Assembly: GCA_963921795.1 (NCBI GenBank)
Contig: OY997640.1
Location: 50,856,468 to 50,920,467, forward strand
Direction of reading: 5' to 3'
From: Nannobrachium achirus
Taxonomy: Eukaryota; Chordata; Actinopteri; Myctophiformes; Myctophidae
DNA length: 64,000 bases
Position numbers and translations under genes: made by a program. Shown here piece after piece: positions 1-64,000 of this stretch. The number at the start of each line of letters is the position of its first letter. Position 1 is the first letter of the stretch. The notes beneath the pieces are model-generated. The model had not been told where the DNA came from. It worked only from the letters and a program-made list of their open reading frames with translations, and ran no database searches.

Positions 1-270
1 ACAGATGTGCTGCAAATGGACTGCACTGCACTGGTGGGACTGTGCCTCTAGAGGGCAGTAATACGCCTTGAAATGAGAACTAGGCCTACTCTCAGTGTGT
101 ACAGTATAAGCGATCATATTTGCGTCTTTTTCTTGGACCTGAACACTGGGTGGGATATCCCCTCCACCCAAAAAAAGTGGAGGTGTTAATCCCCCCCGTC
201 CCCTCCTATCTATTGCGCCGATGGGTATGGGCATAAGGTTTAAAAAAAATCACACCCGTGTGAAGTGGAG

Positions 271-326
<56 letters not shown>

Positions 327-1050
327 ATCATGTGTACCGATTTTTGTGACATTTGAAGAAAATATGTAGGAAAAGGAGCAAAAAGTGTGTTTTGGAGAAA
401 ATTCAAGATGGCGGAAAATCTATCATGGCGCAAATGGGCGTGGCCTATATGGGGAGATGCGTCATGACCCAAGGAATCCAGGGAAAACATATTTTTAATT
501 TTCCGACCTACGGTTCAAGAGTTACAGGCCAAAACGTAAAGTGGGGTGTTATGGCGCCACCATGCGGCCAAATGACACAATTATTTTTTATTTAATCCTT
601 GAAATCATTATGAACCTCCTCTCCAAGTCTTGAAACTCTAGCCCCTATGGTTTGCGAGAGACAAATAATTGAATGTGAGTTTTTGCGATTCCCATTATAA
701 GTCAATGGGGAAAATTAATTCACTAATAAATTAATATCAATTAAACTATTGAACCTTTCTCTTAGCAAGTTACTAGCCCACGATTCCCGAGTAAGCCGGT
801 CGATTTGACATATGGCGCGAGTGTGTGGTGGCAAAACTGTGGGACTAGTAGCGTGCCGAAGTTTAGGAAGTTCAGGCTACATACAGACACACAGACAGAC
901 ACACAGACAGACAGACAGACCCACACGGCCACGTATAGGGAGCCTGTGCTTCACACAGCTCCAAAAAACATTGCCCCCTAGTGGTCTGTTTGCAATGAAT
1001 CCAATATTAAATACCGGTAGGTCAGTATACAGTATGGTTGAAACCCCAAA
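1..1050. repeat. Interspersed repeat remnant with (TG)n and (CAGA)n
   Basis: Contains (GT)n at 272-325 and (CAGA)n at 886-920, embedded in a sequence with 'CAAGATGGCGG', 'GGTGTTATGGCGCCACCATG', 'CCCATTATAAGTCAATGGGG' and a 'GTAGCGTGCCGAAGTTTAGG' end. It looks like a member of a fish interspersed repeat (the CGCCACCATG phrase recurs at 34.8, 35.2 and 58.9 kb). No coding function is evident. Confidence 0.45.
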
Positions 1051-1424
1051 TAATTGATTGCAGAGATTTTTCAATACACATACTATTGGGTACACTAAAT
1101 AACATACTAAAAGTTTCTGAAAAACGAACTTCTGGAAAGGCATCATTTTCAAGATGGCGTTCACGGGAGCTTAAAATGCAATGCAATATAATTGGGAGGG
1201 AATATGTGCCATCTTGAAAATTAACAGAGATTAGTTCACAGACAGTGACTGATGGACTAACGGACAGGGGCCTTCCGGCCTTCGGCTATTGGCTTGTAAT
1301 CTGGGTTCGTGTTCAATGTGAAATGAATTGCCTTCATCAGCATAGGGCAGGACATGAGCCACATCCAAATCCATAACATCATCATCTAAGTCTGTGCACA
1401 TGTAGTACACACAGAACCCTTCAG

Positions 1425-1572
1425 GGGTGCCCTGGTGGATCACCTGGTAGAGAGCATGGTGCTTGTGTGGCCACTGGCCAGGCAGGGTTCAAATCCCACT
1501 CAAGGCCATTTGCAGCATGTCATTCCCCTACTCTCCTTCCTAGTTTCCTGTCTGTCTCTCACTACAATCTAT
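1425..1572 (+). repeat. tRNA-derived SINE copy
   Basis: A box-A-like segment (GGATCACCTGGTAGAGAGC), a box B (GGTTCAAATCC at about 1487) and the family body 'GCCATTTGCAGCATGTCATT...CTCTC..TTTCCTGTCTGTCTCTCACTA' are present. The body is shared with the copies at 3.6, 30.3 and 49.6 kb. Confidence 0.6.
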
Positions 1573-1576
1573 CAGT

Positions 1577-2296
1577 CGTGGAAAAAGTACTCAAATGTTT
1601 TACTTATGTAAAAGTATCAATACTGCAATATAGAAATACTCTGTTAAAAGTAAAAGTCATTGTACTTGAGTAAAAGTACAAAAGTATTGGCATCAAAATG
1701 TACTTAAAGGGGAAGACCACCCATTTTCAATATTGAACTATGTCATTAATATACCTTAGAGTTGTGTGGAAATAGAAAAAAAAAGTTCCCCCTCTTCTGT
1801 GTTGCCTGACAATGTGTGATGTCATCAAGTTGTACTTTACAATACAAACCCCAAAATCAATTCTCCAGTTCTAGGCAACACAGAAGAGGGGGAACTTTTT
1901 TTTTATTTCCACACAATTCGTCTAAGGTATATTAATGACATAGTTCAATATTGAAAATGGGTGGTCTCCCCCTTTAAAGTACCAAAGTAAAAGTACTCAT
2001 TAAGCAAAATCTCCCATTTCAAGTTAATTCAAATGTACAAACACCTTTTGAAAATAGCAGCTGTGAGCTTGTAGATCGGCTAAAGTGTTTTGTAATAATA
2101 ATGCAAATCTATAAAGTAACTTGTAACTAAAGTGTTCAAATAAATGAAGTAGAATAAAATTACAATATTTGAATTGGAGATGTAGTGGAGTAGAAGTAAA
2201 AGTATTGGAAATTGGAAATACTCAAGTAAAGTACAAATATCTCAAAACTGTACAGTACTTAAGTAAATGTACTTAGTTAGCCTACTTTACACCACT
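1577..2296 (+). repeat. Stepwise AGTACTTTTACT-type interspersed repeat, copy 1
   Basis: Begins GTGGAAAAAGTACTCAA and is full of AAGTACTTTTAC/AAAGTAAAAGTA words, a common teleost repeat. It matches, in reverse complement, 27826-28365, and a 5' fragment lies at 49757-49850. It is interrupted by a TTAA-flanked fold-back element (1708-1973) and contains one half of the hairpin module (2050-2084). Confidence 0.7.
1708..1973. mobile_element. TTAA-flanked inverted-repeat MITE (piggyBac-like)
   Basis: 266 bp bounded by TTAA at 1704-1707 and 1974-1977. Termini AGGGGAAGACCACCC and GGGTGGTCTCCCCCT are inverted. The arms pair for about 105 bp (TTTTCAATATTGAACTATG ... CATAGTTCAATATTGAAAA; AGTTCCCCCTCTTCTGTGTT ... 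AACACAGAAGAGGGGGAACT) around a loop of about 60 bp. No ORF. The related host repeat at 28.2 kb has the undisrupted single TTAA. Confidence 0.8.
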
Positions 2297-3560
2297 TCAA
2301 TCCATAAGCTACTTTCTGTAACATGACAAAAAGACCAGACCAAGTACAGAGCCACAAAGTATAGAGTATGAGTAGGCTCAGGATGCAGGCTGCAACATAA
2401 ATGATTAGTTAACCATACCTCCAATCTGCTCCTTATGGTGTTACAGCTCATTGAAGGGCCTCCTTAACTGCATTTTGTAGAAACTGAAGGTGCTTGGAGC
2501 ATGGATCCACTAAAGTAAACCTGCCAAGATATAGACGGAACACAGTATCAGAATCCAGCCTGAAGAAATACTGTATCTGCCTCTCTTGTCTTTTTTCATC
2601 AACTGTAGTAGCTCTCAAAATCCCATGGCATAATGCTGTGAATCAATGAGTGATGGTAAAATCCCTAGTAATTCCATTTTGGACAGCCAATGACTTTGGT
2701 GACCTTTGCTGAAGCCTGGTGACTGGTGAAGTGTATAGTTATCTGCGTAGACTACTATAGTTGAAAGTAAGACTTCACAAACAAACATCTGTTGTTTTAA
2801 GTTAGTGTGCACAAACAAATAGTCATATCCAAATCTACAAACAACAGATCCAACAAAGCACTAAATCACAACAGCAGCCCAACTCTGCGGGCAAAGCGAA
2901 TCTGACTCACACCTTATCACATGACCAATGATTACAGCTCTGCCTCATGTGATATTATTTTATAGGGAGGCACAATTAAGAGTAAAGGTACAATAAATAT
3001 AACAGCACAATAAATGTAACAGAAATAAATAATTAGCAGTACTACCATGAAAGTAGAAGAATATTTGCTGCAGCCTAGCTACTGTATGTGGATTCCCTAT
3101 CAATTTTCTAAGCATAGATATTGTAGCACTTGTCACTGCAAAGCAAATATTTGGACAGATATTTTCATCCTTTCATCCTGTACCAGAGAAGACATGTTTT
3201 AATTTCAATGTAAAATATCTTTCGGCAAATAACAGAAGCAAGGATCCAGAGGTGATGAGTTTGAACACCCAAGGGATTCCCACACATTTCCCTGGTGCAT
3301 ATCTAGCCAGGCACAGTAGGATAGTCTAAATCTTACATGAGGGAGGGGTAAAAACAGCTTACACTAATTAGCCCCATGTAAACATATTGAAATAAGGGTT
3401 GAATTTGATTAGTATTAATGGTGACAATAGTGTGATAATAGAGGTACTGGTAGGCAAGCTCATTAATTACTTTCAAACTGGACCAATGTTGGACATGCCA
3501 TTGTAGACGAAAATGTAGAAAATTATTATTCTAGTCTAAGTCTGTTATTCTAGTAAAAAA
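2297..3560. other. AT-rich intergenic stretch, no feature recognised
   Basis: No convincing ORF, SSR or repeat boundary was seen apart from a poly-A run at 3555-3564. Confidence 0.5.
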
Positions 3561-3569
3561 AAAAGGCAC

Positions 3570-3705
3570 CGCCACATAGGCATGGTTGCCGCGGCGTCGC
3601 CGGTTCGATTCCCGATCTGGACGACCTTTGCCGCATGTCACTCCCCATCTCTCTCTCCCCATTTCCTGTCAGTCTACTGTATACTATCAATAAAGGCATA
3701 AAAGC
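3570..3705 (+). repeat. SINE 3' part
   Basis: 'GCCGGTTCGATTCCCGATCT' (box B), 'GACGACCTTTGCCGCATGTC', 'CCCCATTTCCTGTCAGTCTA' and the terminal 'TATCAATAAAGGCATAAAAG' match the copies at 30.3 and 49.6 kb. Confidence 0.7.
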
Positions 3706-4289
3706 CCCCCGCACGTGAGCTTATCCACAACTTTCCAACGTCCTATCGTGCATTGCGCAGAAAGTGTGCGGCGCCGAGTGTGATCTACAAGCTCACAACG
3801 GTTGCATCTGCGACGCGAAGTGAGCTTGTATGTCTGCTGTTAACCGTAAGTGTCCCGCAAATAATGCTACAGTAAATTCTCTCGGAAAGTCGGAAACAGG
3901 TGCATGGATAGAGCCACTATTTTTGACAATAATTAAATATAAATCAGGATTGAGTGAGTAATTGATGAAACATTGTCTTGATTATTATTATGTCAAACAC
4001 AATTTACTGGACCACCTAAAAACTTTACACAAACATTTCTTAATTAAGAATATGACTCATAGATCAAAAGTTTGCAATTGTCCCCAACCCAATGGAACAA
4101 GAGGATACAGATAATGTACAGCTTAGTCCCATTTTTACAAAACTGCACATCTGAACAGACCATTACAATCTCACAAAACATATTGTATACAAATCATTCC
4201 AGATTTAGGGATTAATGTTAATGACAAGAGACATGATATAAAATATGAATTCTGAGGCAGATTTTCTTTTCTGTTTTCTCAACATCAGT

Positions 4290-4291
4290 GA

Positions 4292-4352
<61 letters not shown>
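4290..4352. repeat. (GT)n microsatellite
   Basis: Uninterrupted GT array; the open frames on both strands are artefacts of it. Confidence 0.95.
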
Positions 4353-4354
<2 letters not shown>

Positions 4355-4909
4355 GGAATTGGAGGTCCAGCATTCAACCAGTCCAGTCCTCCTCAACAAA
4401 GCTGGACAGCGTGTTTGAGTTTCACAAACTATGGGGCAGCTCCATCAATATTTACCTCTCTCACCACCACCCCACCTTTCACACAGGAAAAAGTGAGTGC
4501 AGCTCAGAGTACAAGCAGCCGCCACCTCTCCCAGTGTTACTAATTATCCCTGTTTGCTTTCCGGGCAGCTCCCAGGCATTCTGATTGGATTTACTTGACA
4601 AAATAAATAAATGATCGTCATAAAAGTATAATGGAGCCTCCCTGACCTTTCACCATAACTTGGGCCGTGTTAGCAAAGGTATGATGGAGCAAGCACTGTT
4701 GGATTCTTTTGTTCTTGTGTTTGATGCTTTCTGACTCTTAAACCAATCCTGATGCCTACAGTACCAGGGAAAAACCTGCGTGTGTTCCTTGCTGAGATTC
4801 TTGTTTCACATGCCGTTTCTCATTCAACCCACTTGCATGTCATCACTGGAGAATCTATAATGAGGATGCTCTGCGTTTGTCTTTAACATTGTATAACAGT
4901 TATCATCCA

Positions 4910-5460
4910 TCCATCCATCTTCAACCGCTATCCGGAATCGGGTCACGGGGGTAACAGTTCCAACAGTTTTCCCTCTCCTGTGCAACCTTATCAGTTTCAG
5001 TTTCCAGTTTATTTTTATTTATAGTGCACTTATAATTTTTTATCTGTGCACTTTACAACAGTACAACACTTCCTCCGGGGGGACCCGAGGCGTTCCTCGG
5101 CCAGTGTGGCGATGTACTGTACTTCCTCCATCTGGTCTTTGGTCTGCCACAGGGTTTCCTCCCAGTGGGAAATGCATAGGGAGATGCTCGGGAGGCATCC
5201 ATACTAGATGCCCGAACCACCTAAGCTGGCAGTAGCGGTTCTACTCCAAGTCTCTCTCGGGTGACTGAACTTCTCACCCACTCTCTAAAGGAGATGCCAG
5301 CCACCCCGTCTGAGAAAACTAATTTCGTCTGCTTGTACAAGTGACCTTATGCTTTTGGTCATTACCCACATTTCATGACCATAGAGTAGGAACAAAGATT
5401 GCTTGGTAGACAGATAGCTTTGCCTTCTGGCTATCAATGCAGACTGTAGTTAAAGTCTTG
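4910..5460 (-). repeat. Teleost LINE-like repeat remnant
   Basis: 'CATCCATCCATCTTCAACCG', 'TCCGGAATCGGGTCACGGGG', 'CTTCCTCCGGGGGGACCCGA', 'ATGCCCGAACCACCTAAGCT' and 'CATGACCATAGAGTAGGAAC' are phrases of a very common teleost retrotransposon-derived repeat. The copy is interrupted near 4960-5060 by unrelated AT-rich sequence and has no intact frame. Its class assignment (non-LTR) and its orientation are inference. Confidence 0.55.
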
Positions 5461-5469
5461 AAATGAAGT

Positions 5470-6980
5470 ATGCTGAAAGGCCACATGCTTCACAGAGAGT
5501 CCAACGGAACAAGAACATTTTTTTGGTTTGCCAATCTGAATTAAGTTCTGAAATAAGTAAATCTGCCCATAGCCTATAGCTCTATGAATCTTTCTAGTGA
5601 CACCGCGTCACGTTCCGTCCCTTGAGCCACTGAAGATTTGTACAGCCAGCACTGGAACTGGTGCTGGAATTCCCTCCACTGTGCGAAATTTGTCACGAGG
5701 TATGAAGACCTGCCATTTCTTGCCACAGGTTGTGTTTACGCATGGTCACTCAAAGAGGTATTACAGATGTGTTTGTGCTGCCTGTAGGTTGGCTCATGAG
5801 TCAAGTACCACCAAACATCGCTTCAAAACTATCGTTGCTCTCGCTACTGGCAGGCAGAATGCAGAAACAAAACAAAATATATCATGGCCACCTTGAGCTT
5901 CTGACCAACGTCTGATCAGTCACAGGAGAACAACCAAACAAAGTTTTGAAAGACACTTTTGTAGTTTTTGACTTTACAGCCGAACAAATGCCGGATGTTG
6001 GTTGGGAGTATGTATAGTGGGCTTTAGAATGAGGCTAATTGAGCATGTAGAATGGATGTAGCATCTTTCTGAGTGCTTTCCTAGTGTTTACTGTACATTT
6101 TGACTCTCTTGTCTTGTCTCTTCTCTCTCTCCCTCTGGAACAGCAGCAACAATGAGTACAGTGCCCAACACATAGCACTCAGTTTACACACTTACACTCA
6201 AAGAAACACAACGGAAATTAGCTCTCAAGCTTGATTGCGCTTTACCCTTTTGACAGATATATAAATATGCGTTATGTCAATAAAGATGTCAATCAATAAA
6301 TAATTACGCCATATATTTAATACCCTTGGTGCCATGGTCATGATTCACCTCTATGTGAAGGTCTCTTGCCAGGAGGTACCATCAGTTCTTGAATGGGGGA
6401 GAATCTCTGCTCATTCTCTACAGAGTAAAATCCTCATTTGTTCAGAGTTAACATCTGCTCTCTCAAGTCACGTTGAGCTGTTTCTGATTGCAGTATGCTG
6501 GTCTGTTTGGTATTCTCATTCTCCTCCACAGGTCACTAAGTTGTTTGATTTGGCCTCCTTATTTAATATAATAAATATTTCGAAAAACCTTCGCCAGGGC
6601 TGTAGAATAATTGAATTTGACTTTTATCAGTTTCTGGCATCCCTAGGTTACACCCTTTTGGCTGAGAAAAGGGGTAGAAACTGTGTCAATGGCTGGAACC
6701 CGCGAGGTCTCCCCAGCCCTCAGGACAGACCCTAGAAGCAAGCTTTCTCCAAGCCTTGCCTGCCTGTCACTCTTGGTCTCTGTCGCTCAGAGGCTCACTT
6801 TATTGTCTCTGTCAGTTGTGAGGCAGTGGTTAGCCCCCACTCCCTGTCACCCCTCTGTCAGGCCCTGACCGATAAAGCTAGCACACTGGCGCCAATCTCC
6901 CATCTTCAGCTCCGTTGGCTGTTCCTGGACTCCATTTCACCACTAATTAGCTCTTTGGAGACTTCTCCTCGTGGAAGTGG
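5470..6980. other. Intergenic, no supported gene
   Basis: Open frames of 60-130 codons occur (for example 6334-6735), but none shows recognisable motifs or splice-compatible context. Confidence 0.5.
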
Positions 6981-6986
6981 GGGTTG

Positions 6987-6987
<1 letters not shown>

Positions 6988-7053
<66 letters not shown>

Positions 7054-7108
7054 TGAGTGCGTGCGTGCGTGCATGCGTGCGTGTGTGCGTGTGTGTGTGT
7101 GTGTGTGT
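6988..7108. repeat. (GT)n/(GTGC)n compound microsatellite
   Basis: GT array passing into GTGC repeats and back to GT. Confidence 0.95.
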
Positions 7109-7290
7109 TGGTGGGGTAGGATAGGGGGTTAGGGAGAGGGTGGGAGGTGTTGTTGGGGGTCGTGTGTGGTGGTGCTACTGACAGGCGTGAGACGCTGATC
7201 AAAAAAAAGTTCTGAAAAGATTCTTTCAAATGACTCAAAGTGGGTTTAAAATTAAAATAATACGCTTTAAGAACTTGATGGACAGTCATT

Positions 7291-7362
7291 TAGATAGATA
7301 GATAGATAGATGGATGGATGAATCGATGGATGGATGGATGGATGGATAGACAGATGGATAGT
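7291..7362. repeat. (GATA)n/(GATG)n microsatellite
   Basis: TAGATAGATAGATAGATGGATGGATG-type tract with a few interruptions. Confidence 0.9.
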
Positions 7363-8088
7363 TAGAGTAAAAGTGCATATTCTCAGTTAAATAAAAAAAG
7401 GTTTAACTTTACTGACAGGCAGCTGCTCTCTAACTGAGCGTAACCTGCTGCAAAATGAGAAGACAGACTCTGGTCAAAGCCAGGCATGGGGTGAAGAGCG
7501 GAGGCTGTCCTGCCTCCGCTGTCCTGCCTCAGCCTGACCCAGCATGGCCACTCCATTGGTCCTCAGGGTGATTAACATGTCAGCAGGGGTCCGCACATGA
7601 AAAGACCACTGTTTCTTTGTCTTCTGGTGTGTAAATATTGTGCTAGCAGAATATGAAAGTAGCGCAACTATAAGGTACAAAAACATAGGGAAAAAAGATC
7701 AAGAGTGGGTCTCACATCAAGGAGGACCCTGAGGATGTCTTTGTTGTCAACTTCAGAAGGGGGAAGAGAGGAGCAGGGGAGGAAACTGGCAGAAGGGAAA
7801 GATGCCAGAGAGAGCTCAAAGGATTTGGTCTGGGCAAGGTGATCGGTATTCCTCGGCAGTCTGCCTTCTGGCTCAGATCACTGGGAGTAAGCTGGCAGCC
7901 AAGCCAGAGGGCATAACAGCACAAACACACCTTCAGCACTGCTCTGCTAGAGGCTCGGCCCTACAATCTGGAGGGGCGGGAGTTGAAGAGAGAGAGCGAG
8001 AGAGAGAAAGATGGGGAGACACAGAAAGGGGAAGTGCGAGAAAATAAATATGCTATAATTACCTTCACACCGTCAACCCACTGACATC

Positions 8089-8091
<3 letters not shown>

Positions 8092-8182
<91 letters not shown>
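8092..8182. repeat. (TG)n microsatellite
   Basis: About 45 uninterrupted TG units. Confidence 0.97.
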
Positions 8183-8183
<1 letters not shown>

Positions 8184-8307
8184 ATGGGTATTGTATGTAG
8201 AGGTTCACATTAGCACATGCACATTTGTATTTACGTAAGCGAAAGGCATCTGTCCTGATTTTAGATATTTACATTTTTTGGGTGAAGGTGCATGGAGGCC
8301 ACTTGGT

Positions 8308-8440
<133 letters not shown>

Positions 8441-9427
8441 TCATTCATGGACTGTTCACGCCAGATCATCCCTGTATAACTCCCAATCAAGCTCCAAACA
8501 CACAAGCTTGTGCATGTGACAAGAGAGGACCTTACAGTGCTGTGCAATGATGAGGACTAGTCCCCACCACCTGACAGACTCCAGTCGCGTATTAGACACC
8601 TGCCTGGCTTGCACTGATATTGCTCTACAGCTCTGACTAAAGGTCTAAGCTGGTGCCTGATGGGTGGGCAGAGCTGGGCAGGGCGCGCCAATGAAGCCCT
8701 CACACGTGCACAGAATGTCTTGTGACAGCAAGCAGATGTACTTACATAGGCCAGCTGTCTCCATGGAACCCCACCACCCCGACACAAACACACACAGTTT
8801 TACACATACACATACGTACAAGCACCCAAATATACACAAACTCTCTCACACACATGCACACACACACTGCAGCTGGCCCTGAAAGATGTTCCACACACTG
8901 CACAGAGCACCTGTGGTCAAACACACAGTAAGGTGATCCTGGAATATCTAAATATCCTGAATTAACCCATTTAGACCTGAGACAGATTCTAAAAATGCCT
9001 TCTAAATCCTGACAGTTTTCTAAATAACTCCACATCTGAAACTAGAATGACACAGATTCTGTCCCGGATTGAAAGGTATAACAACGCATAGGTTTAACAG
9101 GTCTCGTAAGAGAGGAGTAGAATTCATTTGATTGATGTTCTGCAAGCATTTACAATCTTAGCGGAAAACAAATGCTGCTTTATTTATTTATTCATGCGTT
9201 TATTTATTTACAAATTTGGCTCCTTGAAAATGCATAATTATCATCACACATTCACATCCTCTGATATACAAGTAGAGAAACTGGGACGATCAACTGGTTT
9301 TCGATGCATTTTCTTATAGTTATTTGAGTTATGGACCTCTTAAACTAAAAGGATCAACTACAAAAAAAGAAAAGAAAAAAAGACTAAACTAAATGATGTG
9401 GCTTCCCTATAGATCTCGTGTGGCCAG

Positions 9428-9432
9428 ACATC

Positions 9433-9476
<44 letters not shown>
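9428..9476. repeat. (CAGA)n microsatellite
   Basis: About 12 units of ACAG. Confidence 0.95.
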
Positions 9477-9479
9477 CTT

Positions 9480-11690
9480 CTAAAAGGCTCAGTCCCTAAG
9501 AGCCATGGTGAAAAGAGTTACTTGACCGTTTGAAATCTCAGTTTCAACTCAGTATCTCAGTCATGTCTGTGTATCTCTGTATCTAATCGGTATTCCATCT
9601 CTGCATGCATGGAAACATTGAATATTCTGAACCATTAAGGAATGCTTGATACATTTTCCATAAGAATACCATCAATACACGTAAGATTCTATCTATCCCA
9701 TTGTGTTCATCATGAGCTTAAACTTATTAGTAATAATCAATTTAAAATAATGAAGTCTGTAAAGCCTCCCCCTTCTGGCAAACGTTCCAAAATAAAATCA
9801 CACATTCATGCTGCATGACCTTGGATTCATGTTGGTGCCGACCGTGACCGTGTTGATAAAAAACAATTTGAAAAGATCTGAATACATCTTTGATGTGCAA
9901 AATTCAATATCCGTTTAATGATAAATATTGTTCATTATAATTCAATATCTTAGGTAATGCAGTGTTGTAATCGATCAATACAGTGCTATCTTAAACTCTC
10001 AATAAAGTCCACAGAGACCAAGTTCAAGGCTGAGCTGGAGACTATAAAATAGTAAAGTATCATTTCGGTCTAGCCTAATTTGGCAAACATTGTCATGGTG
10101 TTTTTACCATGCAAACTGAGGTGCAGGACCAACCCAGCTTCTGCCTTTGAGTGCAAAGTGGGGAAAAAAAGTTAAATGCATGTCCTTGTTATTCTTCAGG
10201 TTTTTAAGAAGAATCTTAATGTTTGTTATTCCTCCAGCGATCAGTTCCCAGAGCCCAAGGTTAACATATTCACATGGACAGAGATTGAATTAAATAAATA
10301 AGAGCTGGAAACAATTAGCAACACATCAATAGTCAGATCAATAGTGATGTTGGTAATTATCACTTTTGGGATAGGGGAGATGGCCTTTCCTTATTGATGC
10401 TGTTTAATTCACAGGTATAACCTCAGGGCTGGTAGAATAAATCAAAACACATCAAGGTAAGGTTAAAAAAAAAAGCATTCCCTGTTCCATGATGACAGAA
10501 TTTAATAGAAATGGTGTCCTGTAAGCCACGTTTTTAGAAACTGAATGTTGAAGTAATCTTAAAATAATTAAGCTTCAACAAATGAAGTATTGTGCAAATA
10601 CACTTCAGATACAGTTAACGGTGACTGATCAGAACATATATTTTTATTCCATTTTATGCCGTTTCTGACACAGAGTACTGCTTGATAGCTACTGTATGCA
10701 TGGCCATGGTGATTACCGTATAAAATGGTTTCACCAAATAAGATTAATCAATTTCAGGAAACGTTATCTGATCACTGAGGAAATATAAATTATAAATGAA
10801 CCATTAACAAATTCACAAATTAGTTTGAAATGAATTACAGTTAATCGCGTGCCCTCAGCAATCAATTAACAGGAAAATAGATGATGTCGAGTCAATTATT
10901 TCCATATGTCCTTTTTTAAATTTAAACTGACTTTTGTTCCCTGATATAGTTTTAGAACTTTATACTGTACACAGTATATAATAGATGTTATTATTGCGGT
11001 AACGTAACTTTTAATTATTCATGAGAATAATTTCCGTATTTGGACTGAGAAAATTAGGAATTTATTGAAGAACAGCCAACCTATGAATTACATGCACATC
11101 AATTATGATTGTATTGTCCTTATGGTCTTGCATGTCTATTAATGTCTAGTATTTAAATGTTTTGATTTATGCAAAAAGATAAACTATTAAATGAACACAG
11201 CCTCCACACTTCCTCCCAAACCCTTGACCAAATTCTAAATTATAATCACATTAACCTCTATTAGGCTAATTGAAAATTACAGTACAAATCCCAGAGCATT
11301 TAACCATTTACTTACACTAGGATTAATTGGTAGTCTGCTTCACGGCACAGAGCTTCAATTAAGTTTACCAATGACAGGTCAAAAGAAGGAAAGATTCATG
11401 TTTCATCCTTTTAAGTTCTTCATTTGTTACAGTTCCCTTGAGGATCCATGTGGCCAAAAGAATCTGAGGTAATGTGAATGATTATGGTCTCACTTTGATG
11501 AGATAAGGGGGTGGGACATCAGGGCTTGGTTGTATAAATCCTCAACAGATTTTTTTTTTTTTTTTTTGGCATAAAGACATACTATATCAGACCGCAGCAT
11601 TGGTTGTGTGATTGTAAGTTGGTACCACTACAGTTTGTATTTTGTCAATTTCAACTTGTAATGATCACTAGTGTTTTATTTATTTTATCT
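9480..11690. other. AT-rich single-copy non-coding block
   Basis: 2.2 kb without SSRs, SINE or MITE signatures, rich in TAATTA/ATTAAT homeodomain-like words (for example 10820-10900, 11220-11340). No ORFs of note. Its freedom from repeats, in a window packed with them, makes it a candidate for constrained regulatory sequence, but constraint cannot be seen from a single sequence. Confidence 0.4.
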
Positions 11691-11729
11691 GTTGTTCATA
11701 GTATTACAAAACACTTTGAGTTTATTGAA

Positions 11730-11938
11730 TATCGTCGCTGTCGGGTGGAAACCTTGTACTGTATGCCCAAACTTTTTAAATTATTAATTATTTTTTCTTT
11801 ATTTTTCTGCTATTTTCACTACTTTCTTGCAACACTCTTGTATGATGACCTAGGGCATTCATTTACAGGGGGGAAAAAAAGAAAAAATTGAAAAAGTTTA
11901 AATATGGAGTCACTAGGTTTCTGCCTGACAGCAATTAT
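11730..11938. mobile_element. MITE, TGTCGGGTGGAAACC family, copy A (decayed)
   Basis: Left terminus TATCGTCGCTGTCGGGTGGA and right terminus AGGTTTCTGCCTGACAGCAA are inverted relative to each other. The inner landmark CTTGTATGATGA is shared with copy C at 40.9 kb. The central hairpin is mostly lost, only CTGCTATTTTCACTA remaining. Confidence 0.65.
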
Positions 11939-12072
11939 ATCCAAGACACTTTGCGTCACAGAAGTTTCAGTTTCAATGTACATCTCTCTCTTTATATGTA
12001 TATGCATAACTTGTAATACTGCTTGAACCTGCCGTTTTTCCATTATGTTTCCATTATGCTACATAACACGAG

Positions 12073-12188
12073 TTCCCGGGATCAACACGGACTCTGACTT
12101 TATTGACTCCCTGCTGAAGTCTGGCTCTGGGAACGATGACTGGATGAAGGACATCAATCTGGATGAGATTCTAGGCAGTCACTCCTGA
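12073..12188 (+). pseudogene. Orphan C-terminal coding tail, possibly mastermind-like
   Basis: An open frame reads ...INTD-SDFIDSLLKSGSGNDDW-MKDINLDEILGSHS and then TGA at 12186. Its acidic, amphipathic, codon-like composition stands out from the AT-rich surroundings. The wording resembles, from memory, the extreme C-terminus of mastermind-like Notch co-activators, whose tails are acidic activation segments. The frame is open only from about 12027. A weak acceptor (pyrimidine-rich, ending CACGAG at 12072) could make it a terminal exon, but no preceding exons were recognised in the window, and a decayed MITE lies just upstream (11730-11938). It may be a last exon, or a stranded exon fragment or retro-copy. 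The family assignment is uncertain. Confidence 0.35.
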
Positions 12189-12696
12189 ATTGGAGTCTCA
12201 GATGGCCTCAGTCAAGACCAAATTAATCTGAACATGTAGGTAAAGGCTACAAAACCATTAAGAAAACAACGCTTTCTCCACAGCTGTGAGCTTGTATCTC
12301 AGCCTGTATATCTTTCGACTGAATAGTATTCACTGACCATCACATACTCCAGTGACAGAGAACAAATTGCACTTGAAGGATCCTGATGGCTCTCAGCTTT
12401 TGAAGTTCTCCTCGATTACTTATGTCAAAATGTCAAACCTCTTCATCCTCTTCCGCTAGCTGTCTGCCAGAGCGGTTACCGCCTCTCTTTTGCCTCGTTC
12501 TGCAGCCGCCCTGTCTCCTCTAAGCCTGTCTGCCCTCTGCTCCTCACGTCGGCTACAAGAGGTGTCATACTCTAGCATTAACAGACCCTTATCGATTCTC
12601 TCAAGGGACATTCTGTCATCCATCGTCAGTTAAACTCTAACCAGTCACACAGCAATAAGAGCAGCACTTTACTTGAAGTGCATTTGAAGCTATAGA
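12189..12696. other. Non-coding stretch after the orphan tail
   Basis: Higher GC than its surroundings. It contains a short hairpin-module fragment (CAGCTGTGAGCTTGTATCTC at 12281-12300). It could be the 3' UTR of the orphan tail, but no close AATAAA was noted. Confidence 0.3.
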
Positions 12697-13032
12697 CCAG
12701 GGCAGGGTCTTCAATGTTTTTTTCAGACCAAGGACCTCTATAGATGAGAGAGATGAAGCAGCCCCCCCCCCCCCCCCCCCACTAAATATTGAATACAATT
12801 GTGATGCACATTACTTTTTTCATAGATAAGTTCATAGACTTGTTTGACATACTGTACATTATCTTTACTATTAATATGTTGGATTCATGTTCATGTGTAT
12901 AACCCTCAATATTTAGTCAACTTGACCGTCGGCTCCATACTTGGTCTGCTGTTTTTCCCTCTACACCAACTCTCCGGAAATAGACGATCTACAAGCTCAC
13001 AATGCCCCGCAGACCCCCTGTTGAAGACCCAT
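12697..13032 (-). mobile_element. hAT-like MITE, AGGGTCTTCAA family, copy 1
   Basis: 336 bp with termini AGGGTCTTCAATG and TTGAAGACCC, flanked by identical 8-bp duplications GCTATAGA (12689-12696 and 13033-13040). A C-homopolymer (12763-12780) and half of the hairpin module (12979-13005) lie inside. Orientation is opposite to copies 2 and 3. Confidence 0.8.
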
Positions 13033-13653
13033 GCTATAGAGTAGACAATGAGGTCTTATTACAAGGACACACGTATATTAACATGTTTGCGTAATTGCAC
13101 CTCCTAATACTAGCTGCCACAAATACGCAACTCCCCTCCAGGGTAAATAACATGTTATTATATCAACTTGGGTTATACAGACTATAATGTGCACATAATG
13201 TGCCAACAATGTCATGTAATGCCTTATGGGCTCAGACTTTCAGCTATACACCAATGCCAATCCAGGGATATTTGGCCCCTGCTGTCCTTGCTCCCTGAGA
13301 ACGCAAGCATGCAGATAGAGAACATAGTGAGCCTGTGTGCACCATCTGAGCTGGGGCCCCCAGGCCCCCGTGTATCAATAATGCAGGCCACGGCCACACT
13401 GATTGTAGGAGACAACTGGTATTTAGAAGATGCCAACTCAAAAGCGCGCTCGCTCCCTCTGTCTCCGCTGCCCGTTAAGTCTGTCCCTTTAGATGTACGG
13501 AGAAAAGAAAAGAAAAACACTATAAGAACCACTCTGCTTTTCTGCGCTGCGGTTGGGATTTGATGATATGGATATGTTTTTGTGAGACACGCACGCACAC
13601 ATGCACATTCAGTACATAAAAGCAAAAACACGTATACTGATGCAAGCGTGTAT

Positions 13654-13782
<129 letters not shown>

Positions 13783-14050
13783 CATAATGCACACACAGAT
13801 ACACACACAGTCGCCCAGGTGAGTGCCAAGCGCACAACGCAGACATATCACTAGTCAACCTGACTGATGTGTTCATTGATTTCTGAAGGCCTCTCCTCTC
13901 GTTTTCTTTGATTATTAATTCACAGAGAGCAAAAGAGAACTGCCGTGTGCTTTTAAATCTTAACTGCTTGCTACCTGATAGAAAGATGGACACACCGGGT
14001 CTGGGTTCAAATCCGGGGTAGAAGAGGGAAGGTACATAGTGCTGCTTTAA

Positions 14051-14264
14051 TGCTAAACCGTTTGTTTTGTATTTATCATTTTTAAAATGATTTAAAATAG
14101 TGAAAACAGACGATCTACAAGCAAATGAGGCGTTGTGCTTGTAGATCGGCTGTTTTCACTACTTTTGTGCGATGGCCATATGATGAAGCAGTGCTTTACT
14201 TTGCGAACAAATGTAGAAATTTGAAACTTGGAGATACGAGGTTTCTGCCCGACAGTGACGATAT
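14051..14264. mobile_element. MITE, TGTCGGGTGGAAACC family, copy B (5'-truncated)
   Basis: The inner part TTGTATTTATCATTTTTAAA and the right end GGTTTCTGCCCGACAGTGAC match copy C (40876-41144); the left terminus is missing. The central hairpin at 14099-14160 pairs GTGAAAAC..ACGATCTACAAGC with GCTTGTAGATCGGCTGTTTTCAC. A fragment of a second MITE (GTACATAGTGCTGCTTTAA, ends 14050) abuts the truncation. Confidence 0.7.
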
Positions 14265-14299
14265 ACTGCTTGAAATTATATTAATAAAATACAATAATA

Positions 14300-15920
14300 A
14301 CAACATTGAAAATATCAAATCGAATCAATTATGAAAAACATATATATTTTAAATTGTCAGCCTAAAAACGAAAAAAAGAAAGAAAAAAATCCATATTGTA
14401 CAAGTGAGCAGCGGTAATGATGAAATGGAAGTGTAAGGCCTGTTTCATACTTAGTTGCATGCCGGTATCGCGCATCAAAAAGCCGATCTGCAAGCTCTGT
14501 TTCACTGTGTAATCTGATTGGCTTTAAATAAATTCATATAGGCCTACTGTGAATTCAGTCCATGTTGTGTTATTATTATTATTAAACTTATTATTATTAT
14601 CCCTATTAAATGTTCTAAAATAGAACTTGCATGCTTAGTGAAATATCCAGGTTAGTCTTTTCTTCTTTCTTTTCATTCCCTAATAATTCACTAGAGGGTG
14701 CAAACATCAAGACTAAAAACTCCAAAGAAGACATAACATCATTGTACTTTATTTGTACTGATGCCTTTTACATCGGTTTCAGCTTTATCTATGACATATA
14801 GTGTGTACAGCATGAATTAATTTCCAAGTGAATAGATAATGTTGCATGCGGATGCTGGTTTTGCACGTCTTGTTGTAACTACAGTACCTTCGAAGCCAAT
14901 TTCCTTATGAATTATTTGACTCCCTATGCATTATTTGACTTGTGGCAAAATTGTTCATGCCAGAAAGTATTCAACGCTTTGAAAAGTTTTCATTTTGGAT
15001 GAGTAACATTCTCAAGTGGCAGGGGGTAAGAAAGGGTCTGTGCCAACGCATAGCATACTCTAGCAGAGTGTGCTTGCCGCTCAGAGAAGATCTCATTGGG
15101 GGGAAAGAAAGCGCGGAAAATAATTCAGTGCGGGATCCTTGGTCCTTTTTGATCAGTTGACTTTAGTGGTGTTTGTGTTGGCCTCATGTTGTTGATTAGT
15201 TAAGGGCAGATTAAAGAATCATAAAAAGCTGTTTCAAAAGCAGTCACTGCTTATATTTCTCTACAGTATAGGGAAACCCGGGCCTAATCCATTTTTCACC
15301 GATCTCTGCGTAATTAGATACACTGATGAATATTAACAATTACACCAAACATCTTATTTTATCCGTCGCCAGGCAAGAGAAGCCGCAAACTATTGGTGTG
15401 AATTCCTGCGATGCTCCTTGCCCAAAAGATCTGACAAGATCACCCAGAAGTATTGCTACGTCTCGCTCCCCGTGCTTTTTGCTCTGCCCCCCGAACCACC
15501 CCACCCCTAGCTCTCCTCTCCACGCCTGCATCATCCCTCCACCCCCACCTCCACCCCTTTATGTTTTTTTCTCCCCCCCCCCCCCCACTTGTTTGATATG
15601 TTTCTTTCCTTCCCACCAACCATATTCAAAGACTTATACAATATACATGCTCCATCTGGTCAGACTGGGTGAACTTAAATATACCTGTCAAGAGCAACTT
15701 AAAAGTTTTTTCTCCCGCAACCTCTTCTGGGTCTCGCTCAATTCACCAAGGCTTTAATTAAAAAGCAGCCCCAGTTCCAGGATGTGCTTCTAAATGAGGG
15801 GGTTTGCGCTGGCAGACGCAGTGCCGAGGTCCTGCAGAGGGACCCAGGCTTGTGGCTTTCATCACTTCCACTCTGCGGCTGTGAAGTTCCGGAGAGGCAT
15901 CTGTCTGACTTGAACTGGAA
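14300..15920. other. Intergenic, no supported gene
   Basis: A partial hairpin-module fragment (AAAAAGCCGATCTGCAAGCT at 14477-14496) and a C-rich homopolymer (15575-15588) are the only features noted. Confidence 0.5.
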
Positions 15921-15926
15921 AGACAG

Positions 15927-15993
15927 GCGAGGAGAGGAGAGGAGAGGAGAGGAGAGGAGAGGAGAGGAGAGGAGAGGAGAGGAGAGGAGAGGA
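15927..15993. repeat. (GGAGA)n microsatellite
   Basis: About 13 pentanucleotide units. Confidence 0.95.
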
Positions 15994-16647
15994 TGCAGCG
16001 AGCAAAATGTAGAAGAGGGAGAGAAGTGGGAGAACGAGAGAGCCAGATAAAGGGAGAATGGGGGCGAGAGAGAAGAAGAGTGGGTGTCATCATGTGGGTG
16101 AAATTCTTCTGCCTTATTGTAAATGTGTGGAAGATAACTCAAAAAGTTTGTTTTGTTATACAGTATATCTTTTTTTAATCAGATTTTGCTTTAAAGGCAG
16201 TTTGAATGCTTAATTTAAATAATTGTTTCTGTACGGAAATGAAAAAGCTCTCTGCATATGGGCCCTAAAACGTCCCATGTGGAACGATTTGGTTTCATTA
16301 TAAAAAAAAGAACCACAGGGCATGCTAGTAGCTGACCGGATGAAGCAACCACATAATCACACTGCCCTTTGTTTCCATTCTAACTGGAGACCTGCGTTGC
16401 ATGTGTTTCCTCTTCTCTACTCACAGTTTATTTACTCGCCATCTAAATAAATCAACATCCATACATACAAAGTACTATGTACATGTATATATAACACAAG
16501 AAACCACAACAAAGCAAAACAAAAATAAAAACATAAAGTGTGTCTTTCATAAAGAACAATGTAGAATAGTTTGGGTATGTATATACTGTAACATGAAGAA
16601 TGCAGTTTTGAATCCATTATTTATTTTTGCAATATGTCAGGATATGT

Positions 16648-16741
16648 ACACGCACACACACACACGTCACACGCGCACACACACGCACCCACACACACAC
16701 ACACACGCACACACGCACACACGCACCCACACACCCACACA
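16648..16741. repeat. Imperfect (CA)n/(CACG)n microsatellite
   Basis: CA array with CACG and CACC interruptions. Confidence 0.92.
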
Positions 16742-17808
16742 GTCTATATATACGATTACTGAATATAGAATACCTTAGAGTAATTAATTATCATTTTATG
16801 CAAACTATTTTGAGTGCTTGTAGGCCATTTAATAATATATAGTTTTTTTTTAATTAAATCAATGCAATAATAAAATGTGAAAGTAACAAACACATTTAAT
16901 AGGACTTATGCATTGTTTAATGCATCTGTTTCGTTTGCCACAGTCAGATGAGCTGTGGTCAGGCCCAGTTTGGTGTGAGCATTTGGAGGGAGACAAACCT
17001 GAAAACTAAACAACTATGACATCTAGTGGTCATGCCCTCACATCAGTTGAGAACCATGTTCTGAATTATTATGGGTTCTATAACAACATAAGGCAGGTTC
17101 TTTATTTTATGTTCAGATAAATAAAATGATAAAGAAATGCAGATGTTCTATACTTGAAATAGCCTATCTCTGATACTATAATGCTATATAATGCATTATG
17201 ACCAGCCCTTAAAATACTTCTTAAACCTTGTTTTAAGTTATTATGTTATGTCTTATAAGTTCATTCTAAATGTGGTTGTAACTTATGACACATTATAGAC
17301 CCAACCTTAATATAAAGTCTTACCCAAACTTCTTGTTTCTTTGTTGAAATTTTAGGAAGAAACCCCTGAATAATAGGAAATGCAGTTCAAATGCAGTTCA
17401 AAATTAAGTCAACAACTCATCAGCATGTTATTAAACAATAATGATTCACAACAACTACCAATGTAATGAGACCTGTGGTCTCCCCAATGCCAAATGTTTA
17501 ACCACTTCTGATTTATAACTGCTTTGGTATCATCAGAACCCTATTATTCAATGTTTAATGCATTAGCTAAGAATTTTTATATTGCTTGCAGACTCCATGA
17601 GACCCCAAAAACTGTTCAGTGTTTGGCGAGTCTAGGCAAAGAGCCAAAGCGAGCTGAACCCTGCGAGAGGTTAACCATTTCTCACGCGAGTCCCTGGCCA
17701 GTATGCAAGAATACAGCCAATCTCACTATAAACCAAATGAATGTTCAAAGGCTGAGGTATTCATGAAAGATTTACATCATTTCTTTCAGTCTGAGCCTTA
17801 ACTCTTAA

Positions 17809-18055
17809 AGCCTCAATGTGTAACATTAGTTTAATGAATAAAATGCTAATTTGTCCAATCTGTATGATAGATTATGTTAAAAATATATAACTTATACAAT
17901 TGGGGTGTTTGTATTTTGTCTCCCTGCTCTTCTACTGCAACATTCCGATTTAATGTATCCCCCGAGCAAGCAGGTCAGCTCTATTAGCTCAATGGTAAAA
18001 CATTTTAGTACTTGCGCAGGAAACCTGTAGAAGCGGAAAGTTACATAGTGCTGCT
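17809..18055. mobile_element. TTAA-flanked MITE with inverted ends
   Basis: Flanked by TTAA (17805-17808, 18056-18059). Termini AGCCTCAATGTGTAAC and GTTACATAGTGCTGCT are imperfect inverted repeats. It carries a tRNA-like GCTCTATTAGCTCAATGGTA segment at about 17976-17996. The same right terminus occurs alone at 14032-14046. Confidence 0.6.
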
Positions 18056-19126
18056 TTAAGTAACTTAACAATATGTAATAAGCGTTATTCAACCATTGGT
18101 TTGAGCCTAAAAAGTGGACAGAGATGTTCTGGTGGGATTGAAGACATAGAAAAGAAGGCCCTGCCATTATTGTTGATAGTGTGTGAGAACAGCAAAGAGA
18201 CTCTATTCTTGACCATAAGGATGGACCACATGCAGGCTTTGGCTAATGCCCACAAGGGCATTTTTAAAAAGACAAACAAGGTATTTTTATAAGCCTCACA
18301 TCTTTTATTTGGAACAGTTAAAGATAGCTGTCCAGAAAAGGTTACTCAAGGCAAGTGGGCCCTTACAACTCCCACGATAGCAGTTATCGATTGTGCTCCC
18401 ACTATAGATTGAAAAGTCAGGGCTATGTCAAGGACCTTGGGGTGAGAGGTGCTTTAAAAAATGCCACCGTTTATACATTATATTACTCAAAAAATATATT
18501 GGTGGTCAATGTGACATGTTTGGGTCCCGGAATTCAAAGTGGCTCCCCGGTTAGCAGTTAAATGAAGGTGATGACAGACATAGCTATAAATACGGTGGGT
18601 GCATTCCGTCTATTGCTTTAGAAAATGCCAGTGTCAACACATAGACAACTGGCATACAGTGCAAGCTCCTCTGATGTCATTATGTGTCGGTCGGTCTGCT
18701 CTATACTGTAGTAATGTCACATCAGCTGTTTATCTTTGATGAAAAGGCATCAAAGGCAAGGCTCGGAGCATCAAATCCCTCAGACATTCATATCTGGAGA
18801 CAGACATATGGAGGTAGTCAGTGCCACTACATAATCAATGTCTGCGCTGCATCGCAGAGATTTCTGAGAGAGAATGCGTTGCAATTAGCAACTGGCTTCT
18901 TATAATAAAAAATAATTATCACGATGATAAATAATAATAAATGATAATAATGATGATGATAATAATGATAATTGCACGGTTATTACTGTAATAATTACAT
19001 GGGAGGAATTATTTTAAGATAGTTTTTCCACAAGTGACTTTTCTGTGAGGATAAACAGTAAAGATAGAGAAGACCATAAAGAAGTGATGACAGATGATAC
19101 ACTTCATGGACTGGATCCAATCCCAT

Positions 19127-19258
<132 letters not shown>

Positions 19259-19449
19259 ACACCCGTGCCAATGTGGAATGCATGTTGTTGCTATAGTGTG
19301 TAGTTGATCCAGACACAATCAGTGTCCAGTTGCCATGCTATTTCCCCTGGGACTAGACCCTATATGCACCTACTTCTCTGAGGTTAGAGAGAGGGGTAAA
19401 TTAGTTTCAGATGCCTGACTTATGTTTTATTTTCCTCCCTCCACATTAC

Positions 19450-19491
19450 TTTTCTTTCTTTCTTTCTTTCTTTCTTTCTTTCCTTCCTTTT
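19450..19491. repeat. (TTTC)n microsatellite
   Basis: About 9 TTTC units, then TTCC variants. Confidence 0.9.
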
Positions 19492-19499
19492 TCACTTTA

Positions 19500-21240
19500 T
19501 TTTACAATTGTTGATGCCTTTTGCTGTGTGCCATGCAAGACTTTAAAGCACAAACACACCAGATTGTCATTTTGAGAAGATAAATATCCATCAGCAAAAA
19601 AAAAGAAAAACACAAACCCAAAAAGACCACAGCCCCCATTTAGAAAAATATTTGTAAGCCAATCGAGAATTCAAGATCATCACAATGAACTCTCTCTAAG
19701 ACCACTGTTTGTTACCTCAGCTCCCATTTCCAAGAAAGATTTATTAAATATTCAAATAGATTAATATTTGAAAACAAATATGACTGTGCAATTCCAGCTT
19801 AAAGGCTACATGGGTGTATATGTGTATATCGCTTTAGTTCAACTAAGACTACTGTTTAGAGTTCTCACATGCATCCTTTGACACGACTCAATCCTGCCTG
19901 CCTGCCGGCCAGGGAACTATTTCAAATAATCAGCCTTGAAGCCCTTACTGATTAAATGCTACCATATGTTGGCTGGAAGCAGTTTTTGAAGCTGGTCACA
20001 TGTTTGTGATAATATATCATAAAGCCACTCGAAAAGGCATTAAGGCATTAAGATCAAAGGGCCTTTTAAAATAAGGTCATAAGCCGATGAATTCGTTGTT
20101 TTATAGGACGAAATCAAGTCTAGCTGTAAAGTGCTCTTTTGAGTTTTTATCTGCATGTTGTTAACAAGGCTGAAAAACGCACAATTACCACAATTACTCA
20201 GGGAAAGCAAAACATTGGTGCTGAGAAAATGACTTGGTTATGTAATTGTTTTTAGCTTGTTGTTTTAATCTCTTGAAGTGATGGTATCGTTTCTTCAAAG
20301 AGGATGAACAAGCATCCTTATCTTGAAATGGACACAGCAGAAAACCTCTCCAAACCATTCAAGAAACTTTATATTAGTGGAGATATCTTTCAAGCAAGGA
20401 TGATGGAATCCAGAACAACGGTCTGTTTCTCTTAGATAAAATACTTCAATTGTACATGAACACCGGCTTATCACAGTAATCTATGAACCCTCCAACCTAC
20501 ATCGATCAGAATGCTCTGTTTTCATATTTATAAACGCTTGGACTTACATTATGCATCATAAATCATAACTGACACACAAGTCTGTCTGTTCCTTGTCTCA
20601 GTGTTCAGCGCTTGTTCTGGGGCCAATTGCTTTGTTAATTTATTTTTTAATGGAAACATAGGAGCTGGAGATTTAAGGGAGACTGTGAGACCCTACTGAA
20701 TCACAACAGGTAGCGGCTCATTCTTTGCTCAACCAAGGATATCAAATCTAAGAATAAGAAATATATTTCATTAACAGACAACCAGGGATGCACTGCTCCT
20801 AAATTTATTTTTGACACATGCAGTATATTTATCTACCCAAAATGTGGTAACTTTACAGATTAGAGACGGCAGCATCATCTGTGGACGGCACAAAAAAATA
20901 AAAGATTCATGACAGTTACAATCAGCATGACTAAATAAGACAAAAATAAAGGTCATTAAAAACATCAGATATCACATGTCAGATATCAAAGCTATGAGAA
21001 GGCACCATGTCCCTGCAGACACCTATTGATCAGAATCTGTTTTATCAAGGTACTGGGGCACTTTCCCCATATCAGAGGAGCTGAAGTCACATTTGCCTCA
21101 GAGCCAAGAGAGCATATGGAAGCAGACTCGTGAAGAGAAGGCCTTTTTATCCACATCAGAACCAGCTCTGATCTCATCTGAGCCCCCTGTTACTGAAAAA
21201 CATTGCCGTGTCCTGTAAACACACACCAGTGACCAGCCAC
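19500..21240. other. Repeat-poor non-coding block
   Basis: 1.7 kb of AT-rich apparently single-copy sequence without ORF, SSR or MITE signature. Like the 9.5-11.7 kb block, it is a candidate place for long-range regulatory elements. Nothing specific is identified. Confidence 0.35.
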
Positions 21241-21404
21241 AGGAGATACTGATACAGAAATACGCACGCACGCATTCACGCACGGAAACGAATACAGACC
21301 TTTCTTTTTCTCGCTACTCAACCACTGCTCCATGTGGAAGTTAGACATGTGGTTAAAGTCGCCACTCATTCTGTGGTCTGTGGGGCCGGGTAAACCAAGA
21401 ACGT

Positions 21405-21549
<145 letters not shown>

Positions 21550-22201
21550 GTTTTCCTTGTGTAATTAAATCATCCCAAGTTCCAGGCTCGGTTCATGGGC
21601 TCTCCCCAGAGGATATGGAGGGCCCCGTATTGACAATCCCCCACAGGTCACAGGGACCGGCTATTTTCCTTCGACATGCTTCATGCTTCTACATGTGGCG
21701 CTCTCTCGCTGGGAAGTAGGCCCTCTGGAAGAAAAAGAAAAGAGCTGGACTTTTCCTTTTTTCTTTTTGGGAAAGACGTCAAGGAGAGCGTCGTCTGGGC
21801 CCTTGGCACTCTGGCCCCCCGCCAGCAACCTGGAACGTCAATGGAAGGGTCTCTCAGTGGGTGGCTTTACATTTATCAGAGCCGGAGGTCATGTGAGGCT
21901 GTCCCAAGGTTCCTTTATTTATGTATTATTAAGTGACCCTCGAAGGCTGATCACACCTCAATGCTCACTTGAGATCCTCAAGACATACTGTAGTCGCCGG
22001 GGATGAGAAGGATCCTGGATAAGAAGTCCTCGATGAGCAGGAGTCCTGGATGATCCATCACTTTATCTGCTTGCTTACCGATTTAGTTTTAGTTTTGAGT
22101 GACATTGAGTAAAAAAACTACGCACTATCTTGTTATTAAAACTACAATACTTTTCCATGCACGAATAAACCGGCTAATGTCGTGGAATATAAGAGCAACA
22201 A

Positions 22202-22503
22202 GGAGCAACTCACTGCCACTCAAACCCTGAACAGAAAAGACCTCCTGCTACAGCAGCGGCCGATCAAGATGATGACTTAGTTTGTGAGGGGTTACATACT
22301 GATGACCCTTTTGAGCAGAGTAAACACGAATGCACACACATACACACACAAACACACAAACACAAGGTTCCTCCAATACACCATCGTGAGCAGCGCACTG
22401 CAATTCAAACACGGAGCACAATGGACCTCCTGCTGTTCCACAGATCCATCAAGGCGATCCTACGGGTTGTTAGGTTGTATTGATGACTCGGTCCGTTTGA
22501 GCC
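22202..22503. repeat. Diverged tandem duplication, two units of about 115 bp
   Basis: Unit 1 (22202-22316) and unit 2 (22387-22503) share, in the same order, GAGCA..CACTGC, TCAAAC, GACCTCCTGCT, CAG..C..ATCAAG, GATGA and TTTGAGC. A CA-rich spacer separates them. Neither unit carries a sustained open frame. Confidence 0.6.
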
Positions 22504-22773
22504 CGACCAGCGCCGGAGGGCTGCTGGGATCATTATCCAAGCTGCTGCAGCTCCATTAGTCAGGTGGAGGTGGAGCAGTACAGTATGGCTGTAGGCTGTA
22601 CTCTGATCCAGGGCTCCTGCAGAGGACATGTACATGAAATCCACCCTCCTCCGAGGTTCTCTAACCACAGGAAACCTCCACTGATCTCCACCCTCACGGC
22701 CTCGATGCGCGCACGCCTCTCTAAATGTCTCACTGAGAAGTGAGTGAACACAAGACTTGTGGTCTACTATTAC

Positions 22774-22960
22774 AGTGGTTCTCAACCTTTTCAGGCCGCG
22801 ACCCCCAAAATAATCATATTTGAAGTGAACCCCCCACACCCTGACGAGCACTAAGAGTTGAGGCATAACATTTTGTATAACAGTTCTATTGTGAAAATAG
22901 GAGATGTACATGCTCACAACGCCTCGCAATATAAACATTTCTACCTCTAATACAGTATTG
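22774..22960. mobile_element. hAT-type repeat end (CAGTGGTTCTCAACC)
   Basis: CAGTGGTTCTCAACCTTTTC and GGCCGCGACCCCCAAAAT are the hallmark 5' end of a widespread vertebrate hAT-derived repeat. No matching opposite terminus was seen, so the copy is truncated. A partial hairpin module (GAAAATAGGAGATGTACATGCTCACAACGCC, split here as 22893-22923) follows within it. Confidence 0.65.
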
Positions 22961-22999
22961 ACAAGGACAATTTGGCCAAAGTTTAATTTGTCATTTGAG

Positions 23000-24640
23000 A
23001 GGTATTAAAAAGTCCTTAAATTAAACTTTAGAAATGTGCAGATACCCTCTATAGACTTACACTTTATGTTGGTTTGTTTACTGTTTTATATGCTTTCTTT
23101 CTTAAGCAACCCTCACAAAATGCCACCATAAGTATCGAAAACAACATGGCTAACACAGCAGAGTTGAATTAACACCGCTGTGAACACTTGAGAAACAAGA
23201 GAACGAAGACGACATTCAATAGCGAATAAATGGACACCACATGTTTCACAGAAAGAAAAAGAAAGGAATAGATGACTGCTTTTGTGATCTGTTTTAAATA
23301 TGAATAAAGGGTAAAGTATGGAATACGTTAGTGTGTTACAAAATAAATTCAATCAGGTTTGAGTTTGCGATATTTATCATGTCTGCTTCTACTTGTTTGA
23401 TATCAAAGATGGGAGTCGGAGTATTGATTTTCTGACATCATTAGCTCAAATAGAATGCGTACAATCTGATTATGTTCAATACAACTATGTAACATGAGAG
23501 ACTGCTTTAGTGAAATGAATCTTCAGGATATGGCATGAGCTCACTCAGTCATTACGGAGATATACAGCATAAGGAACACAAGGTTACCAACAGTGTTTAT
23601 TACCGTGCATGTATTGTTTACTGTACATAAAAGTGCTAAAAGAAATGTATTTGTACTGTTACTTGTTTAGACTAAAATCTGAATTAATATTTATGGTTAA
23701 ACAGAATGTTATTGATCATCAATTGGGTTGGTATAACTTACAGAAGCAACAAAGCTCAATTGAGGTCAACAAAAGAGTATATGTCCTGAAGTCACTCTCA
23801 ATACCCCTGGGTCACAGATCATTCTGGTTATTTTTTGGATTGGAAATACCATAGGCAAATCTTAGATCCTGTGTTATACAACTGTGTTCCAAAAATAAAC
23901 AAATCAGGCCGGCGATTTTGGCAGGTATATATGTGACTCTGTGTTGTTTGATATTGAGTTACATTTGATAACGTCTGTGTCTGGAGTTTTTTGTTTTTTT
24001 CCATACTCTCCACCGCCAGTTGATGCTTCATATCCATATGAGTAAAATCTCTGTGGTGGTTTGTTTATTTTTGGGACACAGTTCTTATATGAAAATAACT
24101 TGGCCTGTAGTAGCGGCAGTAATGTCACCCTTCGGTGCTCTATAGAATGCACGTATATCATGTATTTGTTATTAAATGTGACATTTTCAACTATAGTTTT
24201 TGTTTAATTCTGTTTGTTTCGTTGCTTTCCTCCCCTACGGGAGAATGTCACAGCAAGGAAATGAAATAACAGCATAGGGCTCAAAAGCTCAATAGTTATA
24301 AAGTCAGGCCTCATAATGTGTATATTTTAATTTACCAAAAATAAACACGCTGAGCTATCCAAACTGCTGTCCCCCTCTTCAAAGGCTGCCACAGTATTTG
24401 TCTTTCCCCAACGTGCATTGCTCAGAAAGCTAGCAAGGTTGACTGGAGGTTTTCTTTTTCTATGCCTATATGTTAGACTAAGTTTTGAGCAATGGTCCAG
24501 TCAGTATGTATATATTGCACAGTACTTTCCCAAGCCTTAGCTCGGGGGTCCCTCAGGAATCGCTTCCTGAGTCACGTAGCGTCCGGAGCCAGACTCACTA
24601 AATCCATCATGGCTCCCCATCTCACTGATCCCCCAGCAGA
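23000..24640. other. AT-rich intergenic stretch, no feature recognised
   Basis: No supported ORF or repeat. Confidence 0.5.
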
Positions 24641-24651
24641 AAACCTTCCCT

Positions 24652-24727
24652 CCCTGATGTTCCATACAAACGCTTTGACCACTGGAAACCCCTGATGTTC
24701 CATACAAACGCTTTGACCACTGGAAAC
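24652..24727. repeat. Exact 38-bp tandem duplication
   Basis: CCCTGATGTTCCATACAAAC plus CGCTTTGACCACTGGAAA... is present twice, head to tail, with identical sequence (24652-24689 and 24690-24727). Confidence 0.9.
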
Positions 24728-25055
24728 CTACAAATGTGCCATTTCAAAACGTCCTGACCTGCCATTGGCAAGACAGTAGATTCTCAGGCGTTTTGCAGAA
24801 CATTGAGCTTGTAGATCAGCTATTTTTGCTAATTTTAAGACCTTCTCTGACTTCAAAGTCTGCTTTTCAATGGGAACGGAGTGGTTTCTTGACATTTGCG
24901 AGTTGTTGAATAAATAAGCTCCATTCTCCATAAAAAAATGAAAGACAAAACATGGAAAGAAACCTGTGGAAAAAATGCATTTGCAGGACATTTTCAGGAA
25001 AAGAGCAGTACATACCGAAGAGTTGAAACGGCACATCTGTATCATTCCTATGCTG

Positions 25056-25121
25056 GAAATAGCAGATCTACAAGCTCACAACCTGTGTGACAACACATTG
25101 TGGGCTTGTAGATCAGCTATT
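25056..25121. repeat. Hairpin module copy
   Basis: AAATAGCAGATCTACAAGCT pairs with GGCTTGTAGATCAGCTATTT around a short spacer. A lone right arm of the same module (TTGAGCTTGTAGATCAGCTA) is at 24803-24822. Confidence 0.75.
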
Positions 25122-26561
25122 TGGTGTAGACGGGGACAAAAGAATGGAAACAAAAAGTACTGTACAGAGCCGGGCCCGGTCAATTAAGAATTTGTTTACC
25201 AAGTATAGAGGACTTGATTGGTTAATGACATTTCAGATGTCAAGTGAAAAAAAATATATATATATATTTTAATGATAACTGTTGTGCAACTCAAAGCTTT
25301 ATCAATGGCAGCCCTAGCTTCGGTCTGGGAGAATGCTCTGTGTAAACAAGCACAGGAAATGATGATGATGATGAGCTGTACTCGTATATATTTTCGGGAA
25401 GTACATTTTCTTTTTTTTCTTTTTTGGCATTTTGAACCCGTTCAGTGTGCAACCAAAATATTTCACCATTTACGACACATCTGGGTGGCTGAGTCATTAC
25501 AGCGGCTGCCAGACCGTCTGTCATTTAGTCAAGGCACTGTGTGAATCTCCACATAATGCCATTTAACTAATTAAAAGGCCCGTTTCTCAAGCCGTCTGTG
25601 GTCAAACTGTCAGGGAGATTTCTATCCTGTGCTGTCACACAAGGGATAACACTGCATTTTGACATTCAGTAGAGGTTCCCGACACGCTACGCTGCGGGAG
25701 GGAAACCAAACCGTCAAAGCCATAATCTCTCCTCAGGCAATCATGACAATGAGGCAGTTGTACTTGTGAGTAAGAATGGACAATATAGATGTTCCCATTC
25801 ACTTGCGTATATCGAGCTGACACAATAAAAATCTGGTTCTCATATCATATGCTGGAATTTTGAGGGAAATGGACATCGTATGAAGTCTGGTTTTCATCAT
25901 TTGACTTTTTCTGTTGTCTTTCCAGATGGCACACATTGCTGACTTCTAATCCTTTTTGTCCTTCTGATTTCCCCACGGGATTTTGTTGCGCTGAGGTTTT
26001 GTTTTGCATAATCTGTGGACCTTTTTTCCTTGTTTGCTCACAGCCTTCGACCACATGTCATGTATTATTATTATTCCACAGTGTTAAATAGTGCCACATA
26101 TGCCTCAAAATGGCAAAAGAAATAATAATAATGGGGGGGGGGGGGGGACATTCTTTGAAACCATGCATGCAAGTTTGTTACACTTTCCCATTAATCTCTA
26201 TCATTCCGGGTGACCTAAACAGACCTCAAATACTTAGAAATGGAAACACACCCAGCACGCGAGAATACGGTGATTACAACAGCACAAGGCGGCCCACAGT
26301 TAAAAGCCCATATTTCCTTGTCTGAGAGGCTGGGTAGGCCTGCCCTTGTAAGCTTAGCTTGGCAGTGCCCATTTCCTCAGCTTTGATCCCACAGCACAGG
26401 AAACACCAACTGATACGAGAGGGCTAGTGTTTCTGCCCAGGGGCAGATCCAAATGGCTGATAACCACTTCCACGAAGGAGCCACCTTCAGCAAAAACACA
26501 AATTATAATTCAAGTAAATTGCTTTTTTTTGTTGCCTCCAACAGGAGGAATTTCTTCTTAA

Positions 26562-27386
26562 AGGAGTCATCCAGACCAAAACACATATAGGGTTAAATCT
26601 GCCTTTTATCATACCCCTAATAACCCCTGCAAACCTGCTTTAGTTGATTTTTTTCATAGCTGCCCCTGTTGCTAGATCTCGGCTGCCCCTGTTGCTAGAT
26701 TTCGCGGGCTCTCTCATAACTAACACTGTGGATTGTCCTTAGGCTAGTGCGGTTATTTCTTTAGCTTCAAAGTTAGTATTTTTTATTGGATTGTGTTTAC
26801 ACAACGTCCTGAGACCAACCAAACCGCTGTTTTGACCTCACAGGCACCCTTACTTGTCAAACAGACCCCTCCCTCCCCTCCCTTTCTAGCCTCTCCTCTC
26901 CCTGCTCTGGTGCAGAGCAGAAGCCGTTTGACAAGTAAGGGTGCCTGTGAGGTCAAAACAGCGGTTTGGTTGGTCTCAGGACGTTGTGTAAACACAATCC
27001 AATAAAAATACTAACTTTGAAGCTAAAGAAATAACTGCACTAGCCTAAGGACAATCCACTGTGTTAGTTATGAGAGAGCCCGCGAAATCTAGCAACAGGG
27101 GCAGCCGAAATCTAGCAACAGGGGCAGCTATGAAAACTAGACCAGGTCAACCTGGTTGTGCCAGACCCCCTGTCTGTCATCATCATTTATGACATCATGC
27201 CTTTTGTAGGCATGTCATCATCATGTCATCATCATATATACCCTTTATATAGAAAACCCGGACCGACATTTGCTTATGTAGGCCTACCCATTTCATGGGT
27301 CTGGCAAAAATCAACTAAAGCAGGTATGAAGGGGTATGATAAAAGGCAGATTTAACCCTATATGTGTTTTGGTCTGGATGACTCCT
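26562..27386. mobile_element. Large TTAA-flanked fold-back element
   Basis: 825 bp between TTAA 26558-26561 and TTAA 27387-27390. Arms of more than 300 bp are nearly perfect reverse complements (AGGAGTCATCCAGACCAAAA ... TTTTGGTCTGGATGACTCCT; TTGTTGACCTC-type inner arms meet at a GC-rich spacer, 26865-26925). The right arm is interrupted at about 27139-27305 by a separate insertion. Because of the symmetry both strands encode the same 70-codon frame starting MFTQRPETNQT; this is a by-product of the palindrome, not evidence of a gene. Confidence 0.8.
27139..27305. mobile_element. Nested insertion in the fold-back arm
   Basis: The left arm reads AGTTGATTTTTTTCATAGCT without a break, but the mirrored right arm is split between ATGAAAA and AAAATCAACT by about 167 bp. 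The insert begins CTAGACCAGGTCAACC and ends CATGGGTCTGGC; it has GTCATCATCAT repeats inside. Confidence 0.65.
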
Positions 27387-27825
27387 TTAAAGGTGACCAA
27401 TTTTGTTTGTAATGTATCCCCAATTTCACTTAATAGGGTTATGCACATGCATAAAGTGAATGGCAAATTGAGTGGCAAAGTCGGTGGCAAAGTGAGTTTA
27501 ACGTTGTTTAACGCCATTTAATGCAATCACTTTTCTGTTTGGTAGTAGTAGTGTTTTGCCACTCAGTAGGCGTTCCCGCATAACTTCCAGGTATGATGAT
27601 GATGTCAAACGCATACCCTCTATTGTGCTTGGTGTATGTTGTCTGACCCCAAAGTATATGTTGAAAGAATTTCTTATAATGCATACATTATACAGTGTAA
27701 TGTAAATCTCATTTCATACAGTAAATTAAACTTAGCTACAACGTTTTATTAATATGTTATCTTAATGTTTCACCTTGTTGACATACTACCAGGTAGCCTG
27801 CCTGTTCCCAAATTGGTGTTCTACG

Positions 27826-28365
27826 TGCAGTGTAAAGTACTTAATACGTACTAATACTTCCGTACTATTTTGAGGTATAAATACTTAACTTGAGTATTTC
27901 CAATTTCCAATACTTTTACTTCTACTCCACTACATTTCAGATCCAAATATTCTACTTTTACTCCACTACATTTATTTGAACACTTTAGTTACTAGTTACT
28001 TTCTGGACTTTGCTTATTGTAACAAAACATACATTAAACCACTTCAGCCCTATATACATTTCCACCATTTGAAAATAGCCGATTTACAAGCTCATAGTGC
28101 ACTGCAATATGACGCATTGTAAGCTTGCAGATTTGCTATTTTCAAAAGATGTTTGTCCATTTGAAAACTTGAAATGGGACATTGTGCATAATGAGTACTT
28201 TTGGTACTTTAAGTACATTTTGATGGCAATACTTCTGTACTTTTACTCAAGTACATTTTTAATTCCAGACTTTTACTTGTAACAGAGTATTTCTACATTG
28301 CTGTATTGATACTTTTACTCACTAGTAAAACATTTGAGTGCTTTTTCCACCACTGTCTATGTGTT
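27826..28365 (-). repeat. Stepwise AGTACTTTTACT-type repeat, copy 2, with hairpin module
   Basis: Reverse complement of the 1577-2296 copy, ending TTTTTCCACCACTG. It retains the intact target site (TACTTTAAGTACATTTTGAT at about 28205-28224) that carries the MITE in copy 1. The hairpin module at 28068-28147 pairs TTTGAAAATAG with CTATTTTCAAA. Confidence 0.75.
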
Positions 28366-28799
28366 CATGAATGTCCCAGCATGCGTCCTCGTACACGTGC
28401 TGGGAAAGACATGATGCCAGTGGTGAACGTAGATTGAAGATCACCACCACCACATGTCTCTTCTCTCAACATAAATAAACACAAGGCTTTCATCTTTGTG
28501 GTGTACAAGTGGCAGCAATTGACATCTTATAACAGATTTAACCTGAAGGGGTTTCTGGTCATCCTTGGCGAGATCCAACATGGGTGGGCTGGAGTGGAGG
28601 TTGGGGTGGGGGCTGTGCCTAAATGCCTTAATTCCCCTGGATTTATTTGATCAGTACAAATCACAAGAATAATGTGTGAGTTTTCAGTAAAATCACAACA
28701 ACAATATATACATTATAAGGTTTAAATGGTGAACAGAGGCAGTGATGTAGCGGCTGGGAAGAGTTTGCAGTAAACTTTGACCTGGACAGGTGTCCTTAA

Positions 28800-29480
28800 C
28801 CCTTTTAGTGCCTATCCCGAACATGTTCGGGATATTCGGGATCAAAAACAATTTTTTATTTGCTATTTTACTTACCCCGAGCTGCTTGGAGCAACGTGGG
28901 TGGTCCCGGCTCGCCCAGCGCTCACCAACGAGAGACGCTAGATGCTCCGACGATTTATTCCATTGAAAATGGTTTAAAATAAAGTTTAGACCCCCCCCAA
29001 TGTTCACCAAATGTTCATTGTAGGCGGGCGCGACGTATTCCAGGGTGCCTATCCCGAACATGTCCGGGATATTTAATAAAATGAATTATTTTATCGGAGG
29101 CCTCAACGAAGCCCCGGTCTAGACGTCCATCCTTGGCCGGGACTTAGACTCGGCCATCCACGGGCCGTATTCGCGCTAACGGCCGAATCGCGCCGCCCAC
29201 TCCAATAATAAATCACATCTTTAGACAGGATTTTCTCCGGATTGTGTCCCCAGACCCAAAGAGAAAGTTTTTTTCGGCTGAAATAGCTTTAGATCGGGCT
29301 TCTAAATGGGTTAGCATTTTGGCTACGTGTCAGCTAGCTTCCTCCTCTCGACACCCATAGGATTGACCGGAGTGAAAACACAAGCCAGTTGGGAGAGGGT
29401 CAACGAAAGCTATAAAGAAGGTCTATGGATACATTTCTGGCACTCTAGCACCCCTTGTGGCCGGATGGCACTGTATGAGT
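28800..29480. repeat. Repeat with recurring CCCGAACATGTTCGGG palindrome
   Basis: A 22-bp perfect palindrome centred on ACATGT (28813-28834) recurs with one change at 29050-29071. Both copies are preceded by GTGCCTATCCCGAACATG. The region ends with CTCTAGCACCCCTTGTGGCC. It looks like an interspersed repeat with duplicated ends. Confidence 0.5.
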
Positions 29481-30264
29481 TAAACAGGAGTAATTATAGG
29501 GAGTATTTCTCCAAATTGTATCAATGTGTGTGACAGGGACTGGTTTATCATCATTTATCATCCCTGTCTCATGTTATTAATGAAGTGCGTGGTCAGTTTC
29601 CAGAAAAATTGCCAAGAGCAAAAACAATAAATAAAACACTTTTTTATCCCCTCACGCATGCATGTGCGCGTGCATGACACACGCACAATTGTGTATGTTA
29701 CAGAGGGTACTTTGTTCTGTTGTGTTTTATTATTGGTAGTTTTGTCAACTCTTTTGGTAGCAAAACATTTCAGCCAGTACACCTATTGGTATCTACTGTA
29801 TGAATCAGCTGAGAAAATAAATTGCTGTATACATTACAGATTTGATCAAATGGCCATGCAGCCTTGATTTGCTCTGGCTGAGGGAGTGGTAAAACAACAG
29901 AGATAGTGATAATAAGCTTGAAATGATTGGTCAGCTGCTGCGTCTTCCCTAGGGACTAGATAACTGCATGCTTAACTGCCACCGTGAGCGCCGTCACTGC
30001 TGAAGGAGCTCGCGCTCATGTTAGACATGAACCAAACACAGTTTCTGCAGATGTTTTGGTCAAACTGACGTATGAGGGGACTCCCCAAGTTTATCCGGGT
30101 GCAAGGGAACCAAAACACAGGGAGGAAAACGGTGACCTTCCGTGGTTCACAGAATGGCAAGGCCAGCCAATGTTTTCAGCCAACTCCCTCCCCCAAATGG
30201 ACCACAGCTTCTTTCACCGGGGCAGTTCCTCTTTGACAGTATGTCATAATAAATAATTATACAT

Positions 30265-30395
30265 TTTATGACAGCCTGACAGCGTGTTGCGGTTTCGAAT
30301 ACCGTTCCTGACGACCTTTGCTGTGTGTCACTCCCTGTCTCTCTCCCCATTTCTTGTCAGTCTACTGTCTCATCAATAAAGGCAAAATAAATCTT
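30265..30395 (+). repeat. SINE copy
   Basis: AGCCTGACAGCGTGTTGCGG, TTTCGAATACC (degenerate box B), GACGACCTTTGCTGTGTGTC, CTTGTCAGTCTACTGTC and AATAAAGGCAAAATAAA match the 49.6 kb copy. Confidence 0.7.
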
Positions 30396-31283
30396 AAAAA
30401 AAAAGATAATAGATATATTTTCTCAATAGTGTAGAGTATAGTAAACAAATTATCACCCTGCATTCGTCATTGCCCAAAGTTATTTAATTGAGGGCCAGCA
30501 TATCAACTCGAGCCATAAGCAGTACATATTTATGTTAATCCGATAACACTGTAGCATACGTGTATGTGCTGTATTTCTGTCCATGAATTTGGTTTTCCCA
30601 TCACAACCGCTGTGTGAGAAAATGACTGTTTTGAGTGTCAGGTTGCAGCTTTAGTTAGAAACGAGCTTACTGGTTTTAATTGCTCACACAGGTGGGCCCC
30701 CTGATCTTGCTCTGACCCTCAGGGCCGAACGAGGACCCCCATTATGAAGGTCAAAGGTCAGCTTAATGCTAGAGGCTAATGGATCTGACGGCCACTTCGA
30801 TATCCTTCTCCCCTCAACCTCAGCAATCAGCACTAATCAATACTATTATCCAGATGTTTGAACATTTTAAGGCCACTGGAGGTTGTGACTTCAACCTAGA
30901 TGGAGAATAATAATAATAACACATTTTATTTATAACACGCTTTACATTCTTACAAATCTCAAAGTGCTACAAGGCAAAAAAAAAACAGCATATAGGCAAC
31001 CAATCCATTACATACAGGGCTCCACTTAGCTTGACTAATGGGTCAGATAAAAACTAAAGCTAAAACAGGGCAAAGACAAAAAACTAGGATCAACTAGGAA
31101 CAGATATGTCCGATTCAAGTACAATTCAGATATGTGCTAAAAAAGCATGGTACACAGCCACGCACGCACGCACAAACACACGCGCACACACAAAATAGAT
31201 ATCTCAGGCCTCTCATCAGTCATAATCTCTACCAGCTGGTGTCAGTCTTTTCCCCTCTAACCTCTGACCCTCTGCCCCCCACC

Positions 31284-31451
<168 letters not shown>

Positions 31452-32112
31452 TCTCATCGATGCTGGCAAGGATAAGGGTGCAGGGAGTTGCAGTATGAGT
31501 GCAGAGAGGGAGTGGAGTCAGAACTGGTCAGAAGGAGGTCATTCAGCAGTATTATGGGCCAGTAGGGGCCAGGAAGTCCCTGGGGCCCATTCATCACTAT
31601 GGAGGATAAACACATACTGGCAGGAAGGCTAATGCGTCATACACAGAGATGGCAGGAGATAAGGGCGACTGTAGGGTCTTGGTTAGGAGAACTGGAGGTT
31701 ACCAAGGTTTGCGCTCAAACATCCAGAGTAGACGTGCCGTCTTCACATGAGAGAAAACAGCAAAAAATACAAATTCTTTGCTGTTTTCTCGCAAAACTTT
31801 ACTCCATAAATCTTTAAATTGACCTGATGCAGGCCAACTGGGTCAAAACGCCACAAGATTATAATAGGGATATTCATCTTCAATGGAGTGAGTATCATGC
31901 CAAGTTAGCTGTTTACTGGATATTGTTCTAAGAATTAAAAGAAATAGTTACTCATGCAATGTTTTGCCCTCATTAAAGTCCAACTCTCTCCACATAATCT
32001 TGAGTACCATTTGAAAAGGTCTGTGGAAAGACTGAAAGCTTACCTTGAAACTCAGATTAGGTCAAATGAAAGTTGAGTTAATTACTGTCAAGCCTTTTAT
32101 TTCCATATAAGT

Positions 32113-32275
<163 letters not shown>

Positions 32276-32571
32276 ACCGCACATGTGAGGTTGTGTGTTT
32301 GGTATAACAAAAATGAAAATAACAAAAATGAAAAAGCTTTCGGCGTGCACTAGAATTACGTGCACTAGAAGAACGTGATTTAATCAACACAATTTTCACT
32401 AATAGCTTTTTACTAAAACATATATATTAACCATCAATTATAAAACATAAATATTAACCATCAATTATGTCTCCAAAGCCTTTACATTGGCACAACCAAC
32501 CATCAACCACCTAAAGCTGTATACTGTAAGACAGTTCTGCTCCAAGAGTCCAGTAACTTTATATTTTAGCG

Positions 32572-33037
32572 CAACAAGGGTCTTCAAAGGGGGTCCGGGA
32601 CCCCTAGGGGCTCCTCAGAGTTACTACAGGGGGTCCTCCAAATCTTTGTGTGACAGAAACCTTTTCTCCTTTTTTATATAAACCACTTGAACCATATTCT
32701 GAGAACTTTGGCCAAAAATATCTACAAAAATCTACAAGCTCACAACGCCTCACGCTGCGAGCCGCTGTGAGCTTGTAGATCGGCTATTTTCTGCAAAGAG
32801 GTTTGGTGTAGAGGAGATAAAGAGTAGACCAAGTACAGAGTGAAAGGTCAAGTTTATGAAGTATTGACGGTTCAAGTGGTTAAATATCTGAAAACACAAA
32901 TTGACATGAATCCAAAATACACTGATAATTGTGCCGTCAAACGATGAAACTATATGGTATCTATGGGTTATGGGGGTCCCTGCTTCATCTCTCTCTCGAC
33001 TAAGGGGTCCTTGGCCTGAAAACATTGAAGAGCCCTG
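32572..33037 (+). mobile_element. hAT-like MITE, AGGGTCTTCAA family, copy 2
   Basis: Ends AAGGGTCTTCAAAG and TTGAAGAGCCCTG; flanks TTTTAGCG (32564-32571) and TTTTAGTG (33038-33045) form an 8-bp duplication with one mismatch. Internally, 32681-32880 is bounded by AACCACTTGAACC / GGTTCAAGTGGTT and carries a hairpin module (32712-32795). It closely matches copy 3 at 55.3 kb. Confidence 0.8.
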
Positions 33038-33489
33038 TTTTAGTGTGTTTAGTTTGGAGTCTGAGAATGTCTTTAAAACAATACACCACACTGCCACTCC
33101 GTCATGGAGCAATAATAATAAGATAATTGCCTTTAATGAATGAGGCCCCTCTGGCTATATTTGACTTTGTCTTTTCCCCATTGTAACTGTACGATGGAAA
33201 CAGGACCCTGTAACGGCAGCGTTAGCTACAGCAACGTTGCCCTCAGAAGTGTATGACCCAATCCCAGTGAAAGTTGATTAACTCTTGTAAATGTTAAGCA
33301 CTCCTAATAAAACTCAGAAATGCAAACTCATTTCCAGTGGTTTGATGGGGCGATGTAACGAAGCTGGGCTAATGGTCCATCTGTTTGACATCAAAGCAGA
33401 ATGCAATACTCTTTGCAATCAGTGAGAGAGAGTGTTCTTAAGAGGGATACAACGAGAAAAGTCTGGGGAGTGTGTACGCGTTCCGCGTG

Positions 33490-33491
<2 letters not shown>

Positions 33492-33548
<57 letters not shown>
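33492..33548. repeat. (GT)n microsatellite
   Basis: About 28 GT units ending in a G-homopolymer. Confidence 0.95.
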
Positions 33549-33549
<1 letters not shown>

Positions 33550-34289
33550 GGGGGGGGGGGTGCCTTGGAGTAGTGGACAAGAGGGCCCCATTTTGACAGA
33601 TTACCATCATTTGCTCCAAACATGGCAATATGGGAGTCGATGGAACAACACAACAAGGGAGTGTTTTGTGAACCCTTCAGCGTGCTTCAGGCACCTGTAG
33701 CTGACTGGCAAATAAAAAAAACTCCTCAAATTGAGAGAGCCTACAACATTAGACACTTCTGTGATTGGATAGTATGTTTGAGAGAAGCAGGAAACAAAGG
33801 ATACAGAAATTAGATCACATTCGATATAGATTTTGAACACAGAAAAAACAACTGCTAGAGCCATTAGGGCCAACAGTAACAAATTATTTGACCTAACACA
33901 CTTATCATCCGTAACACTGACTTGACTTTCATGCCCTCATTGTTGTCTCAGCAAACAGAATCTCTCTACAGTCAAATCCCCAGTGTTCATTAATCAATTT
34001 TTAACTCTGAGCAAATGGGCCTGGAAGGGTCAATTTGGTTACAATTATACACTGTCATGGTACTGCTCTAACGTGCACTCCTTCCTTGGGCCTGAGCCCT
34101 GAATCCCTCCCAGGCCTCTTGCCCCGGGCCCCTCCTACACTGTTTCCTTCTCATCTTTTCTACTATTCGTCTCAATAAAGACAAAAATACCAAGAGAAGT
34201 GAGCTGTCCACTCCTCTCCAGAACACATCAACATCTCACATTAAGAGACAGTTTTTCATTCAACCACCAGCGATAGCCATGGCCAGATG

Positions 34290-34610
34290 CATTGTTTTTG
34301 GGTTGTCCATCCGAACGTACGTCTGTCCCAAAGTTACAAATACAATATCTCAGGAATTTATTGAGGGCATTTCTTCAAAATGTTCACAAAAATCCACTTT
34401 GACTCAAAGATTAACTCATTCGAATTCGGTGGGTAAAGGTCAAGTTCATTGTGACCTTCACTATATGAAATACAGTGTATTTGGGTACCCCTTGTCAGAG
34501 TGGAGGCTAGCCCAGTGGAGCCATATGGAACTCCATATTTGGGCAATACTGATGTCAAATTTGAATGCTGTTTTTCAGGTGAGGCAGCACATTGATTGAA
34601 CATAATTGCT
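34290..34610 (+). repeat. Fish repeat with 'ATCTCAGGAATTTATTGAGG' and 'GGTCAA' words
   Basis: ACAATATCTCAGGAATTTAT, TTCTTCAAAATGTTCACAAA and GGTAAAGGTCAAGTTCATTG are phrases of a common teleost interspersed repeat. Related AAGGTCAAGGTCA words recur at 61750-61860. Confidence 0.5.
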
Positions 34611-34816
34611 ACCGTAGGTCGCAGTTTAGTCTGTGAACCGTCACAGCTTAATTGACCGTATCTCTGTCTGTCTATAACGCCTGACACAGAAAAAAAAAGA
34701 AAATAGAAGAAGTGCTCTTCCGCGCACAGGTCTCCACCAGGACACGCGTCCTGGTGGTGCTATAATAGGCCAATGTAAAAAGGGTGGCATGTGTTCTTCA
34801 CCAATCTTAGACCTTT

Positions 34817-35595
34817 CATGGCGCCACCATGAGGCTGATTTGAACATTTTTGTGTAATTTCTTCCTTGGCCTTTTGCGAATGTGCGTGCACAATTTCATT
34901 ACAATTGCACACTGTGTTTGATTTGAGGCATTTTGTTCGAAATGGATCAATCCTGCAAAGTTTGGAGGCCAATCTTAGCCAATCAGGATGGAATATTTAA
35001 TACGGGACAGATCCGTCTTGATCATATGACTGTAGAGATACTGTGTACTGATGTGTGTTAATTTGGGGTAAAATCTGAAGGAGTAATATCCAAAAATGTG
35101 TCTTACATAAGTCAGCCTCCTGGTGGCGCTCTAAAAGGCTGATGTGAAAAATGCAAGGAAAGGGTTTTTCCTTGGCCTATAGGGAGTGTGCTTACAAAGT
35201 TTGAAACTGATCGGTGGAGTTATAGGTAAAACCACGAATTGGCCTGTTATATCGCCACCATGAGGCTGATTTCAAAAATTTGAAGTGGCATTTCTTCCTC
35301 GGCCTAATGGGAACGTGTGTGCGCGATTTCATGTTAATTGCACTCTGCATTTGTGATTTGAGGCATTTTGTGCAAAATGGACCAATCTTACAAACTTTGA
35401 AAGCCAATATGAGCCAATCAGGATGGAATATGGACAATCAGACAGATCTGTGTTGATCACATGACTGTAGAGATGCTGTCTACCGATTTGCGTGATTTTT
35501 GGACAAAATCTGTAGGAGTAGTGTACAGAAATGTGTTTTGCAAACATCGGCCTCATGGTGGCGCTAGAACAGGGCCATTTGAAAAATGTGGGGCA
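34817..35595 (+). repeat. Repeat made of two tandem units of about 345 bp
   Basis: Unit 1 (34817-35160) and unit 2 (35249-35595) share CGCCACCATGAGGCTGATTT, GATTTGAGGCATTTTGT, AGCCAATCAGGATGGAATAT, ATGACTGTAGAGAT and GGTGGCGCT in the same order at a spacing of about 432 bp. A reverse-complement relative is at 58860-59110. Confidence 0.7.
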
Positions 35596-37121
35596 GAGGT
35601 TCTGAATTGGCATCCAATACTTCCTGAAGAGCCCGGCAGTGTATGATCTGCGCTGTGATTGGCCGGTAGTGTATCATGTGTGTATGATCTGCAATGTGAT
35701 TGGCCATCGTATACACAACGTATACGGATGATGCAAATCCCGCCCCTGTCAAGGCTAAGTAGAAAACATATAAAGAAAAGGCTTTTGGGGTAGAAATTAA
35801 CGGAGTGGGGGTTCTAAAACTTTAGCGATTTAATAGTTAGGACAATTTTAAGATATGTTTTATAAAAAAAGTTACATAGTATAACTTTAAATATACAAAT
35901 TACAAAGTGACTGAAATATTTAATTTCATACTTAAATAAAGAATAGTATTTTTTTCAGAATGTATGAAAAAAAAATCAACATGGAAATTATGAGTCATGA
36001 CCATTATGACTATTATACAAAATAATTGTGATTATCTTGAATAATTGAAATCAGATGATTATGTAATAATTGTGACAGGCCTATCACAAACATCCCAGTC
36101 CTTCTTTAAAAAAATCCTTCTTCAAAGGCCACATGCACTTACAGTACAAACAGTTCTAAGCAGATGGCAGCGATTCAACAACAACATATCCTCAAACATT
36201 TTCCTTTTTGAACCACTATCGCCATTTTATCCACCAGCAATCCAGAACCAGGGAACATCTGGCCTTCTACCTGCAAAGACACACTGGCCTCTCCACAGGG
36301 GTGTCACAAGGGGGGGAGTGGGACTGAGTTACTAGGGGGGGCCTTAATTATTATATACTTTAGCTATTGAAAAATAGCTGATATACAAGCTCACATTGCG
36401 GCACCGAGTGCGTAATAATGCGTTCCCAGTCTAAATGGGTTAAACCCCCTCCTCCCATTCATGGGGGCCCGCATTGAATCCTTGTACCCAGGGCCCAGAA
36501 TTTGGTCCGACACCCCTGCTCTCCACAATATCTCTCTCTGTGCGTTTCGCCTCCGATGGTTTGTTATCTTTGGTGTTGGACACTTGGCCCCCGTGCAGCT
36601 GTATTTACAAGTAGCATGCTAGGTCCAAATTGATCACAGATGGCTCTCGTCGTACCTGAGATGAGGGCGTACGTCCAACTCAGCAGTCTGCAGCTCAAAA
36701 ACCCTGTTTGTTTTCCCCTTGAAATTCCATCTGGGGTTTTAATGAACGGTGGCTTTGATAAGCCTGCCACACAAAATGTATTGGATTAAATTATCCTGCA
36801 CTCTGTTTGTATAATCAGCGATGGTTATCAGCGATGTCAGGACAGACACAATTTCACACAGCTTAACGGCTTTCAGAAGGACAACATTACACGTTTGCAA
36901 AGACAACAGTGGCAATGAGAGATTTCATATCTCAGGTCAACAGCGCAAGGATCACAAATGTTACAAGTGGTGTGGTGTGTGTGCACGCGCGTGGTTGCGC
37001 ACGTGCGTCTGTGTGTGTGGGAGTGTGTTTGTGTGTGAGGAGAGGTGAAACTGGACTTCGGGGACTCCAAGACAATTGACTGTTAACCACCCAGCATGCT
37101 CATTCTGGGGGGAACACTGGC

Positions 37122-37275
37122 CAAAAATAGCTGATCTACAAGTACGAGCTAATCTACAGACCAGTCTACACTTAGCTTGTAGCCAATCTAGAAATCTTCA
37201 AGCCATACAAGCTCACAACGCGTTGCAACGTGAGCTTGTAGATAGGCATGTAGATGAGCTTGTAGCTTGTAGATT
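37122..37275. repeat. Rearranged cluster of hairpin-module arms
   Basis: At least five arm copies lie in 150 bp: CCAAAAATAGCTGATCTACA, CTAATCTACAGACC, CATACAAGCTCACAACGCG, TTGCAACGTGAGCTTGTAGA and two further GAGCTTGTAG words. It looks like a hairpin that underwent internal duplication. Confidence 0.7.
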
Positions 37276-37312
37276 GATGTCCCACAAGCATGCACACAAG
37301 CACGCACACAAG

Positions 37313-37499
<187 letters not shown>

Positions 37500-37500
<1 letters not shown>

Positions 37501-39840
37501 AGCCAAAGACAAGCCACTAGGCGGCCATTCATTCCTCCTAAAGTGGAAAATAAAGCTATTCATCTGTAGCCTTGTCATTCAATTGCAGCTGACTAAACTT
37601 CCTCTTGTCTGCCCTCTCCAAATTGGTGTCGATCATTGACATGATCAATGGTCCTCAGCCAGTCTGAAGCTTATGTAAACATTCTAGCCATCCATCTAAC
37701 CAGAGAATAATGTAGACCTGGGATGTAGTAAGGTGACTGCATGGATCCACCCTGCTCCAAGACTGTAATGTTGGGACTTTATATCGGATGCTGATAACAG
37801 GAATGGACTCACCATGGTGAGAGTGACATACCCTTACATCCCTTATCTGTCTGGACCTGTGGCTCACTTCCACTTCTGTTTGTTATTTCCTGAACACTTG
37901 CAATCACCAGAATGTTGTCTCTTCAATACTAAAATACAGTGTGTTAGAAACAATTCTGTCACACAAAGACATTTATTTTTATTTTTATTTTTTACAGAGG
38001 ACAGAGGTTGAGGTTTGCTTCTCAACTTTTATTTTAGTGGAACATAAATCTTTTTGTCGACCATGTGATCAAGAGTAGACCCATGATCTCGAAATAAAGC
38101 AAAATATCTCTATTAAGGTTGTCCTCTCTCTGTGACTGAGAACACCTACTTTGGGTGCTGACCCATGGGTTGAGAAAAATAAATGTAAGAGCTCTCTGTT
38201 TTACAGATACCTCACAATCATCATTATTCATATATTCAATTATGGGTCAATCTGTACACTTTCAGGGTTAAATTGACACTCCGGGTGTTACTATGACACA
38301 GTTTACATAATACAGTATTTGAAATAACCAATGTGTTTCTCCAGAAACAGACACCATGCTGCGCTGACAGATGTGCCATCATAATTACCTCATGGAGTGT
38401 GGATCCATAGCTCTTTCTGACAAGCAGGAGAGCAAAGTGCGTTGGGTTCAGCAGCCGCTACTTGTTATCAGCGAGCTTCCAGTATGTTAGACAAGAGCCA
38501 GACTAGAACCAAAGAATGTGTCTAGGCTGTTAGTGCCATGTCTAAGACACAGCTATCAGTAACCTCTGTCTTCATCCCAGACCTCTCTATGTTTAGTCAT
38601 CGGGTATCAGCAGCCAACTCAATTTGGCAACGCACTTCTCTGTCTCAAGTGTTGATTAAGACATGTGTCTTACTCTTAAGTGGCATTGTCAGGTTGCTGA
38701 TCAATAGAAAAGAACATCTTGTCGTATATATATACTGTATGTATATTCTCAAAGAATACGTGTCATTATTGGGGAGTGTGCTTGGCCATAAAAACTGAAA
38801 CCTGGTCTTTTGCATTGAATTTTCCAGCATGTTGCACGTTATTTTCTGATTAGTAAATGAAATATCTGAAATAACCAAGTCACATGCAGTGGTCATGAAG
38901 TGGTAAAAAAAACTCTAAAGATATGCCTTCTTCAGGGACCAGAAATAGTTCCTGTGTAATCGGTTGTGACATAGATAGGAAAAACGCTATCATGACCTTT
39001 GACTTCCCTGTGCGTGTGAAAACCATTCCACTGAGGCCATTTGAAGCCCATATGAAGACATGAAGGAAGCTTTGGGATGTTTTCCAAAAGTTCAAGTGGG
39101 TGTCAGAAGTACAAACACATCCAAAGGCTCTTTGCATCCCCTCACCATTTCCACAAAGGCACCCGCCTTCTAATTAAACAGTGTGTTATAATATTATATT
39201 GATTAAATTCAGATGAGCCTGAGTGCGAGCTCTCGCACTAATTAGTCTATTATCATTTGTGAATGCGAGATGATTACTCTGCCATATACTGTAGCTATGT
39301 TGTCATTTCTGCATTGTTTTATTGCTGTAGTAACATTTTGTGTGCATGAGCCGTGTATCCCGAATGAGTAAAACCAGGCAGTGCGCTGATACCTCCTCCA
39401 ATGTGTCACCGATTGTCACAGTTAAGTTATTGGCTTCAAACTTATCTTACTCTTTTTTTTTCAATCTCTCTCTCTCTCTCTCTGTCTCTCTCTACCTCCC
39501 CAACCCCTTTATTTTTTTTATTATTTTTTTTATTCAGAGCAAGTGCCCCAGTTAAGAAATTGCTTACATCCCACTCGGTCTCGGGCTGGTTTGAAATTTC
39601 CCACAGGGTATGTACCAATATGCAGAGAGAGCACACTTCGACAGATGCCATCGGAGAACAAGCATATGAATTACCAGGCAGTCTGCCATATCTGAGTTCA
39701 CACGGAATGGCATTAATACCTGATTAAGACCCAAACAACAACACAACAACAACATGAAAGCCAGAGCAACTGGGGGAGCAGGTAAAGGTTTCATCATTTA
39801 TATATTAATGGGTTTACTAACAAAGACACCCAACGCACCC
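37500..39840. other. Intergenic, no supported gene
   Basis: AT-rich. A (TC)n tract at 39463-39492 is the only feature noted. Confidence 0.5.
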
Positions 39841-39843
39841 CCC

Positions 39844-40012
<169 letters not shown>

Positions 40013-40875
40013 ACCATCTTCCCACCCCCCCTCCACACAAAAGTTAAAATGTCATGGAACCCAGAAGGAGCTGGCAACATCTATTGGACTTTGAAAAAAA
40101 AAAAATGAAAAAAAAAAAAAAAAATGTGGGTGGGTGTTCATATCCAGTCAGCAAATCACATTTCGATGAATAAAATATCTGCCACGGTTGACCATAACTA
40201 ATTCAGAAGCCATGATATATTCATGGCTACAATTAAAGAAAACACAATCCCTTTAAATTTAAATGCCAGTAAATATTGACATTACCCAATTAAGTCACAA
40301 TCTACATTAATAGGCAAAGTATCTTAACGTGAATCAAGAGCACTTATGCCCCCACAACCACACCTGTGTCTTTCTGGAAGGAAGTGTAAAAGTTTCTTTC
40401 AAATCAATTGTTAGCGTTAATTAAGTTAAAAAAGTGTTTTACAAGACATGTTTATAAAGTTGCTAGATAGTCAGCAAATATTACAAAATAAAATATTTGT
40501 CATAGATGGATGGCTTATCTTGTTCTATGTACTTAAAAATAATAATGTACAAATATTAAGTTAATGTAATGTTTACAACAATGTTATACATTAACATTAC
40601 AACATATCAATCATATATAAAACATTTAGCAAACTGTTACTGTATATTTACTTTTCTGTATAACTATTGTTCTTACAAGGTAGACGACCTGAGGTAACTA
40701 TAGCATAATGACTAAAATGGGGGTAAACATAATTGAGAAGGAGGGAAAAAATGACCTGAGGTACAGTATTAACATAGGTTCCTCTGAATAACTAATATTT
40801 TAAAACTGTAGTAAAATATTGTCTTGATGTTCAAACCTGCTCAATTGATGCAGGTAAAGTACAACCATCTACTAA

Positions 40876-41144
40876 TATCGTTGTTGTCGGGTGGAAACCT
40901 TGTATGTCCAAAAAGTTCCTTTTGTATTTATCATTTTAAAAATGATTTAACATAGTGAAAATAGTCGATCTACAAGCACACAACGCCTCGCACCGTGAGC
41001 CGCGAGGCGTTGTGTGCTTGTAGATCTGCTATTTTCACTAGTTCTGTGCGACAGTCTTGTATGATGAAACAGGGCTTTACTTTATGAAAAAACATACAAA
41101 TTTGAAACTTGTAGATACAAGTCTCTGCCCGACAGTGACGATAT
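40876..41144. mobile_element. MITE, TGTCGGGTGGAAACC family, copy C (complete)
   Basis: Left end TATCGTTGTTGTCGGGTGGA and right end CTGCCCGACAGTGACGATA are inverted repeats. The centre (40953-41040) is an almost perfect hairpin: TAGTGAAAATAG..CGATCTACAAGC..CACAACGCCTCGC on the left and GCGAGGCGTTGTG..GCTTGTAGATC..CTATTTTCACTA on the right, with a loop of about 10 nt. 269 bp, non-coding. Confidence 0.8.
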
Positions 41145-41492
41145 ACAAGGTTTATTTTTCCAAGGTGCAGTTAACTATAGTTCCTTCTTTCACTTTATAC
41201 ATGAAGTTTCACTGCACCCGGTGACTATGAATGCTTTATAAAAATAAATGTTTATCTACGGTAGTGTCATACAAGATCCAGTGACAGGATCCAAAAGGTG
41301 GCATGAGAAATGCTTTTTGTGTAAAATGGCTGATGGAGATGGAGCCTGTAAAGCCAAGGTCAGAGTGTACAGCTGGTACCAGTGAAATGTATGTTAGAAA
41401 TGAATGGTAAAAGATACGGATTAGTCTTAAGAAGTGCAATGAACTGAGGCTTCTCAAAGGATATCCAATTCTTCAGTCAATTAGGCCTACTC

Positions 41493-41604
<112 letters not shown>

Positions 41605-41609
41605 GGACA

Positions 41610-43170
41610 AACATACACACTATTTTTGGGGCGATTCTAATTAAGGTTGTGGGATAATACCGGTATGTCAAAATATCAATAATGCAACATAAGAAATAGA
41701 AGCAAAAAATAAAACACCAGGCACAATGCAGCGCTGCTGCAGAGAGTAATGCAAAAGTACTATAGAACTCATGTATGTATTTCCTATAGCCTAGAACAGC
41801 TTCAATTTGTAATAGTCAACTTTCACTACTGCCCCCTTTACTCAGAGAGCTGAGGGAGAAACCTGCCCCGCCCCCAAATCTGTTCTGTCACTCCAGTGTA
41901 CAGCTTCACTAGAAATGAATTGGCTGCGATGGCAGAGGTGACAGTGAGAGAGCATCCACAGGGAATTTGAGGAAAGATGTTTACAAGACATTTTCCAAAG
42001 CTTTTGCGGAGGACATTTTATCATTTCTTCTGGCTCAGGTTTACTTTAACTGAGCCAAGTATGTGCATTTACTTTACGACTACTGCTTGCAGTCACTGTT
42101 TCATTTTCTAACACTGAGCCAGCTATAGATTGTGTATCTTGATTCTTGGCTGTCAGACTGATTTTCTTTGCTTTAGAAGACACTTGATATCTTTTACAAA
42201 TATTGACTCGCCTGTCTAGTTTGAAATCTGAATAGTCTACTCTACAGTAGAATTGTTTAATTGAGTGGCGTGCCCCTTTAAGTGGTCGCTGTCTCAGCTC
42301 TTTGGCAAACCTTGAAGACAGACCCTAGTTACTCTAATAGCCGTCTTCCTGTTCTCAGAACTTATATCATATACGGTATAAGGGGTCCATTTTGTGTGTT
42401 GGTATGGAATCCATAATGGGTATTGATGCAAGAAAACACTTAACCTAGCACACTGAACAATCTCTGAACCGCCTGAACCTGTTTCACAGACAGTGAAATG
42501 CACTGGGCTGTGTGCTTACACATGCAAAAATGCCAAATGGCAACTGTAAAATTATAGTTGAGACAGTTAGTTTAATGCTAGGCTAGTTAATCTTTTAAAT
42601 AAAGCTTCAAAAGAAAAAAGAAAAGCTTTGAAGAATAATAATTTGTAAACATACCAATTCAAATTGTGATTATTGCAGTCTTTAGGGTAATTGCACAGAT
42701 TACAGGTTCGTCTTAAGTTATAGATCATACCGTAATCATAATAGTGACAGTCATACACCTGCAGTGCTTAATGAATACATTAAAATTAATTTTATAAATG
42801 TCTGTCCAATAGCCAGAGAGTAAAAAAGGAACCAAATGCACCCACAGGTCATTTGTAGTCTCTTTGGAGTGAAATGGTTTATTATGTGGGTACACAGGGT
42901 AGTTGCGTGTGTCGTGGTATTTATCTTGACCACCCACAGGGTTGTGAGTCTAGCAAAATAAAGACTCGCTCGGCTGGCACCAACTTCCTATCCTCTGCCC
43001 CTACCTTCCTTCTTAACATGAAAAGGCAGCAACAAGACATGGACACTGATTTCTGAGCACCTCCCTCCCTTTCCAGCTAATCTCGGCTGTCTATAGTGTG
43101 AGGAAACAGTTACGTGTAATGTATACAAGACATACCGTAATATGACACAGACCTAGAGACAGACAGGGAG
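41610..43170. other. Intergenic, no supported gene
   Basis: No repeat boundary or coding signal was recognised. Confidence 0.5.
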
Positions 43171-43373
43171 AGGGAGGGATGAGGGATATAGAGAGAGAGA
43201 GAGAGACAGAGAAAGACAGAGAGAGAGAGAGAGGCAGATTGGGGGGCTGTTGGGCTCCCTGATGCCCCGGCCCCCTTGTGTGTTGGTGTATGTGTGCATG
43301 CGTGTATGTGTGTGTGCATGTATGCATGCATGTGCTGCTGAGCCTTGGAGAAGAGTGTCAGCAGGCAGTGCCT

Positions 43374-43374
<1 letters not shown>

Positions 43375-43436
<62 letters not shown>
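43375..43436. repeat. (GA)n microsatellite followed by a G-homopolymer
   Basis: About 29 GA units then a run of about 11 G. A shorter interrupted GA tract is at 43189-43232. Confidence 0.95.
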
Positions 43437-43446
<10 letters not shown>

Positions 43447-43539
43447 GCTGATGTTTCCAAAGGGGGCCCAGGCAGTTACCAAAGGGAGGTGGAGATTTAC
43501 TATCCCACCCAGTCAAAGTGCTCCACTGCTGCACTGACA

Positions 43540-43691
<152 letters not shown>

Positions 43692-43699
43692 TACACAAA

Positions 43700-45432
43700 C
43701 ATATACACTCACACACCACTTGAGCACACGCCCCCCACTAACGCACCACTTGCAAACTCTCCACAGGAAACTGTGAGCCATAATGCGAAGGCACCTCCGA
43801 GCAGACGGGTGCGTTGCTCAAACCAAGAGGGATACGCTGCGACTTTGATAGTGCGTTAATTACTCATGTGATGTGATACAGATGTCTGGGGGCTTCAGCC
43901 GAAAGTTCGCCTGACGCTTTCCAAGGGGGCCAGGCAGACATTTTAGGAGCGGTAGGTGAAAACCAAGCATATATATTATTCATGCCTAGATCAGTTTGCG
44001 TGCTGTCACGGATCCCAGTGGTGCGGTGCTGATGCTAAACTGTGATGCTACTTGAAGGGCTGGCTGCTAAATACTTTTTTGTGTACTCGATGACAGCCGG
44101 GACTTTGAACAGGAACAACTCTTGGCTATACGAGTTTGCCTGTGCTGTGATGTGATATGAGGAAAAGAGCTCCAAACTATTCCTCTAGATCTGACAGCCG
44201 CTTCAAAACTTTTCTTTACCTGCCTTGCTATGGAATGAAATTAGTCTCATTTTTGCCCCTCACTAGCTCCCACCTACTGAGGCACATTGAAGTTGCTGTA
44301 AATAATATTCTTTGGTTAAAACACACACAAAAAAACGTTACATCTGTATAATATGATAGTAACCGTGCTCTTTAATTAATAAATGTCATTTTCAGGTGGG
44401 CTACAAATTTCACCCAATTAGGCAAGAGAACCCCACAAAGACCACTTATCAGCTTGTGTTCCAGACAGTTCCAATGTTGTCTGCTCATTTGTTTGTTTCA
44501 TCACTTACACTTTCACTTATCTATACTGAATCCTGTATTAGTTCTCTCTCCTGATTGGGTTAAATTGGTATCCTGACCTGAAAATAACATTTATTTTTAC
44601 TAAAGAGCTGGAGAGAAGACCCCTTTTTCTGAACAAATAATATAGAGCTATTTAACACTTATTTTACCAAAGCAATATAACTAACAGTACCTTTAAGTAA
44701 AGGTATAAATATCTGTATGTTTATATTCCTGTAATTATCATCATACTCATATTTTAATATCATTGCATTATACTATTCAGAGGTGGTCAAAATGAAACAT
44801 TTGCAAACAATGTATTCAATGATTCGAATTCTAGACACTATTGCACAAGTGACTGCAGGACAGATGTAAACTGATTCCCTCTTGCTGAAGTGACTCTTTG
44901 TTTTGTAACCGCCAGTCTGAGCCTTTCTAAATCAGAAACAGGGGAATGTGTGCTGAGGAGACCGCTCGCTGACGAAAAGCCACGCTAAGGGGGGCACACT
45001 GTCCAAACAAGAAAAACTGAAAAAAAGAACAAGAAAAAACAAAGTCTGGCTCGGTCGTTACAAACCCTTGTTAACTTCCAGGAATGATTGAGAGCAAATA
45101 GAGATGACTGATGTACCATTATGTTGATGCCTACCTCCCCCCTTACCTGACTGTAACCAGTCTTGGCATTTCCCATCTGTGCCCCCTTGGCAAAACCTTT
45201 TTGAAGTCTTAAGGAAGTTGTTAGACTTCCACAAAGCATTTGGAGAGGGGGGACAGCAGCACTGTCAAACTTTCTTCTAACTGACATAGTCAGGCTTGGC
45301 TAGGTTTCAAGCGGAGAAAACAATGCAGAGACAGTTAGTGGGAATGCAAAACGGTGTTGATGTTGCTTTGCTAAAGTTTGCTGATGTCTGAAAACAACCT
45401 AATTTCCTCCTCTTTCCCTGTTCTCACCACAG
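43700..45432. other. Sequence immediately upstream of the first coding exon of ednra
   Basis: AT-rich, repeat-poor and without an obvious CpG island, TATA-initiator pair or exon. Presumably it is the 3' part of the intron that separates a non-coding exon from the first coding exon. Confidence 0.4.
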
Positions 45433-45492
45433 ATTTACTGGGGCATTGGTTCTTCCATTTTCACAGCCCTGTCAGTGAAATCAAAGTGTGGA
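45433..45492 (+). other. ednra: 5' UTR portion of the first coding exon of ednra
   Basis: A textbook acceptor (pyrimidine-rich CTCCTCTTTCCCTGTTCTCACCACAG) ends at 45432. The next 60 nt up to the first ATG contain no other ATG. This implies that the coding start lies in a second or later exon and that a non-coding exon plus promoter lie upstream, as in mammalian EDNRA, whose first exon is non-coding. That upstream exon was not located. Confidence 0.7.
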
Positions 45493-62098
<16,606 letters not shown>

Positions 62099-62251
62099 CC
62101 AACACTTCACGAAACTCTGGACTTAACTCCCTATAGCAAGCTGCAAGCTGTTTATTTATACCCAAACAGCTGTTATAAAACACAACATGATCCATCACTG
62201 CTCACCACTACAACAATAAAGGATATGAATATATTGGATTCAGACAATAAA
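62099..62251 (+). terminator. ednra: Proximal 3' UTR of ednra with two AATAAA signals
   Basis: AATAAA occurs at 62215-62220 and 62246-62251, about 120-150 nt after the stop, the second followed by a GT-rich stretch (AAAGTGTGTGCG) typical of a cleavage region. Mammalian EDNRA 3' UTRs are much longer, so a distal site further right cannot be excluded. Confidence 0.6.
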
Positions 62252-62811
62252 AAGTGTGTGCGCTCAGCACCGCTGGAAGCATGTGAGCCTTGGAGGGGCT
62301 GAACGAGGAAGTGGACTTAATAGACTAAGACAATGGGTTTGATGATGTACAGTGCTATTTGCAGCCTCTCAGCGGGCTGCACTTCCCAGACTCTGGCTTA
62401 CACGTCTATTCCCATGGCCATGGAGAGTGACGGTAGAACCGTGAGAGAAGAGGAAGGAGAGGAGGGTGAGATGGGGGGGGGGGGGCTTTCGCAGGATGCA
62501 GCTGAACAGTGCCTATAAATTACCACCAATCAGTAGCCGGGACGAGCGTGCTATTCACATAAAGGGCAGCACGACTGGGGCTGGAGACAAAGGTGCAGGA
62601 AGGAAAAGCAGGCCGCCTGCTGTCAACGGGGATGATCGGAGAGGAGAGCGCACACACTGTCCCCCCACGGACTGCATGCTGTTAACTCAAGCAGCTTCTG
62701 AATCTCTGTCACTTACTGTACACATTTGCCGTTGTGCTGTGTATTATTCATAGACATAATTCATTGAGCTAGTCTCAGTGCAATATATAACTAGATGAGT
62801 CTTTTAAAATT
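62252..62811. other. 3' flank of ednra, no further gene seen
   Basis: Contains a G-homopolymer (62474-62486). It could be distal 3' UTR if the proximal poly(A) signals are bypassed. Confidence 0.4.
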
Positions 62812-62981
62812 AACCACTTAAACCCTCTAAACTAATTCTAAGTTGACTTTACTTGGTCCGATCTTTTTTCCTCTCTATACCAAATCTCTTTGTCTAAAAT
62901 AACCGAGCTACGAGCTTGTTCTGTTCTGTTATTTTTGCAGACTGTTCCCCCCAGAATAGGGATGCTAGGTTTCAAGTGGTT
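62812..62981. mobile_element. Standalone copy of the AACCACTTGAACC element with hairpin module
   Basis: Ends AACCACTTAAACC and GGTTTCAAGTGGTT are inverted. The interior keeps TACTTGGTC..CTCTATACCAAA and a degraded hairpin (62893-62940: AAATAACCGAGCTACGAGCT). The same unit occurs inside hAT copies 2 and 3. Confidence 0.7.
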
Positions 62982-63583
62982 ACATTTTCCATATAGCAGT
63001 GTGTGTGTGTATGTGTGTGTGCTCATGCGCGTGTGCATGCATGCTTATGAATAGAAGGTTACTTGATTCACCTGAATGACTAAACAGTCTAATATAACTC
63101 AAGCTAATCTGAAGTGTACTGGTTTTAAAAAGGTCAAAAACTACAGAACTGCTTTTCCATGTCAGTACATTTCCAGACATACAGTATGAAACAAAACCAA
63201 ACAAAAAATATATACTGTGTATACGTATGTAACGATCAGCCGCAATATACATAGCCTCTCTACCATAAATGCAAAGGAAGGAACTGGTTTCTTCGTACAA
63301 CACTGTGAATTTTACAAGCCCCACAGTCAAATCAGCTGTCATATATAGTTGGAGTATAGAGTGGTTTGAAAAGTGCTTGTATGTATAATGCACGCTCTAT
63401 ATCATATCCACTTTTTTAAGGTGTACTATTTTGATAAGTATTGTATGTATATGTATGTAATTGTGTGATGCCTATGGCAGGAGCTCTTGTTTGGAGTAAA
63501 GAGTCTGCTAATGAGGAAATTGTATCAGTTACCAAAGGACTACGCTGCCTTTCCTTATAGATTTGATATGTGAATACATGTAA

Positions 63584-63621
<38 letters not shown>

Positions 63622-63739
63622 ATGGATGGATGTATGTGTATGAACTTGAATACATGTGTGGTGTCTGCCTATCTGGTGTGTGATACTGTACATATGAGTG
63701 TATTTGTATATTGTACAGTACGTGTATGTGTATGTGTAT

Positions 63740-63795
<56 letters not shown>

Positions 63796-64000
63796 CTACG
63801 TACGTGCTTGCGTGTGTGTAGGTGCCTTCTGTGTATACATATTTGCACTTCTTTTAGGACGAAGTGTTTTGCACAGCATACAGCAGCCCATAATACAAGA
63901 GCGAGGGCTTTTGTATAATTTAGAGTAAAATGTCCTGTATCCAAATATAATTTTACCACTATTCCTTGAAATGATTCATAATACTGTGTATCAAACTTTA
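62982..64000. other. Distal 3' flank
   Basis: AT-rich with (GT)n at 63588-63620 and 63747-63792 and a TATG-rich lead at 63723-63746. No coding signal. Confidence 0.6.

Follow-up and report, generated by a model that had tools for sequence, protein, structure and literature searches.

This locus raises the question of how one short hairpin comes to lie inside repeat elements with different termini. The window, the whole 64,000-nucleotide stretch of Nannobrachium achirus contig OY997640.1 analyzed here, contains at positions 40953–41040 an inverted repeat that a sequence-only reading had listed at 18 sites, whole or as one arm. The recurrence is borne out: the 20-mer arm, with up to three mismatches, gave 19 matches in the window against 0.00 expected, and 16 of the 18 named sites carry an arm profile match at E ≤ 0.014. 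Of the other two, 60121 is a weak profile match (E 0.84), and 62893 was seen by the three-mismatch scan only. With the same tolerance, CTCACAACGCCTCGC occurs 11 times in the window against 0.75 expected, a number reached in 0 of 100 shuffles. The profile search returned 27 arm matches at E < 1 in the window and 0 in the reversed window; the search is partly circular, because 16 of the window's own arms went into the profile. The hairpin at 40953–41040 folds at −66.5 kcal/mol (z −15.8). Seven of the eight window copies that were folded form a single hairpin more stable than every shuffle, the exception being 37195–37260, for which 3 of 200 shuffles were as stable. The hairpin at 40953–41040 and its relatives are real and lie far beyond chance. 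The module sites and host elements are compiled in Table 1.

Table 1. Hairpin module sites and the elements that carry them, in window coordinates.
Feature	Position	Strand	Remarks
Intact hairpin module, family B	40953..41040	.	Outer arms TAGTG/CACTA symmetric; arms 40957-40991 and 41036-41002; fold
Host element B, TGTCGGGTGGAAACC ... inverted GGGCAGAGAC end	40880..41146	+	Outer bounds approximate
Shortened hairpin module, second B copy	14098..14161	.	B homology 14065-14266; folded
Third B copy, without stem, right edge CTGCTATTTTCACTA retained	11728..11893	+	
Intact hairpin module, family A	55396..55479	.	Profile and fold
Inner host element A, TTAA/CCACTAGAACCC ... GGTTCAAGTGG/TTAA	55358..55564	+	PiggyBac-like, as suggested by TTAA flanks
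Outer element surrounding A	55270..55729	+	Bounds from match to 32575-33051
Family A hairpin module, left arm end rearranged	32719..32791	.	Outer homology 32575-33051; profile and fold
Lone module arm in deleted A composite copy (12702-13033)	12976..13012	+	Profile
Family C hairpin module (AGTACTTTTACT repeat, 27830-28255)	28068..28146	.	Folded
Trimmed module, second C copy (1661-2292)	2056..2082	-	Profile
Hairpin module, flanks without counterpart elsewhere in the sample	25054..25124	.	Profile, fold, flank clustering
Single arm	24803..24828	-	Profile
Hairpin module without left outer AAAATAGC	3772..3844	.	Context in common with L010:7032 and L019:8193
Single arm, family S (CAGTGGTTCTCAACC hAT-like element)	22891..22927	+	Profile
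Single arm, family F36	36370..36403	+	Profile
Arm and rearranged hairpin, A-type left flank	37122..37254	.	Profile and fold
Module remnant within A-type element	57126..57152	+	Profile
Weak module remnant (E 0.84)	60121..60160	+	A-type flanks by eye
Module remnant, 3 mismatches, A-type flanks	62893..62915	+	Mismatch scan
Weak single arm (E 0.014)	12283..12303	-	Profile
Weak single arm (E 0.0017)	14477..14497	+	Profile

The exact 20-mer occurs at least 47,546 times (23,814 + 23,732) in the 1.66-Gb genome of 564 contigs, and the reversed 20-mer, serving as a genome-wide control, 0 times. Ten 10-kb stretches (L019–L028, the sole loci chosen blind; 91.3 kb scored) contain 32 sites, about one per 2.9 kb, unevenly spread with ten sites in one stretch and zero in another. 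Extrapolation from these stretches gives a rough figure of more than half a million sites genome-wide. Comparisons of flanks were made on 172 sites (93 paired hairpins and 79 single arms) from the window and loci L009–L088, among which L009–L018 and the 60 loci L029–L088 were picked for carrying the exact 20-mer on contig 1. Grouping by flanks gave 48 clusters, of which 26 have at least two copies and 22 are singletons; together with the genome-wide count, they place the module at many independent genome positions. The clusters are not independent events, because some are segmental duplicates on contig 1 or two ends of one element, and because the clustering splits family F36 and merges A3 with H17. 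On contig C1 (G000), exact arm matches lie about 8 kb apart in both orientations at 2.32–2.60 Mb, a spacing that suggests a tandem segmental duplication bearing the module.

The repeated unit is 73 bp, AAAAATAG..CTATTTTT. The 26 hairpins of exactly 73 nt align without gaps; since this alignment was picked for that length from hairpins ranging from 40 to 115, the constant length is partly a selection effect. In these 26 hairpins, 91.1% of the cells in the arm columns pair, that is, terminal inverted repeats are present. The arms change in a paired manner: two-sided changes were found in 17 pairs versus 8.5 ± 1.7 after shuffling, with a covariation score of 0.205 versus 0.111 (0 of 500 shuffles in both cases); shuffling leaves the effect of relatedness in place. 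The outer 28 columns are mostly conserved (most of columns 2–28 strongly so), and the variation in the inner stem is paired. Some two-sided changes are specific to one family, namely CACACAAC and AACAG in B, ACATGC in S and CTCAAAACG in L9. A C/A mismatch at columns 10/64 is retained in 31 of the 48 hairpins that have C or A on both arms (81 were examined, 33 of which carry T or are unscorable), and its persistence indicates that the arms are incompletely corrected. When variants were compared with flank relationships, the module identities among variants were star-like. At L068:354–482, a 37-bp module arm stands twice in direct tandem ahead of a full hairpin, a possible record of stepwise template switching.

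The stable stem, the conserved outer columns and the two-sided changes would also be expected if the hairpin were kept or spread through a role as RNA or extruded DNA, for instance as a small-RNA precursor or a protein binding site. Some microRNA genes derive from MITEs, for example hsa-mir-548 from Made1 (as outlined in PMC1784062), and they offer a likeness, in that the module too is a short palindromic element which might yield a precursor. We consider such a role highly unlikely as the explanation: some copies have a shortened inner stem, down to 40 bp, the window contains no match to Rfam families at gathering score, and a role would explain conservation but not, by itself, spread.

The hosts of the module vary in their termini. 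At least eight are clearly different by eye (the A group, B, C, the S group, L9, F36, H17 and the context of 3772–3844), and the earlier claim that the module resides in several repeat families with different ends agrees with three separate flank sets in the window (12994, 32760 and 55437; 14130 and 40997; 2074 and 28107). One kind of host is an inner TTAA-flanked CCACTTGAACC..GGTTCAAGTGG element nested in an outer CAGGGGTCTTCAA..GAAGACCCCTG element. The AACCACTTGAACC element has TTAA on both sides (55358–55564) within that outer element and, being so bounded, looks piggyBac-like and not hAT-like. Further hosts are the S family, which starts with CAGTGGTTCTCAACC, the AGTACTTTTACT repeat of family C and the TGTCGGG element of family B, while H17 is, by eye, a long palindromic element centred on the module. 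The edges of the module are sharp. Among the cross-family alignments listed, most end no more than a few bases away from the edge of the hairpin and some extend by about 15 bp; an A copy and an S copy, for example, are 93% identical over 72 bp (L014:5129–5200 versus L010:4616–4687). For 29 hand-picked hairpins, module identity was 0.92 within families (26 pairs) and 0.85 across them (380 pairs), and the identity of 60-bp flanks was 0.83 within and 0.72 across, the latter near the forced-alignment level. One flank set common to all copies, with no boundary at the hairpin edge, had been named as the pattern that would speak for a single ancestral MITE; what emerged were 48 clusters with mostly sharp edges, which rule out such an ancestor in its simple form.

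A less simple form of descent would derive all hosts from one old hairpin-bearing element, whose flanks were then swapped stepwise by nested insertions, deletions and one-sided exchanges at the base of the hairpin. Several features are in line with it: A, A2, A3 and several window copies hold the module at the same near-end place (by eye), the module is present in both of the related families S and M16, F36 and A have a few left-edge letters in common (AACTTTAGC), and in three copies one flank has been exchanged at or near the stem base by eye (L026:8382, L034:148 and L051:413). This history nevertheless appears unlikely to us, given that the TTAA-flanked inner element, the CAGTGGTTCTCAACC element and the AGTACTTTTACT repeat differ in termini and target signatures and that most flank clusters are unlinked at the threshold used. 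In two elements, L014:2331–2693 (F36) and L013:4112–4369 (A3), one module lies near each end in inverted order, and there the module is now part of the terminal inverted repeats. At L013:22–614, the right end of the outer A element is matched by copies spaced about 31 bp apart, a small tandem array that stems from the end of a MITE.

The sequences just outside the module are themselves palindromic. Among family representatives, the flanks are inverted-symmetric (77 versus 32.9 ± 8.4 in permuted pairs, 0 of 20,000); the representatives were hand-picked, some were changed between the two flank tests, and that of L9 has a tandem module piece as its flank and a low symmetry score. Direct repeats outside the 73-bp unit are no more frequent than in permuted pairs (68 versus 68.3 ± 4.9), and a target-site duplication of fixed length at that position is rejected. 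The idea that the module occupies AT-rich, palindromic sites is supported by the symmetry of the flanks and by their lack of target duplications. A TA inside the module edge is inconsistent between families (A and S versus B and C). In the left flank of many C copies, the module end recurs in inverted form (GGCTATTT/GAAAATAGCC).

Copies of the hosts that lack the stem bear on whether the module transposes by itself. Under one reading, which we regard as doubtful, it is itself a miniature transposable element, palindromic and about 59 bp long (GCCGATC..GATCGGC), whose insertion duplicates TA and is confined to the central TA of palindromes around AAAATATTTT, mostly inside other MITEs. In S, limiting the stretch between AAAA and TTTT to no more than 12 bp gave 316 matches, some of which appear on both strands; among the 100 listed, 24 (at 22 places) contain exactly one TA. 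In A, the exact TA form accounts for 25 of all 90 small-gap matches, with 9 more differing in the A or T run. The single TA is thus the commonest small-gap class in both families, and equally short direct-repeat products are rare (GC 3 and AT 2 among the 100 listed in S; GC 3 and AT 1 among the 90 in A). The TA copies retrieved are copies of the hosts: both near flanks are recognizable by eye in 18 of 20 from S, drawn from the 22 listed places (the right flank is missing in L091, the left in L100), and in all 12 from A, drawn from 25, some with indels. Three S copies (L090, L101 and L105) agree in their right flank, as though one subfamily were spreading without the stem.

Other sets of stem-less copies weigh against self-transposition. 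When the gap between S flanks was allowed to reach 30 bp, 574 matches were found, and among the 100 listed the single-TA form numbers 4, with GATC and other short-repeat joins at least as common. In B, CA replaces TA at the left stem base in five of eight sampled sites, and among the 100 listed of 167 stem-less matches, TA numbers only 2, whereas joins of GC (11) or of 1 bp (CTG/CAG, 13) dominate. The left flank of many C copies ends in GGCTATTT, which is identical to the eight-letter end of the module. The main class of the 209 C matches (27 of the 100 listed) has length 50, the length expected from a deletion between the 8-bp direct repeats GGCTATTT, and the TA-form length of 60 occurs twice; sequences were viewed for six of these matches, the sole one of length 50 being a near match to the expected product. 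The C copies thus probably fit deletion at the 8-bp repeat. Duplications of different length are not expected of one element, and self-transposition would also need pre-existing palindromes with one common centre in many hosts. Because the products of B and C differ, and in view of the wide-gap S set, the TA duplication loses weight as proof of transposition. The TTCT duplication considered from one stem-less S copy (L028) is not supported by the later TA copies.

Which stem-less product arises seems to depend on the direct repeat bordering the stable stem, the pattern expected when replication slips over a hairpin. Filled and stem-less copies are interspersed in trees, and a sequence known from other fish for the centre of the C repeat gave 0 matches, so that a module-free C ancestor was not found. 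Empty sites and duplications at the hairpin had been proposed as markers of insertion; stem-less copies do occur and a fixed duplication does not, and the copies look like losses, which explain them better than pre-insertion sites.

Our tentative preference is that the palindromic core has been copied between palindromes by template switching and then amplified by the host MITEs. According to this model, the core would pass from palindrome to palindrome during DNA replication, when the template switches or strands exchange at AAAATA/TATTTT, the AT-rich base of the stem. The same switching process may extend or correct the symmetric outer arms. The module would then multiply passively whenever its host MITE transposes, presumably through the hosts' transposases. 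Template switching as the route of transfer is our interpretation; it accounts for the sharp edges, the paired changes and the symmetric outer arms, as well as for the flank-exchanged copies and for GGCTATTT/GAAAATAGCC, the inverted sequence found where module and flank meet in C. The inverted copy at the C boundary is what a snap-back switch would leave. Template switching can create, maintain and correct hairpin stems, as outlined in PMC8794818. The module is like the hairpins treated there in its two-sided changes and stem correction, and inverted stem-edge copies would fit as well; those hairpins belong to RNA genes and evolve in place, whereas the module is one sequence in many contexts.

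The sequence-only reading had offered a mobile module or an exchange of cores, and the many hosts and palindromic sites agree with this pair, while neither branch alone is proven. Conceivably, though with less confidence than we place in template switching, the module is a mobile palindrome that lands or exchanges in the palindromes of other transposons, a hyperparasite of MITEs moving hairpin-to-hairpin without a fixed duplication and reaching about half a million sites.

Searches for known relatives covered several sources. Scans of viral and bacterial contigs gave nothing, a literature search for the core sequence likewise, and no openly licensed paper described the hairpin, as judged by titles and the starts of abstracts. 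The Angel elements of teleosts are short, with AT-rich edges, inverted repeats, very high copy number and no coding capacity, all of which the module resembles. Unlike Angel, it is a palindrome inside MITEs of other types, has no consistent target duplication and often has inverted-symmetric flanks. Bacterial REP/BIME palindromes, which are moved by RAYT transposases, are similarly short mobile hairpins with a stem mismatch and very many copies; they differ in being bacterial and in having a known transposase. Spy transposons, which belong to the PHIS superfamily, insert within AAATTT and leave no duplication, as outlined in PMC4482050 and PMC11304231, and the module flanks AAAA/../TTTT recall this AAA/TTT target. 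In contrast to the Spy pattern as given in these sources, the AAAATTTT form occurs rarely (in 1 of 90 small-gap matches in A and in 2 of the 100 listed in S) and the TA form is commoner, and the flank symmetry reaches beyond AAATTT. Blunt insertion of the Spy type was accordingly rejected, since the AAAATTTT form expected from it is rare in A and S.

It is usual to treat each MITE family as a closed lineage with a core of its own, whereas here one core occupies the hosts told apart by eye and the 26 multi-copy flank clusters. If the module moves by itself or is exchanged between hairpins, it would represent non-coding DNA that spreads without a transposase of its own, and repeat annotation by core sequence would then be misleading. 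The very many copies of the same stem with different flanking direct repeats also form a natural experiment on hairpin deletion.

The window contains further features around the module sites. Open reading frames at 45403–46014 and 60341–60940 read like endothelin receptor exons, as we take them to be, which would place the hairpins in introns or close to a gene. The repeats are of a teleost kind, in keeping with a bony fish as host. The direct repeat families D14 and D15 have three copies (3582–3700, 30272–30387 and 49579–49695), presumably of a tRNA-derived SINE-like repeat, and ARAGORN reports a tRNA-Thr at 1429–1507. A 283-bp self-palindrome with 82% identity between its arms (1700–1982) is nested in a C repeat. 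Very long CA/GT, GACA and GTCA microsatellites occur at many places in the window. Finally, an inverted repeat with 133-bp arms that are 98% complementary and 220 bp apart (26651–26783 and 27004–27136) is possibly a young foldback element.
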